A DNA stretch of 64,000 nt from Nioella nitratireducens (GTDB lineage: Bacteria > Pseudomonadota > Alphaproteobacteria > Rhodobacterales > Rhodobacteraceae): assembly GCF_001879715.1 (NCBI RefSeq), contig NZ_MNBW01000009.1, positions 62,001-126,000 on the forward strand, given 5' to 3'. The position numbers and the translations under genes were made by a program. The notes beneath the pieces were generated by a model that had not been told where the DNA came from, did not search any database, and was given only the letters and a program-made list of their open reading frames with translations. Below are positions 1 through 64,000 of this stretch, in pieces (within the stretch, counting starts at the first letter, position 1; every line of letters starts with the position of its first letter).

Positions 1-6
1 AGCCTC

Positions 7-540
7 TCAGAACAGCGGGCCGAGCAGGTCAATCGCCGCCCGTCCGTCCCAGTGCCTAGAGCCGAGTGGAAGCACCATCAAGCTTTCGATTGTATCGGTA
101 ACAACCCCTGCGGGGCGGCCGCTGTCAAAGGCGATGTGGGTGACGGGATTGGATTGCGCCTTGAACCCGAGCGGGGCGTAAAGGCCGGGATGACCGAAAA
201 GGACCATGGCCTCTGCCACGGTGTCTCTGGCTTGGGCTATGGCCTGTTTCATCAAAGCGCTGCCGATGCCTCGGCCTTGATGGTCGGGATGGGTGGCCAC
301 CTCGGCGACGCCTGCGATCGTCAGTATCTCGGCGCCCATCCCGATGGCCCGGAGGTGAAGTGCGACATGGCCGATCAGCCCCGGGCCTGCCCAAGCCATG
401 ATCCGCAGGTGGTGGCGCTGCTTGTGAAAAGAGCGGCCTCCGAACCCGGCCTCCGTCCCGAACGCGGCTTGCAACAGGTCGGCAATGGCCTGATCCGCGT
501 CACGCGCCAGCGCGTGTTCCGGCGTGATCTCAATCCGCAT
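7..540 (-). CDS. GNAT family N-acetyltransferase
   Basis: A 177-residue single-domain GNAT acetyltransferase that would move an acetyl group from acetyl-CoA to an unknown amine. The acetyl-CoA loop is visible as HPDHQGRGIGSALM at about residues 86-99, after the core strand TIAGVAEVAT. The later VLFGHPGLYAPLGFK stretch, with the conserved Tyr and GF, is typical of the COG3153 (YhbS-like) subgroup. Its start overlaps the end of the VOC gene by 11 bp, so it is probably the last gene of the minus-strand recF series. The substrate cannot be read from sequence. Confidence 0.85.
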   Translation of the reverse strand: MRIEITPEHALARDADQAIADLLQAAFGTEAGFGGRSFHKQRHHLRIMAWAGPGLIGHVALHLRAIGMGAEILTIAGVAEVATHPDHQGRGIGSALMKQAIAQARDTVAEAMVLFGHPGLYAPLGFKAQSNPVTHIAFDSGRPAGVVTDTIESLMVLPLGSRHWDGRAAIDLLGPLF

Positions 541-964
541 CGGGCAAGGTCAGGCTGCCGTCGTCGTTGAGCGGCCAGAAAGGGTTCATCGCCAGTTCCC
601 AGACATGGCCGTCAGGGTCCGCGAAATAGCCAGAATAGCCGCCCCAGAACACCGTTTGGGGTGCCTTCAGGGCGGTCGCCCCGGCCTGAACCGCGCGGGC
701 ATAGGCGGCGTCCACCTCGGCTTCGGTCGCAAAGTTCTGCGCAAGGGTCGTGGCCCTGGTGCCAAGCGCCGCCCCGGCGCGGCCCTGATCCGCCGCCAGA
801 TCCTCTACCCCGAACAACCCAACGGCAAACCCGTTCGCCTGGTAAAATGTCACGGCCTCCTGGCTCTCTGGGTGCATTTTCCAGCCGAGCGCGGCATAGA
901 AGGCGCGTGACCGGGCCATGTCGGCCACGCCAAGAGTGATGAGGGTAACGCGCTGTGGGGTCAT
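530..964 (-). CDS. VOC family (glyoxalase/bleomycin-resistance fold) protein
   Basis: A 144-residue protein of the vicinal-oxygen-chelate fold, with two beta-alpha-beta-beta-beta modules: VTLITLGVADMARSRAFYAA at the N-terminus and GGYSGYFADPDGHVWELA near residues 115-132. The GHVWE motif carries the usual metal-site Glu. The ATG at 962-964 was chosen because it overlaps the recF stop (ATGA). A longer in-frame start exists at 1099, but it lies inside recF and its extra 45 residues look non-coding. The reaction is unknown; family members include glyoxalases, dioxygenases and drug-binding proteins. Confidence 0.88.
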   Translation of the reverse strand: MTPQRVTLITLGVADMARSRAFYAALGWKMHPESQEAVTFYQANGFAVGLFGVEDLAADQGRAGAALGTRATTLAQNFATEAEVDAAYARAVQAGATALKAPQTVFWGGYSGYFADPDGHVWELAMNPFWPLNDDGSLTLPDAD

Positions 965-2079
965 CGGTCCGTTCCTGTTTGCGTGACAGAGGAATGTCCG
1001 TCCGTCTCCGTGATCTCGAAATACTGTGCCCGGTCGCCAAGTTCTGCAAACAGCTCCGGTCCGGTGCCGGTCATCCATGCTTGCCCACCAAGTGCGCAAA
1101 TCTCGTCAAAGAGCGCCGCGCGCCGGGCGACGTCCAGATGTGCCGCGATTTCGTCAAGCAGCACCAGGGGCGCGGCGCCGGTCTCGGCCTTGAGCGCGCG
1201 GGCATTGGCGAGGATGAGCGAGATCAGCAGCGCCTTTTGCTCGCCCGTCGAACAGAGCCGCGCCTCGGTCTGCTTCGCCGCGTAGATCGCCCCAAGGTCG
1301 CTGCGGTGCGGGCCGATCAGGCTGCGCCCTGCGGCAAGGTCTCGGGGGCGCGACAAGGCGTGCGCAGATGCAAACGCTTCTGCCGTGGTCAGCCCCTCGC
1401 TGCCCTCGGCCTCGACAAGCTGAAGCGCGGCCACCGGAAACGCTGTCTCCGCACCCTCTTGTGCCGCTGCCAACCGCGCCACTGCCTTGCTTCGGTGCGC
1501 CACGATCCGCGCGGCGGCCTCAGCCATCTGTGCCTCGACCGCCGCATACCACGTCGCGTCGCGCACCTGATCCTTCAACATCCGATTGCGTTCGCGCATG
1601 GCCTTTTCATGGGTCAGCACCGCGTCGCCATGCTCGGGCGAAAAACTCATGGTGATCCGGTCCAGAAACCGCCGCCGCCCCTCGGCCCCTTCGATCCACA
1701 AACGGTCCTGCGCCGGAATCAGCCAGACAATCCGCGTCAGCCCCGCGAGGGACAATTGTGGTTCCGGCTTGCCGTCGATGCGCAGGCTGCGCGATTGTCC
1801 GGCTTCCGCCCCCATCTCCAGTTCGTGAAATCGTCCGCCGGTGATCAGCTCGGCCTTGATCTTCCAGCCAAGCGCCTCGGGCCTGCGCGCCATTTCCTCT
1901 GCCGCCGCACGCCGCAGGCCGCGACCGGGCGACAGCAGCGAGACAGCCTCCAGTATATTGGTCTTGCCCGCACCATTGGGACCGAAGAGCGCAACGGGCC
2001 GCCCGTCCAGCACCATCGCCGCCCGCTTGTGCGAGCGGAAATGCGAAAGGGTCAGCGCGCGCACATAGGTGCTGGCCAT
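961..2079 (-). CDS. recF: DNA replication and repair protein RecF
   Basis: RecF (372 residues) is an SMC-like ATPase that works with RecO and RecR to load RecA at single-strand gaps. Visible marks are Walker A GPNGAGKT at residues 33-40, an ABC-type signature STGEQKALL near 277, and Walker B VLLLDEIAAHLD near 307. Length and motif order are normal for the family. It follows dnaN after a 70-bp spacer, the common dnaA-dnaN-recF order, and its stop overlaps the VOC gene start by ATGA. The leader contains a copy of a 25-nt interspersed repeat. Confidence 0.96.
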   Translation of the reverse strand: MASTYVRALTLSHFRSHKRAAMVLDGRPVALFGPNGAGKTNILEAVSLLSPGRGLRRAAAEEMARRPEALGWKIKAELITGGRFHELEMGAEAGQSRSLRIDGKPEPQLSLAGLTRIVWLIPAQDRLWIEGAEGRRRFLDRITMSFSPEHGDAVLTHEKAMRERNRMLKDQVRDATWYAAVEAQMAEAAARIVAHRSKAVARLAAAQEGAETAFPVAALQLVEAEGSEGLTTAEAFASAHALSRPRDLAAGRSLIGPHRSDLGAIYAAKQTEARLCSTGEQKALLISLILANARALKAETGAAPLVLLDEIAAHLDVARRAALFDEICALGGQAWMTGTGPELFAELGDRAQYFEITETDGHSSVTQTGTDR

Positions 2080-2087
2080 GACCCTCT

Positions 2088-2112
2088 CCTTCTTCTTGGT
2101 TCAAATACTCCC
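2088..2112 (-). repeat. interspersed 25-nt intergenic repeat, copy 1
   Basis: Read on the minus strand this contains GGGAGTATTTG and then CCAAGAAGAAGG, just upstream of the recF start. A second copy (22 of 25 positions the same by my count) lies at 3514-3538 on the plus strand. From memory, elements of this kind are frequent between genes in Rhodobacterales. Its function is unknown. The AAGAAGG end could double as the recF ribosome binding site, 8 bases before the ATG. Confidence 0.7.
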
Positions 2113-2121
2113 GCCGGAGGC

Positions 2122-2144
2122 GCGATTTTCCCTGGAAAAATCGC
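2122..2144. repeat. inverted repeat between dnaN and recF
   Basis: GCGATTTT at 2122-2129 pairs with AAAATCGC at 2137-2144 around a 7-base loop, directly after the dnaN stop. It has no clear trailing T-run on the minus strand, so it may attenuate or process the dnaN-recF transcript rather than end it. Confidence 0.6.
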
Positions 2145-2149
2145 CTTCG

Positions 2150-3268
2150 TCACACCCGCATCGGCATCACGACATAGACCGCGCTCGTGTCATTGCCTTC
2201 CCGCATCAGGGTCGGATCGCCGGAGGAGTTGAACAGGAAAACCGCGTTTTCGCGGTCTACCTGGCTGGCGATCTCCAGCAGGTATTTCGCGTTGAACCCG
2301 ATCTCCAGCTTTTCGTCGCCATAAGCCACGGCCAGCTCTTCCTCTGCGGCGCCGCTGTCGGGGGCGTTCACCGACAGGATCAGCCGGTCTTCGTCGAGCG
2401 AGAGTTTCACCGCGCGCGAGCGTTCCGAGGACACGGTTGCCACCCGGTCCACCGCCTTGGCGAATTCGCTGGCATCCACTTCCATCCTGCGGGTGTTCCC
2501 GATCGGAATGACGCGGGTGTAATCGGGGAAGGTGCCGTCGATGACCTTCGAGGTCAGGGTGATATCCGGCGTTGCAAACCGCACCTTGGTTTCCGAGACC
2601 GAGACAGCAATCGACATCTCGTCATCATCCAGAAGCTTGCGCAATTCGCCCACCGTCTTGCGGGGCACGATCACACCGGGCATGTTCTCGGCCCCTGCGG
2701 GCAGCGGCATGTCCACGCGGGCCAGACGGTGGCCATCAGTTGCCACGCAGCGCAGAACCTGTCCGTCGTCGCCTTGCGCCACATGCATGTAGACGCCGTT
2801 CAGGTAATAGCGCGTTTCCTCGGTGGAGATCGCGAATTTCGACTTGTCGAACAGCCGCCGCAACTCTGGCGCCTTGGCCGAGAAATTGGCGCTGTATTCG
2901 GTGGTGGCCATCACCGGGAAATCCTCTCGCGGTAGCGTCGCCAGCGAGAACGAGGATCGTCCTGCATTCACCGTCAGCCGCCCCGAGGCCCCGTCGTCGA
3001 TCAATTGCACAAGGGCCCCGTCGGGCAGCTTGCGCACGATTTCATGCAAGGTCACGGCCGACACGGTCGTGGCCCCCGCGCGCTCGACCTGTGCCGGGGC
3101 CTTGTCCACCACCTCGATATCAAGGTCGGTCGCGCGAAAACTGGCGCTGTCGCCCTCGGCTTCGATCAGGACATTGGCCAGGATCGGAATGGTGTTGCGG
3201 CGTTCCACAACGGATTGTGCCTGAGAGACGGCCTTGAGCAGCGCCGCGCGTTCAATACTGATCTTCAT
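2150..3268 (-). CDS. dnaN: DNA polymerase III subunit beta (sliding clamp)
   Basis: DnaN (372 residues) forms the dimeric ring that holds DNA polymerase III on DNA. It begins MKISIERAALLKAVSQAQ, contains the typical NTIPILANVLIEA and TLTSKVIDGTFPDYTRVIP segments, and ends in a hydrophobic MPMRV tail, as clamps do. The ATG at 3266-3268 was chosen over a longer in-frame extension to 3475 because clamps start at this methionine and the extension reads as leader. It lies 272 bp downstream of dnaA, a spacer that holds a hairpin and the second copy of the interspersed repeat. Confidence 0.97.
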   Translation of the reverse strand: MKISIERAALLKAVSQAQSVVERRNTIPILANVLIEAEGDSASFRATDLDIEVVDKAPAQVERAGATTVSAVTLHEIVRKLPDGALVQLIDDGASGRLTVNAGRSSFSLATLPREDFPVMATTEYSANFSAKAPELRRLFDKSKFAISTEETRYYLNGVYMHVAQGDDGQVLRCVATDGHRLARVDMPLPAGAENMPGVIVPRKTVGELRKLLDDDEMSIAVSVSETKVRFATPDITLTSKVIDGTFPDYTRVIPIGNTRRMEVDASEFAKAVDRVATVSSERSRAVKLSLDEDRLILSVNAPDSGAAEEELAVAYGDEKLEIGFNAKYLLEIASQVDRENAVFLFNSSGDPTLMREGNDTSAVYVVMPMRV

Positions 3269-3469
3269 GTCCTGGCTCCGACGAGGTGCGGGGGCGGTGA
3301 GGGTAGCCTCTCTGCCCGCAAGCACAAGAGTTTTTTCGGAGTTTGGCCAATGGGCGCGCGGCGTCAATGGGCGGATCGGATTTTCGTAGAAATTACTTGC
3401 CGCTGCGCCCCGCTGGCCGCGGGTGTCGACGCTTTCGGCGCCGACCCGGGCGGGGGGATACTCCCCCGT

Positions 3470-3494
3470 CGCCATTGGGCTTGAGCCAATGGCG
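3470..3494. repeat. perfect inverted repeat in the dnaA-dnaN spacer
   Basis: CGCCATTGG (3470-3478) and CCAATGGCG (3486-3494) form a perfect 9-bp stem with a 7-base loop. The short word CCAATG or its complement recurs nearby (3346-3352, 3373-3378 and 3499-3503). There is no T-run, so this is not a standard terminator. It sits just after dnaA on the minus strand and could be a processing or pausing structure. Confidence 0.6.
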
Positions 3495-3513
3495 CATCCA
3501 ATGACGCCCCCCC

Positions 3514-3538
3514 TGGAGTATTTTCACCAAGAAGAAGG
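3514..3538 (+). repeat. interspersed 25-nt intergenic repeat, copy 2
   Basis: Reads TGGAGTATTTT then CCAAGAAGAAGG on the plus strand, ending 2 bp from the dnaA stop. It matches the minus-strand copy at 2088-2112. Here it lies after a gene in the opposite orientation, so ribosome binding cannot be its general role. Confidence 0.7.
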
Positions 3539-3540
3539 GG

Positions 3541-4938
3541 TCAGGCCTCCAGCATCCGCCGCAACAGCTCCGCGTCCTCGGCGATCTGGCTGTCGACCGA
3601 AATCAGTTCCTCGATCTTGCGGACCCCGTGCAGGATCGTGGTGTGGTCGCGGCCGCCGAACTTTCGACCGATCTCTGGCAGCGAGCGCGATGTCAGCTTC
3701 TTGCACAGATACATCGCCATCTGCCGGGGCCGCGCGATGTTGCGGGCACGGCTGGGGCTCATCAGGTCGGACTGGCGCAGGTGATAATGCTCGCAGGTCT
3801 TCTTGATGATCTCGTCCATGGTGACCTTGCGGTCGGTGGCGCGCAGGATGTCGGACAGGCATTCCTGCGTCATGTCCATTGTGATTTCGCAGCCGATCAG
3901 GTCGGCAAAGGCAAAGAGACGCGTGAGTGCGCCTTCCAGCACGCGCACATTGGTCGAGATGCGATGCGCGATGAATTCCAGCACGCCCGGCGCAATGCGC
4001 AGGTCGGGGGTGCGCTCGCGTTGTGCCTCGACCTTTTGTTGCAGAATGCCGAGGCGCAGTTCGTAATCCGTCGGGTGCAGATCGACCACCAGTCCGCATT
4101 GCAACCGCGAGGCAATGCGATTGTCGAGTTCATCCATATCCACCGGCGCGCGGTCGCCCGAAATGACGATCTGCTTGCCCAGTTCCACCAGGGCGTTGAA
4201 CGTGTGGAAGAATTCTTCCTGCGTCGAATTCTTGCCGGCGATGAACTGCACGTCATCCACCATCAAAACGTCGATCGAGCGGAATACCTCCTTGAAGGAC
4301 AGCGTGTCCTGATCACGCAATGCGCGGATGAAGCGGTACATGAACTGTTCCGCCGACAGGTAGATGACCTTGAGGTCGGGCTTGTTGTTGCGCAATTCCC
4401 AGGCGATGGCGTGCATCAGGTGCGTCTTGCCGAGACCGACCCCGCCATAAAGAAACAGCGGGTTGAAGGACACGGCCCCGCCTTCAGCGACGCGACGCGC
4501 GGCGGCATGTGCCAGTTCGTTGGGTTTGCCGACAACGAAATTCGAGAATGTCAGGCTGGGGTTCAACGCCGATTCCGGCATGCCGTGCGTCGTGACCGCG
4601 ACAGGCGCCGTGCGCGGCGCGACCTGCGCGGCAGGTTGCGACCGGCGGGCGTCCGTCCCATTGGCGTGATCGGCATTGGCCGGGGTCATGGGGGCCTGCC
4701 CGTTGACCGCGAACTCGACGCGCTCGACGTCCAGCCCGGACGAGATCAGGTGCCGCAGAATCACATCGCCGAAATGCTGAGAAACCCATGTTCCGATGAA
4801 GTTCGTCGGAACGACCAGACGCGCGGTGCGGTCTTCCACCGTGTCGAAGCTGATTGGCTCAATCCAGGCAGAAAAATTGTTCTTTCCCACAGATTTCAGC
4901 AGTTCGCCCCGAACGTGTCCCCATTGATCTTGTGTCAT
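3541..4938 (-). CDS. dnaA: chromosomal replication initiator protein DnaA
   Basis: DnaA (465 residues) binds DnaA boxes at oriC and opens the duplex. The domains are complete: N-terminal domain I from MTQDQWGHVRGELLKSVG, a variable linker to about residue 125, AAA+ with Walker A GVGLGKTHL near 165 and Walker B VLMVDDVQF near 221, and the C-terminal helix-turn-helix with the signature GGRDHTTILHGVRKI near 425. The ATG at 4936-4938 matches the usual N-terminus; the in-frame extension to 5145 reads as leader. The leader carries eight GANTC sites, which suggests methylation-linked control. dnaN and recF follow on the same strand. Confidence 0.97.
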   Translation of the reverse strand: MTQDQWGHVRGELLKSVGKNNFSAWIEPISFDTVEDRTARLVVPTNFIGTWVSQHFGDVILRHLISSGLDVERVEFAVNGQAPMTPANADHANGTDARRSQPAAQVAPRTAPVAVTTHGMPESALNPSLTFSNFVVGKPNELAHAAARRVAEGGAVSFNPLFLYGGVGLGKTHLMHAIAWELRNNKPDLKVIYLSAEQFMYRFIRALRDQDTLSFKEVFRSIDVLMVDDVQFIAGKNSTQEEFFHTFNALVELGKQIVISGDRAPVDMDELDNRIASRLQCGLVVDLHPTDYELRLGILQQKVEAQRERTPDLRIAPGVLEFIAHRISTNVRVLEGALTRLFAFADLIGCEITMDMTQECLSDILRATDRKVTMDEIIKKTCEHYHLRQSDLMSPSRARNIARPRQMAMYLCKKLTSRSLPEIGRKFGGRDHTTILHGVRKIEELISVDSQIAEDAELLRRMLEA

Positions 4939-5510
4939 TCTGATCCCGTCATTTTTAGACACGGCCCGATTGAATGGTCCGCGTGGGCGGTCGTTGCGCC
5001 GCCCAAACCCTTGTGCCTGCGCGATCTCCATAAATCTCTTCAGAGGGCCAAGACATGATGCCGTGACAGCATCTCGCCCCACCTTGGCCAACAGGAGGCG
5101 GTCTTTCGACCGAACAGAGGCCACCAGCCAAAAGACCACCACCACGGCCCCGACTCTATTGGTCTTGTGGGGTCGCTGCGATGAAACTCAGGTTGGAGGT
5201 CGTCGGACACTGACTCCTGCCGTCGTCGAAATCGTCGACAACAGAAACCAAACCCAGCTAAAGCCACGAAAGACGCCTGTCTCTCGCACTTGCTGGTCCA
5301 AGGCATCGCACGAAACCGAATTTGATTCCTTGGAAGGAAGCCCTCCAATGTGCTGACGCCCTAATGTCCCCCCAGACTATGTGAATCGCTGAGGTCTAAG
5401 CTAGCGGGACTCCGCGTAAACCCGCAACGACTCTTCGCCCTTGACTCTGGCCTCTTCAAGAACGAATCCGCCGGGCCGTTTGTAAGGGTGCCGAAGAACA
5501 AGGATTTTTC
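4939..5510. promoter_or_regulatory. dnaA upstream region with GANTC cluster
   Basis: There is no credible gene here. Eight GANTC sites start at 5152, 5212, 5324, 5383, 5408, 5429, 5443 and 5464, five of them within 86 bp. In DNA of this GC content about one per 300 bp is expected. GANTC is methylated by CcrM in alphaproteobacteria, and methylation of the dnaA promoter is known in Caulobacter. I saw no convincing TTATCCACA-type DnaA boxes, so I do not call an origin. A promoter for dnaA must lie here but no clear -35/-10 pair could be fixed. Confidence 0.6.
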
Positions 5511-5544
5511 CGAAACAAAAAAGGCGCCCCGCTTGGGACGCCTT
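5511..5544 (-). terminator. intrinsic terminator of rpsT
   Basis: On the minus strand the stem AAGGCGTCCC pairs with GGGGCGCCTT (one G-T pair) around the loop AAGC, followed by a run of T. It begins 25 bp after the rpsT stop and separates rpsT from the dnaA leader. Confidence 0.85.
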
Positions 5545-5569
5545 ATAATCAAGCTGTTGCAGCTTTGCC

Positions 5570-5836
5570 TCAGGCGGCCATCGCCTTCACGCGGGACGAC
5601 AGGCGAGACATTTTTCGGGCCACGGTGTTCTTGTGCAGAACGCCTTTGGTCACGCCGCGCATCAGCTCGGGCTGGACTTCGCGCAGGGCGGTTTTGGCGG
5701 CATCCTGATCGCCGGAAGCAATGGCTTCCTCGACCTTGCGAAGGTAGGTGCGGATGCGCGAACGGCGGGCTTTGTTGATGGCGAAGCGACGCTCGTTCTG
5801 GCGGGCGCGTTTCTTGGCTTGAGGCGAATTGGCCAT
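5570..5836 (-). CDS. rpsT: 30S ribosomal protein S20
   Basis: S20 (88 residues) is a primary 16S rRNA-binding protein of the small subunit. It starts [30 protein letters not shown], the typical basic N-terminus, and ends in the usual [18 protein letters not shown] helix. It is monocistronic: its own terminator lies at 5511-5544 and a 204-bp spacer to the divergent operon upstream holds its promoter. Placement next to dnaA is common in Rhodobacterales. Confidence 0.97.
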
Positions 5837-6040
5837 ATATCGGTTCCCTTCGTGGGTCTAATGTCTAACAGGTAGCGCCGAAGCCCACGAACCGGGTTTT
5901 CCGAACCGGTCGAATCCGGCCAAAGCGGGCCTCACGCGCATGTCTGGCGGCGCTCTTAGGCCAGAATTGTCGGAAAGGGAAGACCAAATGAGTCTTTCCC
6001 GTCTAAGCTGATCCGAACAGACAGCAACTGCGAGGGTTCC

Positions 6041-7093
6041 GTGCATCATCTTTCCAATCCCCACCGGGGCAAGGGGCTGATGCCCCTGTCGGACAGTCCC
6101 GCGCCCTCTGTCGATGCCGCCGCCGTCGCCGAACTGCTGGCCCGGTGCCCGGCCCATGCCGAAACCCCGCTGACCGAGGCCCCGGCCATCGCCGTCGCTG
6201 CTGGTGTGGCATCGGTCTGGATCAAGGATGAACGGGGGCGGATGGGGCTTGGCAGTTTCAAGGCGCTCGGCGCGGCATATGTCATCGCCTGCGATGCGGT
6301 GGCTACGGGGGCGGCGGATCTGTCCGTGGCGCTGACGGGCACCACCTATGTCACGGCGAGCGCGGGCAACCACGGCATGTCGGTCGCGGCGGGGGCACGC
6401 GTTTTCGGCGCGCGGGCCGTGGTGCATATCGCCGAGACGGTGCCCGAGAGCTTTGCGGAACGCTTGCGCGACAAGGGTGCCGATGTGGTGCGCGCGGGGG
6501 CGGACTACGAAACGTCGATGGCGCTGGCCGCTCAGTCGGCGGAGGAGAACGGCTATATCCTGCTTTCTGACAGTTCATGGCCGGGCTATACCGAGCGGCC
6601 CCATCGGTTGATGGAAGGCTATCTGCAAATGGCCGCCGAGGCGCTGGACCACTGCCCAAAGGCACCGACGCATGTCTTTCTACAGGCGGGCGTTGGCGGG
6701 ATGGCCGGTGCGGTCGCGGCCTTGGTGCGGGACCGGCTGGGCAATGGGCCCCGGATCGTGGTGGTGGAACCAGAGGCGGCCCCTGCGCTGTTCGAATCGA
6801 TCAGAGCCGGGGGCTTTGTCACCACGACAGGGCCGGTGTCTGCCATGGGGCGGCTCGATTGCAAGGAGGCGTCGCTGATTGCCCTGAAGGGTCTGTCGCG
6901 GGACGCGGATGATTTCCTGCTGATCCGCGAGGAAGAAGCCGCAGCCGCCCTTGCGCCGATGCGGGCGGCGGGGTTGGCCGGGTCGGAATCCGGCGTTGCC
7001 GGGGTGGCTGGGCTGCTGGTGGCCGAGGCCGAACCGCTTGGCCTTGGCCCCGATGCGCGGGTTCTGTGCTTCCTGTCCGAGGGCCCTGCATGA
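6041..7093 (+). CDS. diaminopropionate ammonia-lyase-like PLP enzyme
   Basis: A 350-residue fold-type II PLP enzyme, somewhat shorter than classical diaminopropionate ammonia-lyase (about 400). The Schiff-base lysine is in GSFKALGAAY near residue 75, followed by TASAGNHGMSVA (phosphate/substrate loop). LQAGVGGMAGA (glycine loop), VVEPEAAP and MGRLDCKEASLIA match the ammonia-lyase subfamily. It would eliminate ammonia from a diamino acid or related amino acid to give a 2-oxo acid. The start has a GAGGG eight bases upstream; a second ATG at 6080 is possible. It heads a three-gene unit and overlaps the M24 gene by ATGA. The true substrate is unknown. Confidence 0.8.
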   Translation: MHHLSNPHRGKGLMPLSDSPAPSVDAAAVAELLARCPAHAETPLTEAPAIAVAAGVASVWIKDERGRMGLGSFKALGAAYVIACDAVATGAADLSVALTGTTYVTASAGNHGMSVAAGARVFGARAVVHIAETVPESFAERLRDKGADVVRAGADYETSMALAAQSAEENGYILLSDSSWPGYTERPHRLMEGYLQMAAEALDHCPKAPTHVFLQAGVGGMAGAVAALVRDRLGNGPRIVVVEPEAAPALFESIRAGGFVTTTGPVSAMGRLDCKEASLIALKGLSRDADDFLLIREEEAAAALAPMRAAGLAGSESGVAGVAGLLVAEAEPLGLGPDARVLCFLSEGPA

Positions 7094-8232
7094 TGTCGCG
7101 CGGCTTTCCCGCAGCGGAGTTTTCCGCCCGCTGTGCCCGCGCGCAGGCCCTTATGGCCGAGCATAGCCTTGCCGCGCTGCTGCTGACCACTGAGCCAGAT
7201 GTGCGGTATTTCACCGGCTACCTGACCCGGTTTTGGGAAAGCCCGACACGGCCCTGGTTCGTGGTGCTGCCCGCTGGTGGCAGACCGATTGCCGTGATCC
7301 CGTCCATTGGCGCGCCGGTCATGGCGCGCACATGGGTCGAGGACATTCGCACTTGGCGCGCGCCTGACCTGACCGACGACGGCGTCAGCCTGTTGATTGA
7401 CACGCTGGCAGAGATCGCCGGGGACGGGGCGGTCGGGGTGCCAATGGGGCACGAGACCCACCTGCGGATGCCGCTGGCAGACTTTGCGCGGCTGCGTCAG
7501 GTGGTGAATATCGCGTCGGATCAGGGCATTACGCGATCCCTGCGGCTGGTGAAGTCGGAGGCCGAGATCGACAAGATCCGCGCCGCCTGCGCCATTGCCG
7601 GACGCGCGTTTGACCGTGTGGGTGAAATCGCGCGGCCCGGTGTGGCGGTGTCGCAGGTGTTCCGCCGCTTCCAGATGCTGTGCCTTGAGGAAGGGGCGGA
7701 TTGGGTGCCCTATCTGGCCGGTGGGGCGGGGCCTTTGGGCTATGACGATGTGATTTCGCCGGCCGCGGACGCGCCGTTGGAAACCGGTGATATCCTGATG
7801 CTCGATACCGGCTTGGTGTTTGACGGATATTTCTGTGACTATGATCGGAATTTCGGGATCGGCCCGGTCGATCCACGATGCCGTGACGGGCATCGGCGGC
7901 TGATTGAAGCTGTTGATTGCGCAATGGAAATCGCGCGGCCCGGTGCGACGGCGGCGGACCTGTTTCACGCAATGGACAAGGTGCTGACCGGGGGCGCGGG
8001 CGGGTCGGATGCGGGGCGCTATGGGCATGGGCTGGGGATGCAGTTGACCGAATGGCCGTCTCTTGTTCCCGACGATCACACGGAATTGGTGGCTGGTATG
8101 GTCCTGACGCTAGAGCCGGGAGTGGAGATCGCGAGGGGGCAAGTGCTTGTTCACGAAGAAAATATCGTGATCCGAGAGGGGGCGCCTGAACGGTTGTCGC
8201 CCTTCGCGGGGCCGGAGTTGAAGGAGATCTGA
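7090..8232 (+). CDS. M24 family metallohydrolase (Xaa-Pro/ectoine hydrolase-like)
   Basis: A 380-residue pita-bread enzyme with a creatinase-type N-terminal domain and a C-terminal M24 domain. All five dinuclear-metal ligands are visible: Asp in LMLDTG, Asp in FCDYDRNF, His in YGHGLGMQ, Glu in LTLEPGVE and Glu in VHEENIV. Family members cleave Xaa-Pro bonds, creatine or the ectoine ring. Translational coupling to a PLP ammonia-lyase-like gene and a racemase-like gene points to catabolism of a small N-substituted amino acid rather than peptide trimming; that is inference. Start ATG at 7090 or 7093 (tandem ATGATG). Confidence 0.85.
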   Translation: MMSRGFPAAEFSARCARAQALMAEHSLAALLLTTEPDVRYFTGYLTRFWESPTRPWFVVLPAGGRPIAVIPSIGAPVMARTWVEDIRTWRAPDLTDDGVSLLIDTLAEIAGDGAVGVPMGHETHLRMPLADFARLRQVVNIASDQGITRSLRLVKSEAEIDKIRAACAIAGRAFDRVGEIARPGVAVSQVFRRFQMLCLEEGADWVPYLAGGAGPLGYDDVISPAADAPLETGDILMLDTGLVFDGYFCDYDRNFGIGPVDPRCRDGHRRLIEAVDCAMEIARPGATAADLFHAMDKVLTGGAGGSDAGRYGHGLGMQLTEWPSLVPDDHTELVAGMVLTLEPGVEIARGQVLVHEENIVIREGAPERLSPFAGPELKEI

Positions 8233-8233
8233 G

Positions 8234-8971
8234 ATGCGGTTCGACTACGAGATGATCGACCAACTTGGCACGCGGGCGACGGTCGGGCTGGTGGTGTTGC
8301 AGTCCGATGAGACCATCGAGCATGACATGCGGCGGATTTTTCCTTTGGATGGCGTGGCTTGCTACGTGAGCCGGGTGCCGAGCGGGGCCGAGGTGACGAG
8401 CGAGACCTTGGCCCGGATGGAGGGGCAATTAACCGGCTCTGCGCGTCTTTTTCCGTTGCCCGTCAAGTTCGACGTGGTGGGGTATGGCTGCACCTCGGGC
8501 ACCTCTGTCATCGGCGCGGATACCGTGGCAGGGATGGTCAAAAAAGGCTGTGAAACCAAAGCTGTAACAGATCCTTTGACGGCGCTGATCGCCGCGTGCG
8601 AGGCCTTGAAAATAACGCGTTTGGCGGTGCTCTCGCCTTATGTCGAGGCGGTGAACCAGAGCCTTTTGGCCGCGCTGGCGCGGCACGGGCTGATCGTTCC
8701 GGCCTTTGGCAGTTTTCAGGAAGAGCGAGAGGAATATGCCGCGCGGATCGCGCCGCAGTCAATCATTTCGGCAGCAGAAACCCTTGTAAATCAAGGGGAT
8801 GTGGAGGGGATTTTCCTGTCCTGCACCAATCTGCGCACGCTGGACGTGATTGACGAGATCGAGGCGCGGACGGGTGTGCCGGTGCTGTCGAGCAACCAGG
8901 TGATGGGCTGGCACATGGCGCGGCAGGCGGGGGTGACGCCCGATGGCCGGTTCGGGCGATTGATGCGCTGA
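8234..8971 (+). CDS. aspartate/glutamate racemase or maleate isomerase family protein
   Basis: A 245-residue two-domain protein of the Asp/Glu racemase superfamily (maleate isomerase / arylmalonate decarboxylase / EutA-like). The paired catalytic cysteines lie in GYGCTSGTSVIG near residue 78 and FLSCTNLRTLD near 197, the expected positions in the two lobes. It begins 1 bp after the M24 stop, so the three genes form one unit. It may epimerise or isomerise the intermediate handled by its neighbours. EutA of ectoine-use clusters belongs to this family, but the other ectoine genes are absent here. Substrate unknown. Confidence 0.8.
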   Translation: MRFDYEMIDQLGTRATVGLVVLQSDETIEHDMRRIFPLDGVACYVSRVPSGAEVTSETLARMEGQLTGSARLFPLPVKFDVVGYGCTSGTSVIGADTVAGMVKKGCETKAVTDPLTALIAACEALKITRLAVLSPYVEAVNQSLLAALARHGLIVPAFGSFQEEREEYAARIAPQSIISAAETLVNQGDVEGIFLSCTNLRTLDVIDEIEARTGVPVLSSNQVMGWHMARQAGVTPDGRFGRLMR

Positions 8972-8996
8972 CCCCCGTAAAACCTCCGTCGCCCCC

Positions 8997-9026
8997 CGTA
9001 CACCGGGCGTACACCCCCCGTACACC
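8997..9026. repeat. three CGTACACC repeats at 11-bp spacing
   Basis: CGTACACC occurs at 8997-9004, 9008-9015 and 9019-9026, exactly one helical turn apart, separated by G- or C-runs. It lies 25 bp after the racemase-like gene. It could be a protein-binding array or a remnant of a larger repeat; nothing in the sequence decides. Confidence 0.6.
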
Positions 9027-9107
9027 GGAAACGGCGTTTTTGGCGGCGTGGCATGGGCGGGCCGTGCCACCGGGATTGGGGCGAAAGCGCCGTTTATTGG
9101 GGGAGAG

Positions 9108-9127
9108 ATCCCCGCTTTCGCGGGGAT
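9108..9127. repeat. REP-like palindrome
   Basis: ATCCCCGC, loop TTTC, GCGGGGAT: a perfect 8-bp stem followed by GACAGG. It resembles the widespread extragenic palindromes of the form TTCCCGCGAAAGCGGGAA seen in many proteobacteria. It lies in the spacer between the three-gene operon and the enoyl-CoA hydratase gene. Confidence 0.65.
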
Positions 9128-9130
9128 GAC

Positions 9131-9178
9131 AGGAGTTGCGGGATGGCGGGAGTTGCGGGATGGCGGGAGTTGCGGGAT
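9131..9178. repeat. 17-bp tandem repeat, 2.8 copies
   Basis: The unit GGGAGTTGCGGGATGGC repeats at 9131, 9148 and 9165, nearly perfectly, with the last copy cut after 14 bases. It sits directly after the palindrome, so the 8972-9180 spacer holds three different repeat types. Confidence 0.75.
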
Positions 9179-9218
9179 CACAGGGGTGAGGCGATCATCC
9201 TTCCTGTTTCCGCAAAGC

Positions 9219-9249
9219 AAACCCCCCGCCGGTTCGGACGGGGGGTTTT
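9219..9249. terminator. bidirectional intrinsic terminator
   Basis: AAACCCCCCG (9219-9228) pairs with CGGGGGGTTT (9239-9248), with T-runs on both strands. It lies 19 bp past the enoyl-CoA hydratase stop on the minus strand, and is also suitably placed to stop transcripts from the plus-strand operon. Confidence 0.85.
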
Positions 9250-9267
9250 GCGTCGGATCGTGGCACG

Positions 9268-10044
9268 TTACCGGTCGCGGAACTGTGCCTCGCGTTTTTC
9301 GAGGAAAGCGCCCATGCCCTCTTTCTGGTCGTCGGTGGCAAAAAGCGCGTGGAACAGGCGGCGTTCGTATTTCAGGCCCTCGGTCAGCGTGGTCTCGTAG
9401 CTGCGGTTCACCGCCTCTTTCGCGGCGAGGGTCGAGATCGTGCTTTTCTCGGCGATCTTGGCGGCGGCGCCCATGGCCTCGTCCATCAGTTTCTTGGCGG
9501 GCACGATGCGGCTGACAAGGCCCGCGCGTTCGGCTTCTTCGGCATCCATGAAACGACCGGTCAGGTTCATGTCCATGGCCTTGGACTTGCCGACATAGCG
9601 GGTCAGGCGCTGGCTGCCGCCCATCCCGGCGATCACGCCGAGGTTGATTTCGGGTTGGCCGAATTTCGCGTTATCCCCGGCAATGATGAAGTCGCAGGCC
9701 ATGGCCAGTTCGCAGCCACCGCCAAGCGCGTAGCCCGACACGGCGGCGATGATCGGCTTGCGAATGCCCATCAGCCGGTTGGAGGCGTCGGCAAAGAGGT
9801 CTTCCATGAAGACCTCGACATAGCTTTTCGACGACATTTCCTTGATGTCTGCGCCCGCGGCGAATGCTTTTTCCGAGCCGGTGATGACCACGCAGCGGAC
9901 CTTGTCGTTCTTGTCGGCGCTTTCGAGCGCATCGCACAGTTCGGCCAGCAACTTGGTGTTCAGCGCATTCAACGCGTCCGGCCGGTTCAGTTTGATAAGG
10001 CAGATATGGTCTTCGATCTCGACGATCAGGGTCTCGTAGGCCAT
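9268..10044 (-). CDS. enoyl-CoA hydratase
   Basis: A 258-residue crotonase-fold enzyme of the short-chain mitochondrial type, hydrating trans-2-enoyl-CoA in fatty-acid and branched amino-acid breakdown. The oxyanion-hole segment FAAGADIKEM lies near residue 62. Both catalytic glutamates are present: ALGGGCELAMACD near 106-118 and GQPEINLGVIAGMGG near 129-143. Length and the C-terminal KREAQFRDR tail fit this group. It has its own terminator at 9219-9249 and follows mutM on the same strand after 66 bp. Confidence 0.93.
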   Translation of the reverse strand: MAYETLIVEIEDHICLIKLNRPDALNALNTKLLAELCDALESADKNDKVRCVVITGSEKAFAAGADIKEMSSKSYVEVFMEDLFADASNRLMGIRKPIIAAVSGYALGGGCELAMACDFIIAGDNAKFGQPEINLGVIAGMGGSQRLTRYVGKSKAMDMNLTGRFMDAEEAERAGLVSRIVPAKKLMDEAMGAAAKIAEKSTISTLAAKEAVNRSYETTLTEGLKYERRLFHALFATDDQKEGMGAFLEKREAQFRDR

Positions 10045-10110
10045 TCAATCGGTTCCGGTATTGTTGTCCCTCGAATGCGCAGGGTTATCAGCCCCGGCGC
10101 TCGGTTCAAG

Positions 10111-10974
10111 CTATCTTTGACAGGTGGGGCAATAGAAGCTGGACCGCCCCGATTGCACGATCCGGCGGATGGTCGCCGGACATCCGGGTGTGGCGCAGGG
10201 CATACCTTCGCGGCCATAGACCTGAAAACTATGCTGAAAATACCCAAGCTCGCCATCGGCCTGCCGGTAGTCGCGCAAGGAGGAGCCGCCCGCGTCAATC
10301 GCCTCTTGCAGCACCTGCCGGATCGTCGGAACCAAACCTTCCACGCGGGGCGTTGCAATTCTGCCAGCCTGCCGTTTGGGCGAAATCCGCGCCCGGAAGA
10401 GCACCTCGCAGACATAGATATTGCCGAGTCCCGCAACGATTCGCTGGTCCAGCAGGGCCGATTTGATCGGCGTCTTGCGGTCTTTCAGCCGCGCGGCAAG
10501 GTAGGGGCCGTCGAAGGCGTTGCCGAAGGGTTCGGGGCCGAGCACCGCCAGCAACGGGTGGGCATCCTGCGTGCCGCTGTCCATCAGGTCCATCGCGCCA
10601 AAGCGGCGGGCGTCGTTGAAGGTCACGCGGGCGCCGCCCTCGATATCCAGCACGACGTGATCGTGTTTCTCGGGGGCAGGGTGATCGTGGTGAAACTGGC
10701 CCGGCATGGCGCGATCGGCCACGCCGGAAATCAGCATCCGCCCCGACATGCCCAGATGGATCAGCAGGGTTTCCCCGGTATCGAGATCGGCAAGGATGTA
10801 TTTCGAGCGACGGCGCAAGCGCAGGACGCGGGCGCCGGTCAGCCGGACGGCCATGTCGGGCGGAAAGGGCCAGCGCAGATCGGGGCGGCGGACCTGCGCG
10901 TTCTCGATCCGTTTGCCCTCCATCACCGGCAGCAGGCCGCGACGGACTGTCTCGACTTCGGGCAGTTCGGGCAT
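10111..10974 (-). CDS. mutM: formamidopyrimidine-DNA glycosylase MutM
   Basis: MutM/Fpg (287 residues) removes 8-oxoguanine and formamidopyrimidines and nicks the abasic site. The catalytic N-terminus [14 protein letters not shown] is exact, with Pro2 and Glu3. Asn and Tyr of the [12 protein letters not shown] helix and the C-terminal zinc finger (C-x4-C then C-x2-C in YCPTC) are present. The ATG at 10972-10974 is required because Pro2 is the nucleophile; the upstream in-frame extension to 11055 is not used. It is divergent from ubiE across a 104-bp spacer. Confidence 0.97.
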
Positions 10975-11078
10975 GGCAGACCTTTCCTTGGGGGGCGGCA
11001 CATTGTAACGCGTCACGCGGCCCCTATAAGAAGGGGAGCATTCGCGCGAGGGCAAGGCCCTTGGGGAAGGACCGGCAG

Positions 11079-11831
11079 ATGAGTGACGAGAGCAGCCGCA
11101 CCACGCATTTCGGCTTTCAGACCGTGGCGGAAGAGGACAAGGCCGGCAAGGTGCACGGCGTCTTTTCCAACGTCGCTTCGAAATACGATGTGATGAACGA
11201 CGTGATGTCGATGGGCATCCACCGTGTCTGGAAGGATGCGATGATGGATTGGCTGGCGCCGCGAAACGGGCAGACGCTGCTGGATGTGGCGGGCGGCACC
11301 GGGGATGTGTCGTTCCGCTTTCTCGCCCGCGCGCCCGAGGCGCATGCCACCGTGCTGGACATGACCGAGTCGATGCTGGTCGAGGGGCAGAAGCGGGCCG
11401 AGGCCGGGCAGATGGCCGACAAGCTGGGCTGGATCGTGGGCGACGCCATGGCGCTGCCGTTTGAGGATAACAGTTTCGACGTCTACACGATCAGCTTTGG
11501 CATTCGGAACGTGACGCGGATTCCCGACGCGCTGTCGGAAGCTTACCGTGTGCTCAAGCCCGGCGGGCGGATCATGGTGCTGGAGTTCAGCCAGTTGCCG
11601 AACGAGGGGCTGCAAAAGCTCTACGATCTCTATTCCTTCAACGTGATCCCCAAGATGGGCAAGGTGATCGCCAACGATGCGGACAGCTATCAGTACCTGG
11701 TGGAGTCGATCCGCAAGTTCCCCGATCAGGAATTGTTCGCCAGCATGATCCGCGAGGCCGGGTTCGACATGGTGAAATATCGCAACCTGTCGCTGGGCAT
11801 CGCGGCGCTGCATTCGGGCTGGAAAATCTGA
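11079..11831 (+). CDS. ubiE: ubiquinone/menaquinone C-methyltransferase UbiE
   Basis: UbiE (250 residues) is the SAM-dependent C-methyltransferase of ubiquinone synthesis. Motif I is [15 protein letters not shown] near residue 67. The family segments [21 protein letters not shown] and [13 protein letters not shown] are both visible, as is the C-terminal ALHSGWKI. The ATG at 11079, eight bases after GGGGAAGG, was preferred to an in-frame TTG at 11061. ubiB follows after 1 bp, so the two are co-transcribed. Confidence 0.96.
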
Positions 11832-11832
11832 C

Positions 11833-13362
11833 ATGAGGGGGCCGCACAACATTTGGCGTCTGATCCAGACCGGCGCCACCTTCGAACGCACGGGCGCCAT
11901 GCAGCAGGCGCTGGAGGCGATGGACGCCCCCGGCCCGGTGCGGGCGGGGTTGCGGGTGCTGGCCTGGCCGTTCAAATGGCTGGGGCTGCGGGGCGACCCC
12001 AAGTTGCCACCGGTTGTGCGGGCACTGACGGCGCTGGGCCCGGCCTATATCAAGTTCGGCCAGATCCTGAGCACGCGGCCCGATGTGGTCGGCCCCGATC
12101 TGGCGACCGAATTGCGGGTGTTGCAGGACAAGCTGCCACCCTTTGACAGCGCCATCGCCAAGCGAATGATCGCGGCAGAGCTTGAGATGCCGGTGGAAGA
12201 CCTGTTTTCCGAGTTTTCCGAACCGGTGGCGGCGGCCTCGATCGCGCAGGTGCATCAGGCGCGGCTGCGCGATACCGGGCAGAAGGTGGCCGTGAAGGTG
12301 CTGCGTCCGGGGATCGAACGGGCGTTCCGGCGCGATATCGACGCCTTTTACCTGATTGCTTCGCTGATCGAAACGCTGTCGCCCAATTCGCGCCGGTTGC
12401 ACCCGCAGGATGTGATCGCGCATTTCGAGGGCGTGGTGCTGCGCGAGCTGGACCTGCGGATCGAAAGCTCGGCTGCGGGCGAGTTTGCCGCGCGCACCGA
12501 TGGAGACGGCGGTTTTACCGTGCCGCAGGTCAACTGGTTCCTGTGCTCGCGTCGGGTGATGGTGCTGGACTGGGCCGAGGGCATCGCGTTGGGCGATCTC
12601 GACGCCATCGACGCGGCGGGCCATGATCGGCCGATGCTGGCCGAGCGTGTCTTGCAGATGTTCCTGCGCCATGCGCTGCGCGACGGATTCTTCCATGCCG
12701 ACATGCATCAGGGCAACCTGAAGGTCGCGCCGAACGGCGATATCGTGGCCCTGGATTTCGGGATCATGGGACGGCTGGATGAATATACCCGCCGGGTCTA
12801 TGCGGAAATTCTGATGGGCTTTATTCGCCGCGATTATCGCCGCGTGGCCGAGGTGCATTTCGAGGCGGGCTATGTCCCCGCGGACCGAGATATAGATGAG
12901 TTCGCACAGGCGTTGCGCAGCGTGGGCGAGCCGATCTTCGGGATGGAGGCCAGCCGCATTTCCATGGCGCGGCTGTTGTCTTACCTGTTCGAAGTGACCG
13001 AGCAGTTCGGGATGGAAACCCGGACCGAGCTGATCTTGTTGCAGCGCACCATGGTTGTGGTCGAGGGCGTAGCCCGCTCGCTGGATGAGAACATCAACAT
13101 CTGGAGCACGGCGCGCCCGGTGGTCGAGCAATATATCACCGAGAATATCGGCCCCAAGGCGATGATCCGCGACCTGTTGCGCACGGCGCAGGTGCTGTCG
13201 CGCTTTGGCCCGCGTTTGCCGGGCATGGCGCAGGAAATGCTGCTGGCGCAGGCCAGGACGCCGGTGCAGCGCCGCTCTCGCGCGGGCGAGCGGCTGGCCT
13301 ATCTGGCGGGCGGCGTGGTGCTGGCCCTTGTCTCGGTCGCTATTTGGGAAGTCTGGTTCTGA
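11833..13362 (+). CDS. ubiB: ubiquinone biosynthesis protein UbiB (ABC1/AarF kinase-like)
   Basis: UbiB (509 residues) is an atypical kinase-like ATPase needed for ubiquinone synthesis, probably helping to extract lipid intermediates from the membrane. The family marks are the KxGQ motif in YIKFGQILSTRPD, the A-rich loop AASIAQVHQA, the lysine in VAVKVLRPG, and the catalytic block ADMHQGNLK...ALDFGIMG. A membrane anchor near the C-terminus reads LAYLAGGVVLALVSVAIWEVW. It lies one base after ubiE. From memory coaBC usually follows ubiB in this family of bacteria; it does not here. Confidence 0.95.
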   Translation: MRGPHNIWRLIQTGATFERTGAMQQALEAMDAPGPVRAGLRVLAWPFKWLGLRGDPKLPPVVRALTALGPAYIKFGQILSTRPDVVGPDLATELRVLQDKLPPFDSAIAKRMIAAELEMPVEDLFSEFSEPVAAASIAQVHQARLRDTGQKVAVKVLRPGIERAFRRDIDAFYLIASLIETLSPNSRRLHPQDVIAHFEGVVLRELDLRIESSAAGEFAARTDGDGGFTVPQVNWFLCSRRVMVLDWAEGIALGDLDAIDAAGHDRPMLAERVLQMFLRHALRDGFFHADMHQGNLKVAPNGDIVALDFGIMGRLDEYTRRVYAEILMGFIRRDYRRVAEVHFEAGYVPADRDIDEFAQALRSVGEPIFGMEASRISMARLLSYLFEVTEQFGMETRTELILLQRTMVVVEGVARSLDENINIWSTARPVVEQYITENIGPKAMIRDLLRTAQVLSRFGPRLPGMAQEMLLAQARTPVQRRSRAGERLAYLAGGVVLALVSVAIWEVWF

Positions 13363-13447
13363 TCCACGGGTGCGGGATTGCGCATGGACAGTGGCGGCGG
13401 GCTTTGGGACAGTCGGGGCGTGATCCCCTGCCCTGGAAGCCTGCCCC

Positions 13448-14701
13448 ATGCCCGCCCTTTTCGACCGCCTCGACCTGACCCTGATGTTCCAAGCCGGAAT
13501 TGCCGCCGCCGATCCCGTGCGCGCTGTCGATTCTGCGTTGCAGGCGCGACCGGTGGCGGTGCCCGAGGGCGGGCGGCTGACGATCGTGGCCGTGGGCAAG
13601 GCGGCGCATGGCATGATGGCGGCGGCGCGCGCCGGGGTGCCCGAGGGCGTCGATGCGCGCTGCATCGCGGTGACCAATTACGAAAACCACCAGGATGTGC
13701 CGGGGGTGGCGTGCTTTGCGGCGGGCCACCCGGTGCCGGATGAGAACGGGCTGCGCGCAGCCGAGGCGGTGGAGGCTGCCTTGCGTGAGACGGGGAGCGG
13801 TGACGCGGTGCTGGCGCTGATTTCGGGCGGTGGGTCTGCGCTGTTGCCGGGGCCGGTTGCGGGCCTGAGCCTTGCCGACAAGGCCGAGGTCAACCGGCTG
13901 CTCTTGGCACGCGGGGCTGATATCGAAGAGACGAATATCGTCCGGCAGGCGCTGTCGCGGGTCAAGGGCGGCGGCCTGTTGGCGCTGGCCGCCCCGGCGC
14001 CCGTGCGCAGCCTGATCCTGTCGGACGTGGTGGGCGACGACCTGCGGGTGATTGCCAGTGGCCCGACGGTGGCCCCGATTGCCGACCGGGCCGGTGCGCG
14101 CGCCGTTACCCGGCGGCTGGGGATCTGGGATGCGTTGCCCGTGCCTGCGCGTGCGGTGCTGGCGCAGGATGTGCCAATGCCCGATCTGCCGGCCGCCGAT
14201 GCCGAATTGGTGGGGTCGAACCGGATCAGCGTCGAGGCGATGGCCAAGGCCGCACCGATGCCGGTGCGCGTGATTGAAGAGCCGCTGGTCGGACCTGTAA
14301 GCGCGGCGGCGGCGCGGGTGCTGGACCTTGCAGAAGAAACCCCGCCTGGACTCGCCCTGTTGTTTGGCGGGGAAACCACCGTCGTTCTGGCGGGCGATGG
14401 CAAGGGCGGGCGCAATCAGGAATTGGCGCTGCGCGTCGCGCTGTTGGCCGAGGCGCGGGGCGACATGGGCAACTGGCTGTTCCTGTCGGGCGGCACCGAC
14501 GGGCGCGACGGGCCGACCGATGCGGCGGGGGCGCTGGTGGATCAGGACAGCCTGACCCGGATGCGCGCGGCGGGCACACCGCCCGAGGCGCTGCTGGCCA
14601 ATAGCGACAGTTACGCCGCGTTGGCGGCATCGGGCGATCTGTTGATGACAGGGGCCACCGGAACCAATGTCGCGGACTTGCAGATCTTCCTGCGGGTCTG
14701 A
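13448..14701 (+). CDS. glycerate 2-kinase (GckA/TtuD type, MOFRL domain)
   Basis: A 417-residue class II glycerate kinase, which phosphorylates glycerate to 2-phosphoglycerate in glyoxylate/serine and tartronate metabolism. The N-terminal DUF4147 Rossmann part contains IVAVGKAAHGM and ALISGGGSALLPGP. The C-terminal MOFRL domain contains GGETTVVLAGDGKGGRNQEL and LSGGTDGRDGPTDAAGA. Length is normal. It is often mislabelled hydroxypyruvate reductase. It lies 85 bp after ubiB and 95 bp before the caspase-like gene. No hydroxypyruvate or tartronate enzymes are nearby. Confidence 0.9.
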   Translation: MPALFDRLDLTLMFQAGIAAADPVRAVDSALQARPVAVPEGGRLTIVAVGKAAHGMMAAARAGVPEGVDARCIAVTNYENHQDVPGVACFAAGHPVPDENGLRAAEAVEAALRETGSGDAVLALISGGGSALLPGPVAGLSLADKAEVNRLLLARGADIEETNIVRQALSRVKGGGLLALAAPAPVRSLILSDVVGDDLRVIASGPTVAPIADRAGARAVTRRLGIWDALPVPARAVLAQDVPMPDLPAADAELVGSNRISVEAMAKAAPMPVRVIEEPLVGPVSAAAARVLDLAEETPPGLALLFGGETTVVLAGDGKGGRNQELALRVALLAEARGDMGNWLFLSGGTDGRDGPTDAAGALVDQDSLTRMRAAGTPPEALLANSDSYAALAASGDLLMTGATGTNVADLQIFLRV

Positions 14702-14785
14702 ACCGTTTGCGCGCGTCGCCCGACAAAAAAGAGTCGGCGCAACGGAACTTTCGCGCCATACTGACATCATTGGTTCTGACATTTC

Positions 14786-14791
14786 AGGAGG
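14786..14791 (+). promoter_or_regulatory. strong ribosome binding site deciding the caspase-like start
   Basis: A full AGGAGG lies 5 bases before a GTG at 14797 and 8 before a second GTG at 14800. Both GTGs are in frame and directly precede a clean signal peptide. This argues against the far-upstream ATG at 14707, which would hide the signal peptide behind 30 residues. Confidence 0.75.
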
Positions 14792-14796
14792 TCGAC

Positions 14797-16161
14797 GTGG
14801 TGCGTCTTGGCGGCCTTTGGGTCGGGCTTCTATCGCTGGGAATTCTGCTGTCCGCCCCGGCCATGGCCGAGCGCGTGGCGCTTGTGGTGGGCAATGCGGG
14901 TTATTCCGTGTCGCCGCTGACCAACCCGGCCAACGACGCCACCGACATGGCCGAACGGCTGGAGGAAATCGGGTTCCGCGTGTTTGGCGACGGCCCGCAA
15001 CTGGACCTTGAGCTGCGCGACCTGAACGTGGCGATCCGCGATTTCACCCGCAGCCTGAACCCCGGCGATCTGGCGGTGTTCTATTACGCAGGCCACGGGG
15101 TGGAATACAAAGGCACCAACTACCTGATCCCGGTGGATGACGACGAGATTGCCTTTGCCGAGGATGTGCCCGACTGGGGCTATCCCGCGCCGCGCCTGCT
15201 GGAACGGCTGGCGGCGACGGGCGCGACCGGGGTGATCATCCTTGATGCCTGCCGCAACAACCCGCTGCCTGAACGCGGGGCCAGCCGCGATGTGGGCACC
15301 GGCCTGTCGGCGATGGAAACCCCCGCCGGAGCGTCGGCCTTTATCATGTATGCCGCCGCACCCGGCCAGACCTCGTCCGACGGGACGGGGCGCAACGGGT
15401 TGTTTACCGAGGCGCTGTTGCAGGCGCTTGACCGGCCTGCGCGGCGCATCGACGACATCATGTACGAGGTGTCTTTCGCCGTGCGCAGTGCCACGCAGGG
15501 CCGTCAGGTGCCGTGGCTGGAATTTGCCTTTGCCGGCGAGGTGCCGCCGCATTTCCAGACCGGGGGCGGCAGGGCCGAGACGAACGAAGTGCCGGTGCAG
15601 GTCGCCGCAAGCCTTGCCACGGCGGGGAAGCCGGGACGCGGGATTGTCGAGGATGGTGACGCGCTTTACGGGCTGATCGCGCTGGCCGACGGGCCGCCGC
15701 CCGACCGGGGGCTGCGGCTGGACATGCTGGCTGGGGGATATGAGGACGCCGTGCAACTGGGCGGGGCCTGCCATGGTTTCGTGGCCTCAAGTCCCGATTT
15801 TCACCTGGACTGGGATGAACCGATCGGCCCCTTGCGCGTGCGCACCCTGAGCGAGGCGGACACCGTTCTGGTGATCCGCACCCCTGGCGGGGCGTGGCTG
15901 TGCGATGGCAGCGAGTCAGACGGATCGCCGCCGGTGGTGGACCTGACCGGGGGCGAGGTGGGCCTCTACCGTATCTGGGTGGGAACCGAACAGGCCCAAT
16001 CGCGCGCGCCGGATGCCGAACTGGTGGTCGAGGTCTGGTCCGACGCGGATGACGCCCCGCCGGTAGCGGGACCCGAGCAAGACGCCCCGGTGCAACTGGT
16101 GCCTGCCGCGCCGATCCCGAATCCGGCGGCCACCATCGAACGGGGATTGGAGATGGAATGA
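14797..16161 (+). CDS. secreted caspase-like (C14) protease with shared C-terminal domain
   Basis: About 454 residues from the GTG at 14797. A signal peptide (LGGLWVGLLSLGILLSAPAMA) is followed at once by the caspase p20 core ERVALVVGNAGY. The dyad is complete: His100 in YYAGHGVEY and Cys152 in ILDACRNNPL, then FTEALLQALDRP. Residues about 305-420 form a separate domain that aligns without gaps to the C-terminus of the neighbouring trypsin-like protein: about 34 of 86 positions identical, and Cys325/Cys369 with the same 44-residue spacing. A Pro/Ala-rich tail follows. A periplasmic or exported orthocaspase is inferred. Substrate, activation and role are unknown. The trypsin-like gene starts 62 bp downstream. 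Confidence 0.88.
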   Translation: MVRLGGLWVGLLSLGILLSAPAMAERVALVVGNAGYSVSPLTNPANDATDMAERLEEIGFRVFGDGPQLDLELRDLNVAIRDFTRSLNPGDLAVFYYAGHGVEYKGTNYLIPVDDDEIAFAEDVPDWGYPAPRLLERLAATGATGVIILDACRNNPLPERGASRDVGTGLSAMETPAGASAFIMYAAAPGQTSSDGTGRNGLFTEALLQALDRPARRIDDIMYEVSFAVRSATQGRQVPWLEFAFAGEVPPHFQTGGGRAETNEVPVQVAASLATAGKPGRGIVEDGDALYGLIALADGPPPDRGLRLDMLAGGYEDAVQLGGACHGFVASSPDFHLDWDEPIGPLRVRTLSEADTVLVIRTPGGAWLCDGSESDGSPPVVDLTGGEVGLYRIWVGTEQAQSRAPDAELVVEVWSDADDAPPVAGPEQDAPVQLVPAAPIPNPAATIERGLEME

Positions 16162-16223
16162 CCTGCCGGTCGGTGGCCCGGCGACGGGCCTGACCGCTTT
16201 TTGAACACAGGGGGGGAAGACGG

Positions 16224-17570
16224 ATGAGTGCAGTGAAATCTTGGATACTGGGCGCGGCCTTGGTGGCGGGGGCGAGCATTGCCTCAAGCGGACCGGCGGT
16301 GGCGCAGGAATTTTGTTCGTCCGACCGGGTGATGGGCGGATGCTCGGTCTCGATCGGCGATTTCCCTTGGATCGTGTCGCTCAATCAGGCCAACGCGCGC
16401 AACCGGTTCGAGGGCCATTTCTGCGGTGGATCGGTGATTGCCGACCGTTGGGTTCTGACCGCTGCCCATTGCGTCGACTCACTGGCGCCGAATGCCCCGG
16501 CAGGGTTCGAGATCTACGCCAATTCGGCCAGTTTGCAGGCGGGCGGCGTGGCCTATGACGTGGATCGGATTTTCGTCCATGCGGGGTATCAGGGCGTCGG
16601 GGTGAACGATATTGCCCTGCTGGAAATCTCGCGCCCGATGGGGATCACGCCGGTGCGCCTGTCGGATGCGGCGTTGGCGCAGAGCGTTGAACGGGTCGGC
16701 GGCGAAACGGTTGTCATTGGCTGGGGCCTGACCCCGCCGCCCAACATCGCGCGCGGGCGTGGTCCCCTGACCCAGGCCGAGCGGGCGGCGACCCAGCCCC
16801 CGTCGATGTGGGATACCTCGCAGGTGTTGCTGGGCGCGGCGGTGCCCATCGTGCAGACCCAGCTTTGCGCCTCGGATGCCGGGCCGGGCGTGATCTGCGC
16901 CGGGTTCCACGACGCGGTGGCCGATGCCTGCCGGGGCGACAGCGGCGGGCCGCTGCTGGCGCATGACGCGCAGGGCTATGTTCAGGTCGGGCTGGTGTCG
17001 GGCGGCAATTATTGCCATCAGGATGGCGACCACTACGGCACCTATACCCGCGTCTCGGCCTTTGCCGACTGGATCACGGCCACCATGGCCGGTCAGACGC
17101 CGCAGGTCGATCTGCGGGCGACAGAACCGGATTACAGCCTGCCGCCGACCTTTGGCATGGTGTCGCTGTCAGCAGGGTTCCAACCCGATCCGCATCGCAC
17201 CGCGCTGTTGGCGGGTGGGATGCTGGAGGCGTCGAGCGTCGGGCAGGGCTGCGCGGGCTTTGTGGCCGAGGCACCGGATTTCCGGGTGATCTATCAGGGC
17301 AGCGGCGCGCCGCTTGGTTTTTCGGTCACCAGCCCCGCGGATACGGCGCTGCTGATCAATGCCCCGGACGGGCAGTGGTATTGCGATGACAATGGCGCCG
17401 GGGGGATGGACCCGTCCCTTGTCTGGGGCACCCCGCCGCGCGGGCAATACGACATCTGGGTCGCCACGGTGCAGCCCCATGCCTCGGTCGGTTATCCCGA
17501 GGCGCAGCTTGTGCTGACCGGAAATGGCGGCAGCAGCGGGCCGTCTGGGGGCGGCGGCGCTGACAAATAG
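16224..17570 (+). CDS. secreted trypsin-like (S1) serine protease with shared C-terminal domain
   Basis: A 448-residue chymotrypsin-fold protease with a signal peptide (AALVAGASIASSGPAVAQ). The triad is complete: His82 in LTAAHCV, Asp129 in NDIALL and Ser240 in GDSGGP. Asp234, six residues before Ser240, corresponds to trypsin Asp189 and predicts cleavage after Arg or Lys. Several cysteines suggest disulfides, which fits the periplasm or outside. Residues about 325-425 repeat the C-terminal domain of the caspase-like neighbour, with Cys343 and Cys387 spaced 44 apart. A GS-rich tail ends the protein. The junction RVMGGCSV resembles a zymogen cleavage site in altered form. Its role is unknown; it is probably co-transcribed with the caspase-like gene. 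Confidence 0.88.
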   Translation: MSAVKSWILGAALVAGASIASSGPAVAQEFCSSDRVMGGCSVSIGDFPWIVSLNQANARNRFEGHFCGGSVIADRWVLTAAHCVDSLAPNAPAGFEIYANSASLQAGGVAYDVDRIFVHAGYQGVGVNDIALLEISRPMGITPVRLSDAALAQSVERVGGETVVIGWGLTPPPNIARGRGPLTQAERAATQPPSMWDTSQVLLGAAVPIVQTQLCASDAGPGVICAGFHDAVADACRGDSGGPLLAHDAQGYVQVGLVSGGNYCHQDGDHYGTYTRVSAFADWITATMAGQTPQVDLRATEPDYSLPPTFGMVSLSAGFQPDPHRTALLAGGMLEASSVGQGCAGFVAEAPDFRVIYQGSGAPLGFSVTSPADTALLINAPDGQWYCDDNGAGGMDPSLVWGTPPRGQYDIWVATVQPHASVGYPEAQLVLTGNGGSSGPSGGGGADK

Positions 17571-17596
17571 GGGTAGGCTGGGCGGGCGGACCCGGC

Positions 17597-18256
17597 CTAG
17601 CCGGGATCGCGCACCGCCTGCACCTCGGATGCGCGCACCTGCACGCCGCCCGGCAACGACAGCCAGACCTCTCCGTCGATCATTTGAGCTTCGTCGATGC
17701 GGGCGTAACCCTGAGCGGGCCGAGTGTCGATTGGGACGTCGTCGTTGAAATATTCGACGTGGAACCCGTACACAGCGTTTGGCAGCGGGCTGCCATCGGT
17801 GGTGACCCCGGCCCATTGAAATGGCGTGTCTGCTTCGGGCACCTGAAGGCGTTGCAGGGTCTGGCCCTCGGCATCGGTCACCACCAGTTCCATCCGGTCG
17901 GCCTGCGGATTGTCCGGGGCGATCAGGGACAGCGGCTGGCCGTCGAAAGACATTGGCATTTCGGCGCGCGCCTCCATCCCGATCCAACCGGCCAGATCGC
18001 CCATGCTCGACACCGCCATCCGGTCGCTTAGGGCGGTCAGAAGATCGTTGGTGCGCACCTGCTGTTCGACGCCGGAAAAAGTGGCGAGCTGGGTGGCGAA
18101 TTCGGTCGATTCCATCGGGTTGAGCGGGTCTTGGTTCTGCATCTGGGTGGTCAGCATCTGCAAGAACGTCTCGAAATCGGAATTGACGAGCGTGCGATTG
18201 CTGTTGCCGGCCGCCGCGGCGGACGCGGTGGTTTGGGCAGTGGCGGAAACGTCCAT
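17597..18256 (-). CDS. flgD: flagellar hook capping protein FlgD
   Basis: FlgD (219 residues) is the cap needed to assemble hook subunits. The N-terminal signature is clear: LVNSDFETFLQMLTTQMQNQDPLNPMESTEFATQLATFSGVEQQ. The rest fits the FLG/tudor-like region (PVPEADTPFQWAGVTTDGSPLP type). The ATG at 18254-18256 follows AAAGGAG by 7 bases. It lies 13 bp after fliK on the same strand, and its 3' end faces the trypsin-like gene with only 26 bp between. Confidence 0.94.
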   Translation of the reverse strand: MDVSATAQTTASAAAAGNSNRTLVNSDFETFLQMLTTQMQNQDPLNPMESTEFATQLATFSGVEQQVRTNDLLTALSDRMAVSSMGDLAGWIGMEARAEMPMSFDGQPLSLIAPDNPQADRMELVVTDAEGQTLQRLQVPEADTPFQWAGVTTDGSPLPNAVYGFHVEYFNDDVPIDTRPAQGYARIDEAQMIDGEVWLSLPGGVQVRASEVQAVRDPG

Positions 18257-18269
18257 TCGGGATCTCCTT

Positions 18270-20675
18270 TCAAAGGCGTAAATCGAGACCGGACCGCGCC
18301 GCGCGCGGGGCCTGCACGGGTGATTGCGCGGCGGGGGCCGGGGTGGGCTGCGTCTGGTCGGCGGCCTGATCGGGGGGGCGATGTGGGGCAAGCTCTGGTT
18401 GCGGGCGGTGCCCCTGCTGGCCGGAAAAGCTGAAACTGCTGTTTTCGAGGCCCTGACGCTGCAACTCGTGGCTCAGGGCCGGGGCGTGACGGCGCAACAG
18501 GTCGAGCGTGTCGGGATTGTCGGCATGCAGGTGCAGCACCATGCCGTCCTGTCCCCGGCTGACCGAGAGCCGGATGGTCCCAAGCTCGGGCGGGTCAAGC
18601 GTCAGTTCCAGCGGCGCTGTCCGGTCGGGCAGGGTCGGCTGGTTGCCGAGACGCTGGGCGATCTGCCAGCCGATTTGTTGCGGGCGGTCCGGCGCGGGGG
18701 CGGGGGGCGGCACCTCTGCCCGATGCGGTGGATCGGATGGCGGCACCGGGATTGGGCTGTCGAGGGCGGTGGGTGACCGGGATGCGTCAGGCGCGGGGCG
18801 TTCCAGTGGGGTTGGGCGGCCCGGTGCTGGCGGCAGAGCGTCGTCCCCGGAAGCGAAAGGTGCGGACAGCCCGGAGGGGGCATCTTGCGGCGCTGGCGTT
18901 GGCGCTGGTGGGGCGGGCGCGCTGCCCCCCTGACCTTGCAGGCTGGTTGAAGCAAGCGGCGTGGGCGCTTGAATAGTTGGCGGCGCCGAGGGTTGGGCAG
19001 CGAGGGGGGCAAAGGCGGGATGAAACCGCTCGGCAACGGGATCTTGCGGTGCAAGGAATTGGCGGAGGACCGCGGTGCTGCGCGTGCCGTGGTCCGGTTC
19101 GGTTGGTGCTTGCGGTGCGGCGGCTTTGTCCTTCGGCGGTGCCGAGGCTGGGCTGGCGGGCATTGCATCGGCGGGGTGGCGCCGCCCAAGGGCGGGATCG
19201 GGCGCTACCCGGGCTTGGGGAAGGTGGGGGGCAGATGGCGGCGTGTCGGTGATCGGGGGCGCCGGCGCAGGGCGCGGTGATGACAGATCTGGCACCGTGC
19301 CTGCGGGCACCGGATCGGCGGCAGGCACGGCGGGGCTGTTGTTGCGTTGCCCGGTATCCGGGATGGCCCTTTGGGGGCCGAAGATCCGTGTCGGCGTGGC
19401 GTTCTTGGCGGGCTGCGTCCCCGAAGCGCCGCCGACCCCCGCGCCCGTCGGCTGGGCCCCTGACAGCGGTTGTGCGGTGGGGGCTGGAGCCTTGGGGGGC
19501 GGCCCGACAGCCCCCATCGTCGATGTCGGGTGAAACCGAGTATCGCCGCTGGCCGCGAAGGCTGATGGGTCGGGCGTCGCATACGAAGGACCGGACCTCG
19601 GCGGGGCGGAGCGCGTGGGAGGGGCGTTCTTTGGCCCCGTTGTGTCGCCCATGGGGGCCGCGTCCGGGTGCGGCGATGCCGCCTCTGGCACCGGGTTCGC
19701 GGGCGGCGGAACGGGCCGCACAGGCGTGCCCGGTTTCGGGACGCGGGCCGCACGGGCGGGATTGTCTTGCCGGGATGGCGCCAGCGGGGACCGCGCGCCT
19801 TGCGCCGCTGGCGCGGGGCGGGGTTGAACCCTGTTGCCGTGGGTCACCGCCTCCGCCACCGCCGCAGGTGCCGCGATGCCCGGTGTCGCCTCAGAACCCT
19901 CCGGCATTGGCATTCCGCGCGGGGGCGACGGGTTTTCCGGCGCAGTCGCGGGCGTTGCGTCAGGTCTGGCGACCGTGTCAGCGGAATCCCCCGCGGGATC
20001 ACGCGCAACTGGCGCACGCGCGCGCCTGTCGTGGTGGTCGGGTAGAGCGGGCCGGTGGCGATCCGCCCCGGCCGTGACAGGTGCGGCCTTTGGTTGTCGG
20101 GTCTGGAGGTCGGGTGCCGAAGGCGGCGTCATATCCTCGGGTCCCCGAGGGGGCCGCAGAGGCGGATCGGCCCGCCTGGAGGCAGAGGTTGGGTCTGCCT
20201 CGCGCGGCGGGGTTGGGGCAGGCGCGGCTGGTTGGGCGGCCACGGGTTCAGGGGAAGGCGCGACAGGGGAAGGCGGGACAGGGGAGGGCATCTGCGATGG
20301 CGCTTCTCTCGGAACGGTTCCCTCGGTCGCGCCGCGCTCTTCTTCTGTCGTCTGTGCCCTGAGTGGCGCAATGTGGGGCTTGATGGGGGCCTGCGCCACC
20401 ATCGTGGTGTCGTCCGCTGCCAACGGTGGGGCTGCTGCCGCCACCCACCCTGCGGTCGGGTCCGCTTGTCCCCCTGAAGCGGCGGTCATCTGCACCGGCC
20501 CGGTCGGGCGCGGCTGGGTCGGTGCCGCACCCCGCGGCGGTTCGGCTACCACTATGGCCGCTGCTGTTACCAGATCGCCAAAAGCGGGGTCCGTGGTCGG
20601 GCCGGGCGGCAGGGCCGTTGTGGCGGCAGGTGGCAACAGCCTGTGCAGGGCGACAATAGTGTCCACGCGATCCAT
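18270..20675 (-). CDS. fliK: flagellar hook-length control protein FliK
   Basis: An 801-residue FliK-type protein, longer than many, with a very Pro/Ala-rich low-complexity body and the conserved C-terminal FliK domain at about residues 680-765 (LELTLDPPELGTIRLSVS, then HLHADNPDTLDLLRRHAP and LSHELQRQGL). FliK measures hook length and switches export from hook to filament. High GC and proline codons create long spurious antisense frames here. The ATG at 20673-20675 is the only reasonable start. flgD follows closely. Confidence 0.9.
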   Translation of the reverse strand: MDRVDTIVALHRLLPPAATTALPPGPTTDPAFGDLVTAAAIVVAEPPRGAAPTQPRPTGPVQMTAASGGQADPTAGWVAAAAPPLAADDTTMVAQAPIKPHIAPLRAQTTEEERGATEGTVPREAPSQMPSPVPPSPVAPSPEPVAAQPAAPAPTPPREADPTSASRRADPPLRPPRGPEDMTPPSAPDLQTRQPKAAPVTAGADRHRPALPDHHDRRARAPVARDPAGDSADTVARPDATPATAPENPSPPRGMPMPEGSEATPGIAAPAAVAEAVTHGNRVQPRPAPAAQGARSPLAPSRQDNPARAARVPKPGTPVRPVPPPANPVPEAASPHPDAAPMGDTTGPKNAPPTRSAPPRSGPSYATPDPSAFAASGDTRFHPTSTMGAVGPPPKAPAPTAQPLSGAQPTGAGVGGASGTQPAKNATPTRIFGPQRAIPDTGQRNNSPAVPAADPVPAGTVPDLSSPRPAPAPPITDTPPSAPHLPQARVAPDPALGRRHPADAMPASPASAPPKDKAAAPQAPTEPDHGTRSTAVLRQFLAPQDPVAERFHPAFAPLAAQPSAPPTIQAPTPLASTSLQGQGGSAPAPPAPTPAPQDAPSGLSAPFASGDDALPPAPGRPTPLERPAPDASRSPTALDSPIPVPPSDPPHRAEVPPPAPAPDRPQQIGWQIAQRLGNQPTLPDRTAPLELTLDPPELGTIRLSVSRGQDGMVLHLHADNPDTLDLLRRHAPALSHELQRQGLENSSFSFSGQQGHRPQPELAPHRPPDQAADQTQPTPAPAAQSPVQAPRAARSGLDLRL

Positions 20676-20775
20676 CCCCAGAATTCTTCCGGTCGTTCCG
20701 AAGACAATTGCGCCAAGAGCTTACCAAATCTTTACCCGTGGACCGGAATACTGCGCTCAATTGAGGAGAGTTTCC

Positions 20776-21060
20776 ATGCCCGGACCCATTGCCCCCGCCG
20801 CGCCGCCCCCCCTGTCGCCCGCGCGGGACCGCGCGTTGCGGCAGGCCGCACAGGAGCTGGAGGCCGCTTTCCTGGCCGAAATGCTGCGCCAGACCGGGCT
20901 GGGCACGACCCGGCAGAGCTTTGGTGGCGGTGCCGGGGAAGAACAGTTTTCGTCGTTCCTGCGAACAGAACAAGCGCAGGCGATGGCCGCGCGCGGCGGT
21001 ATCGGGCTGGCCGAGTCGCTGTTCGCGGCCCTTGTCGCCCGCGAGGGTGGCGCGCCATGA
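20776..21060 (+). CDS. rod-binding protein, FlgJ N-terminal type
   Basis: A 94-residue protein carrying only the FlgJ N-terminal (rod-binding) region: AAQELEAAFLAEMLRQTGLG followed by GGGAGEEQFSSFLRTEQAQAMAARGGIGLAESLF. It lacks the muramidase domain of enterobacterial FlgJ, as is usual in alphaproteobacteria. It probably acts as a chaperone or scaffold for rod assembly in the periplasm. The ATG is 5-6 bases after TTGAGGAG. It is divergent from fliK (100 bp spacer) and overlaps the next gene by ATGA. Confidence 0.88.
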   Translation: MPGPIAPAAPPPLSPARDRALRQAAQELEAAFLAEMLRQTGLGTTRQSFGGGAGEEQFSSFLRTEQAQAMAARGGIGLAESLFAALVAREGGAP

Positions 21061-21398
21061 GCTGGCCGGGACGGACGCCCGCGGCGAGGGTCGAGGCGTT
21101 GCTTGACCGGTTGGAATGCCACCTGCAATCCGGCGATGTCGCGGGGGTGACGGCCCTGACCCCCAAGCTGGAGCAGGCGATGGGGCGGCTGGCCCGGTCT
21201 GACCGGATCGCCCCCGCACAAGCCGGGGCGCTACAGTCACGGGCGCGGCACCTGTCGCGCCTTGTCGAGGCTGCGCTGAGGGGCGTGGCCGATGGGCGCG
21301 CGGCGCTGGTACGGCCAGCCGGTTTTTCCAGCTACGATGCCGCCGGGCAAAGTGGCCGCGTCGGGGCGGCTGTGACGCATGTCGAAAGACGGCGGTGA
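21057..21398 (+). CDS. FlgN-like flagellar export chaperone (probable)
   Basis: A 113-residue mostly helical protein (ARVEALLDRLECHLQSGDVAGVTALTPKLEQAMGRL) ending in a YDAAGQSGR segment, which resembles the C-terminal tail of FlgN-type chaperones for hook-filament junction proteins. It overlaps the FlgJ-like gene by ATGA and precedes the flagellin fragment. The assignment rests on context and helical pattern rather than strong motifs. Confidence 0.65.
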   Translation: MSWPGRTPAARVEALLDRLECHLQSGDVAGVTALTPKLEQAMGRLARSDRIAPAQAGALQSRARHLSRLVEAALRGVADGRAALVRPAGFSSYDAAGQSGRVGAAVTHVERRR

Positions 21399-21614
21399 TG
21401 TTGCCGATTTTCCTAAAATCCTGCTGAAATCCATGGGCTTGTTAGGGCGTTGTTAGAGCTTTCCGTGAAGGGTCGAACCTGCACCGCATCGGTGGCGTGT
21501 CGGGCCGTTCCGGGCCGGCACAGGCGTCAGAAGGACGTTTCGGGCGAACCTGCGAAGGCAGGTTTGAAACGGGCGCGGAACCAAGGCGCCGATCTAGATT
21601 AGGAAGGACATGGC
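21399..21614 (+). promoter_or_regulatory. leader of the flagellin fragment
   Basis: A 216-bp spacer that would hold the flagellin promoter and 5' leader. It ends in AGGAAGGAC, a good ribosome binding site for the ATG at 21615. It contains a run of inverted-repeat-like GC words (AACCTGCGAAGGCAGGTT at 21548-21565 forms a 7-bp stem). A sigma-28-type promoter could not be fixed with confidence. Confidence 0.5.
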
Positions 21615-23008
21615 ATGTCCAGCATTCTGACGAACTCCAGCGCCATGGTCGCGCTGCAAACCCTGAAATCGGTCAACACCAACCTCAACAAAACGCAGGA
21701 GGAAATCTCGACCGGCAAATCTGTGGCCACGGCCAAGGATAACTCCACGGTCTGAATGACCTTGGCGTTGGAGGAATAGGCGCGCTGCGTCTGGATCAAC
21801 TGGGTCAATTCCCCGGCGACGTCGGTGGTCGATTCTTCCCGTGAAAAGCCCACGACGTCGCCCGTCGGACCGGAGCCCGCATCCCACAGGAAGAAAGAGC
21901 CGGAGTCGGGCGAGATCTGGTAGGCTTGGTTCGACAGGGCGATCAGGCCATTGGGGTTGGGCACGTCCACCAGTGGGATCTGGTACACCGTTCTGGTGAA
22001 GCCGCTGTCATAGATCGCGTGCACGAAACCGTCGCCATCCACCTCGACCGAGGTCAGATTGCCAACCGGCGAGCCGTCCTTGACAACCGGAGCGTGGGAA
22101 AACCTGTCCGAAAGCTGGGTGAAGCCGCCAGGTTCGCCGATGCGCCCGAGGTTCAGCTCCATCGGGCCGCCATCGACGTTGACCGAAATCGCCCCGGTTG
22201 CCGGGTCATAGGCGCCGCCGGTGGTGGCCGCGACGGTCAGAAGGTTGCCGCCACTGCCGCGGGTATCATCGAATCCGAGCGTGTATTCACCGACGACCGC
22301 GTTGCCGGACGCCGAGTCGCGGATCGTCATGGTCCATTCATTCGAGGTGCCGCTGGCGGGCACCGTTGGGGTAAAGGTGACATCGAGCACCTCGGATGTT
22401 CCGAGATTGTTGAAATATTCCGTCGACATGGTGACCGGGTCGCCCGCCGCCCCGGCCTCTGTTCCCGTGGCGGGCAGGTTCACGGTCATCTCCATCCGCG
22501 TGGTGGGATCGCCCGCGAACTGGTTGGTGTGAACCCGCACCGGTTCCAGTCCGTCGGTGGTGTCGCGGGGAAAGGTGGGCACGTTGCCATCGCCATCGGC
22601 AGGCCACCCCAACAGGACCAGCCCGGATTCAGATCGCAGGTACCCCTCGGCATCCGGGCGGAACGACCCTGTCGTGGCCAGCATGACCGGCATGTTGGTA
22701 TCGCCGGACTCAAGCGCGCTGGCGGCCGTCACCGGCAGCATTCCACGCCCGCCAACGGCCAGATCGGTCGGGTTGTCGGTGGTGATGAGCGTGCCGCGTT
22801 GTTCGACCATGCGGCCCGTGATGACGCGCACCCCACCGGCGGAATAGCTGCCGTGGCCTTGGGAAATCACCATCGACTGGAAATTGGTCACCGCCCGTTT
22901 GTAGCCGTAGGTGCCCGAGTTCGCGATATTGTCGGAAATCGTGGCCAGCCGGCTGGCATTGACGTTGAGTCCGGCGACCCCGGAGTTGAGCGAGGAGGAA
23001 ATGGTCAT
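21599..23008 (-). CDS. flgE: flagellar hook protein FlgE, C-terminus replaced by a chimeric tail
   Basis: The first about 422 residues are FlgE: MTISSSLNSGVAGLNVNASRL, SDNIANSGTYGYKR, and near the end LTQLIQTQRAYSSNAKVIQTV. A normal FlgE of this group should end about 12 residues later. Here the frame instead runs for 47 codons through the antisense of a flagellin gene and stops at 21599. The switch occurs at TCCACGGTCTG (21744-21754), shared by both genes. FlgE subunits polymerise into the hook through both termini, so this product would probably assemble poorly. Start at 23008; the longer frame to 23053 is leader. motB lies upstream on the same strand. Confidence 0.85.
   Translation of the reverse strand: MTISSSLNSGVAGLNVNASRLATISDNIANSGTYGYKRAVTNFQSMVISQGHGSYSAGGVRVITGRMVEQRGTLITTDNPTDLAVGGRGMLPVTAASALESGDTNMPVMLATTGSFRPDAEGYLRSESGLVLLGWPADGDGNVPTFPRDTTDGLEPVRVHTNQFAGDPTTRMEMTVNLPATGTEAGAAGDPVTMSTEYFNNLGTSEVLDVTFTPTVPASGTSNEWTMTIRDSASGNAVVGEYTLGFDDTRGSGGNLLTVAATTGGAYDPATGAISVNVDGGPMELNLGRIGEPGGFTQLSDRFSHAPVVKDGSPVGNLTSVEVDGDGFVHAIYDSGFTRTVYQIPLVDVPNPNGLIALSNQAYQISPDSGSFFLWDAGSGPTGDVVGFSREESTTDVAGELTQLIQTQRAYSSNAKVIQTVELSLAVATDLPVEISSCVLLRLVLTDFRVCSATMALEFVRMLDMPCPS
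21615..21755 (+). pseudogene. fliC: flagellin N-terminal fragment (46 codons)
   Basis: Translates to a canonical flagellin start: MSSILTNSSAMVALQTLKS, NTNLNKTQEEISTGK, ATAKDNSTV, then stop. Flagellins of this group continue with TVWAIA and run to about 270-300 residues. The reading breaks off exactly where the sequence switches to the antisense 3' end of flgE, so the stop is created by the junction. The remainder of the gene is not in the window. There is no insertion sequence at the break. Confidence 0.85.
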
Positions 23009-23105
23009 GGCAATGCGCCTTTCTGCTGCATCTCGATCGTAGGCTGAAGACAAGCACGGCCGCGCTTAACGGGAGCCTAATGGATAAAAATCTCTGCGTT
23101 TTTGG

Positions 23106-23945
23106 CTATGGATAGCTGCGGAGCAGGGTGATCTCGATCCGGTCGTTGCGGGGGGCCATCGGGTCTGACACGGCGGGGCTGCTGTCGGCAAATCCGGTCA
23201 CGCGGCGAAACCGGTTACGGTCCAGCCCCGCGGTTTCAAGCGCCGCACGGACCGCGCGGGCCTGTGCCGAGGACCGGTCCCAACTGGTATCTGTCGCAAC
23301 CACCACGGGTGCCGAGCGGACATGCCCGGCCACGGCGATGGTGTTGGTGACGGTGCCAAAGAGGTCTGCCATCAGGATCAGAACGTCGCCGAACCACGGT
23401 TCCGGTGTCAGACCGTCTTCGGTGAAGAGGGGGGCCCCGGGGCGGGCGAAGACCTCGATCACCAGCCCCTCGTCCGACAGGCGGGTCTGCACATGTTGCA
23501 AGGTCTCATCCTCCAGCCGCGAGTCGCCGTTGCCGCCGAGGATAGAGGTCTCGACATCCTGCAAGGCGGCGGCTTCAAGCGCGTCGGGGCTGTGGTCGGA
23601 GCCTTGCATACCCATGGCTTGCCGCCCCTCAGTCGGGCGTTGATCCGAGGCGCCGGTGCCGTTCTGGGCAACGACCGTTTCGGAAAACGGGCTATCCCCC
23701 CCGAAAGAGCCGTCCCCGCCGCCGGAAATTCGGCTGATGGGGACGGTCGGACTGAAATAATCCGCGATGCCTTTTCGTTGCTGTTCGGTCGTCGCGTTGA
23801 GCAACCACATCAGCATGAAGAAGGCCATCATGGCCGTGACGAAGTCGGCATAGGCGACCTTCCATGCACCACCGTGGTGGCCATCGCCGCCGATTACCTT
23901 TTTCTTCTTGATGATGATGGGACGCAGGTCGTTCTGGGCCGCCAT
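23106..23945 (-). CDS. motB: flagellar motor protein MotB
   Basis: MotB (279 residues) is the stator subunit that anchors MotA to peptidoglycan and carries the proton-binding Asp. After a basic N-terminus (IIIKKKKVIGGDGHHGGAWK) comes the single transmembrane helix VAYADFVTAMMAFFMLMWLL with that Asp. The periplasmic OmpA-like domain includes IAVAGHVRSAP, TSWDRSSAQARAVRAAL and RVTGFADSSP. motA is not in the window. flgE follows on the same strand after 97 bp. Confidence 0.94.
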   Translation of the reverse strand: MAAQNDLRPIIIKKKKVIGGDGHHGGAWKVAYADFVTAMMAFFMLMWLLNATTEQQRKGIADYFSPTVPISRISGGGDGSFGGDSPFSETVVAQNGTGASDQRPTEGRQAMGMQGSDHSPDALEAAALQDVETSILGGNGDSRLEDETLQHVQTRLSDEGLVIEVFARPGAPLFTEDGLTPEPWFGDVLILMADLFGTVTNTIAVAGHVRSAPVVVATDTSWDRSSAQARAVRAALETAGLDRNRFRRVTGFADSSPAVSDPMAPRNDRIEITLLRSYP

Positions 23946-24045
23946 GGCCTGTTCCCGGTATTGCCTCGGTTCGGGGCAAGCTATGATCCAGAAATGAAAG
24001 AAGGGTTAACCCATAAACCTGCCATCGGGCGGGAAATGCGGAAAC

Positions 24046-24121
24046 TGGTGCCGATGAAGGGACTCGAACCCCCGACCCACGCATTACGAATGCGTTGCTC
24101 TACCAGCTGAGCTACATCGGC
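24046..24121 (-). tRNA. tRNA-Thr (anticodon CGU)
   Basis: A 76-nt cloverleaf on the minus strand. The acceptor stem GCCGATG pairs with CATCGGC plus discriminator A and an encoded CCA. The D arm is AGCTCAGCTGGTAGAGC, the anticodon stem ACGCA/TGCGT encloses loop TTCGTAA (anticodon CGT in DNA), and the T arm contains GGTTCGAGTCC. It decodes ACG. Confidence 0.95.
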
Positions 24122-24124
24122 ACG

Positions 24125-24151
24125 CGGGCAGGCTCATAGCAAGCCTGCCCG
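24125..24151. terminator. stem-loop between hemY and tRNA-Thr
   Basis: CGGGCAGGCT and AGCCTGCCCG form a perfect 10-bp stem with a 7-base loop. It begins 13 bp after the hemY stop, so it is a likely transcript end for the heme genes, though it lacks a T-run. Confidence 0.6.
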
Positions 24152-24164
24152 ATCTTGAACAGCC

Positions 24165-25769
24165 CTAATTTGCGGTCGGAGGCGTGGGCTTGTCGGTTTC
24201 GTCGTCGGCGCGGACGTCGCCCATGTCGGGTGGAAGGTGGCCGGGGGCGTGCGGGTCTCTCTCCTGCTCGGTTTCGATGGCCTCGGCCTCCAGGATTTCT
24301 GAATCTGCCGTCTCCGGGCGGGCCGGGTCCGGTGTGTCCGCGTCCTGTTCCATGTCCCCGGGGGGCGTGTCGCGTCGGTCTTCCAGGGCGCCGACGATCA
24401 GGGGCAGCATCTGGGCCGGTCCGGCCAGGGCCGACTCGCTTTGCGGGGCCTCGGTCCAGGACAATGTGTCGAATCTGTCGCAATGGGCGCACACCGGTTG
24501 CCAATTGGCATGCACATGGCCGCAGGACTCGCAGGTCCATTGCGGCCCGCGCGACGCGGTCACTGCCTTGGCCAGCCATGCGCGCACCAGGCGATCCTCG
24601 CCGCCTTCGCCGCGCTCGATGGCGGCCATGATGGTCAGGGCGCGGGCCGTGGGGTGACGCTCTGCCAGATCGCCGAGCGCCTTGCGCGCGCCTGCGTAAT
24701 CCTCTGCCGCGATGTGCAGTTCGGCGTCGAGCAGCTTGATCTCGTCCGATCCGGCATGGACCGCCAGCAGAACGCGAAAGCGTTTGAGTCGAGCGGTCGG
24801 GGTTTCATTCGGCTCGATCTCGGCAAAGGCGGCGGCAAGATCCGGGTGCGGGGCTGCATCCCATGCTTTGCGGATCACGCGGGTGGCGACCTTGGGCTTG
24901 CCGTCGGTGATCGCCATCCGCGCGGCCATGACAGCGGCGGGCACCAGATCGGGCGACAGGCGGTTGGCTTCGGTTGCCTCTTTCTGGGCGGTTTCGATCT
25001 TGCCCTCGGCCAGGGCGTCGCGGGCATCGGCCAAGGCCAGCACGGCATCGCGGCGCTTGTGCACGTCGCGGGGCAGGGTGTTGGATTTCAGCTTGGCGGC
25101 AAGCGTCTTGCGTGCGCCGGCCCAATCCTCTGCACCGGCTTGCAGGCGCAGAAGCGTATCCTGCACCTCGACATGCTGGGGGCGCAGACCAAAGGCCTTT
25201 TCTGCCAGTTTAAGCGCGGTATCGGTGTCGCCCGCGTCGAGCTTTTGCTTCATCAACCCGCGAATGCCAACAAAGCGCGTGGAGTCCTCGGCCAGCAGTT
25301 TCTTGTAGGTTTCTGTCGCCTTGGCGGTGTCACCAGCCATTTCGGCGGCCTGCGCCACCAGCAGGTTGGTCAGTTCGGGTTGCCGCAAATAGCCTTCTGC
25401 CCGTTCGGCCTTGCGGATGGCCAAGCGGCCTTCGCCCGATGCAAGCGCCAGCATCCCTTCTGACAACGCCTGATAGCCTTTGCGTTCGGCCCTGCGGTTG
25501 AAATAGCGGGAAATGGCGGTCTCATCGCCGTTGAAAAAGCGAATGAGCGCCACGAGAAAGCCAGCGACCCGCAGGATCACGAAGACCGCCAGCAGCAACA
25601 ACAGCGCCGCAATCACGGCCGAGAGCGGCGTCAGCACGAACTCGCGGCCCGCGACGGTGATGAACATCATGTCGCTCGATTCCATCAGGAACCCGACCCC
25701 AAGGGTCAGCGCGACAACGATCACCACGAAGATGAGTATTTTCAGGACAGACCAGAGAAGCATGGGCAA
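24165..25769 (-). CDS. hemY: HemY-type TPR membrane protein with zinc ribbon
   Basis: A 534-residue protein with two N-terminal transmembrane helices (LWSVLKILIFVVIVVALTLG and AVIAALLLLLAVFVILRVAG), the HemY_N pattern, then TPR-like helical repeats to about residue 400. A four-cysteine zinc ribbon follows: Cys413, Cys416, Cys427 and Cys430 (CESC, CAHC), flanked by Trp as in LapB/YciM rubredoxin-type domains. An acidic tail ends it. Despite the name it is not protoporphyrinogen oxidase; its role in envelope or heme assembly is unclear. It lies downstream of hemD and the mitofilin-like gene. Confidence 0.88.
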   Translation of the reverse strand: MPMLLWSVLKILIFVVIVVALTLGVGFLMESSDMMFITVAGREFVLTPLSAVIAALLLLLAVFVILRVAGFLVALIRFFNGDETAISRYFNRRAERKGYQALSEGMLALASGEGRLAIRKAERAEGYLRQPELTNLLVAQAAEMAGDTAKATETYKKLLAEDSTRFVGIRGLMKQKLDAGDTDTALKLAEKAFGLRPQHVEVQDTLLRLQAGAEDWAGARKTLAAKLKSNTLPRDVHKRRDAVLALADARDALAEGKIETAQKEATEANRLSPDLVPAAVMAARMAITDGKPKVATRVIRKAWDAAPHPDLAAAFAEIEPNETPTARLKRFRVLLAVHAGSDEIKLLDAELHIAAEDYAGARKALGDLAERHPTARALTIMAAIERGEGGEDRLVRAWLAKAVTASRGPQWTCESCGHVHANWQPVCAHCDRFDTLSWTEAPQSESALAGPAQMLPLIVGALEDRRDTPPGDMEQDADTPDPARPETADSEILEAEAIETEQERDPHAPGHLPPDMGDVRADDETDKPTPPTAN

Positions 25770-25775
25770 TCGTCC

Positions 25776-27071
25776 TCAATTCACGGTGTCGAGCGCGGCA
25801 GCCAGGGCCGTCAGCCCTTCGGTCGCGGCGATATGGGCCTGGGCATCGGCGGTCCAGTCGGCCATGACATCCTGCGCCTCTTGCGGCAGGGCCGACACCT
25901 CTTCCAAGGCGGTTGTCAGATCGCCGGTGGCCACGGCGGCTTCGGCCCGCGACAGGATCGCATCGGGGCTGTCGCCTTCTTGCGGTTCCAGCGAGCGGCC
26001 CCCGACCTGACTTTGCAGGAAGGCGGTGACGCGGTTCATGGCGCCGTCGCCGGCGGTTTCGCGGATCGCAATCGGCAGGGCTGTGCGCGCGACTGCGGGG
26101 AAGCGGGTTTGCAAGGCGTCCAGGCTGGGGGCACCGGTGTCTGCGACAGCAGCGAGACCCTCGGGGGTGTCGATGCCTGCCACATCGGTCACGTCGGCCA
26201 GCGCACTGGCAAAGGGTGCGCCCGTGGCGACCGCAATGCGCAACTGGCCTAGCGCGGCCTGTGCGGTGGCGCCGTTCACGCGGGCCTCGGCACGTGCTTC
26301 TGCGGCTGATATCCGCTCTTCCGCCGCAGAAGCCACGCCGCGCAATTCTTCGGCAAGGCTGGTGTTCTGGGCTTGTTGTGCCTCCAGAGTGGCCTGTTGT
26401 TCTGCGAGCGCGGCGCGCAATTGCGCAACGGCGGCGGCGGTCGCGGCGGTGTTGTTCCCGCCCGTTCCTTCGCCTGCGGGCACGGTTTCAAGGAAAGCCA
26501 CACGGTCGGTCAGGTCGGAAATCCGGCCTTCGACCGTGTCGATCCGTCCGCCGAGCGCCTCGATCTGCGCGGCGAGCGGGGCAAGGTCCACCGGGTCCGG
26601 CACAGGGGGCAGGGCGGCAAGCTGGTCCTCCAGCGCGGCGGCGCGGTCCTGCAAAGTGCTGAGCGCGCCGGCTTGAGAGTCATCGGCGGCTTGCAGGCTG
26701 GCCAGTGCTTCCGTCGGGTCGCTCTGACCATTGGTCGGCAGATACCCCATATACGCTGCGCCATAGCCAAGGCCAGCCGCGACCACACCGCCCAAAAGCA
26801 GCGGCACAAAGCCGGGGCTACGGCGCACCACTTGTGGTTCTGCGCTTGGGGCCTGGGTGGGCCCGGCTGTGGCGTGAGGTTCTTCCGCCGGGGCATCTTG
26901 GCCGGTTTCGGCGTCATCCCCGGTTGCGTCCCCCGTGGGATCGTCGACAACCTCGGCATCCTCGATCGCATCTTGCGCGACGATCTCGGGCGCGTCCGTG
27001 CGACCCTCGGCCTGTTCGGTTTCGGTTGCGGTTACGTCTTCGTCATTGGGTGTCTTCGTCGGTTCGGGCAC
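25776..27071 (-). CDS. mitofilin (MIC60)-like inner-membrane protein
   Basis: A 431-residue protein: an acidic disordered N-terminus of about 95 residues, one transmembrane helix (FVPLLLGGVVAAGLGYGAAYMGY), a long coiled coil at about residues 130-265 rich in Ala, Gln and Glu, and a C-terminal helical mitofilin-type domain. This is the alphaproteobacterial homologue of MIC60, which shapes membrane invaginations. It sits between hemD and hemY, its usual place in alphaproteobacteria, and is separated from hemY by 6 bp. Confidence 0.88.
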   Translation of the reverse strand: MPEPTKTPNDEDVTATETEQAEGRTDAPEIVAQDAIEDAEVVDDPTGDATGDDAETGQDAPAEEPHATAGPTQAPSAEPQVVRRSPGFVPLLLGGVVAAGLGYGAAYMGYLPTNGQSDPTEALASLQAADDSQAGALSTLQDRAAALEDQLAALPPVPDPVDLAPLAAQIEALGGRIDTVEGRISDLTDRVAFLETVPAGEGTGGNNTAATAAAVAQLRAALAEQQATLEAQQAQNTSLAEELRGVASAAEERISAAEARAEARVNGATAQAALGQLRIAVATGAPFASALADVTDVAGIDTPEGLAAVADTGAPSLDALQTRFPAVARTALPIAIRETAGDGAMNRVTAFLQSQVGGRSLEPQEGDSPDAILSRAEAAVATGDLTTALEEVSALPQEAQDVMADWTADAQAHIAATEGLTALAAALDTVN

Positions 27072-27166
27072 CGCTTCATTCCTTCCCAGTCAAATGGATG
27101 CGCCGTGGCCAATACTCCAACAGCGCCGAGTCAAAACAAAGGGTCGCATGGCGCGGCGGGCAAGGG

Positions 27167-27868
27167 CTAGTGGCAAAGTTGTCTCGCCACAGCCCTGAGC
27201 ATCGCTTCGCCATCGGGGGTTTCGGCGATCATCGCCTTTTCCTGCAAGCCAAGTGGCAGGGCATCGCGTGTCGCCGGGCTGATACACAAGATTTCGGGCC
27301 GCGCGGCGTTCGGGCAGTCCCTGCCGAAGAGCGCGGCGCTTCGGGGTGAAAAAAGAGGCACCACCACGCGCCGGTCAGAGGTCAGCAGCGTTTTCGCTGT
27401 GTCCGTCAGGGGCAGCGCCCGTTGCGCGTAGACCGTGTACCCTTCGGCCCGCAGCCCCGCCGCCCCGAGACGCGCGACCACGCCCCCCCGCACATGTGTG
27501 CCATGCAAGTGGACCACCGGCGCTTGCGGCGCGTCGCGCAGCAGAAGCGCGGTCAGTTCGTGCGCCGTGCCTTGGGCCGAAATCGCGTCAAACCCGGCCT
27601 CTAGGGCGACCTTGGCTGTGCGGGTGCCCACACAATAGGCTGTGACACCCTGCAAGCACACGTCTGCCACAGCGCGCACCCCGTTTTCCGAGGTGAAGAC
27701 CAAAACCGCCCCGTCGGGCAGGTCGGGCACCGGGTAAAAGACGATCTCTTGCATCGGGGCGATCAGGGTATCGACTGGTCCGCATCTGGCCTGCATTGCC
27801 GCCGCGAAGCGGTCCGCCTGATGGCGGGGACGGGTCAGCAATAGCACGGGCACGGCATTGTCAGGCAT
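27167..27868 (-). CDS. hemD: uroporphyrinogen-III synthase
   Basis: HemD (233 residues) closes and inverts ring D of hydroxymethylbilane in tetrapyrrole synthesis. The family is poorly conserved. Visible are the N-terminal [30 protein letters not shown] and [17 protein letters not shown], and the C-terminal [16 protein letters not shown]. Context (mitofilin-like gene, hemY, divergent tsaD) matches the conserved alphaproteobacterial arrangement. hemC is not in the window. Confidence 0.9.
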
Positions 27869-27916
27869 GGGGGGGAGTGTTACCTGCGAGTGACCCCCTC
27901 TGCAACGACACCCGAC

Positions 27917-28999
27917 ATGACCGATCGCCTGACCATCCTTGGCCTAGAAAGCAGCTGCGACGATACCGCTGCTGCTGTGCTGCGCGCCGAGGGCAACGGG
28001 GCAGAACTGTTGTCGTCCGTCGTCAGCGGCCAGACCGATCTGCACGCGGCCTATGGCGGCGTGGTGCCCGAGATTGCCGCGCGCGCCCATGCCGAACGGC
28101 TCGATCTAATGGTCGAGCAGGCGGTGGCGCAGGCGGGCATCTACCTGTCCGAGGTCGACGCCATCGCCGTCACCGCCGGACCGGGCCTGATCGGGGGCGT
28201 CCTGTCGGGTGTGATGTGCGCCAAGGGGCTGGCCATGGGCTTGGGCGTGCCGCTGGTTGGGGTCAACCACCTTGCGGGCCACGCGCTGACCCCGCGCCTG
28301 ACCGATGGTGTGGCCTTTCCCTATCTGATGCTGTTGGTCTCTGGCGGGCATTGCCAGTTCTTGCGCGTGGATGGGCCAGATGCGTTTACCCGGCTGGGTG
28401 GCACCATCGACGACGCGCCGGGCGAGGCCTTTGACAAGGTCGCCAAACTGCTCGGCCTGCCGCAACCGGGCGGCCCGTCGGTCGAGCAGGCCGCCGCCCA
28501 AGGAAACCCCTTGCGCTTTGCCCTGCCGCGCCCGCTGCTGGACCGCCAAGGATGCGACATGTCCTTTTCCGGCCTCAAGACCGCAGTTTTGCGCGCCCGC
28601 GATGCAGTTGTCGCCGAACAGGGCGGCATGCGAGAGCAGGATCGCGCGGACCTCTGCGCCGCGTTCCAGGCGGCTGTGCGCGATGTGTTGTCCGAGAAAT
28701 CCCGCCGTGCCCTCGCCGGTCAACCTGACCTGACGGGGTTTGCCGTGGCGGGCGGCGTAGCCGCGAACCAACCCCTGCGGACGGCGTTGGAAAAGGTCGC
28801 CGCCAGCCACGACCTGCCCTTCATCGCGCCGCCCCTGCGGCTGTGCACCGACAATGCCGCGATGATCGCGTGGGCAGGGCTGGAGGCATTTCGCGCAGGC
28901 CGAAGCGATGGGATGGACCTTGCCGCCCGCCCGCGCTGGCCGCTCGACCGCACCAGCCCGGCCTTGATAGGGTCGGGCAAGAAGGGGGCCAAGGCATGA
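27917..28999 (+). CDS. tsaD: tRNA N6-adenosine threonylcarbamoyltransferase TsaD
   Basis: TsaD (360 residues) transfers the threonylcarbamoyl group to A37 of ANN-decoding tRNAs. The ASKHA fold begins [18 protein letters not shown]. The metal-binding histidines are in [10 protein letters not shown], and the phosphate loops appear as [11 protein letters not shown] and [13 protein letters not shown]. The ATG at 27917 gives the usual N-terminus; an in-frame GTG at 27890 would add nine residues. It is divergent from hemD and overlaps gpsA by ATGA. Confidence 0.95.
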
Positions 29000-29940
29000 G
29001 CCGAATCGACATTGCCGGGGCAGGGGCCTTCGGCACGGCGTTGGCCATTTCACTGGCCCGCTCCGGGGCCGAGGTCACGCTTTGGGCGCGCTCGGGGGGC
29101 GCCGAGATTCAGGCCGCGCGCGAGAATGCCCGCCGCTTGCCGGGGCATAGCCTGCCAGACAGCTTGCGGGTGACGGGCCGGATCGACGACCTGACGTCGG
29201 ACCTCCTGTTGCTGGCGGTGCCGACCCAAAAACTGGCCGAGGTGCTTCCGTTCTTGCCGGGGCACGCGACAACCGTGCTCTCTTGTGCCAAGGGCATTCA
29301 TCTGGCGACCGGCCTCAGCCCCTGCGAGTTGATCGCGCGGGATATGCCGCAAGTGACCCCCGGCACCTTGACCGGCCCAAGCTTTGCCGCCGATATCGCT
29401 GCCGGGCTGCCCACGGCCCTGACGCTGGCCTGTGCCGATGACGCCATCGGCGCGGCTTTGCAGGAACGGCTGTCGACCCCGGTCCTGCGCCTCTATCGCA
29501 CCACCGATGTGATCGGCGCGGAATTGGGGGGCGCGCTGAAGAACGTCATCGCGATCGCGGCAGGCGTGGTGATGGGGGCGGGCCTTGGCGAGAGCGCGCG
29601 CGCCGCCCTGATGGCGCGCGGCTTTGCCGAGATGCGCCGGGTGGCGGCAACCAAGGGCGCGCAGGATGACACGCTGTCCGGCCTTTCCGGCCTTGGCGAT
29701 CTGGTGCTGACCTGCACCTCGGACAAATCCCGTAACTACCGCCACGGCCAGGCGCTCGCTGGCGCCCGACCGCTCGACCCGGAGGCCACCATCGAAGGGG
29801 CCGCCACCGCGCAGGAACTATCCAGCCATCAATATCTGGACACCCCGATTGCCGATGTGGTCGCCGCCTTGTGTCAAGGCGGACTTTCCGTGCAGGATGC
29901 CATGGCTGCGCTTCTCAACCGTCCCTTGAAACCGGAGTGA
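28996..29940 (+). CDS. gpsA: NAD(P)-dependent glycerol-3-phosphate dehydrogenase
   Basis: GpsA (314 residues) reduces dihydroxyacetone phosphate to sn-glycerol 3-phosphate for phospholipid synthesis. The nucleotide-binding loop is [16 protein letters not shown] at the start. [24 protein letters not shown] and [16 protein letters not shown] carry the substrate and catalytic lysine region, and [19 protein letters not shown] is diagnostic. It overlaps tsaD by ATGA. plsY, which uses its product, is elsewhere in this window. Confidence 0.96.
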
Positions 29941-29946
29941 TCCCCC

Positions 29947-30216
29947 ATGCTCTACGCCGTCATCTGCACCGACAAACCCGGCCACCTGGAAACCCGCAAG
30001 GCCAACCGCGACGCCCATCTTGCCTATCTCGATCAGACCAAGGCGCAGCTCGCCGGCCCCTTTCTGGGCGAAGACGGCGACATGATCGGATCGCTCGTCG
30101 TGATCGAGGCCGAAGATCGCACGGCGGCGCTGGCGTGGGCCGAAAACGACCCCTATGCCAAGGCGGGCCTTTTCGAGAAAACCCGCATCGAGGCGTGGAA
30201 GAAGGTAATCGGCTGA
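29947..30216 (+). CDS. YciI family protein
   Basis: An 89-residue ferredoxin-like fold protein of the YciI family: ALIC-type first strand (LYAVICTDKPGHLETRKANRDAHLAYL) with the conserved His-Asp pair, then AGPFLGEDGDMIGSLVVIEAEDR. The family is related to muconolactone isomerase-like domains and its function is uncertain. It lies 6 bp after gpsA, and its stop shares one base with the next start. Confidence 0.9.
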   Translation: MLYAVICTDKPGHLETRKANRDAHLAYLDQTKAQLAGPFLGEDGDMIGSLVVIEAEDRTAALAWAENDPYAKAGLFEKTRIEAWKKVIG

Positions 30217-30635
30217 TGCGCTACTGGCTGTTCAAGTCGGAGCCCAACACGTGGTCGTGGGACGATCAGGTCGCCAAGGGTGAAGCGGGCGAGGAATGGG
30301 ACGGCGTCCGCAATTACCAGGCCCGCAATTACATGCGCGAGATGAAAATTGGCGATCGGGGCTTCTTCTACCATTCGCTGAAGGAAAAATCCGTCGTCGG
30401 CGTGGTCGAAGTCTGCGTCGAGGCGCACCCGGACAGTACCACCGACGATCCCCGGTGGGAGTGTGTGGATATCAAGGCCGTCGCCCCGTTCCCCCGCCCG
30501 GTAACGCTGGCCGAGATCAAGGAGGAGCCGCGCCTTGCGGATATGGTGCTGGTCAGAAATTCGCGCCTCTCTGTTCAACCCGTGACCGATGAAGAATGGC
30601 AGGCGGTCTGCCAGATGGGTGCCTTTTCCGCTTAG
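30216..30635 (+). CDS. EVE domain-containing protein
   Basis: A 139-residue EVE-domain protein (PUA-like fold, thymocyte nuclear protein 1 family), which binds modified bases or RNA. It begins MRYWLFKSEPNTWSWDDQ and includes EWDGVRNYQARNYMREMKIGD and GFFYHS, the typical aromatic cage region. The position after tsaD-gpsA-yciI is common in Rhodobacteraceae, which suggests a housekeeping role rather than a defence role here. Confidence 0.93.
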   Translation: MRYWLFKSEPNTWSWDDQVAKGEAGEEWDGVRNYQARNYMREMKIGDRGFFYHSLKEKSVVGVVEVCVEAHPDSTTDDPRWECVDIKAVAPFPRPVTLAEIKEEPRLADMVLVRNSRLSVQPVTDEEWQAVCQMGAFSA

Positions 30636-30951
30636 GATTGTGTTTGTTTCATCTCCTATTCACTCCGGTCAAAAGGATGTGTGACCCTGGGCATCCAAAG
30701 GATCGTCGCGGCAGGGTCAGCCGGTGGCGGCTTTATAGTGGTCAGGCGCCCCACGTTGTCCAAGCCGCAGGGCAAGTCCTAGATGTTCGATCCTCGGGTT
30801 TGGTGTTCTGGTCCTTTCGTTGGACGGGAAGAATTACTGTGCGAAAAGCTTCTCACGGTAGCGCCAAGACGACATACGCCGTCAGACCGAAGACAACGAT
30901 CGCAAGATTCGGTCGCGCAACCGAACCAAGGTTTCAAGCGATAAGGGATTG
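30636..30951. other. gene-free, lower-GC spacer
   Basis: No frame here has coding character. The base composition is visibly less GC-rich than its surroundings, and the third-position GC bias is lost. It separates the conserved tsaD-gpsA-yciI-EVE block from an orphan small frame and the RND pump, so it may be the scar of an insertion or deletion. Confidence 0.5.
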
Positions 30952-31179
30952 ATGCAGTGGATCAATCAGCGCGTAGAACAGGATCAACACCAAGACGTTG
31001 CCAAGTGGTGCAAGCGGGCGACGGTCGAAGTTCTGAAGTCCAAACCGCGGGAGCCGATCTCGGACGGGCTGCGGATCGTGCCGCCCGATGCGGGACCCTT
31101 CGCGCTCGACCGCTCGACCCTGCGGATCACGGTGCTGGGCGATGGCCGCGCCGTCGAGATGACCGGCTGCCATGGGTAG
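30952..31179 (+). CDS. hypothetical small protein (possible gene fragment)
   Basis: A 75-residue frame from the ATG at 30952, preceded by AAGGG a few bases upstream. The second half (LRIVPPDAGPFALDRSTLRITVLGDG) has strong GC third positions and looks truly coding, while the first 30 codons do not match host usage. It may be the 3' end of a lost gene joined to other DNA. I recognise no family. It ends 10 bp before the stop of the convergent RND permease. Confidence 0.4.
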   Translation: MQWINQRVEQDQHQDVAKWCKRATVEVLKSKPREPISDGLRIVPPDAGPFALDRSTLRITVLGDGRAVEMTGCHG

Positions 31180-31188
31180 AATACCGCC

Positions 31189-34100
31189 TCAGGCGGCCCG
31201 CCCGCGCGCGTGCAACGCACCTGCCACCGCCAGTCCGATCAGCCATACCGTCAGGCACAATCCCGCCGTTCCCGCGATGAACAGCACTAGCGCGCCCTGA
31301 ATCCCCTCGACAGGGACCAGTCCGGCAAGTGGCGTCCAGAGTGCCCCGGTGACCGCCCAGGCCCCGAGGGTTGCGGCGAAGAGGGCGGCGATCCCGGCCA
31401 TGGTCAGACCGACCGCCGCGGTCACCCAAGGTGCCCGCGCTGCCATTTGCAGCCCACGCCGCAAGGCCCGCATCTGGCGGCCGATATCCTGTTGCAAGGC
31501 AAGGATCGCGGGCACGACCAAGAGCACGATGACCATGCCGAAACCGAGGCCATAAACCAGCGTGATGACCGTGGGTTTCAGGAACTGCGCATCAGCCGAC
31601 CGCTCGTAAAGCAGCGGGGCAAGTCCCAGAACCGTGGTCATCGTGGTCAGCATCACCGCCCGCAGGCGGTCGGCCACGGCATCGACGATGGCAGGCAGCA
31701 GCCCCCGGTCGGCGGCATATTCATCGACCGTCGTGACCAGAACGATCGAGTCGTTGATGATGATCCCGGTCATCCCGATCAGTCCCACCACGGAGAACAT
31801 GCTCAGCGGCACGTCCCAGAGGTTATGACCATAGATCGCACCGATCAGGCCAAAGGGGATCACCGCCATCACCACCATGGGCCGGGTCCAGCTGGCGAAG
31901 ATCCACGCCAGCACAAGGTAGATTCCCATCAGGCACAGGCCGAAACCCACCAGTGCATCGTTGAGAAAGGCGTTTTCCTGCTCGGCCAGACCGGCAAGGC
32001 GATAGCTGACCCCGTAATCGGCTTCGATCTGCGGCAGGATCACCTCTCGCAATTCGGTCATGATTTCTTCGGCGCGCGCGGCATTGTCTTCGTTCAGGTC
32101 GCCGGTGACCGAGACCAGCCGCAGCCCGTTCTCGCGGTCGATGGTCGAAAAGCCCCTGCGCGAGGACACCGAAACCAGATCGGCCAGTGGCACGTATTCG
32201 CCAGAGCTGGCCCTGAGCAGCGTTCGGTCCAGGAAATCAGCGGTCAGCTCGCCCTCGGGCAGTTCCACCCGGATCGAGGCGGTTCGCACGCCCGAAGGGA
32301 AGGTCGCGGCCTCGACCCCGTTGAGACGGTTGCGCAGGGTGCGCCCGAGCGAGCCGATATCAAAACCGAGCGCCTGCCCCTGCGGCGTGAGGTCAAGGAT
32401 CATCTCCTCGCGGTCATAGGCCAGGCTGTCTTCCAGCGCCGATACCTCTGGATAGGCCCCAAGCGCGGTTTGGATCGCCATGGCGGCGTCCTTCAGCACC
32501 TCGGCCCCGGCCCCGAACAATTGCACGTCCAGCGCATCGCCGCCCGGACCGCCGCGCCAGCCGCGAAAGCTGACGGCCTCGGCCAGCGGGTGGTTCTGGA
32601 TCTCGTCTTGAAGCTCGGCCACGAATTGAAAGCTGGAATACGGTCGCAGGTCGGCGTCGATCAACTCGATGGCGATAGACCCAAGCAGGTCTGCATCCTT
32701 GTTGTCAGCCGCCGCCAGCCCCCGGCCCGTATTGCCGCCAAGCGACGCCAACACGAAGTCGAGAGGGTTCACCCCGTATTCGTCTTCGTAGCGGGTGGCG
32801 ACGGCATTGGTGGCGCGCTGCATTTCGCGCAGCATGGCCAGGCTGTCGTCCCGCGTGGCGCCTTCCAGCATGGCAAAATTGCCCGAGACCGAGGGTTGTT
32901 CCGGCGAATTGAAGAACCGCCATGTCACGTCACCGCGCACGATCAGCGCGGTTTGGCTGGCCAGAATCGCAATGACGCCCGCCAACACCGGGTAGCGGGC
33001 CCAGATCACCAGCTTGATCAACGGGCGGAAAAGCGTTTCGCGGACCCAGCCGAACCCTTTGTTCACCACGCGCGAGGGCCAGTCATACCAATGCTGCTTG
33101 GCCGAATGGCTGAGGGCATGGGCCATGTGGTTTGGCAGGATCAGGAAGCATTCGGCAAGGCTGGCCAGCAGCACGGCGATCACGGTAAAGGGGATATCGG
33201 AAATAAGGTCGCCGAACCGCCCTCCGATGGCGACCAGACCGCCAAAGGCGAGAACCGTGGTGATGGTCGAGGAAAAAACAGGCGCGGCCATGCGGCGCGC
33301 GGCGGTCTCGGCCGCCAGCACCGGCCCTTCGCCAAGCCGCCTTGCCCGGAAATCCGCGTGTTCCCCGACCACGATGGCGTCATCGACCACGATGCCGAGC
33401 GTGATGATCAGCGCGAACAGCGAGATCATGTTGAAGGTCAGCCCGGCGGCATACATCACCGCGATGGCTGACAGCATCGCCACCGGAATCCCCGCAGCCA
33501 CCCAGAAGGCCGTGCGCGCGTTGAGGAACAGGAACAGCAGCATCACAACAAGGCCAAGACCCATCAAGCCGTTGTTCAGCAACAGGTCCAGACGGCCAGT
33601 GATCGCCTCGGCCCGAGTGCGGATCAACTGGATCTGCACACCATCGGGCAGGGTCAGTTCCATCTCGGCTGCGACCTCTTCCACCGTGCGCTGGATGCCG
33701 ATGGCGTCGCCCCGGTCGGACCGGTCCACGCGCACCGACATGGCCGGTGTTTCGCCCACGAAATAGGCCTGTTCGCGGTCGATGCCCTGTTCGTGCACAG
33801 CGGCCACGTCGCCAATCGTCAGGGCCGAACCGTCGGTATCGTAGCGCAACACGATTTCCGCGATGTCTACGGCGCTCCGCCGCGCGACGCCGGTGCGCAC
33901 GCGGGCATTTGCCCCGGTCACGTCGCCTGCCGGCGCGGTGTCGACCTCTGCCGCGATGGCGGCAGAGATGTCGGCCATGGTGATGTCGTTGCGGATCAGC
34001 GCCGCCGAGGGCACCTCGACCACGATTTCGGGGGCGGCCACGCCGCGGATGGTTGTGCGCGTCACCCCTTGGTCGAACAATCGCGCTACGAATTCATCTG

Positions 34101-34584
34101 CAAAACGGCCAAGCTGGTCGACGCCCACGGGGCCGGAAATGACAACATCCGTCACCCTGTCGCGCCACGCGCCGCGGCGCACCACCGGATCGTCGGCATC
34201 CTCGGGCAGGGTCGAGATGGAATCGACGGCGACCTGAACATCGTCGGCGGCGCGGCCCATATCCCAGCCCGGTTCGAACTCCAACTGGATCGAGGCGCGG
34301 CCTTCGCGGCTGGTGGCGGAACTGTCGGTGACGCCCTCGACCGACAGCAGCACAGGTTCCATCACAGCGACGATGGCCTGATCCACGTCTTCGGCGCCCG
34401 CGCCGGTCCATGTCACGCTGACCGAGACATTGTCGATCACCACGTCGGGAAAAAACTGCGCCCGCATCCGGGGAAAGCTGACAAGGCCGGCCACCAGCAG
34501 GATAACCAACAGCAGGTTCGCCGCCGTCGCATGGCGGGTGAAGTAGGAGAGGATACCCCCCGCGCTCTCTGGCAGCTGTCTCAT
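31189..34584 (-). CDS. efflux RND transporter permease (HAE1-like)
   Basis: A 1131-residue inner-membrane proton-driven RND pump. It shows the usual two-fold layout: TM1 after GGILSYFTRHATAANLLLVI, a large periplasmic loop, TM2-6 with the paired acidic residues in GIVVDDAIVVGEH, then the second half with FASWTRPMVVMAVIPFGLIG and MTGIIINDSIVLVTTVDE. After the normal last helix (VYGLGFGMVIVLLVVPAIL) about 85 more residues contain two further hydrophobic helices, which is unusual. Its start overlaps the adaptor gene's stop by ATGA. Substrate unknown; no regulator is adjacent. Confidence 0.93.
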   Translation of the reverse strand: MRQLPESAGGILSYFTRHATAANLLLVILLVAGLVSFPRMRAQFFPDVVIDNVSVSVTWTGAGAEDVDQAIVAVMEPVLLSVEGVTDSSATSREGRASIQLEFEPGWDMGRAADDVQVAVDSISTLPEDADDPVVRRGAWRDRVTDVVISGPVGVDQLGRFADEFVARLFDQGVTRTTIRGVAAPEIVVEVPSAALIRNDITMADISAAIAAEVDTAPAGDVTGANARVRTGVARRSAVDIAEIVLRYDTDGSALTIGDVAAVHEQGIDREQAYFVGETPAMSVRVDRSDRGDAIGIQRTVEEVAAEMELTLPDGVQIQLIRTRAEAITGRLDLLLNNGLMGLGLVVMLLFLFLNARTAFWVAAGIPVAMLSAIAVMYAAGLTFNMISLFALIITLGIVVDDAIVVGEHADFRARRLGEGPVLAAETAARRMAAPVFSSTITTVLAFGGLVAIGGRFGDLISDIPFTVIAVLLASLAECFLILPNHMAHALSHSAKQHWYDWPSRVVNKGFGWVRETLFRPLIKLVIWARYPVLAGVIAILASQTALIVRGDVTWRFFNSPEQPSVSGNFAMLEGATRDDSLAMLREMQRATNAVATRYEDEYGVNPLDFVLASLGGNTGRGLAAADNKDADLLGSIAIELIDADLRPYSSFQFVAELQDEIQNHPLAEAVSFRGWRGGPGGDALDVQLFGAGAEVLKDAAMAIQTALGAYPEVSALEDSLAYDREEMILDLTPQGQALGFDIGSLGRTLRNRLNGVEAATFPSGVRTASIRVELPEGELTADFLDRTLLRASSGEYVPLADLVSVSSRRGFSTIDRENGLRLVSVTGDLNEDNAARAEEIMTELREVILPQIEADYGVSYRLAGLAEQENAFLNDALVGFGLCLMGIYLVLAWIFASWTRPMVVMAVIPFGLIGAIYGHNLWDVPLSMFSVVGLIGMTGIIINDSIVLVTTVDEYAADRGLLPAIVDAVADRLRAVMLTTMTTVLGLAPLLYERSADAQFLKPTVITLVYGLGFGMVIVLLVVPAILALQQDIGRQMRALRRGLQMAARAPWVTAAVGLTMAGIAALFAATLGAWAVTGALWTPLAGLVPVEGIQGALVLFIAGTAGLCLTVWLIGLAVAGALHARGRAA

Positions 34585-36044
34585 CCGCCCATCCGGCTTT
34601 CGATGCGGCTGACCATGCGGCTCGGCACCTCGTCCTCGCGCAGTTGGCGCAGCATCCGGTCTTTCACGTCATCGGGGATAAAGCCGTTGCCTTCGACATA
34701 CGCAATCAGCCGCGCGCGCCGGTCGGGGTCGAGCGCGATGGTGTCGGGGTTTGCCGGGGCGGCGGCAGAGGTCTGCGCGCGCAGCGGGTTGACCCGGATG
34801 CCGCCCCCCAGCGATGGGGTCCGGGCAGCCACCACATCGGACCCGTAGACCTCCTCGGGCGCGCGGACGATCACATCATCGCCCTGACGCCGCAAAAGCG
34901 TGACCTGCACCTCGGAGAGCCGGTCTTCATCGTCCAGCACCAGAACCCTGTTTTCAGCGTCAAGCGCGGTCGCGGGCAGCACGGCGACCCCCTCAAGTGG
35001 CGGTTCCTGCAAGCGGACGGCCACGAAATCGCCGGCCCGGAAGCCGCGCGTTTCCTGCAACTCGGCAAAGAGCAACCGGCCCGATTGCCCCTGTTGCACC
35101 GCACCGCTTTCGCGGGTCAGGCGCGCCGGGGCGGTGATGTCGGCGCCTAGCACATCCAGCACAACCGTTACCTCGGCTTCGGGCAGCCGCCCGTCAGCGT
35201 CGATCAGCCGGGCATATTGCGTCGTTGACACGCGAAAGGACACCTCCAGCGCGTCGGGGTCGATCAGTGTGGCCACCTGTTCGTTCTGGTTGACCAGCCC
35301 ACCCTGAACCACGCCGACATCGGCCAGCACGCCCGCGAATTCGGCGCGCAGTTCGGTCTCGGCCAGCATACGCTCCGCCTCTGACAAGGCAATCCGGCGG
35401 CGGTCGAGCGTGGTGCCCGCCTGATCATAAGTCGCCTCGGCCTGCGCGAGGGCCTGGCGGCGCGACAGCACCGCCTGATGGGCACCGGCTGCGGCCAGTT
35501 CCGCCGTTTCCACGGCAGCAGCCGATCCCACACCCCGGTCCAGCAGATCCTGCTGGCGCGTGGCGGCCCGGTCGCGCAATTCGGCCTGTGTGCGGGCGGC
35601 TTCCACGTCTTCGCGGGCCAGCCCGACGGCGGCCTCGGCCTCGGCCAGCGTATTTTCCGCTTCGCGCAGGTCAGAGGCGGCCACATCGCGGGCCGACTGT
35701 GCCTCGGCCGGGTCGATCTGCATCAGCAATGCACCCGCCGCGACCTCGCCACCGTCTTCGAAACCGTCGGCGAGGGTTATCACCGTGCCTCCGGCGGGCG
35801 CGCGCAATTCCAGCGTTCGTCGGCTGCGCACCTCGCCAAAGGCAGTCAGGATGGGGGTGGCGGTCTGCGCCTCCATTGCCACGACTTCGGCGGTGAACAC
35901 GCGTTCGCGGGCCACGGCGGGCCGCACGCTTTCGGCCATGCGGGTCTGCATGGCTGTCCACATCGTGTAGCCTGCGACGAACAACAGTCCGACGGTCAAA
36001 CAAATCAGGAAAAGCCCCGCAAGGGAGCGTCGGAAAAAGCGCAT
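34581..36044 (-). CDS. efflux RND transporter periplasmic adaptor subunit
   Basis: A 487-residue membrane-fusion protein linking the RND permease to an outer-membrane channel. One N-terminal membrane anchor (LAGLFLICLTVGLLFVAGYTMW), a lipoyl-like half-motif (RSRRTLELRAPAGGTVITLADGFEDGGEVAAGALL), a long coiled-coil hairpin at about residues 115-215 and the beta-barrel segments follow in order. It is the first gene of the pair. An outer-membrane TolC-type gene is not in the window. No lipobox is seen, so it is anchored by its helix. Confidence 0.92.
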   Translation of the reverse strand: MRFFRRSLAGLFLICLTVGLLFVAGYTMWTAMQTRMAESVRPAVARERVFTAEVVAMEAQTATPILTAFGEVRSRRTLELRAPAGGTVITLADGFEDGGEVAAGALLMQIDPAEAQSARDVAASDLREAENTLAEAEAAVGLAREDVEAARTQAELRDRAATRQQDLLDRGVGSAAAVETAELAAAGAHQAVLSRRQALAQAEATYDQAGTTLDRRRIALSEAERMLAETELRAEFAGVLADVGVVQGGLVNQNEQVATLIDPDALEVSFRVSTTQYARLIDADGRLPEAEVTVVLDVLGADITAPARLTRESGAVQQGQSGRLLFAELQETRGFRAGDFVAVRLQEPPLEGVAVLPATALDAENRVLVLDDEDRLSEVQVTLLRRQGDDVIVRAPEEVYGSDVVAARTPSLGGGIRVNPLRAQTSAAAPANPDTIALDPDRRARLIAYVEGNGFIPDDVKDRMLRQLREDEVPSRMVSRIESRMGG

Positions 36045-36130
36045 GGGCCGCGGCCTTGTGGACGTCTGTTAGCGAACAGATAGTGCGTGGCCCACAATAG
36101 GCCAAGCAAGAGGTTTCACGTTGGTCCCGA

Positions 36131-36673
36131 TCACTTCCGTCGCTTGTGTTCGTCGAGTCTGGGAAAAATTTCGACGAAATTGCAGGGCAGGTGCCGATAA
36201 TCGAGCTGCCAGCGAAGGATTTCATCCCACGCATCCTTGCACGCTCCGGAACTGCCGGGCAGCGCGAACAGGTAGGTGCCGTTCGACACGCCGCCGGTGG
36301 CGCGGCTTTGCACGGCACTGGTGCCGATCTTTTGATAGGAGACCATGGTAAAGACCGTGGCGAAGGCCTCGATCTCTTTCTCGTAGACATCGCGATGCGC
36401 CTCGACCGTCACGTCACGCCCGGTCAGGCCGGTGCCGCCGGTCGAGATCACCACGTCGATGTCGGGGTCTGCACACCACGCCCGCAGTTGCGCGGCAATC
36501 TCGGTGCGTTCGTCGCGCAGGATCTTGCGGTCGGCAAGGATGTGCCCGGCGTCAAGAATGCGCCCCTCCAACACGTCGCCGGATTTGTCCTCGGCCAATG
36601 TGCGGGTGTCGGACACGGCCAACACCGCGACGCGGACAGGGATGAAGTCTTTGCTCTCGTCGATGCGGCTCAT
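36131..36673 (-). CDS. moaB: molybdenum cofactor biosynthesis protein MoaB
   Basis: A 180-residue MoaB/MogA-type protein that adenylylates or binds molybdopterin in cofactor synthesis. Visible motifs are RVAVLAVSDTRTLAEDKSG, DVVISTGGTGLTGRDVT and the C-terminal ALPGSSGACKDAWDEI. The ATG at 36671-36673 overlaps the stop of the phosphoesterase gene (ATGA). No other molybdenum genes are nearby. Confidence 0.93.
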   Translation of the reverse strand: MSRIDESKDFIPVRVAVLAVSDTRTLAEDKSGDVLEGRILDAGHILADRKILRDERTEIAAQLRAWCADPDIDVVISTGGTGLTGRDVTVEAHRDVYEKEIEAFATVFTMVSYQKIGTSAVQSRATGGVSNGTYLFALPGSSGACKDAWDEILRWQLDYRHLPCNFVEIFPRLDEHKRRK

Positions 36674-37269
36674 GGCGTGACCTCGAACCAGTTGAGGCGC
36701 GGACCCAGATTGACGACGCGGGCCGCGCCCAGATGTCCCTCTTGGCCCCAACTGTCATGGATATGACCGCAAAGCGCCAGACGCGGGCGGATGCGTTCAA
36801 TCGCCGCGCGGATGGCGGTCGAGCCGACAGACTGCCCGTGGGAGGTCACATCGGCCACGCCCTTGGGTGGCGAATGGGTGATCAGGATATCGGCCTTGTC
36901 GCAGCCCGCCAGCAATTCGGCGGCATAGGACTCCGACAGGTCGCAGGACCAGTCGCCAAAGGGCGTCTTCGGCACGCCGTAGCCAAGACCGAAGAGCGTG
37001 AGACCGTCAATCTCGCACGCATCGCCGTGCAGCACGGTTACGCCCGGCCCCGCAACCGCGCGCAATTCTGCTTCGCTTTCGGCATTGCCGGGCACCACGA
37101 CGAAAGGCGCGGAAATGCCTGACAGCATTGCCATCGCCTCCTCCAGCCCTTTCCGCATGTTGCAGAAATCGCCAGCCCCGATCACCAGGTCGGCGCTGGC
37201 GCTGGCGGTCACGATATCGGCGGCGCGGGCACGCGCCATGTGCAGGTCGGAAAAGGCGAGAATGTTCAT
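36670..37269 (-). CDS. metallophosphoesterase
   Basis: A 199-residue calcineurin-like phosphoesterase: FSDLHMARA (Asp and His metal ligands), GAGDFCNM (a GD-x-G/C variant of the usual GDxxD/GDLV), PGNAESEAEL (GNxE, with Asn and Glu), ITHSPPKG and LCGHIHDSWG (GHxH). It is coupled by 4-bp overlaps to both the uracil-DNA glycosylase gene and moaB. The substrate is unknown; members act on nucleotides, phosphoproteins or nucleic acids. Confidence 0.9.
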   Translation of the reverse strand: MNILAFSDLHMARARAADIVTASASADLVIGAGDFCNMRKGLEEAMAMLSGISAPFVVVPGNAESEAELRAVAGPGVTVLHGDACEIDGLTLFGLGYGVPKTPFGDWSCDLSESYAAELLAGCDKADILITHSPPKGVADVTSHGQSVGSTAIRAAIERIRPRLALCGHIHDSWGQEGHLGAARVVNLGPRLNWFEVTP

Positions 37270-38060
37270 GTCGAGAGCCACGCTTTCAGGGTCAGCAGGT
37301 CCGCCCAGGCCTCGCGCTTCTTGGCAGGCTGGCGCAGCAGGTAGGCGGGGTGGAACATCGGCAGGGCCGGGCGGCCCACGACCTCTTGCCACGTGCCGCG
37401 CAGGCGGGTGATGCCGCGTTGCCCAAGCAACCCTTGGCACGAGATATTGCCCATCATCACCACAACATCCGGCGCGGCCAGTTCGATATGGCGCTGCACG
37501 AAGGGCAGCATCATCGCCATTTCGGCGGGGCTGGGGTCGCGGTTCTGCGGCGGTCGCCATGGCAGGATATTGGTGATGTAAAGGCTTTGCGCCGCGTCCG
37601 GGTGATCCCGGCCCATGCCAATGGCATCAAACATCCGGTCCAAAAGCTGCCCGGCCCGCCCGACGAAGGGCTTGCCTTGCATATCTTCGTCACGTCCGGG
37701 CGCTTCGCCGACGATCATCAGCCGCGCCGCCGGTGTGCCATCGCTAAAGACGAAGCTGCGCGCGCCGTGGCGCAGGTCGCAATGGCCAAAACCTTCCATC
37801 TCTGCCCGCAGCGCTTCAAGGTCGTGGGCGCGGGCGGCGGCCTTTCGGGCCTCGGCCACCGGGTCCAGATCTGCCTTCGGGGCTACCGCAGGGGCGGCTT
37901 GCTGCACGCGTGGCGCGGTCGGAGCGGTCTGTGTTGCCACGGCCTCGGCTGACACGAGGAAGCGATCCACGGGAGCCTCCGCAATCGCCTCATCGGCGCC
38001 AAGCTCGACCTGCCATTCCAGCAAGGCCAGCGCATCGTGATACTCGAGGGGCGACTCCAT
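37266..38060 (-). CDS. uracil-DNA glycosylase, family 4-like, with most Fe-S ligands lost
   Basis: A 264-residue protein with the family 4 catalytic motifs: IVGEAPGRDEDMQGKPFVGRAG (motif A) and MFHPAYLLR (motif B, catalytic His). Family 4 enzymes normally carry a 4Fe-4S cluster on four cysteines. Here the corresponding positions read F/C (FGHC, second kept), W (LPWRPPQNR instead of KCRPP) and M (EMAMM instead of a Cys), so three of four ligands are missing. An N-terminal extension of about 70 residues, Ala/Pro-rich, precedes the domain. It excises uracil by inference. The gene leads a coupled trio with the phosphoesterase and moaB. Confidence 0.88.
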   Translation of the reverse strand: MESPLEYHDALALLEWQVELGADEAIAEAPVDRFLVSAEAVATQTAPTAPRVQQAAPAVAPKADLDPVAEARKAAARAHDLEALRAEMEGFGHCDLRHGARSFVFSDGTPAARLMIVGEAPGRDEDMQGKPFVGRAGQLLDRMFDAIGMGRDHPDAAQSLYITNILPWRPPQNRDPSPAEMAMMLPFVQRHIELAAPDVVVMMGNISCQGLLGQRGITRLRGTWQEVVGRPALPMFHPAYLLRQPAKKREAWADLLTLKAWLST

Positions 38061-38100
38061 TGGCCCAAGCTAGGGCTGACAACCGAGACAGTAAAGCGGC

Positions 38101-38406
38101 TTAACGACCGCTCCTTACGCGATCAACCAGCAACATTTTTTCGGCTTTTTCTTTCGCTCGAGCTTTCCAAGCGGGATATGCTAAGAATGGCGCCACAAAG
38201 AAACCAATTATGAAAAAATTAAGCAATAATACCAGCAATGCGCGCTGCCAAAAGCCATGGGCCAGAAAATAAAGTGGGCCGAAAAGAAACGCCCACAGCC
38301 AGCTTAATCCAGTCGATTCGTCAAAGCTTTCTGCCAAAAGGTCAACTTCCGCCTCTTGCGTTGCTGCCTCGCCTCTAAGGCGGTCTAATCTCGAAACCTC
38401 GGACAC
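38101..38406 (-). CDS. DUF2628-like small membrane protein
   Basis: About 101 residues from a GTG at 38406 that follows GGGAG by 8 bases; a TTG at 38421 would give 106. A hydrophilic N-terminus of about 40 residues is followed by SWLWAFLFGPLYFLAHGFW and ALLVLLLNFFIIGFFVAPFLAYPAWKARA, two membrane segments typical of DUF2628. Function unknown. The base composition is distinctly AT-richer than the neighbouring genes (A- and T-runs, many A/T third positions), which suggests recent acquisition. Confidence 0.75.
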   Translation of the reverse strand: MSEVSRLDRLRGEAATQEAEVDLLAESFDESTGLSWLWAFLFGPLYFLAHGFWQRALLVLLLNFFIIGFFVAPFLAYPAWKARAKEKAEKMLLVDRVRSGR

Positions 38407-38570
38407 TGGATTAACTCCCAACCTATTTACGCCACGGAAAAGAACTCGCGTTTAGACGATACCTGTTTAAATGGCTTAAGCAAGATAACAATCTGCCAGA
38501 TTGGTGGAACGATCAATGTAGATTTGTTTTACAAGGGTTCCCGTTCGCGTCAGTACATCGCCCCCGCCCG

Positions 38571-38897
38571 TTAGCCGAGGTTCTGCTGCTCGACATAGGC
38601 GCGCATTTCCTCTGCCTCCTGCCGGGCTTCGCGCAGGCCATCCATCGCGGCGCGCAGTTCCGCTTCGGTCTGGGCGATCTGGTTGGTCAGTTCCGCCTCT
38701 CGATGCTGAAGGTAGCTGATCGCCTGATCGCGGGTTTCCTCGGCATCGTGCAGCGCCTTGGCCATTTCCTCCAGCTCGTTCATATCGACGCCTGAAACGC
38801 GGGTCAGGCGATGGACCAGCCAATTGGCGAACCAGCCGATGGCGAAGGCCACGAAAAGGATGATGGCGATGACAACGATGAATTCGGTGCGGTTCAT
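38571..38897 (-). CDS. membrane-anchored coiled-coil protein
   Basis: A 108-residue protein: a single N-terminal transmembrane helix (FIVVIAIILFVAFAIGWFANWLV), then a coiled coil from about residue 35 to 103 rich in Glu, Ala and Gln. It overlaps the upstream BON/OmpA gene by ATGA, so the two are co-expressed and may act together at the envelope. I know no defined function. Confidence 0.8.
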   Translation of the reverse strand: MNRTEFIVVIAIILFVAFAIGWFANWLVHRLTRVSGVDMNELEEMAKALHDAEETRDQAISYLQHREAELTNQIAQTEAELRAAMDGLREARQEAEEMRAYVEQQNLG

Positions 38898-40828
38898 TCG
38901 GTGTTCTCCTCGCCCGCGTCGGGCACAAGGTTATCGGGCCGCATCACCGGGCGCGGCGCGTCGGCCAACAGGGCGGCGCGGGCCTCGGCGGCTTCTCGGG
39001 CGTCGCGTTCGGCCACGTCCGAGGCCAGCAGGAATTCGATCCGGCGGTTGGTTTCGCGGCCCTCTTCGGTCTCGTTCGAGGCAATGGGCCGGGTCTCGCC
39101 ATACCCATGCGCCGTCAGGTTCGACGTCAGGACACGCCGCGCGAGCAGCCCGTTTAGAACAGCATCCGCGCGGCCTTGGCTGAGGCGCAGGTTCATTTCC
39201 TCGCGGCCCTGGCTATCGGTATGACCGCCGATTTCCATCTGCACATGGGAACAGTCAGGCAGAATCTCAGCCAGATCGTCGAGGATATGGCCGGTCTCTT
39301 CGTTGATCTCGACCGAGCCGGGATCGAAGGTGATCTTGCGCTGAGACAGGACTGTGTTGACCCGGTCAAGGCATTGCTGCGGGGTCGGCAGGCCGGTCTG
39401 CGGGTCGAGGCTGGCCTGATAGGTGACGTTGATCTCGAAGCCTTCGGATTCGCCCAACAGGTCGCCCATCAGCTGCGACAGGTCCGATGTGGTGTCTTCG
39501 CTGCCGGAATTGCCGGTGATCCGCACGGTGTCGGGTTCCACCACCACGGCCCCGTTGTTCAGGTGCGACAGTGCCTCCAGCCCGGCCAGCACGCGCAGCG
39601 ACCAGCCCGTCGGCAGCTCTTCGTCGGTGCGGGTGGCCAGATAGGTATTCTGGCGTCCGAACAAGGCGGTGCCATAGGCCTGCACGGCCTCGGTTATGCG
39701 GTCGTCGGGCAGGCGGCCGCGCAGTTGCACATAGCCTTCCGGGCTGCGGGTGGCGGTAAAGGTCGGGGGGCCATCCTCGTTGCCCTGTTCGGGCGGCGGG
39801 GGCGGCAGCACGGCGTGCAGCGAAAACACCTCGGGCAGGGCGGCGTCAAGTTCTCCGATCACCTCGTCGAACAATGGCGCGGGGGTGCCTTGTGCCACGA
39901 TCAGCGTGATGTCGGCATCCGAAAAGGTGACGGTGGCATTTTCGAACCGGCTGACGGCGGACAGCGCCTGTTCCACGGCTGCGGGCCAATTCGGCGAGGG
40001 CACGCCCAGACCGATACGGCAGCTATCCGGGCCGGTCAGCCCGGCGACGCGGGCGGCGGCAAGAATACGGGTGCGGCTGTCTTCGGTTCCGGCCGAGCAG
40101 GCCTCGAAATGGCCGCCCTCGGGGGTTTGAACATAGCGCAGTGTAAAGGGTGTGATCACCGGGCGCGGGGCCGAGATGTCCATGACAAGGTCGATGGTCG
40201 AGGGCCGATTGTTGCGCAGGAAGGCCTCCCATTCGGCCTTTTGGGCGGGGCTGTCGGAGACCGCTTCGACCACGACCTGCCCGTCAAAGACCGACACTTT
40301 GGCGCGCGGCAGTTCGCCTAGAGCCTGAAGGCCAAAGCGCAGCGCCGCTGACCAGTTTTCAGGGATCGGGAAGTCGGCGATCTCGACCATATTGGCCACG
40401 TGCAACCCGGCGGCCAGATCGTCGATGCCTTGGGTCAGGCTCTCGCGGCCCTGCGCGGCGGGGATAAGGCCGATCAGCGACACCCCGTCTTCGTTGCGCA
40501 GCATTTCCAGCGAGAAGCGCGGCGGCTCGATCCCCTCGGGGTCCAGCACATGCATGGTGTCGACGACGCGATCGCTGTCCACCACCTCGCCTGCGGCGCG
40601 CAGCGCGTGAAAGCGCGCGGCCTCGTCCGGTGCGGTTCCGGCCAGAACCACCCGCAGGCCGTCAGCGCCGATCTCGACCCAGTCCAGGCCTTGCTGGCGC
40701 ATCATCGAATTGACGGAGGCAACGGATTGCTGCTCGACCTGTTTTGCGCCGACGACGGCGACCCCAAGGCTCAGAACGGCGGCAAGCAGAAAGGCCCCGA
40801 TAACGGCGAAGAGATAAGCTAAACGCAT
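38894..40828 (-). CDS. BON/OmpA domain envelope protein
   Basis: A 644-residue protein. An N-terminal hydrophobic segment (LFAVIGAFLLAAVLSLGVAVVGA) serves as signal anchor. Several BON-like alpha-beta repeats follow (DGLRVVLAGTAPDEAARFHALRAAGE and later similar units), then a C-terminal OmpA domain at about residues 495-615 (VQMEIGGHTDSQGREEMNLRLSQGRADAV, HGYGETRPIASN, NRRIEFLL) with the peptidoglycan-binding residues. It is probably a periplasmic or outer-membrane linker to the cell wall, as in ArfA-type proteins. Confidence 0.87.
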   Translation of the reverse strand: MRLAYLFAVIGAFLLAAVLSLGVAVVGAKQVEQQSVASVNSMMRQQGLDWVEIGADGLRVVLAGTAPDEAARFHALRAAGEVVDSDRVVDTMHVLDPEGIEPPRFSLEMLRNEDGVSLIGLIPAAQGRESLTQGIDDLAAGLHVANMVEIADFPIPENWSAALRFGLQALGELPRAKVSVFDGQVVVEAVSDSPAQKAEWEAFLRNNRPSTIDLVMDISAPRPVITPFTLRYVQTPEGGHFEACSAGTEDSRTRILAAARVAGLTGPDSCRIGLGVPSPNWPAAVEQALSAVSRFENATVTFSDADITLIVAQGTPAPLFDEVIGELDAALPEVFSLHAVLPPPPPEQGNEDGPPTFTATRSPEGYVQLRGRLPDDRITEAVQAYGTALFGRQNTYLATRTDEELPTGWSLRVLAGLEALSHLNNGAVVVEPDTVRITGNSGSEDTTSDLSQLMGDLLGESEGFEINVTYQASLDPQTGLPTPQQCLDRVNTVLSQRKITFDPGSVEINEETGHILDDLAEILPDCSHVQMEIGGHTDSQGREEMNLRLSQGRADAVLNGLLARRVLTSNLTAHGYGETRPIASNETEEGRETNRRIEFLLASDVAERDAREAAEARAALLADAPRPVMRPDNLVPDAGEENTE

Positions 40829-40881
40829 ATGTCTGAAACTTGCCCCGACAAGTGATATAGCATGGCTTTAACGGCTTGGAG

Positions 40882-41853
40882 TCAGAGGTTCAATGAAACC
40901 AGTGCCGCGGCGGCGAAAAACAGCGCAGGGATCAGCCCCGCGTCGCGGTTGGACCGGAACAGCATCAGGCAGGTGTCGGGGGCGTCGATGTCAAGCTTGC
41001 CCATCTGCCAGACCATGTGCCAGCCAAACCCCCATGCGCCAGCCAGCGCCAGAACCAGCGACAAAACGCCAGCCATGGGCGTCAGCGCCATGATGATGGC
41101 AATGGCCATCAGCGTGACGGAGAGGATCAGGAACAGGCGCAGGATGGGCTTGGTGCGATCGCCGAACAGGCGGGCGGTGGATTTCACCCCGATAAGCGCG
41201 TCGTCTTCCTTGTCCTGATGGGCATAGATCGTGTCGTAGAAAATCGTCCACGCCATTCCGGCCAAGTAGAGCACCACCGGCGGCCCGTCGAGGCTGCCGG
41301 TATGCGCCACCCATGCCAGCAGCGCGCCCCAGTTGAAGGCGATGCCGAGAAAGATTTGCGGCCACCACGTAAACCGCTTGGCAAAGGGATAGATCGCCAC
41401 GGGCGCGAGCGAGATGATTCCCATGAGGATCGCGGCGCTGTTGAAGGTCAGAAGGATCGTCAGCGCGATCAGGCATTGCAGCGCCAGCCACAGCAGCGCC
41501 TGCTTCACCGTCACCTGCCCCGAGGGGATGGGCCGCGAGCGGGTGCGCGCGACGGCACCGTCGATGTCGCGGTCAGTGATGTCGTTCCATGTGCAGCCCG
41601 CGCCCCGCATCAGGAAAGCACCGATGCCGCAGCCCGTGAAAATCCAGAGGTCTTCCCACCTTGGTTGCCCGGCGGCGGCGGCCAGCCAAAGGCCCCACCA
41701 GCAGGGCAAAAGCAACAGCCAGCTGCCAATCGGACGGTCCGCGCGCGAGAGGCGCAGATAGGGGCGCAGAGGTGCAGGCGCGATGGTATCGACCCAGTTC
41801 CCGCGCACCGCGTCATGCACCTGTCCCTCTGGCGTTTCGGTTGTGCCGGTCAT
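40882..41853 (-). CDS. ubiA: 4-hydroxybenzoate polyprenyltransferase UbiA
   Basis: UbiA (323 residues) attaches the polyprenyl tail to 4-hydroxybenzoate at the inner membrane. Both Asp-rich motifs are present: NDITDRDIDGAVARTRSRP and YDTIYAHQDKEDD. There are eight to nine membrane helices. The ATG at 41851-41853 was chosen for standard length; a longer frame to 42012 lies within rsmE. It is divergent from rsmE with essentially no spacer, so its promoter must lie inside rsmE. It complements ubiE and ubiB in this window. Confidence 0.94.
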   Translation of the reverse strand: MTGTTETPEGQVHDAVRGNWVDTIAPAPLRPYLRLSRADRPIGSWLLLLPCWWGLWLAAAAGQPRWEDLWIFTGCGIGAFLMRGAGCTWNDITDRDIDGAVARTRSRPIPSGQVTVKQALLWLALQCLIALTILLTFNSAAILMGIISLAPVAIYPFAKRFTWWPQIFLGIAFNWGALLAWVAHTGSLDGPPVVLYLAGMAWTIFYDTIYAHQDKEDDALIGVKSTARLFGDRTKPILRLFLILSVTLMAIAIIMALTPMAGVLSLVLALAGAWGFGWHMVWQMGKLDIDAPDTCLMLFRSNRDAGLIPALFFAAAALVSLNL

Positions 41854-41865
41854 ATGGTCCGTCCC

Positions 41866-42603
41866 ATGTCGTCGCGTGCCAAAATCCGCCTCTTCGTAGA
41901 GCATCCGCTTGGGGAAAAGCAAACCGTCGCGCTGTCGCGGGAGCAGGCGCATTACCTGTTCGGGGTGATGCGGCTTGCCGTGGGCGCAGACGTCGCCCTG
42001 TTCAACGGGCACGACGGGGAATGGACCGCGCAGGTTGTCGAGGCAGGCAAGCGGGGCGGGCTGCTGGCCTGCATCGTCAAGGCCGGTCCGCAGCGGATGC
42101 CGCCGGACCTGTGGCTGTTATTCGCGCCGATCAAGAAGGCGCGCACCGATTTCATCGTCGAAAAAGCGGCAGAGCTTGGCGCGGCGCGGATCTGTCCGGT
42201 GCAGACCGACTTCACCAATTCCGAACGCATTCGGCAAGACCGGTTGCAGGCCCATGCGGTGGAGGCGGCGGAGCAATGCGGCGGCACCTATGTGCCGCCG
42301 GTGGACGATCTGCAAAAGCTCGACCGGGTGCTGGCGGACTGGCCCGAAGACCGCAGGCTGATCTTCTGCGATGAAACCCTGTCCGGGGGCGGCGCGTCGC
42401 ATCCGCTGGAGCTTCTCGCTGGAGGTGGCGAAAAGGCTGCGATCCTGATTGGCCCCGAAGGCGGGTTTTCCGACGCGGAACGCGCCCGTTTGCGCGCCAT
42501 GCCGCAGGCGCTGTCGATCCCGCTCGGCCCCCGTATCCTGCGCGCCGATACCGCGGTCGTTGCGGCCCTGACGCTGTTTCAGGCCACGCGAGGTGACTGG
42601 TGA
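41866..42603 (+). CDS. rsmE: 16S rRNA (uracil(1498)-N3)-methyltransferase RsmE
   Basis: RsmE (245 residues) is a SPOUT-class enzyme that methylates U1498 of 16S rRNA. The N-terminal PUA-like part is IRLFVEHPL...SREQAHYLFGVMRLAVGAD. The knotted SAM site shows KKARTDFIVEKAAELGAARICPV and IGPEGGFSDAE, then PLGPRILRADTAVVAAL. ATG at 41866 or, four codons earlier, at 41854 (directly against the ubiA start). The next gene starts at a GTGA overlap. Confidence 0.95.
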   Translation: MSSRAKIRLFVEHPLGEKQTVALSREQAHYLFGVMRLAVGADVALFNGHDGEWTAQVVEAGKRGGLLACIVKAGPQRMPPDLWLLFAPIKKARTDFIVEKAAELGAARICPVQTDFTNSERIRQDRLQAHAVEAAEQCGGTYVPPVDDLQKLDRVLADWPEDRRLIFCDETLSGGGASHPLELLAGGGEKAAILIGPEGGFSDAERARLRAMPQALSIPLGPRILRADTAVVAALTLFQATRGDW

Positions 42604-43133
42604 GCGGCTTTTTGCGGCCCGAGGCGCTTGCTGCGATCCGGCGCTGGCGCGAGAGCCTGTTTGGCCTCGCCGTCATCGTGCTTGGCTATGCCCTGACCGA
42701 TGTGCGCGGCTCGGTGTTTCTGTTCTGGCTTGGCGTGGCGATCATGGTCATCGGCGGGCTGGTCGTGGTCGCAGGGCTGCAACGCGGGCGGTTCCGCAAG
42801 GCGCAGGATGGCCCCGGCGTGGTGCAGATCGACGAGGCCCGCGTCACATATTTCGGACCGCTCGATGGCGGCGTGGCGGATATCGACGAATTGACCTCGC
42901 TCATGCTCGACCACCGCAGCCATCCCGCGGTCTGGATTCTGACCCAGCCGGGTCAGCCGCCGCTTCACATTCCGGTGACCGCCAGCGGGGCCGAGGCGCT
43001 GTTCGATGCCTTCATGCGGCTACCGGGGATCAACGTGCCCGCGATGCTGCGCAAACTCGAAACACCGACCGAAATGAAAGAGGTGATCTGGGCGCGGCGA
43101 AAAGCGGTCCCGGCGCGTCCGTCTCTGAATTGA
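42600..43133 (+). CDS. hypothetical membrane protein
   Basis: A 177-residue protein starting at a GTG overlapping the rsmE stop. Two transmembrane helices (SLFGLAVIVLGYALTDV and VFLFWLGVAIMVIGGLVVVAGL) precede a cytosolic PH-like beta domain (GVVQIDEARVTYFGPLDGGVADIDELTSL). It is widespread in Rhodobacteraceae next to rsmE and gshA in my recollection. Function unknown. Confidence 0.82.
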   Translation: MSGFLRPEALAAIRRWRESLFGLAVIVLGYALTDVRGSVFLFWLGVAIMVIGGLVVVAGLQRGRFRKAQDGPGVVQIDEARVTYFGPLDGGVADIDELTSLMLDHRSHPAVWILTQPGQPPLHIPVTASGAEALFDAFMRLPGINVPAMLRKLETPTEMKEVIWARRKAVPARPSLN

Positions 43134-43194
43134 CACTCCTCGCGTTTCCACCCATCAAGGGCCTTCGAAGCGCGTCATTTCAGGAGCAGGCCCC

Positions 43195-44565
43195 ATGTCC
43201 ATCCCCCAGTCCGGCGGCGGCCCGATCGAACGGCATGAGCAATTGGCCGAGTATCTTGCCGACGGCTGCAAGCCCAAGGAAGACTGGCGTATTGGCACCG
43301 AGCATGAGAAATTCGGCTATTGCAAGGACACGCTGAAGCCGCTGCCCTATGCGGGTGAACGCTCGATCCTCGCGGTGCTGGAGGGGCTGCGCGACGGCCA
43401 TGGCTGGGATCCGCTGATCGAGGGCGGCAACCTGATTGGCCTGACCAAGGACGGGGCGAATATCAGCCTTGAACCGGGCGGGCAGCTGGAACTGTCGGGC
43501 GCACCGCTGGAAACCATCCACCAGACCTGTGACGAGGTGAACGACCACCTGCGCGACGTGAAGGACATTTCCGACAAGATCGGCGTGGGCTTCATCGGTC
43601 TTGGCGCGGCGCCGGTCTGGACCCACGACCAGATGCCGCTGATGCCCAAGGGGCGTTACAAGCTGATGGACGGCTACATGCAAAAGGTTGGCACCATGGG
43701 CACCACCATGATGCGCCGGACCTGCACCGTTCAGGTGAACCTAGATTTCGGGTCCGAGGCCGACATGGTGCAAAAGTTGCGCGTGGCGTTGGCCTTGCAG
43801 CCGGTGGCGACCGCCCTTTTCGCCAATTCGCCCTTCTTCGAGGGCAAGGTGAACGGCCACAAATCGTGGCGGGCCCGCGTCTGGCGCTCGCTCGATGCCG
43901 ACCGGACGGGGATGTTGCCCTTCGTCTTCGAAGAGGGGTTCGGGTTTGAACGGTGGGTGGACTACGCCCTCGATGTGCCAATGTATTTCGTCTACCGAGA
44001 CGGCCAGTATATCGACGCGCTCGGGCAGTCGTTCCGCGATTTCCTGCAAGGCAAGCTGCCCGCGCTGCCGGGGGAAACCCCGACGCTGTCCGATTGGGCG
44101 GACCACCTGACAACCGTGTTCCCCGAGGCGCGGATCAAGAAATTCATCGAAATGCGCGGCGCCGATGGCGGCCCGTGGCGGCGGCTCTGCGCACTTCCGG
44201 CTTTCTGGGTCGGACTTCTCTACGATCAGTCGGCGCTGGATGCGGCGTGGGATCTGGTCAAGGGGTGGGACGCCGAGACCCGTGAAGGCATGCGCGTGGC
44301 GGCCTCGGTCGACGGGCTTCAGGCCGAGGTGAACGGGCTGCGGATGCATGATCTGGCAGCAGAGGCCGTGGCCATTGCCGAGGCGGGTCTCAAGGCGCGC
44401 GCCCGACCCGGTGCAGGCGGGCTGGTTCCTGACGAAACCCACTTTCTGAATGCGCTGAAAGAAAGCATCGAAAGCGGCAAAGTTCCCGCTGACGAATTGC
44501 TCGATCATTTCAATGGCGACTGGAACGGCGATCTGAGCCGGATCTATTCCGAGTTCAGCTACTGA
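43195..44565 (+). CDS. gshA: glutamate-cysteine ligase (plant/alphaproteobacterial type)
   Basis: A 456-residue GCS2-type glutamate-cysteine ligase, the first step of glutathione synthesis. It reads WRIGTEHEKFGY (substrate Glu), PLIEGGNLIGLTKDGANISLEPGGQLELSGAPL, HDQMPLMPKGRYKLMDGYM and MRRTCTVQVNLDF, all characteristic of the plant-like class with its redox-sensitive cysteines. Length is normal. It lies 61 bp after the membrane gene with its own ribosome binding site; gshB is not in the window. Confidence 0.95.
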   Translation: MSIPQSGGGPIERHEQLAEYLADGCKPKEDWRIGTEHEKFGYCKDTLKPLPYAGERSILAVLEGLRDGHGWDPLIEGGNLIGLTKDGANISLEPGGQLELSGAPLETIHQTCDEVNDHLRDVKDISDKIGVGFIGLGAAPVWTHDQMPLMPKGRYKLMDGYMQKVGTMGTTMMRRTCTVQVNLDFGSEADMVQKLRVALALQPVATALFANSPFFEGKVNGHKSWRARVWRSLDADRTGMLPFVFEEGFGFERWVDYALDVPMYFVYRDGQYIDALGQSFRDFLQGKLPALPGETPTLSDWADHLTTVFPEARIKKFIEMRGADGGPWRRLCALPAFWVGLLYDQSALDAAWDLVKGWDAETREGMRVAASVDGLQAEVNGLRMHDLAAEAVAIAEAGLKARARPGAGGLVPDETHFLNALKESIESGKVPADELLDHFNGDWNGDLSRIYSEFSY

Positions 44566-44569
44566 CGCA

Positions 44570-45148
44570 TCAGGTGCCGCGGGCGGTCTTGTTCTGTTGG
44601 ATCGTGGGCAGGACTCGCGACTTGTAGTAGGCTGCGATTTCCGCCTTGTGGCGCTCTCGCAGCGCGTCCTTGATTTCGGGGTCGAGGTCGCCCATCAGGG
44701 CGGGATGGGTGTCATAGCCATTGCGGCGGCGTCCGATCGGATCGGGGCCGAAGGAATTACGCCCGGCGGTGCCCGGCAGGCACATCAGCACAAAAAACCA
44801 GATCGGTCCGATCAGCGGCACAGCGTTGATGAAATACCAGAACCCGCTGTGGTCGGTGTCATGCAGCCGTCGAACGCTGACAGACAGGCTCGGCAGGACG
44901 ATGAAAACGAACTGGATGCCGAGATATACGAGGATCGGTGTCCAGTACTCGACGGGCGGCAGGCCGGTCGCCTTGATGGTGCCAAGCACCACTGGCATCT
45001 GCATCATGTAGACGACGAACCCCGCCGTCAGGGCGAAGCCGAACAGCATCTGGAACACCACGAACCACCAGTATTCCGACCGCCGCGCGCGGCCGGAGAA
45101 GGTGAGCGTCTTGGCATAGCAACTCTTGATGGCGGCGAAAAATCCCAT
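44570..45148 (-). CDS. DUF805 membrane protein
   Basis: A 192-residue DUF805 protein: FFAAIKSCYAKTLTFSGRARRSEYWWFVVFQMLFGFALTAG at the start, then SVSVRRLHDTDHSGFWYFINAVPLIGPIWFFVLMCLPGT, the hallmark RRLHDxxxSG motif. Four to five membrane helices. Start at 45148 after GAGGG. It is convergent with gshA, their stops only 4 bp apart. Function unknown. Confidence 0.9.
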   Translation of the reverse strand: MGFFAAIKSCYAKTLTFSGRARRSEYWWFVVFQMLFGFALTAGFVVYMMQMPVVLGTIKATGLPPVEYWTPILVYLGIQFVFIVLPSLSVSVRRLHDTDHSGFWYFINAVPLIGPIWFFVLMCLPGTAGRNSFGPDPIGRRRNGYDTHPALMGDLDPEIKDALRERHKAEIAAYYKSRVLPTIQQNKTARGT

Positions 45149-45376
45149 CTGGCCCTCTTGGTCCCCGGTCAAAGATGTTGCCAATGGGCCACGCGACTAT
45201 GGCCGAAGGATGGCGTTCCGGGGACCGGAGGGGGATTTTGCGTCTGTGGCATGGGGCAATTCCACACGCATAGCCCCGGCTCACCCCAGTTCGCGCGGGA
45301 CGGTTTAAACTTTCGTTTGAACCGTTTGCCACTTGCAGACATCATACAAGAACCATTTTCGAAAGGAGTTTATGAA

Positions 45377-45622
45377 ATGCGTGATTTCTTTATCGGCTTG
45401 CTGGACAAGCTGATCGCCGTCCTCGTCATCCTCATGATCGTCGGCGTTCTGGTCGGTACGGTGGTCGCCGCGACCAGTCCGATGGGCGGCGCCCTGCAAG
45501 CGGTCGGCGTGCTGATCGGTGGCGGCCTTTACGTGATCCTGATGGCGGGCATGATGTACCTATTCCTTGGCATCTACCACAATACCAAGCGCACGGCTGA
45601 TATCCTCGAAAGCCGTGGCTAA
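45377..45622 (+). CDS. small two-helix membrane protein, DUF4282-like
   Basis: An 81-residue protein with two hydrophobic helices (LLDKLIAVLVILMIVGVLVGTVVAA and LIGGGLYVILMAGMMYLFLGIY) and a NTKRTADILE tail, the DUF4282 pattern. The ATG at 45377 follows AAAGGAG by 8 bases. The 228-bp region upstream carries its promoter and that of the divergent DUF805 gene. A strong hairpin follows its stop. Confidence 0.8.
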   Translation: MRDFFIGLLDKLIAVLVILMIVGVLVGTVVAATSPMGGALQAVGVLIGGGLYVILMAGMMYLFLGIYHNTKRTADILESRG

Positions 45623-45795
45623 GACCCTTGGATGCCGTGCCCATTCTGGGGCACGGCATCGACCTTCAGCGCCGGCTCGAAAGCCATCCGCTTCGCCTCG
45701 GGCATCTCGCTCAGGCGCAACAGCGTGCCTTTGTCTGTGCCCCGGAAGGTGCTGAACGGCAGCGCGCCAACGGTAGCGGGGGGCGCCCGCCCGGC
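45619..45795 (-). pseudogene. coding-like remnant in frame behind the plsY stop
   Basis: Directly after the plsY TAG the same minus-strand frame continues open for 58 codons (LPFSTFRGTDKGTLL, LSEMPEAKRMAFEPALK) to a TAG at 45619. By hand about 39 of 45 third positions are G or C, as in real genes here. There is no start codon for the first 30 codons. It may be the tail of a lost gene; no family recognised. The hairpin at 45631-45660 lies inside it. Confidence 0.35.
45631..45660. terminator. strong stem-loop after the DUF4282-like gene
   Basis: GATGCCGTGCCC pairs perfectly with GGGCACGGCATC (12 bp, 6-base loop), 9 bp after the DUF4282-like stop. There is no T-run, but its placement between convergent genes suits a transcript end. 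Confidence 0.6.
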
Positions 45796-46407
45796 CTAGC
45801 TCTTGCCGCCGATCCGGGGCTCTTCGCCTTTCAGCAGGCGTTTGATGTTGGCGTCATGGCGCACGAAGATCAGTGCCGCCAGCAAGGCGGTGACCAGTCC
45901 GGCCTGTGGCATACCGAAAACGGTCACGAAAACCGGGGCGAGCGCGGCAGCCACCAAGGCCGACAGCGAGGAAATGCGCCCCACGGCGGCCACCACCAGC
46001 CACGTTACGCACGCGGCGATCCCGGCAGGCCAGAACAGGGCCAGCAGCGTGCCGAGGAAGGTCGCCACGCCCTTGCCGCCCTTGAACCCCAGGAAGACAG
46101 GGAAGCAATGGCCAAGGAACGCGGTAAAACCCGCGATCTGCGCCGCGTCATCGGCCAGTGCATACCGCGCGATCAGCACCGCGATCCCGCCCTTGCCCGC
46201 GTCGAGCACCAGCGTAAGCGCGGCGGCGGGCTTGTTGCCCGTGCGCAGGACATTCGTCGCGCCAATATTGCCCGAGCCGATCTGCCGGATATCCCCCAGC
46301 CCGAAGACCCGCGCCATGACGAGGCCGAAGGGCACCGACCCCAGCAGGTAGGCCGCCAGAGCCGCGATGGCCAGCAGGCTGCCAGATGTCTCGAAAACAG
46401 GGGTCAT
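45796..46407 (-). CDS. plsY: glycerol-3-phosphate acyltransferase PlsY
   Basis: PlsY (203 residues) acylates glycerol 3-phosphate from acyl-phosphate, the first phospholipid step. The three cytosolic motifs are GSVPFGLVMAR, IGSGNIGATNVLRTGNK...LDAGKGG and GHCFPVFLGFKGGKGVAT. Five membrane helices fit the family. Its start overlaps the pyrC stop by ATGA, so it is the last gene of the pyrB-pyrC unit. Confidence 0.95.
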   Translation of the reverse strand: MTPVFETSGSLLAIAALAAYLLGSVPFGLVMARVFGLGDIRQIGSGNIGATNVLRTGNKPAAALTLVLDAGKGGIAVLIARYALADDAAQIAGFTAFLGHCFPVFLGFKGGKGVATFLGTLLALFWPAGIAACVTWLVVAAVGRISSLSALVAAALAPVFVTVFGMPQAGLVTALLAALIFVRHDANIKRLLKGEEPRIGGKS

Positions 46408-47690
46408 GCGGCGTCCCTTTCAAATACGATGTCGCCCGCCACGAGCGTCATCAGAACCTTGCCTTCCATCCGCATTCCGTCAAAGGGGGTATTCTTGGAT
46501 TTCGAGCGCAGGGTGAACCGGTCCAGCACGAAGGGCGCGTCGGGATCGAACAGCACGAGATCGGCAGGGGCGCCTTGGGCCAGTGTCCCGGCATCGAGGC
46601 CGAGCCGCCGCGCCGGGTTCAGCGCCATGGCGCGGAACAGTTGCGGCAGGTTCAGATCGCCCGCATGGTAGAGCCGCATCGCGGCCGGCAGCAGGGTTTC
46701 CAGCGCCACCGCGCCAGAGGCCGCGGCCTCGAACGGCAGGCGCTTGGATTCTTCGTCCTGCGGGGTGTGCATGGAGCTGATGATATCGAGCGTCCCGTCC
46801 GCCACGGCCTGCACCATCGCCAGCCGGTCATCTTCCGCGCGGAGCGGCGGCTTGACCTTGAAGAAGGTGCGGTAGTCGCCCACATCGAACTCGTTCAACG
46901 TCAGGTGGTGGATCGACGCGCCCGCCGTTACATCAAGTCCGGCCGCCTTGGCGCGGGCCAGCGCAGGCAGAGCGGCAGCGGTGGAAATCTGGTCGGCATG
47001 ATACCGCACGCGGGTCATCTCGACGAGCGCCAGATCGCGTTCCAGCCCGATCCGCTCGGCCATCGGCGGCACGGCGGGCAGGCCCTTGAGCGAGGCGAAT
47101 TTGCCCGACGTCACGGCGGCGCCGCCCGACAGGCCCGGTTCCTGCGGGTGCATGATGATGAGCGCGCCAAGGCCGCGCGCATAGGTCATGGCACGGGTCA
47201 GCACCTTGGTGTCGGTCACCACGTGGTCGCAATCGGTGAAGGCCGCCGCGCCCGCATCCAGCAGGAACCCGATCTCGGTCATCTCGCGGCCCGCGCGGCC
47301 CTTGGTCAGCGCGGCCATCGGCAACATGCGCACCGGCGATACCTGCTCGCCCCGGCGTTTCACGAATGCCAAGGCTTCCGGCGTGTCGATGCACGGGTCG
47401 GTGTCGGGCCGCGTCACCATCGTGGTCACGCCCCCCGCTGCCGCCGCCGCGCCTGCCGTGCGGATGGATTCCTTGTGGCGTTCGCCCGGCTCGCAGGTCT
47501 TGACGCCGATATCGACGATGCCGGGGGCAAGGCACTTGCCGCTTGCGTCAATCACCCTGTCCGCGTCCTTCGGCGGGGTGCCGGTGCCAATGGCAGCGAT
47601 GCGCCCGCCCTTCACCAGCAGCCACCCGGTGGCGTCGCTCTGCGCCTCGGGGTCGATCAGGCGGGCATTGGTGAACAGACTGGAAGTCAT
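46404..47690 (-). CDS. pyrC: dihydroorotase (PyrC, class I type)
   Basis: A 428-residue amidohydrolase of pyrimidine synthesis. The usual first metal motif DxHxH is not seen: the equivalent position reads APGIVDIGVKTCEPGERHKESI. Later histidines (ASIHHLTLNEFD) and SSMHTPQDEESKRLPFEAAASGAVALE remain. Loss of the DxHxH histidines is typical of inactive or PyrB-dependent PyrC paralogues (often called PyrX). Its neighbour pyrB fits that. It overlaps both plsY and the PH-like gene by ATGA. Confidence 0.88.
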   Translation of the reverse strand: MTSSLFTNARLIDPEAQSDATGWLLVKGGRIAAIGTGTPPKDADRVIDASGKCLAPGIVDIGVKTCEPGERHKESIRTAGAAAAAGGVTTMVTRPDTDPCIDTPEALAFVKRRGEQVSPVRMLPMAALTKGRAGREMTEIGFLLDAGAAAFTDCDHVVTDTKVLTRAMTYARGLGALIIMHPQEPGLSGGAAVTSGKFASLKGLPAVPPMAERIGLERDLALVEMTRVRYHADQISTAAALPALARAKAAGLDVTAGASIHHLTLNEFDVGDYRTFFKVKPPLRAEDDRLAMVQAVADGTLDIISSMHTPQDEESKRLPFEAAASGAVALETLLPAAMRLYHAGDLNLPQLFRAMALNPARRLGLDAGTLAQGAPADLVLFDPDAPFVLDRFTLRSKSKNTPFDGMRMEGKVLMTLVAGDIVFERDAA

Positions 47691-48235
47691 CGGGCGTCCT
47701 CTCGCAGGCTGCGCTGTGCGTTTCGAAGCAGGTCATAAACCTGCCGGGCCTCGTCGATCCGGTGCAGGCCAAGCCGCGTCGTGGGGGCGGTGCTGCCCTT
47801 GAGGCGAAACAGCACCGAGCCGGGATCGCCCTCGCGCAGAAGGATGCGGTCGAGGTCGCGGATCGGCCAGCGTTTCAGGCTTCGTTTGCCCAAGACCTTG
47901 CGGGCGATGAACACCTGCCGATTGGTCAGGGTGTACCACGTCTGCCCGGCGGTGAAGGCGGGCCACAGCACGCGCCCGCCCAGCATCCACAGCCCCAGCA
48001 GGAAAAAGGGCACGCCGAACAACGGAAAAAACTGGAACGGCGCCGGAGCGTTGGTGCCTTGGGTCATCGCAGCCGCCATCGAGATCCAGAAGGCCGAGAA
48101 ACCGGTGAAGATCAGGCCCATGGCCGTGAGCGGGCTAATTAAAGCGCGCCACTCGATCTGTTGCCGGGGCTGGCCCTGCCACAGGATGTCCTCTCCGGGG
48201 GCGAGAAGCCCGTCCCAACCGCCGGCCCCGCTCAT
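47687..48235 (-). CDS. PH-like domain membrane protein
   Basis: A 182-residue protein: EDILWQGQPRQQIEW near the start, two transmembrane helices (LTAMGLIFTGFSAFWISMAAA and FPLFGVPFFLLGLWMLGGRVL), then a bacterial PH-like segment (TWYTLTNRQVFIARKVLGKRSLKRWPIRDLDRI). It is coupled by overlap to pyrC and to the next small gene. Function unknown; the position between pyrB and pyrC appears conserved in related bacteria from memory. Confidence 0.82.
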   Translation of the reverse strand: MSGAGGWDGLLAPGEDILWQGQPRQQIEWRALISPLTAMGLIFTGFSAFWISMAAAMTQGTNAPAPFQFFPLFGVPFFLLGLWMLGGRVLWPAFTAGQTWYTLTNRQVFIARKVLGKRSLKRWPIRDLDRILLREGDPGSVLFRLKGSTAPTTRLGLHRIDEARQVYDLLRNAQRSLREDAR

Positions 48236-48636
48236 ATCGCGTTGCCTGCGCGGGCCATGGCGGCCTCGATCTCGGCCACAACGCGGGGCCGGTCCGACAG
48301 GTATTTGATCAGGTGCTTGTCGCCGGAATGGGTGATGAGTTGGACGGCGCTGCCGAGCGTTTTGATCTTGGCGATGTCTGTCAGGCGCACGTGGCGGTCC
48401 TCGGGGCCGGTCAGGTCGGTCTCGGTCAGCACCCATTCGGCGTGGGCGTCATCGGAGGCCAGGTAGAGCGCCCGCACCGCGATGGCAAAGAGCCCGCCGA
48501 CCGCGCCGGTCCAGACAAAGGGGTTTCCCATCAGCCACAGCACGACCATGCCAAGCGCCATCGCGCCCGCAGCCATCCACGCGTGGTCGCGCCAGTAGGT
48601 CATGCGGTCGGCGCGGAAGATCGTTTGGTCAGACAT
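48232..48636 (-). CDS. small PH-like membrane protein
   Basis: A 134-residue protein with two hydrophobic helices ([20 protein letters not shown] and [20 protein letters not shown]) and a PH-like beta region ([42 protein letters not shown]). It resembles its downstream neighbour in plan, so the two may be related and act together. The ATG at 48636 overlaps the pyrB stop by 8 bp. Confidence 0.78.
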
Positions 48637-49588
48637 AAACACCGCCCCCCTCTTGCCGCGTCGCGCGCAGGTTGCGCGCCAGAAGGTCCATCGCGGCCAT
48701 GCGCACGGCGACACCCATTTCCACCTGTTCCTGAATGACCGAGCGGTTGATGTCGTCGGCGATGGTGCCGTCGATCTCGACGCCCCGGTTCATCGGGCCG
48801 GGATGCATCACGATGGCGTCGTCCTTGGCGCAAGAGAGCTTTTCGGCGTCCAGCCCGAAGCGGTGGTAGTACTCGCGTTCCGAGGGGATGAAGCCGCCGT
48901 CCATCCGCTCTTTCTGAAGCCGCAGCATCATCACCACGTCCGCGCCCGCAAGGCCCGCGCGCATGTCGTCATAGACCTCGACCCCCCAATCAGCGGCGCC
49001 TGCGGGGATCAGCGTGGACGGGCCGACCAGCTTTACCCGGTTTTCCATCTTGCCCAGAAGCAGGATGTTCGACCGCGCCACCCGGCTGTGGGCGATATCC
49101 CCGCAGATCGCGATATTGAGCCGGTGCAGCCGCCCCTTGGCGCGGCGGATGGTCAGCGCGTCCAGCAGCGCCTGCGTAGGATGTTCGTGCCGCCCATCGC
49201 CCGCGTTCAGGACGGCGCAGGTCACCTTTTCCGCCAACAGGTTCACGGCGCCGGAATGGGGGTGGCGCACAACCAGAAGATCGGGATGCATCGCGTTCAG
49301 CGTCAGCGCCGTGTCGATCAGGGTCTCGCCCTTCTTGACGCTGCTGGTCTGCATCGACATGTTCATCACGTCCGCCCCAAGCCGCTTGCCCGCCAGTTCG
49401 AAACTGGCCTGCGTCCGGGTGGAGTTCTCGAAAAACATGTTGATCTGGGTCAGCCCGGCCAATGCGTCGCCATGCTTGGCGGTGCCCCGGCCCATTTCGG
49501 CGTAGCGGTCAGCCAGATCCAGAACAGTTGTGATTTCGGTGGGGTGCAGGGGTTCGATCCCCAGGAGGTGACGCTTGGCGAAAGACAT
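48629..49588 (-). CDS. pyrB: aspartate carbamoyltransferase catalytic subunit
   Basis: PyrB (319 residues) condenses carbamoyl phosphate with aspartate. The carbamoyl phosphate loop reads [14 protein letters not shown] near residue 50. [17 protein letters not shown] and [18 protein letters not shown] are present, as is [18 protein letters not shown] for aspartate binding, with [13 protein letters not shown] at the end. The ATG at 49588 gives the normal N-terminus; a longer frame to 49828 is leader. It heads the pyrB-...-pyrC-plsY unit. No pyrI is seen. Confidence 0.96.
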
Positions 49589-49757
49589 GGCAACCCATCC
49601 GTTTTGATCGCTTCGCGGTATAGGCAGCAGGGGCCTGCGGGGCAAGGGGGCGAGGACGCGTGCGTTTTGCCCATGGTGTATCGCATCAGGGCCTTGCCGC
49701 AACGGCAGAGCGCCCCTAGGGTCCGGATTTAAAGCAGTCAGCGCGAAGAGGTGCGAG

Positions 49758-50219
49758 ATGAGTAAATTCGAGGCCCGTTTGGCCGACATGGGGATCACCC
49801 TGCCCGACGCCCCGGCCCCGGCCGCCAATTACGTGCCCTATGTGGTTGTGGGCGATCTGGTCTATGTTTCGGGCCAGATTTCCAGCGACGAGAATGGCCT
49901 GATCCTTGGAAAGCTTGGCGACGACATGGCGACCGAGGCCGGTGCCGCCGCCGCGCGCCGCTGCGCAATCAGCCTGTTGGCACAGGTCAAGGCGGCCTGC
50001 GGCGGCGATCTGGATCGTCTGACCCGCGTGGTCAAACTGACCGGTTTCGTGAACTCGACCGCCACCTATACCGAACAGCCCAAGGTCGTGAACGGCGCCT
50101 CCGACTTTCTTGTCGAAGCGCTTGGCGATGCGGGGCGGCACAGCCGGTCTGCGGTTTCCGCCGCGTCTCTGCCGCTTGGTGTCGCGGTCGAGATCGAAGG
50201 GATCTTCCAGATCGCATGA
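49758..50219 (+). CDS. RidA/YjgF family enamine/imine deaminase
   Basis: A 153-residue RidA-family protein that hydrolyses reactive enamines from PLP enzymes. It is of the longer, LPD-type subgroup: [57 protein letters not shown] and the C-terminal [24 protein letters not shown] with the active-site Arg. It overlaps the GDPD gene by ATGA. It could protect against enamines made by the ammonia-lyase-like enzyme elsewhere in the window, but that is speculation. Confidence 0.9.
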
Positions 50220-50971
50220 CGCTGCCGGGTGTCTTCCTTACTGGTCCGATCGCGCATCGGGCCCTGCATGATGCTGCCGCCGGTCGGCCCGAAAACGGGC
50301 TGTCAGCGTTGCGTGCGGCTGTTGCCGCGGGCTATGGGGCCGAGTTGGATTTGCAACTGTCATCGGACGGCGTGCCGATGGTTTTCCACGACTACACGCT
50401 GGACCGGCTGACGCCCGAGACCGGCCCCGTCAACACCCGCAGCGCGGCCGAACTTGGCGCGATCCGGCTGACCGGCAGCGAAGACACGATCCCGACGTTG
50501 GCCGAGGCTTTGGCCGAGGTCGCGGGGCGCGTGCCCCTGTTGTTGGAATTCAAGGAGCAATCGCAGGTCATGGGGCCGGTGGACGGGGCGCTGGAACGGG
50601 CCGTGGCGGAATTGCTGGCGGGCTATGACGGACCCGTCGCGGTGATGAGCTTCAGCCCCTACGCGCTGGCCGCGTTTCAAAAGGTCGCGCCGCAGGTGCC
50701 CCTCGGCATGACAACCGGCAGCTACGATGACCCGGAATGGGCGCCCTTGGGCGAGGATCGTTTGGCCCGGTTCCGCAGCCTGCAAGACGCGCAGGATCTT
50801 GGCGCGTGTTTCATCAGCCAGTACCATAAGGACTTGGGTGATCCGAGGGTTGCGGCGCTGAAGGCCAAGGGGCTGCCGATCCTGTGCTGGACCATCCGTT
50901 CGCACGAGGAAGAGGCAGAGGCCCGCAAGATCGCAGATACCATCACCTTCGAAGGCTACCGGCCCGCCTGA
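50216..50971 (+). CDS. glycerophosphodiester phosphodiesterase
   Basis: A 251-residue cytosolic GDPD that splits glycerophosphodiesters to glycerol 3-phosphate and an alcohol. IAHRALHDAAAGRPENGLSA supplies the first catalytic His and the ENT/EN segment, AELDLQLSSDGVPMVFHDYTLDRLT the ExD metal ligands and second His. LLEFKEQ and the closing CWTIRS and EGYRPA complete the barrel. There is no signal peptide. It is coupled to ridA by ATGA. Confidence 0.93.
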   Translation: MTLPGVFLTGPIAHRALHDAAAGRPENGLSALRAAVAAGYGAELDLQLSSDGVPMVFHDYTLDRLTPETGPVNTRSAAELGAIRLTGSEDTIPTLAEALAEVAGRVPLLLEFKEQSQVMGPVDGALERAVAELLAGYDGPVAVMSFSPYALAAFQKVAPQVPLGMTTGSYDDPEWAPLGEDRLARFRSLQDAQDLGACFISQYHKDLGDPRVAALKAKGLPILCWTIRSHEEEAEARKIADTITFEGYRPA

Positions 50972-51040
50972 TCCGGGCCAGCCGATTGATCTTGCGGCCT
51001 GCCAGCCCATCTTGTGTCCAAGACCGCGCAAGGATCAGCC

Positions 51041-52231
51041 ATGGACGGGGAAACCCAGATCGAGATTTCGGCCTTCGCAAGCCTAGCCGACATAGCGGCC
51101 GAGGACTGGGATGCCTGTGCCTGCCCGGAAACCGCCGATGGTAGGCCGCCCTGTGACCCGTTTACCACGCACCGGTTCCTGCGGGCACTGGAAGAGAGCG
51201 GGTCAGTCGGGCCGGGTTCTGGCTGGCAGCCGCGTTACCTGATGGCGCGGGCGGGCGAAGAGACCATCGCCGCCGCGCCACTCTATGCCAAGGGGCACAG
51301 CCAGGGCGAATATATCTTCGATCACAACTGGGCCCATGCCTATGAACAGGCGGGCGGGCAGTATTACCCCAAGTTGCAAATGGCAGTGCCGTTCACCCCC
51401 GCCACCGGGCGGCGGTTCCTGACAAAACCGGGGTGGCAAGGTGTCGGCCGTGCGGCCCTTGTGCAAGGGGCGGTGCAAATCGCCGAAAACAACCAGCTTT
51501 CCTCGCTTCACATTACCTTCTGCACCGAGGATGAGGCCGAGCGGGGCGCGGAAATGGGCCTGCTCCACCGCGTGACTCAGCAGTTTCACTGGGAAAACCA
51601 CGACTACGGCAGTTTCGACGATTTCCTCGCCAGCCTGTCCTCGCGCAAGCGCAAGACGCTGCGCAAGGAACGGAGACAGGCGCAGGATTTTGGCGGCGAG
51701 ATCGTGCAACTGACGGGTGATGACCTGCGGCCCGAGCATTGGGATGCATTCTGGCAATTCTATCAGGATACCGGCGCGCGAAAATGGGGGTCGCCCTACC
51801 TGACACGGGCGTTCTTCGATCTGGTGCAAGAGACGATGCGCGACGACGTGCTGTTGGTGCTGGCTATTCGAGATGGCGTGCCAGTGGCCGGGGCGCTGAA
51901 TTTCATCGGGCGCGAAACGCTCTTTGGCCGCTACTGGGGGTGCATCGAACACCACCCCTGCCTGCATTTCGAGCTGTGCTATTACCAAGCCATCGACGCC
52001 GCTATCGCACGCGGGCTGAAACAGGTCGAGGCGGGCGCGCAGGGTGAACACAAGCTGGCGCGCGGATATTTGCCGGTTGCCACCCATTCCCTCCATTGGA
52101 TGGCGGACCCGGGTTTTTCCGACGCCGTGGCGCGCTATCTGGAGGCTGAGAGGGCCGCGATGGAGGAGGATATCGAGATCCTCACCGCCTACGGCCCGTT
52201 CCGCAAAGCCCAAGTGGAGGAACAGGAATGA
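51041..52231 (+). CDS. GNAT-fold protein of the DUF482/COG3146 family
   Basis: A 396-residue protein of the COG3146 (peptidogalycan-type) acyltransferase family: [24 protein letters not shown], then [35 protein letters not shown], and the diagnostic [12 protein letters not shown] and [22 protein letters not shown]. It has a double GNAT fold. The ATG at 51041, six bases after AAGGA, is preferred to a GTG at 51014. The acceptor substrate is unknown. It overlaps the pterin dehydratase gene by ATGA. Confidence 0.9.
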
Positions 52232-52524
52232 CCGACAAGCTGACACAGACTGACCGCACCGAACGGCTCGCCCCGCTGATCGAGGCCGGATGGACCATGG
52301 TCGACGGGCGCGATGCGATCACCCGGACATACACGTTCGGTAATTTCGTGGAAGCGTTCGGCTTCATGACCAAAGCCGCCTTGTGGGCCGAGAAATGGAA
52401 CCACCACCCGGAATGGTTCAATGTCTACAAGACTGTCGAGGTTACCCTGACCAGTCATGACGTGGACGGTTTGAGCGCCCGTGATGTGAAACTGGCGGCC
52501 AAGATGGACCAGTTGGCGGGGTAA
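52228..52524 (+). CDS. 4a-hydroxytetrahydrobiopterin dehydratase
   Basis: A 98-residue pterin-4a-carbinolamine dehydratase that recycles tetrahydropterin after aromatic hydroxylation. The motif [24 protein letters not shown] contains the catalytic His-His-Pro-Glu and the later His, and LSARDVKLA ends the fold. Phenylalanine hydroxylase is not in the window. It closes the ridA-GDPD-GNAT unit. Confidence 0.94.
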
Positions 52525-52634
52525 CGAAGGTATCGGGCTGTGCCGGGGAATCTGCGGCGGTGCCGGATGAAACGCCGGCGCGCCGCAGGTTTCGGGACAT
52601 CGGGGGCGTCTTCGTCGCCCCGGATGTCGCGTGG

Positions 52635-52856
52635 TCAGGCCTGATCGGCGGCCTGTCGCGCGATCTGCGGGATCTCGCTGCGGTGAAAGCCAAGGTCGGC
52701 AAGGTCGCGATTGCTGAGCGCCTGAAGTTCGTACACCGTCCGGTTGTAGACGGCCCGGCGGGCGGCACGCTGTTCCAGCATGTCACGGATTTCTTGAATG
52801 CGCGCTTTCAGTCCGAACCGGTCCAGACGCGCGACGTCGCTGTGTGCATAGGCCAT
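52635..52856 (-). CDS. DUF1127 small protein
   Basis: A 73-residue DUF1127 protein (YjiS-like), ending in the diagnostic ELQALSNRDLADLGFHRSEIPQIAR segment with conserved DLGxxR-like core. Such arginine-rich small proteins influence RNA turnover and phosphate, nitrogen or stress adaptation in alphaproteobacteria. The ATG at 52856 follows AGGAGG by 6 bases, which is unusually strong and implies high expression. Confidence 0.88.
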   Translation of the reverse strand: MAYAHSDVARLDRFGLKARIQEIRDMLEQRAARRAVYNRTVYELQALSNRDLADLGFHRSEIPQIARQAADQA

Positions 52857-52945
52857 TTGAAGCCTCCTTTTAAATGCCGACGCCGGATTGCATCGACACC
52901 CCGATAGATAGGCCAATGCTGCGGCTGCACAATCGACAAGCTCGA

Positions 52946-52964
52946 ATTGCTGCCATGCAGCAAT
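52946..52964. promoter_or_regulatory. perfect 19-bp palindrome upstream of the DUF1127 gene
   Basis: ATTGCTGC, CAT, GCAGCAAT: an 8-bp inverted repeat with a 3-base centre, about 90 bp upstream of the DUF1127 start. The tight spacing suits a dimeric repressor operator better than a terminator. No adjacent regulator gene is present. Confidence 0.5.
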
Positions 52965-53051
52965 GTCAACGCTAACAGCCCGGTCTGGCGCAGTTTAGGG
53001 CAAGATGACCACGAACTGCGCAGTCGGTGGCCAGATCAGGACCGCAACGAA

Positions 53052-53077
53052 ACGGGGCGCCGCATCGGGCGCCCCGT
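53052..53077 (-). terminator. stem-loop after the peroxiredoxin gene
   Basis: ACGGGGCGCC pairs with GGCGCCCCGT (perfect 10 bp, 6-base loop), starting 4 bp past the peroxiredoxin stop on the minus strand. The T content after it is modest (TTCGTTGCGG). Confidence 0.7.
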
Positions 53078-53081
53078 CGCA

Positions 53082-53570
53082 TCAGATCTTTTCCAGCAGT
53101 TCCTCGCCCACGGTCAGCTTGCAGGCGCCGCCTTCCTCTTCGAGGTTCAGGACCGTTACCACGCCGTCCTCGGCCATCAGGGCAAACCGTTGGCAGCGGT
53201 CCAGCAATCCGATGGCGGGTACGCTGAAGTCCAGACCGATGGCCTTGGTGAACTCTGCCGACGGATCGCCCAACATGGTGATCCCCGCCTCATGTGCGCC
53301 GCTGGTGTCACCCCATGCGGCCATCACGAACGGGTCGTTCACGGCGATGCAGATCACCTCGTCCACGCCCTTTTCGGCGAAGGTCGGACGGGTCCGCATG
53401 AAGCTGGGCAGATGGGTCGCGTCACAAGTGCGGGTAAATGCGCCGGGCAGGCCGAACATCACCACCTTGCGCCCGGACAAGACAGGGGCCAGCGGCACCT
53501 CCTCCGGTCCATTCTCGCCGAACCTCAGCAAAGTGGTCTCGGGCAGGCGGTCGCCAACAGAAATTGCCAT
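53082..53570 (-). CDS. peroxiredoxin (Prx5/hybrid type)
   Basis: A 162-residue thiol peroxidase of the Prx5 group. The peroxidatic cysteine lies in PGAFTRTCDATHLPSF near residue 49. DEVICIAVNDPFVMAAWG and the late DGVVTVLNLEEEGGACKLTVG (with a second cysteine) match this group, which often uses glutathione or glutaredoxin. It is transcribed away from the FAD oxidoreductase, with an 80-bp divergent spacer. Confidence 0.93.
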   Translation of the reverse strand: MAISVGDRLPETTLLRFGENGPEEVPLAPVLSGRKVVMFGLPGAFTRTCDATHLPSFMRTRPTFAEKGVDEVICIAVNDPFVMAAWGDTSGAHEAGITMLGDPSAEFTKAIGLDFSVPAIGLLDRCQRFALMAEDGVVTVLNLEEEGGACKLTVGEELLEKI

Positions 53571-53650
53571 GGTTTTCCTCACGCGCTTGTTGCATTACCG
53601 AGGCGATATAAGGCTGTGCCGCCGCCGGGCCAGACAAGGGGAGAAAATTC

Positions 53651-54856
53651 ATGTCGCATATTGTCGTGATCGGGGCCGGTCAGGCCGGATCGTCGCTGGT
53701 GTCCAAGCTCAGAACCCTCGGATTCGACGGCGACGTGACGTTGATCGGCGCCGAACCGGCGCCGCCCTATCAACGCCCGCCGCTGTCCAAGGCCTACCTG
53801 TTGGGCGAAATGGAGCGTGAACGGCTCTACCTGCGGCCCGAGGCGTATTACGGCGATAACGGCATCGCCCTGAAACTCGGCCAATCCGTGACTGCCATCG
53901 ACGCCGCGGCCAAGACGGTGAGTGTGGGTGACGACGTGATATCGTACGACCAACTCGCGCTGACCACCGGCTCGATCCCGCGCCGTCTGCCCGCTGCCAT
54001 TGGCGGCGATCTCAAGGGTGTTTTCACCGTGCGTGACCTGGCCGATGTCGATGCCATGGCGCCAGAAGTGACCGAAGGCGGCCGGGTGCTGATCGTCGGC
54101 GGCGGCTATATCGGGCTGGAGGCCGCGGCGGTTTGTTCCAAGAAGGGCATGAAGGTGACCCTCGTGGAAATGGCCGACCGTATCCTGCAACGCGTGGCCT
54201 CTCCTCAAACCTCAGACTATTTCCGGGGGCTACATACCGCGCATGGCGTCGATATCCGCGAGGGAGTCGGCCTCGACCGTCTGACCGGAGAGGGTCATGT
54301 TTCGGGCGCGGTGCTGTCTGACGGCAGCGAATTGCAGCTCGACATGGTGATCGTCGGTGTCGGCATCGTGCCCGACGCGCGGCTGGCGGACCTGGCCGGG
54401 GTGGCGCTGGAAAACGGGATCAAGACCGACTCTTACGGGTGCACCTCGGACCCGTCGATCTGGGCGGCTGGCGATTGCGCGAGCTTTCCCTACAAGGGCA
54501 ACCGCATCCGTCTGGAGAGCGTGCAGAACGCCATCGACCAAGCGGAATGCGTCGCGGCCAATATGATGGGCGCGGGCAAGGATTACATGCCCGAGCCGTG
54601 GTTCTGGTCCGACCAGTACGACACCAAGTTGCAGATCGCGGGGCTGAACACCGGCTATGACGACATCGTCACCCGCAAGACCGACGACACCTTGTCGTTC
54701 TGGTATTTCACGGGCGATCAGTTCCTTGCGGTAGACGCGATCAACGATCCGCGCGGCTACATGGTGGGCAAACGGCTGCTGTCGATGGGCAAATCGCCCG
54801 ACAAGGCCGCCGTGGCCGATGCGGCGACGGATCTCAAATCGCTGCTCAAGGCGTGA
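53651..54856 (+). CDS. FAD-dependent ferredoxin/putidaredoxin reductase-like enzyme
   Basis: A 401-residue two-dinucleotide-domain flavoprotein. The FAD loop is VVIGAGQAGSSLVSKLRTLGF at the start, with PPYQRPPLSKAYL typical of class I dioxygenase and P450 reductases. The NAD loop is VLIVGGGYIGLEAAAVC near residue 155, and SDPSIWAAGDCASFP is the second FAD motif near 275. It would pass electrons from NADH to a 2Fe-2S ferredoxin; no ferredoxin gene is adjacent. It overlaps rsmD by 4 bp (GTGA). Confidence 0.92.
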   Translation: MSHIVVIGAGQAGSSLVSKLRTLGFDGDVTLIGAEPAPPYQRPPLSKAYLLGEMERERLYLRPEAYYGDNGIALKLGQSVTAIDAAAKTVSVGDDVISYDQLALTTGSIPRRLPAAIGGDLKGVFTVRDLADVDAMAPEVTEGGRVLIVGGGYIGLEAAAVCSKKGMKVTLVEMADRILQRVASPQTSDYFRGLHTAHGVDIREGVGLDRLTGEGHVSGAVLSDGSELQLDMVIVGVGIVPDARLADLAGVALENGIKTDSYGCTSDPSIWAAGDCASFPYKGNRIRLESVQNAIDQAECVAANMMGAGKDYMPEPWFWSDQYDTKLQIAGLNTGYDDIVTRKTDDTLSFWYFTGDQFLAVDAINDPRGYMVGKRLLSMGKSPDKAAVADAATDLKSLLKA

Positions 54857-55425
54857 GGATCATCGCGGGCGCACAGAGGGGCAAGCGGCTGGCCTCGGTC
54901 GGCAAGGGCGATGCGGGCGCGCATCTGCGCCCCACGACCGACCGTGTGCGCGAGAGCCTGTTCAACCTGTTGGTCAATGGCGGTTATGGCGACCCGGTGA
55001 CGGATGCCCGCGTGCTCGACCTGTTTGCAGGCACCGGCGCGCTTGGTCTGGAGGCCCTGTCGCGCGGTGCGGCGTTCGCCTGTTTCGTCGATGACGGGCA
55101 GGCCGCGCGGGCGCTGTTGCGCGAGAATATCGGCCTGTGTGCCGCGCAGGGAAGTTCCAAGGTATTCCGCCGCGACGCCACCAAGCTTGGCGACGTGCAA
55201 CAACCGCCCTTTGACCTCGTCTTCCTTGATCCGCCCTATGGCAAGGGGCTGGGGGAAAAGGCTCTGATAGCGGCAATTGCGGGGGGCTGGCTCTTGCCCG
55301 AGGCCTTGATCGTGTGGGAGGAAAGCACCGCCCCCGTGCCGCCTGCGACCTGCGACCTGCTCGACCAGCGCCGCTACGGTGATACGGTTCTGACCATTCT
55401 GCGCTACCTAGGACAAGGTTCATGA
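54853..55425 (+). CDS. rsmD: 16S rRNA (guanine(966)-N2)-methyltransferase RsmD
   Basis: RsmD (190 residues) methylates G966 of 16S rRNA. It begins MRIIAGAQRGKRLASV from a GTG start, with LRPTTDRVRESLFNLL, SAM motif I VLDLFAGTGALGLEALSRGA, and the catalytic LDPPYGKGLGE. It is translationally coupled on both sides: GTGA with the reductase gene and ATGA with the HAD gene. Confidence 0.95.
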   Translation: MRIIAGAQRGKRLASVGKGDAGAHLRPTTDRVRESLFNLLVNGGYGDPVTDARVLDLFAGTGALGLEALSRGAAFACFVDDGQAARALLRENIGLCAAQGSSKVFRRDATKLGDVQQPPFDLVFLDPPYGKGLGEKALIAAIAGGWLLPEALIVWEESTAPVPPATCDLLDQRRYGDTVLTILRYLGQGS

Positions 55426-56084
55426 CCCGCCCCGACCTGGTGATCTTCGACTGTGACGGCGTGCTGGTGGACAGCGAGACCGTGTCCAATGTCGTGTTGG
55501 CCGAAAACCTTTCCCGCCACGGGTTGCCGATGACGCCTGAAGGATGTCTCGATCTTTTCGTCGGTGGCACCATGCGCTCGGTTGGCGAGCAGGCGCGGGC
55601 ATTGGGTGCCGATCTGCCCGCCACCTGGGTTGATGACATCTACGAGGAAATCTACGCGGCGCTGCGGGCGGGCGTCGATGTGATTGCAGGCATCCCCGAG
55701 CTTCTGGACGGTCTTGACGCGGCTGGCATCCCCTACGCGGTCGGGTCGAACGGCAGCGACCGCAAAATGCAGATCACCCTCGGCCAGACCGGCTTGATGC
55801 CGCGGTTTGGTGATGCAGTTTTCTCTGCACATACGCTCGGCGTGGCCAAGCCGGATCCGGGCCTCTACCTTGCTGCGGCCGCCCATCACGGGGTCGATCC
55901 GACCCGCGCAGTGGTGGTCGAGGATAGCGCGACCGGCGTCCGCGCCGCGCAAGCGGCGGGAATGCGCTGCCTCGGATACGCGGCGCATGACGACGGGGCA
56001 CGGTTGGCGGCGGTCGGTGCCGAGGTTTTCGAGTCCATGTTCCACGTGCCCATGCTGATCGGTCTGGCGGAGGCTGCGGAATGA
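55422..56084 (+). CDS. HAD family phosphatase (beta-phosphoglucomutase-like)
   Basis: A 220-residue HAD hydrolase. Motif 1 is VIFDCDGVLVDSETV (nucleophile Asp and acid Asp), motif 2 AVGSNGS, motif 3 HTLGVAKPDPGLYL and motif 4 VVVEDSATGVRAAQAAGM. The cap helices at about residues 15-85 place it near phosphoglycolate phosphatases and sugar-phosphate phosphatases. The true substrate is unknown. It is coupled by ATGA to rsmD and to the zinc-ribbon gene. Confidence 0.92.
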   Translation: MTRPDLVIFDCDGVLVDSETVSNVVLAENLSRHGLPMTPEGCLDLFVGGTMRSVGEQARALGADLPATWVDDIYEEIYAALRAGVDVIAGIPELLDGLDAAGIPYAVGSNGSDRKMQITLGQTGLMPRFGDAVFSAHTLGVAKPDPGLYLAAAAHHGVDPTRAVVVEDSATGVRAAQAAGMRCLGYAAHDDGARLAAVGAEVFESMFHVPMLIGLAEAAE

Positions 56085-56425
56085 TTCTGCCCGAACATCA
56101 TTGTCCCGGTTGCGGCGTGGCCCAAAAGGCCAGTCCGCGTTATCCATGGCATTTCTGCCAAGAGTGCCTCGGCCTCGCCGTTGATGCGCGCGGGCAGCAC
56201 CTGGAATTTGCCAACGCCTCAGTCTCCGGCGATCTGGTCTGGCGGCGTGTCGGCGATAGTGACTGGCAAAACGCACAGCATGTCCTGTGCCTGATCCATG
56301 ATCGGCCCGTTCTGGTGCACGAGGCCCGTTTCGGTGGCGTCGTGGCCGAGCCTGTGCCGGAAATTCCGCTGACCGGGCTGAGTGGCCTTATCGACCTGCG
56401 TCGTGGGGGCGGAAACAAGAGCTAG
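56081..56425 (+). CDS. zinc-ribbon hypothetical protein
   Basis: A 114-residue protein with two CxxC pairs near its N-terminus (CPGC and CQEC), a probable zinc ribbon, followed by a beta-rich region (LEFANASVSGDLVWRRVGDSDWQ and LIHDRPVLVHEARFGGVV). It overlaps the HAD gene by ATGA and precedes recQ by 77 bp. I do not recognise the family. Confidence 0.75.
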   Translation: MILPEHHCPGCGVAQKASPRYPWHFCQECLGLAVDARGQHLEFANASVSGDLVWRRVGDSDWQNAQHVLCLIHDRPVLVHEARFGGVVAEPVPEIPLTGLSGLIDLRRGGGNKS

Positions 56426-56502
56426 GGGTTCTTGTCCCCGAGGTCACAATATGCGACCGTCGCGAGCAATCATAACACCAGAGCAGCCCGATCCGACAGA
56501 CC

Positions 56503-58554
56503 ATGCCGGCCCCTTCCGAATTGCTATCCACCGTTTTCGGCTTTTCCGCCTTCCGCACCGGACAGGAGGAGATCGTCGATGCCGTGACCGCAGGCCGCAA
56601 CGTGTTGGCGATCATGCCCACGGGCGGCGGCAAATCGCTGTGCTTCCAACTGCCCGCACTCTGCCGCGAGGGGCTGACCGTGGTGATTTCGCCGCTCATC
56701 GCCCTGATGCGCGATCAGGTTAGGGGCCTGCGCGAAGCGGGGGTCGAAGCGGGAGCGTTGACCTCGGGCAATACCGAGGAAGAAACCGACGCCGTCTGGC
56801 AGGCGTTGGAGGCGGGCACGCTGAAATTGCTCTACATCGCGCCGGAACGGCTGGCTTCGGGCGGGACCGAGCGGATGCTGACCCGCGCGGGCGTCAGCCT
56901 GATTGCCGTGGACGAGGCGCATTGCGTCAGCCAATGGGGCCATGACTTCCGCCCGGATTACCTGAAGATCGGCGAATTGCGGCGGGCGCTGAATGTGCCG
57001 CTCGCGGCCTTTACCGCGACCGCAGACGCCGAAACGCGGGCCGAGATCGTGACCCGGCTGTTCGACGATGTGGCGCCAGAGACCTTCCTGCGCGGCTTCG
57101 ACCGGCCCAACCTGGCCCTCGCCTTCGAGGTCAAGAACCAGCCGCGTCAGCAGATCCTCAGCTTTGCCGCCGCGCGAAAAGGGCAGTCCGGCATCGTCTA
57201 TTGCGGCACTCGCGTCAAGACCGAGACGCTGTCCAGGGCGCTGCGCGAGGCGGGACACAATGCCTGTCATTACCACGGCGGCATGGATCCCGCCGAAAGG
57301 CGCGCGGTTGAAACCCGATTCGCGCAAGAGGACGGGTTGATCGTTGTGGCGACGGTGGCCTTTGGCATGGGGGTCGACAAGCCCGATATCCGGTGGGTGG
57401 CCCATGCCGACCTGCCGAAATCCATCGAGGCCTATTACCAGGAAATAGGTCGTGCTGGCCGCGATGGCGCGCCCGCCGACACGCTGACCCTGTTCGGCCC
57501 CGACGACATCCGTTTTCGCCGCCAGCAGATCGACGAGGGGCTGGCGCCCGCCGAACGCAAATCCGCCGACCACGGGCGCCTGAACGCGCTGCTTGGCCTG
57601 GCCGAGGCCACGGGGTGCCGCCGTCAGGTCTTGTTGCGGTATTTCGGAGAAGATCCCGCGCCTTGCGGGAATTGCGACCTTTGCACCGATCCGCCGGACC
57701 TGTTCGAGGCGGGCGTCGCCGTGCAAAAGGCACTGTCGGCCATGCTGCGCACCGGCGAAAGCTTTGGCGCGGGGCATCTGATCGACATTCTGGTTGGGGC
57801 CGAAACCGACAAGGTCCGCCAGCGGGGTCATGATGCTCTGCCCACGTTCGGTGTCGGGACAGAGTTCGACCGGCGCGGCTGGCAGGCGGTGTTTCGGCAG
57901 ATGATGGGCCATGACCTGGTGCGGCCCGATGCCGAACGCTACGGCGCGCTTCGAATGACCGACAAGGCCCGCCCCATCCTGCGGGGCGAGGAGGGGATCA
58001 CCCTGCGCCGCGACACGATCCGCAAGGCCGCGCGCCGCCCCGCCGTCAAGATGCTGGTCAGCGAAGAGGATGCGCCGCTGCTTTCGGCACTCAAGGCCAA
58101 GCGTCGCGCCTTGGCGGAAGAGGCGGGGGTGCCCGCCTATGTCATCTTTACCGACAAGACGCTGATTGAAATGGCCGAGACACGGCCCGAAACGCTGGAC
58201 CAGATGGCGCGGATCAGCGGCGTCGGCGCCACCAAGCTGGAGCGGTATGGCGCGACCTTCTTGCAGGTCATCACCGGCGAGGCCCCGGCGCCTGAACATC
58301 CGATGCGGCGCAGGCTGGCCGGGCGCGATGCGGGGCCTATATACGACCAACTGATGCAGGCGCAGATGGATCTGGCGCGGGGGGATATGGGGACCGAGAA
58401 GTTCCTCTCTTGCACCAATTCCACCTTGCGCCAGATTGCCGAACGTCGCCCCGGCACGATAGCAGACCTCGCCCGCATTCCGGGTATGGAGAAGGTCAAG
58501 ATAGACCGCTTCGGCGTGGCATTTCTGGATGTGTTGGCGCAGGTAGGCGAGTGA
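56503..58554 (+). CDS. recQ: ATP-dependent DNA helicase RecQ
   Basis: RecQ (683 residues) is a 3'-5' helicase in recombination and fork repair. Motif 0 FGFSAFRTGQEEIVDAV and Walker A MPTGGGKSLCFQLPAL lie near the start. The DEAH box is AVDEAHCVSQWGHDFRPDY near residue 145, and motif VI QEIGRAGRDG near 313. The zinc-binding cysteines are in CRRQVLLRYFGEDPAPCGNCDLC, then comes a winged helix. One clear HRDC domain (LLSALKAKRRALAEEAGVPAY...) is followed by a second HRDC-like segment (STLRQIAERRPGTIADLARIPGM). Confidence 0.96.
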   Translation: MPAPSELLSTVFGFSAFRTGQEEIVDAVTAGRNVLAIMPTGGGKSLCFQLPALCREGLTVVISPLIALMRDQVRGLREAGVEAGALTSGNTEEETDAVWQALEAGTLKLLYIAPERLASGGTERMLTRAGVSLIAVDEAHCVSQWGHDFRPDYLKIGELRRALNVPLAAFTATADAETRAEIVTRLFDDVAPETFLRGFDRPNLALAFEVKNQPRQQILSFAAARKGQSGIVYCGTRVKTETLSRALREAGHNACHYHGGMDPAERRAVETRFAQEDGLIVVATVAFGMGVDKPDIRWVAHADLPKSIEAYYQEIGRAGRDGAPADTLTLFGPDDIRFRRQQIDEGLAPAERKSADHGRLNALLGLAEATGCRRQVLLRYFGEDPAPCGNCDLCTDPPDLFEAGVAVQKALSAMLRTGESFGAGHLIDILVGAETDKVRQRGHDALPTFGVGTEFDRRGWQAVFRQMMGHDLVRPDAERYGALRMTDKARPILRGEEGITLRRDTIRKAARRPAVKMLVSEEDAPLLSALKAKRRALAEEAGVPAYVIFTDKTLIEMAETRPETLDQMARISGVGATKLERYGATFLQVITGEAPAPEHPMRRRLAGRDAGPIYDQLMQAQMDLARGDMGTEKFLSCTNSTLRQIAERRPGTIADLARIPGMEKVKIDRFGVAFLDVLAQVGE

Positions 58555-58576
58555 CAGGATTGAGGGAAGCGACGAG

Positions 58577-59344
58577 ATGCTGATCGTGATTTCACCGGCG
58601 AAAAAGCTCGACTGGACCGAGCGCGATGTGCCGATGACCCAGCCGATGTTTCAAGACGATGCCGACTACCTGGCGAAGGTGGCGCAAGGTCTGTCCGTGG
58701 CCGATCTGCAAAAGCTGATGTCGATCAGCGAGAGCCTTGGCAAGCTCAACCGCGACCGGTTCGCGCGCTTCCATGACCATGCCGATAAACGCCCCGCCGT
58801 GTTGGCCTTTGCGGGTGACACTTATACCGGGCTGGAGGCTGGCAGCCTGGACGGTGACGAGATGATCTTTGCACAGGATCACCTGCGCATTCTGTCGGGC
58901 CTCTACGGCCTGCTGCGCCCACTGGATGCGATGCAGGAATACCGCCTTGAAATGGGTAGCCGGTTGCGCACCGAACGTGGAAAGTCGCTCTATGACTATT
59001 GGGGTGGCCTGATCGCCGACGCCCTGAACGCCGAGGCCGACCGGCTGAACACCGACACGCTGATCAACTGCGCGTCGGTTGAGTATTTCACCGCCGTGAA
59101 ATCCGACGCGCTGCGCCCCCGCGTGATCACTCCGCAGTTTCTGGAGGAAAAGCCGGGCGGACCCAAGGTGGTCAGCTTCTGGGCCAAGAAAGCCCGTGGC
59201 GCGATGGCGCGGTATATCATTCAGAACCGGCTGCAAGACGCGCATAGCATTCTTGAGTTTGACAGCGGCGGCTATCGCCACGAGCCGGATCTGAGCGAAC
59301 CGGGCCGCCCCGCCTTTTATCGCCGGGCGATGGCCGAGGCGTAG
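58577..59344 (+). CDS. yaaA: peroxide stress protein YaaA
   Basis: YaaA/DUF328 (255 residues) lowers free iron and protects DNA during peroxide stress. It begins MLIVISPAKKLDW and includes FAGDTYTGL, HLRILSGLYGLLRPLD, EMGSRLRT and the C-terminal FDSGGYRH, all family hallmarks. It lies 22 bp after recQ, in the same orientation. Confidence 0.95.
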   Translation: MLIVISPAKKLDWTERDVPMTQPMFQDDADYLAKVAQGLSVADLQKLMSISESLGKLNRDRFARFHDHADKRPAVLAFAGDTYTGLEAGSLDGDEMIFAQDHLRILSGLYGLLRPLDAMQEYRLEMGSRLRTERGKSLYDYWGGLIADALNAEADRLNTDTLINCASVEYFTAVKSDALRPRVITPQFLEEKPGGPKVVSFWAKKARGAMARYIIQNRLQDAHSILEFDSGGYRHEPDLSEPGRPAFYRRAMAEA

Positions 59345-59438
59345 GGGCACCGCGACTGGCCAAACCCGCACCGGGATTGACCCTGGCCCTTGTGCCCCGG
59401 CAGCCTGAGGTTCGGGGAAGCGATCAAGGGCTGATTCG

Positions 59439-59879
59439 TCAGCAGACGGTGCAGCCCATTGCGCGGGTGGGGGCGACGGGGGAATAGCCTTGGTCCAGAA
59501 CCCTGTTCATGCCGCCCGCAACGTCGACCACCGGCACGTCTACCCGGCCCGCGATCTGCGCCGCCGCGCGGGAACTGCGGTTGCCCGAGCGGCAGATCAG
59601 GGCAAGGCGTTGCCCGTCGCGCAGGTGCGGCCTGACCTGAGACAGGAAACTGTCCGCGTCGGAATAGGTCACCAGCAACGCCCCGTCGATCACGCCGCTG
59701 TCCTGCCATTCGCCGGGGGTGCGGATATCGACCAACAACGTGCCGTCGTCCTGCGCCAGCGTGTCGCCGGACAGGGCTTCCAGCGTCAGGTTCTCGGGCC
59801 GGCCTCCGATCAGTAAGCTGGCGCCTGCGGCGGCGACGGCGACAACCGCGCCGAAGGCGATGAAGATACGTCTGTCCAT
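59439..59879 (-). CDS. exported or membrane-anchored rhodanese-like protein
   Basis: A 146-residue single-domain rhodanese with an N-terminal hydrophobic segment (IFIAFGAVVAVAAAGASLLI). LLVDIRTPGEWQDSGVIDGALLV and the active-site loop ICRSGNRSSRAAA with the catalytic Cys are clear. The protein ends in a C-terminal CTVC, a CxxC pair that is not part of the normal domain and might be a redox or sulfur-relay site. It is divergent from the DUF4336 gene. Confidence 0.88.
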   Translation of the reverse strand: MDRRIFIAFGAVVAVAAAGASLLIGGRPENLTLEALSGDTLAQDDGTLLVDIRTPGEWQDSGVIDGALLVTYSDADSFLSQVRPHLRDGQRLALICRSGNRSSRAAAQIAGRVDVPVVDVAGGMNRVLDQGYSPVAPTRAMGCTVC

Positions 59880-60013
59880 GATGCTTCCTATGCTGGCTGG
59901 CGACGCATCTAGCCACCGCGTCCGCGTGCTTCAACCTGCCCGGCCTGCTGGCATTGTCGCAGTGGCTGTGCTTTCTTTCCCCCGAATGCGCGTCTCACAG
60001 GGGGAGAGGGCCG

Positions 60014-60700
60014 ATGTTGCAAGTGTTCGGGCCCGGCCTTTGGCTGGCCGATGGGCCAGAAATCCGGGCGATGGCGGGGTTCCACTATCCCACCCGCATG
60101 GCGGTGGCGCGTTTGCCGGATGGTGGGTTGTGGCTGTGGTCGCCCGTCCACCTGACGCCTGCGTTGCTGGAGGCAATCGAGGCGCTCGGTCCTGTCCACC
60201 ACATCGTCGCGCCGACCCGCCTGCATCACATGGCGCTGAGCGATTGGGCGCATTTTTGCCCCGAGGCGCAGATTCACGCGGCGCCGGGGTTGCGCGCCAA
60301 GCGTGGCGATATTGCCTTTGCCGCCGATCTGGGCGTGGCGCCGCCGCCCGATTGGGATGGATTGATCGCGCAGGTGATCTGGCCGAACAAGATCGCAGAT
60401 GAGGTCACCTTCTTTCACCGCGCCAGTGGAACGGTCCTGTTCACGGACCTGCTGCAACAGATGCCGAGAGGCTGGTATCGCGGCTGGCGTCGAATGGTGG
60501 CGGGGTTGGACCTGATGACCGGGAAAGAGCCTCAGGTGCCCCGCAAATTCCGTATGGCGACGCGCGACCGGGTCACCGCCAAGGCAGCGTTGGGCCAGAT
60601 CGAGGCGTGGCAGCCCGCGCGCGTGGTGATGGCGCATGGACCACCTGTTACAGACGGTGTTCCCGCATTCTTACGCCGCGCCTTCGCGTGGTTGGGCTGA
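60014..60700 (+). CDS. DUF4336 protein (metallo-beta-lactamase-like fold)
   Basis: A 228-residue DUF4336 protein: LWLADGPEIRAMAGFHYPTRMAVARLPDGGLWLWSPV, PVHHIVAPTRLHHMALSDWAHFCPEAQIHAAPGL and FTDLLQQMPRGWYR, a degenerate metallo-beta-lactamase pattern without the full HxHxDH motif. The ATG at 60014 follows GGAGAGGG. The in-frame extension upstream lacks coding signs. Function unknown. Confidence 0.87.
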   Translation: MLQVFGPGLWLADGPEIRAMAGFHYPTRMAVARLPDGGLWLWSPVHLTPALLEAIEALGPVHHIVAPTRLHHMALSDWAHFCPEAQIHAAPGLRAKRGDIAFAADLGVAPPPDWDGLIAQVIWPNKIADEVTFFHRASGTVLFTDLLQQMPRGWYRGWRRMVAGLDLMTGKEPQVPRKFRMATRDRVTAKAALGQIEAWQPARVVMAHGPPVTDGVPAFLRRAFAWLG

Positions 60701-60704
60701 GCGA

Positions 60705-61019
60705 TCAGTCCTTTTTAAGCACGTTTTCCTCGAACGCCTTTTGGAAAGCGGCCTGTTTCGCGGGGTCGGCCTCGGTCTGGTTTTGATCCTTCCAGACATC
60801 GTAGGGCATGTCGTAGAATGCCTCGCGCCCTTCGTCCTTGGTCATGCCGATACCGCGGGCGTTTGCGGCCTCTTGATACCAGCGCGACAGGCAGTTGCGG
60901 CAGAACCCGGCCAGGTTCATCAAGTCGATATTCTGCACATCCGGCCGGTCTTGCATCAGGTGCTGTTGCAGGCGGCGAAAGGCGGCGGCTTCAAGCTCTA
61001 TACGGGTCTGGTCGTCCAT
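60705..61019 (-). CDS. DUF1244 protein
   Basis: A 104-residue DUF1244 protein. The family core NLAGFCRNCLSRWYQEAA (with two cysteines) and the DEGREAFYDMPYDVWK segment are present. It is small, cytosolic and of unknown function, widespread in alpha- and gammaproteobacteria. It is convergent with the DUF4336 gene (4 bp apart) and lies 20 bp after the N-formylglutamate amidohydrolase gene. Confidence 0.92.
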   Translation of the reverse strand: MDDQTRIELEAAAFRRLQQHLMQDRPDVQNIDLMNLAGFCRNCLSRWYQEAANARGIGMTKDEGREAFYDMPYDVWKDQNQTEADPAKQAAFQKAFEENVLKKD

Positions 61020-61039
61020 GGTGTCCTCCGGGGCTTGGC

Positions 61040-61777
61040 TTAAACCTGTGCATCGGCCAGCGCGCCGTCAAGGATCGGGGCAAGGCGTTGGCCCCAATGC
61101 TCTTGCTGCTCGGGCGTTTCGATCAGGTCGTTCCTGAGTTCGATCAGAACGTGCGGGCGGCCGGGCTGCACGCCGTGGCGATCCATGCTGTCACCCGGCA
61201 GGTGGCCGGAATAGGGCTGGTTGTCGCCGACATAGATGTCACTCTCGGCGCGCAGCCGGTCCAGCAGCGGATCGGCCAGCCGCCGGTCTTCTGCATAGAG
61301 CACCCCCACATGCCATGGCCGCATCGGGCGACCCTTGAACTGTGGAGTAAAGCTGTGGATCGCCACAACCACCGTATCCTCTCGGCGCGCGGCCAGTTCG
61401 GACAGGGCCGTATGGTAGGGGCGATGCAGCATTTTCAGCCTACGTTCCAACTCTGCGGCGTCGGCATTGCGGTTGGCGGGAATGATCGAGCCGTCATAAA
61501 GCTTCATCAGCACCGTCGGATCATGCTCGCCCCGGTTCGGGTCCACCACCAGCCGCGAGAAATCCGACAAGATCACCGGCGCGTCCAACTCTTGGGCCAA
61601 GGCGCGCGACAACCCGGCGGCGCCAACGTCAAACGCGATATGGCGGTTCATATCGGCCTCTGTTAAACCAAGGGAACCGCCGTTCACACGGCCCGGCACC
61701 CGGTTCGACGCGTGGTCGCATGTCACCAGCCAGCGAGAGCGCCGCTCGCCCCCGTCGATGTGGAAGGCCGCTGTCAT
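61040..61777 (-). CDS. N-formylglutamate amidohydrolase family protein
   Basis: A 245-residue FGase-family hydrolase. LVTCDHASNRVP, ILSDFSRLVVDPNR (metal and formyl-binding region), VVVAIHSFTPQFKGRPMRPWHVGVLY and HVLIELRNDLIETPE match the family. It removes formyl groups from N-formylglutamate in histidine breakdown, or acts on related amides; no hut genes are adjacent. The start at 61777 has AAGGA ten bases upstream; alternatives at 61795 and 61810 are possible. Confidence 0.88.
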   Translation of the reverse strand: MTAAFHIDGGERRSRWLVTCDHASNRVPGRVNGGSLGLTEADMNRHIAFDVGAAGLSRALAQELDAPVILSDFSRLVVDPNRGEHDPTVLMKLYDGSIIPANRNADAAELERRLKMLHRPYHTALSELAARREDTVVVAIHSFTPQFKGRPMRPWHVGVLYAEDRRLADPLLDRLRAESDIYVGDNQPYSGHLPGDSMDRHGVQPGRPHVLIELRNDLIETPEQQEHWGQRLAPILDGALADAQV

Positions 61778-61920
61778 TTTGGTGTTATCCTTCATTGCCA
61801 GAAGGGACATAAAACAGCTACCGCGCGAGCGCCAGTTGCCATGCGGCGGCTTTTGCGACATAAGGGCCGCAAGCGAGATGTGAGCGCTAACATTTACCAC
61901 AAGGAGCGATCGGGCCGCAG

Positions 61921-63366
61921 ATGAGACCTCAGCGCAATGTGAAGATCGTGGCCACTCTCGGGCCCGCGTCGAATGACTACGAAACCATCCGGGCGCTGTT
62001 CGAGGCCGGGGCCAACGTGTTCCGCCTGAACATGAGCCATGGCGACCATGAAGAGATCCGGGCCCGCCATGCCTTCATTCGCCAGATCGAGAAAGATACC
62101 GGTCGCCCGATTGCGATTCTGGCCGACCTTCAGGGCCCCAAGCTACGCTGCGGCGTTTTCGGCGACGGTCCCCACGATCTGGAAGATGGAGCTGCCTTTC
62201 GCCTCGATCTGGACCCTGCCGAGGGCGACCAGACCCGCGTGCAGTTACCGCATCCCGAGATTTTCCAAGCGCTGGAAGTTGGTTCGACCCTTCTGGTCAA
62301 TGACGGCAAGATCAAGCTTCAGGTTGAAGCCTGCGGCGATGACTTCGCCGATTGCCGCGTGATCGCGGGCGGCAGCATTTCCAACCGCAAGGGCGTGAAC
62401 GTGCCTGACGTGGTGCTTCCGCTGGCCGCCCTGTCGGAAAAGGACCGTGCCGATCTGGAATTTGTTTGCCAGCTTGGTGTCGATTGGCTGGCGCTCAGCT
62501 TTGTGCAGCGCCCCGCCGACGTTCAGGACGCGCGAGACCTCGCCAAGGGTCGGGCGGCGATCCTGTCGAAAATCGAGAAGCCCGCAGCGGTGCAGGCCTT
62601 CGACGACATCCTGGCCGTGTCCGACGGGATCATGGTCGCGCGGGGCGACCTGGGCGTGGAACTGCCCGTCCACGCGGTGCCGCCGATCCAGAAGCGCCTG
62701 GTCCGCAAATGCCGGGCTGCGGCCAAGCCGGTGATCGTGGCCACGCAGATGCTGGAATCGATGATCGAGAGCCCGGTGCCAACCCGTGCCGAGGTGTCGG
62801 ACGTGGCGACAGCGATCTACGAGGGTGCGGATGCCGTGATGCTGAGCGCGGAAAGCGCCGCCGGTGGGTATCCGGTCGAGGCCGTGACCACCATGCACAA
62901 CGTGGCGGTCGAGGTGGAATCGGACCCCACCTATCGCGACATCATGGAATCGACCCGGCCCAAGCAGCGCCGCACCGTGGCCGACGGGATCGTCGCCTCG
63001 GCCCGCGAAATCGCTGAAACCGCGCATATCAAGGCGATCTGCTGCTTTACCCAATCCGGCAACACCGCCGCCCTCGTGGCGCGCGAACGCCCCCGCGTGC
63101 CGATCATCGGGATCACCCCGCTGGTGGGCGTGGCGCGGCGCATGTGCCTGACCTGGGGCACAAAGTTCTACCTTTCGGGCGAGGTTACCCGCTTCAAGAT
63201 GGCGGTGATTTCGGCGGTGCGGGCGGCGCGTGATGCCGAGGTTGCAACAGAAGATGACTTTATCGTCGTGACCGCAGGTGTGCCCTTCAATGTTCAGGGC
63301 ACAACGAATATCATCCGGGTTGCTCCATGTGACGAGCGTATGATCCATTCCACGGACCTTGAATGA
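61921..63366 (+). CDS. pyk: pyruvate kinase
   Basis: Pyruvate kinase (481 residues) makes pyruvate and ATP from phosphoenolpyruvate. It begins with KIVATLGPASNDYETIRALFEAGANVFRLNMSHG. The active-site segment is ILSKIEKPAAVQAFDDILAVSDGIMVARGDLGVELP, followed by ATQMLESMIESPVPTRAEVSDVA and DAVMLSAESAAGGYPVEAV. The C-terminal regulatory domain is full length. Its stop overlaps the next small gene by ATGA. Confidence 0.97.
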   Translation: MRPQRNVKIVATLGPASNDYETIRALFEAGANVFRLNMSHGDHEEIRARHAFIRQIEKDTGRPIAILADLQGPKLRCGVFGDGPHDLEDGAAFRLDLDPAEGDQTRVQLPHPEIFQALEVGSTLLVNDGKIKLQVEACGDDFADCRVIAGGSISNRKGVNVPDVVLPLAALSEKDRADLEFVCQLGVDWLALSFVQRPADVQDARDLAKGRAAILSKIEKPAAVQAFDDILAVSDGIMVARGDLGVELPVHAVPPIQKRLVRKCRAAAKPVIVATQMLESMIESPVPTRAEVSDVATAIYEGADAVMLSAESAAGGYPVEAVTTMHNVAVEVESDPTYRDIMESTRPKQRRTVADGIVASAREIAETAHIKAICCFTQSGNTAALVARERPRVPIIGITPLVGVARRMCLTWGTKFYLSGEVTRFKMAVISAVRAARDAEVATEDDFIVVTAGVPFNVQGTTNIIRVAPCDERMIHSTDLE

Positions 63367-63596
63367 TCCTTGCCCCGGACCTGCTGATTGCGCTGTCGAC
63401 CCTTGTGCTGGTGTTTGCCATCGCGTCGGCGCTGTCTGTGTGGTCGGATGGGTCTGGATTTCCAACGGTGGCCCTGGCGGCAATTGCGGCCGGGGTTGGC
63501 GTGTTTCTTTATGCCTACTGGCAGATTGAACCGGCGCCGGGGTGGCGCGTGATCCCGGATTCCTTCATCTCGGTCTTTGCCCGGATCCTGCACTGA
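63363..63596 (+). CDS. small membrane protein
   Basis: A 77-residue protein with two hydrophobic segments (LLIALSTLVLVFAIASALSVW and TVALAAIAAGVGVFLYAYW) and a short C-terminal hydrophilic tail (IEPAPGWRVIPDSFISVFARI). It is coupled to pyk by ATGA and stands before rpmI. It seems to be a conserved roseobacter protein of unknown function. Confidence 0.8.
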   Translation: MILAPDLLIALSTLVLVFAIASALSVWSDGSGFPTVALAAIAAGVGVFLYAYWQIEPAPGWRVIPDSFISVFARILH

Positions 63597-63707
63597 CCCC
63601 TTGCCAATACCCCCAATCGGGGATAATGCACCCGCTCCAACCGGTGCGACCGGCCCAAGTGGCATGCCGAGTCGCGCTAGAACGTAGCCAATGAACTGGA
63701 GACGAAA

Positions 63708-63908
63708 ATGCCCAAGATGAAGACAAAATCGAGCGCCAAGAAGCGCTTCAAGGTCACGGCCTCGGGCCGTGTCAAAGCAGGCCAGGCCGGCAAGCGCCAC
63801 GGCATGATCAAACGGACCACCAAGTTCATCCGCACCGCGCGGGGAACCACCATCCTGTCCGCCCCTGACGAGAAGATCGTCAAGGGTTACATGCCCTATT
63901 CGCGCTAA
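63708..63908 (+). CDS. rpmI: 50S ribosomal protein L35
   Basis: L35 (66 residues): [38 protein letters not shown], and a closing [11 protein letters not shown]. It is a small basic protein of the large subunit. It precedes rplT by 13 bp. infC, which precedes it in many bacteria, is absent; the upstream spacer of 111 bp should hold the promoter. Confidence 0.97.
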
Positions 63909-63921
63909 GGAGGTCTGATCC

Positions 63922-64000
63922 ATGTCCCGAGTTAAAGGTGGCACGACCACTCACGCCCGCCACAAGAAGGTGCTCAAGGCCGCGAAAGGCTATTATGGCG
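63922..64000 (+). CDS. rplT: 50S ribosomal protein L20 (partial, runs off the window)
   Basis: The first 26 codons of L20 are visible: MSRVKGGTTTHARHKKVLK, AAKGYYG. The ATG at 63922 follows AAGGAGG by about 8 bases. The gene is cut by the window edge, not broken. Confidence 0.95.
   Translation, partial: MSRVKGGTTTHARHKKVLKAAKGYYG

Follow-up and report, generated by a model that had tools for sequence, protein, structure and literature searches.

Bacterial caspases have been studied mainly as intracellular defence or death proteases. In the 64,000-nt stretch of DNA from a marine bacterium analysed here (the window), a caspase-like (C14) gene and a trypsin-like (S1) gene adjoin on the plus strand with 62 bp between them, and the products of both have a signal-peptide-like start and the same kind of C-terminal domain. 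Our tentative reading is that the pair forms an extracytoplasmic module, in which an Arg-specific, MALT1-like caspase and a trypsin zymogen would be co-sited by a PPC-like domain, with one probably activating the other. With only two genes, it makes activation of a protease cascade beyond the cytoplasm directly testable; should no cascade exist, it remains an instructive case of two protease classes with the same kind of accessory domain.

Two putatively secreted proteases

The MALT1/paracaspase-like gene (14797..16161, plus strand, 454 aa) has a GTG start, with AGGAGG upstream at 14786-14791. Residues 1-24 were read by eye as a signal peptide (...PAMA|ERV, 14797..14868). The p20 domain (residues 26-243, 14872..15525) was assigned by Pfam (Peptidase_C14, PF00656, 3.8e-36) and by a structure model, for which 18 of 36 prepared alignment rows were used and the stand-alone domain rows were omitted. 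Ten-residue blocks of the modelled p20 domain had pLDDT values of 78-97, with one exception at 62. The dyad of His100 (15094..15096) and Cys152 (within Asp150-Ala-Cys152, 15244..15252), located by alignment, was invariant in 9/9 orthologues, which places the protein among the C14 p20 enzymes. Downstream, a linker at about residues 247-296 (15535..15684) is predicted to be disordered (pLDDT <50 at model residues 223-272), and it contains at least two Arg in 9/9 orthologues.

Among solved structures, MALT1 was the top relative of the caspase domain both by sequence (1e-9) and by fold (1.8e-16). Asp47 (14935..14937) and Asp150 of the caspase, also invariant in 9/9 orthologues, aligned with MALT1 residues that we take to be Asp365 and Asp462. 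In MALT1, Asp365, Asp462 and Glu500 form an acidic S1 pocket for P1 Arg/Lys (PMC4626109, in part). From the two aligned pocket aspartates, a P1-Arg specificity is predicted for the window caspase.

The trypsin-like gene (16224..17570, plus strand, 448 aa, ATG start) was found to encode a signal peptide, again read by eye, at residues 1-27 (...PAVA|QEF, 16224..16304), followed by the short propeptide QEFCSSDR (16305..16328), whose last residue, Arg35, is P1 of the predicted activation bond. The catalytic domain (16329..17075; Pfam Trypsin, PF00089, 9.6e-42) runs from Val36-Met-Gly-Gly to residue 284. Its triad (His82, Asp129, Ser240) and the S1 specificity residue Asp234 were invariant in 9/9 orthologues, as expected of an S1 protease, and so was the zymogen-type bond Arg35|Val36-Met-Gly-Gly. 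In several solved relatives, the position aligned with Val36 is the first residue of the active chain. The enzyme is thus predicted to be a zymogen with a putative activation cut at Arg35|Val36. The active-site residues of both enzymes had been named exactly in the initial annotation, and the signal peptides it proposed were recognized by eye on both proteins. We infer that both proteases are exported to one extracytoplasmic compartment.

The predicted Arg specificity of the caspase and the Arg activation bond of the trypsin are consistent with one enzyme activating the other at an arginine. In the favoured direction, the caspase would cut the trypsin at Arg35|Val36; in the reverse direction, the trypsin would cut the caspase within its linker, which is predicted to be disordered and contains arginines. 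The predicted disorder and the arginines of this linker count in favour of a cascade, as does the finding that both catalytic domains are under purifying selection (median pN/pS 0.17 and 0.24). The Arg activation bond, taken as a pointer to a caspase partner, was weakened. Unpaired trypsins of the family (12 loci) had a basic P1 residue in 9/9 readable cases (6 R, 3 K), so the Arg35 site is not a signature of such a partner. Because of the trypsin specificity conferred by Asp234 and the similar sites in unpaired trypsins, the trypsin could activate itself, which is a point against the cascade. These basic sites also fit a second explanation, which we consider possible though somewhat doubtful: the C-terminal domain would bind one envelope or extracellular ligand, and the two proteases would act independently on a common target, the trypsin being self-activating.

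The C-terminal domain common to both enzymes

The domain covers about residues 291-411 of the caspase (15667..16029) and about residues 310-431 of the trypsin (17151..17516), as delimited by BLASTP and modelling. The homology of the two C-termini asserted in the initial annotation, including the cysteine spacing, was borne out. The best ungapped alignment had 34 identities in 86 columns, which was beyond chance, since shuffling one C-terminus 300 times never produced more than 19 identities (mean 14.5); BLASTP gave 37% identity over 123 aa with an E value of 2e-18. Cysteines 44 residues apart were present in both proteins (325/369 in the caspase, 343/387 in the trypsin). This spacing was dropped as a mark of protease copies, because protease-free copies from Brevundimonas and other genera have it as well.

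The domain had further been called uncharacterised. This description held for the two copies in the window, for which no family match was obtained in Pfam, NCBIfam or PHROG, but not for their relatives, which match PPC (PF04151). Of 32 relatives, 11 matched PF04151 with E values no higher than 1, the best being 8.2e-5, and two tandem relatives, searched as whole proteins, scored 33.2 and 35.0 bits, above the curated cut-off of 25.9 bits; the window copies fall below PPC detection by sequence. PPC is a beta-sandwich often added to secreted proteases. The domain was modelled at a pLDDT of 89.8. The top five Foldseek hits were the subtilases SubHal and KP-43, two CUB chains, and the PPC structure 5sv5 (9.6e-4), but their query TM-scores reached no more than 0.36-0.47; the matched parts of SubHal and KP-43 are presumably their C-terminal beta-domains. 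Sequence comparison and structure prediction, the latter suggested earlier as a check on the domain, support one homologous domain, predicted to be all-beta, on both enzymes. Judged from its sequence relatives, the domain is related to PPC, though divergent, and is not new in kind.

In the preferred reading, this domain, a predicted beta-sandwich, would direct both exported enzymes to one common partner or envelope site. PPC mediates protein-protein and protein-carbohydrate contacts, as stated in the accessible portion of PMC2605481, and such contacts would suit two independent proteases on a common ligand. It was found that the domain is not peculiar to the pair. In the source genome, seven genes at four loci together encode nine copies, and many stand-alone copies occur elsewhere, so a domain unique to the pair was rejected and its presence on both proteases is less surprising. 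In Alphaproteobacteria the domain is common; it occurs by itself, as tandem copies, or in fusions with S1/HtrA proteases, OmpA, LCCL or a kinase. Several architectures of PA-clan proteases include it, either before or after the protease part (loci L013, L014, L101 and L104; L135; L208; L210; L226), as would suit a general module for targeting or substrate binding and hence co-targeting of independent proteases; the copies on OmpA, LCCL and kinase proteins fit likewise. Because the domain is present on many unrelated proteins, it may indeed be generic, a point against the cascade. Undetected by Pfam in the window copies, this divergent PPC-like domain recurs commonly among secreted proteins of Alphaproteobacteria and is found on PA-clan proteases in several arrangements.

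The caspase copy is changing rapidly (median pN/pS 0.53), and its acidic DD motif is gone; for a receptor site common to both enzymes this is odd, and it counts against the cascade. The two copies are also only 33-37% identical. With this low identity and the loss of conserved acidic residues, their ligands may differ, which argues against independent proteases held by one ligand as well.

The phylogeny of the domain gave divided results. In a tree of 60 of the 62 copies, two partial ones being left out, the caspase and trypsin copies were sisters (96/82). In an 88-row tree, the caspase copies grouped with a terminal tandem repeat from a different family (99/89), separate from the trypsin copies; these 88 rows were a chosen part of 130, with four eligible rows removed by name (three near-copies and the long-branched L135). 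In a quick tree of 130 rows, from which one very divergent row (L035_2022) had been removed beforehand, the copies were apart, and a tree constrained to keep them together was 16.25 log units better than the free search (p-AU 0.659). The AU test on 88 rows gave p 0.281 for caspase plus trypsin copies and p 0.268 for trypsin plus V8-like copies. The branch of the caspase domain was long (1.1-1.8). A sister relationship was not retained as a finding, with the 60-row tree for it, the 88-row tree against it and neither arrangement rejected by the AU test.

The separate branches of the 88-row tree suggest that the two copies may be separate recruitments. This would suit a third explanation, which appears rather unlikely to us, namely that the genes are historical neighbours inherited together, with an accessory domain that aids folding, secretion or stability and no link beyond co-expression in nutrition or envelope turnover. 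The abundance of the domain in the genome is in line with this; the 60-row sister grouping and the AU value of 0.281 speak against it.

Distribution and genomic site of the pair

The pair adjoined in 9/9 distinct Nioella/Alterinioella loci, with an intergenic gap of ~20-65 bp (signal-peptide starts chosen by eye), and was present in 6/6 genus genomes; the recurrence of the pair in other genomes, which the initial annotation had proposed to check, was thus found. In all six genus genomes the sole C14 match was this caspase, adjoining the only high-scoring trypsin. Among 394 family genomes, four had both domain-bearing proteases and none was found with one alone (some long frames being unclassified). 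The pair is lineage-bound, all nine loci belonging to Nioella/Alterinioella. Adjacency, co-inheritance and the pairing of a sole caspase with the only high-scoring trypsin in the genus genomes count in favour of a cascade. This lasting adjacency is left unexplained if the two proteases merely share a ligand. Adjacency in all nine loci with purifying selection on both catalytic domains, and the lack of one-gene-only genomes in the family set, also weigh against purely historical neighbours.

The eight compared loci (the window and seven others) occupy the same chromosomal position, with ubiB (or glycerate kinase) on one side and flgD on the other. Recurrence therefore reflects common descent and not repeated assembly, and the conservation may come from a single evolutionary event, which counts against the cascade and is as expected of historical neighbours. 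By Pfam, the nine flanking genes included a DNA glycosylase, ubiE, ubiB, glycerate kinase and flagellar genes; the same neighbours were present in the seven other loci, glycerate kinase in six.

Outside the genus, none of the 28 best-scoring caspase loci of a longer list had the PPC-like domain. None of these had a chymotrypsin-type trypsin within ~1.5 kb either; the trypsin profile used for neighbours covers this type only and missed HtrA/V8-type proteases (0/7 known loci). In nine other family genomes with both S1 and caspase matches, no neighbours were seen among the matches listed, the nearest being ~95 kb apart (G153). These observations are points against the cascade.

The interpretation offered in the initial annotation, with common targeting or activation of one protease by the other, thus retained the homologous domain, the recurrent pair, the predicted Arg specificity of the caspase and the Arg bond of the trypsin. 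It lost ground in that the domain is not peculiar to the pair, the recurrence is common descent at one site, and unpaired trypsins have basic sites too.

Defence systems and other known relatives

An association with defence or cell death had also been suggested, and nothing at the locus ties the pair to defence. The PADLOC hits comprised a generic model for caspases (1.1e-10) and, at the level of weak peptidase similarity, Avs1b (4.8e-4) and LmuA (0.004). No match for the pair was found in PHROGs, and megablast gave no near-identical match on plasmids. The EACC1-associated caspase model (NF047832) scored 44.8 bits against a cut-off of 140, and Pfam detected no such partner, and no Canu-type pro-nuclease, STAND NTPase or EAD protein, among the nine flanking genes. 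Assignment to a known defence system was rejected on these grounds. An extracytoplasmic cell-death, anti-phage or anti-predator module, in which the caspase would respond to an envelope signal and the trypsin would go on to attack the envelope or an invader, is in our view very improbable. MALT1-like caspases do act in bacterial immunity (the Canu system, in the available part of PMC12799240), trypsin-like and caspase domains are frequent in conflict systems (PMC8195603, likewise in part), and the generic PADLOC match agrees with such a role. However, signal peptides, read by eye, place both proteases outside the cytoplasm, the flanking genes serve metabolism, DNA repair and the flagellum and recur as neighbours in seven other loci, the EACC1-caspase cut-off was missed, and plasmids gave no near-identical match.

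MALT1 and CanA are intracellular, and have Ig-like domains and signalling or nuclease partners, whereas the window caspase combines a putative signal peptide with a PPC-like domain and adjoins a trypsin. Its C-terminal domain matched no Ig family by sequence and is homologous to the PPC-like domain of the trypsin. The likeness lies in MALT1 being its best solved relative, in the two aligned arginine-pocket aspartates, and in the order of a caspase domain followed by a C-terminal beta-sandwich domain (predicted in the window caspase). CanA, which is MALT1-like, cleaves and so activates the partner nuclease of its operon (PMC12799240, as far as available), a precedent in favour of a cascade. A more specific form, in which an exported MALT1-like initiator caspase would activate a trypsinogen through homotypic docking of the PPC-like domains, as with intracellular death-fold domains, is unlikely in our estimate; if true, it would give bacteria an envelope-based equivalent of caspase cascades or of complement-like ones.

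A second precedent is given by natural trypsin-pseudocaspase fusions of Alphaproteobacteria, the QC pseudo-orthocaspases with an N-terminal trypsin (PMC6426788, in part). The window caspase resembles orthocaspases (C14B) in being a bacterial C14 enzyme with a predicted basic P1 and in the caspase-trypsin association in Alphaproteobacteria. In the QC proteins, as far as that source describes them, the trypsin is fused in-chain to a catalytically altered caspase with a C-terminal DUF4384, whereas the window pair consists of two chains with both active sites intact and a PPC-like domain each. In the EACC1 and trypsin-caspase conflict systems, caspase and trypsin peptidases are likewise linked via common non-catalytic domains (PMC8195603, part of the text); those systems are NTPase/EAD-based, unlike the window, which has none such among the nine flanking genes.

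The arrangement of a protease with a C-terminal PPC beta-sandwich (PF04151) is shared with Tryp-PPC, described in Hahella chejuensis, and Subt-PPC, both secreted proteases; the two domains of the window differ in lying below PPC detection by sequence, and the available part of that account mentions no caspase-PPC fusion (PMC2605481). VesB of Vibrio cholerae (PDB 4lk4), which is secreted and trypsin-like, was among the solved relatives of the window trypsin (2.8e-25). VesB is a zymogen with a C-terminal beta-sandwich, and we know of no caspase partner for it. It requires a GlyGly-CTERM tail with a hydrophobic segment, according to the part of PMC6219818 available. Unlike VesB, and without such a hydrophobic segment, the nine C-termini of the window trypsin and its orthologues were seen by eye to end in a Gly-rich stretch plus Lys.

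Two adjoining protease genes with homologous C-termini

The caspase gene was placed at 14797-16161 (+; GTG start, with AGGAGG upstream) and the trypsin gene at 16224-17570 (+; ATG start), 62 bp apart, in agreement with the initial annotation, whose active-site residues and cysteines also proved right in a residue check. Pfam assigned the products to Peptidase_C14 (3.8e-36) and Trypsin (9.6e-42), and both were judged by eye to carry signal peptides. At the two C-termini no match was found in Pfam, NCBIfam or PHROGs. The similarity between them, estimated earlier at about 34 identities over 86 columns, was recovered as an ungapped count of 34/86, against at most 19 in shuffles (n = 300); BLASTP gave E 2e-18, with 37% identity over 123 aa. 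At the very C-terminus of the caspase (16120-16158), a short NPxATIER motif was kept in the six genus copies behind a variable stretch; in the three other loci it was altered (two) or absent (one).

A full-length trypsin was present in 6/6 Nioella genomes (73–76% identity outside the genome of the window), in each case adjoined by the caspase copy of the domain, and three more pair loci were found in Alterinioella and two uncultured Nioella. The caspase lay directly upstream of the trypsin in 9/9 distinct loci, so that the gene pair is recurrent. Gene surroundings were compared with those in the window at seven loci (L170 left out); at each, the pair was located between ubiE-ubiB(-glycerate kinase) and flgD, and glycerate kinase was not found at one of them, L159. 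By Pfam, the flanks in the window comprised enoyl-CoA hydratase, Fapy-DNA glycosylase, ubiE, ABC1/ubiB and a DUF4147-MOFRL protein, which we take to be the glycerate kinase, together with FlgD, FliK, a flagellar rod/hook protein and MotB. Because the loci compared share one chromosomal site, the pair recurs by common descent. Exactly one C14 match was obtained in each of the six genus genomes (one of them 81% complete), and the paired trypsin alone exceeded 130 bits against PF00089, except in G198, where it was split into PF00089 pieces of 81 and 60 bits; all other PF00089 matches were partial (43–80 bits). Both genes occurred together in four of 394 family genomes (G000, G186, G212 and G247), and among the domain-bearing frames classified none of the 394 was found with only one of the two. 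The median pN/pS was 0.17 for p20 and 0.53 for the domain of the caspase, and 0.24 for the catalytic part and 0.35 for the domain of the trypsin (33 of 36 pairs, after removal of three that were near-identical). These are two co-inherited proteases with intact sites and homologous C-terminal domains.

Fold, occurrence and origin of the shared domain

We call the shared domain a divergent PPC-like domain. An all-beta fold was predicted by AlphaFold from 32 rows (pLDDT 89.8). The top Foldseek matches were the subtilases SubHal (6.0e-5) and KP-43 (1.0e-4), aligned over ~100 of >430 residues, a part interpreted as the C-terminal beta-domain of each; next came a CUB domain and the solved PPC domain 5sv5 (9.6e-4), with modest query TM-scores of 0.36–0.47 for the first five matches. 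PPC (PF04151) was matched by 11 of the 32 aligned members (best 8.2e-5), and two tandem relatives passed the PPC cut-off as whole proteins. When solved sequences were searched with a profile, only two matched, with E of 1.4 and 1.5.

Nine domain copies, spread over seven genes and four loci, were found in the genome of the window, the two in the window counted in; the products of the remaining five genes are secreted-looking proteins, either small or built of tandem repeats. With this genome counted in each draw, the protease-copy profile matched 67/394 family genomes at E 1e-12, the domain was matched in 15/289 class genomes at 1e-8, and a wider profile matched 11/299 phylum genomes at 1e-8. 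A scan of named genomes yielded 47 loci, including Brevundimonas, Maricaulis, Hyphomonadaceae, Henriciella, Sphingosinicella and Aurantiacibacter, as well as a Wenzhouxiangellaceae MAG and a Rhodothermales MAG. At L009 of the window's genome (5845-9027; contig C3, ~86-89 kb), three successive genes, secreted by eye, carry 3, 1 and 1 PPC-like domains, and the last has a long tail of Pro-Ala repeats. Comparable arrays were seen in other genus genomes (L089-L094). At L010, a stand-alone copy (3986-4513, +) neighbours a gene (4575-5399, -) whose product contains two Cys-rich NPCPYTNDGDCDEPNG repeats, and in another genus (L037, 1459-2568) the domain is fused to a Cys-rich repeat resembling these.

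Besides stand-alone and tandem proteins, PA-clan proteases bear the domain in several arrangements. In the window trypsin it is C-terminal. In four genera it precedes a trypsin-like domain (L013, L014, L101 and L104; Pfam was run on two of these, and "V8-like" is our own label), and at L135, L208, L210 and L226 it is found together with Trypsin_2 (HtrA-type). Further partners were OmpA (two cases), LCCL, GYF_2, DUF2125 and a Ser/Thr kinase. The kinase (L219, 8217-10505, +), with the PPC-like domain C-terminal, is possibly an extracytoplasmic sensor. One protein at L215 (386-1696, -) has a PPC-like domain followed by LCCL domains. Another at L088 (601-2799, -) combines two PPC-like domains, a weak, below-cut-off ricin-lectin-like stretch and OmpA, suggesting that the PPC-like domain is located at the outer membrane or the peptidoglycan.

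Among the domain-bearing frames classified, the domain was found on a caspase only in the lineage of the window. None of 28 caspase loci from other genera (the best 28 of a longer list) carried it, and no caspase was seen in 19 further domain-bearing regions. As controls for a general association of caspases with trypsins, a chymotrypsin-type trypsin was looked for within ~1.5 kb of these caspase loci and found at 0/28. In nine other genomes with both S1 and caspase matches among those listed, no two of the listed matches, which come from the candidates scored in each genome, were neighbours, the nearest distance among these being ~95 kb (G153).

Three trees of the domain copies disagreed on the caspase and trypsin copies. 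They were sisters in a careful 60-row tree (96/82) and apart in a quick 130-row tree; holding them together on the 130 rows gave a score 16 log units higher (p-AU 0.659). In a careful 88-row tree the caspase copies grouped with a repeat from another family, a terminal one in a tandem array (99/89), and a joint caspase-trypsin clade was not rejected (p-AU 0.281). The domain may have been recruited once and then copied, or recruited twice.

Catalytic sites and a possible activation cascade

By sequence, the only solved relatives of the caspase at E ≤1 were MALT1 chains (best 1e-9). One MALT1 Asp aligned opposite Asp47 and another opposite Asp150; these were taken to be Asp365 and Asp462. According to PMC4626109, Asp365 and Asp462 of MALT1 bind the P1 Arg, and Glu500 is the third residue that anchors it. 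Asp47, His100, Asp150 and Cys152 of the caspase were invariant (9/9), and the enzyme is predicted to be arginine-directed. A caspase-plus-domain model from 18 rows had a mean pLDDT of 75.6 (p20 blocks 78–97, one at 62; linker <50; domain 58–87), and Foldseek ranked MALT1 caspase-Ig3 first (1.8e-16). Since two-domain superpositions on MALT1 gave an rmsd near 20 Å, the caspase part alone truly matches; for the caspase-only entry 3v4o the rmsd was 4.3.

Val36 of the trypsin aligned with the residue at which active plasma kallikrein and other chains begin, and Cys31 and Asp34-Arg35-Val36-Met-Gly-Gly-Cys40 were invariant (9/9). As read from these residues, the trypsin is of the zymogen type, opening at arginine. 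The shared domain would bring caspase and trypsin together, and one of the two may activate the other; since a trypsin-type zymogen becomes active only once it is cut, caspase acting on trypsin would be the simpler of the two directions. Family trypsins without a caspase neighbour had a similar basic site in the nine readable of 12 loci, and that the trypsin activates itself is nearly as likely as a cascade. The same holds for co-targeting of both proteases by the domain without any cascade. A caspase-trypsin cascade is put forward as a testable proposal.

The pair is real and conserved, and its parts are known in a combination not found described: among the matches listed from the open-access literature for terms on the pair or on a caspase with this domain, neither a secreted pair of caspase and trypsin nor a fusion of caspase with PPC was seen. 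The nearest known systems were the MALT1-like CanA of Canu (PMC12799240), trypsin-pseudocaspase fusions of Alphaproteobacteria (PMC6426788), Tryp-PPC of Hahella (PMC2605481), conflict systems (PMC8195603), LypABC (PMC13236601) and the domain section of PMC3501461, in the text of which neither PPC nor trypsin occurs.

Within the trypsin gene, at 16305-16343, the two cysteines invariant in all nine orthologues, Cys31 and Cys40, stand on either side of the activation bond, and they could hold the propeptide on after cleavage.
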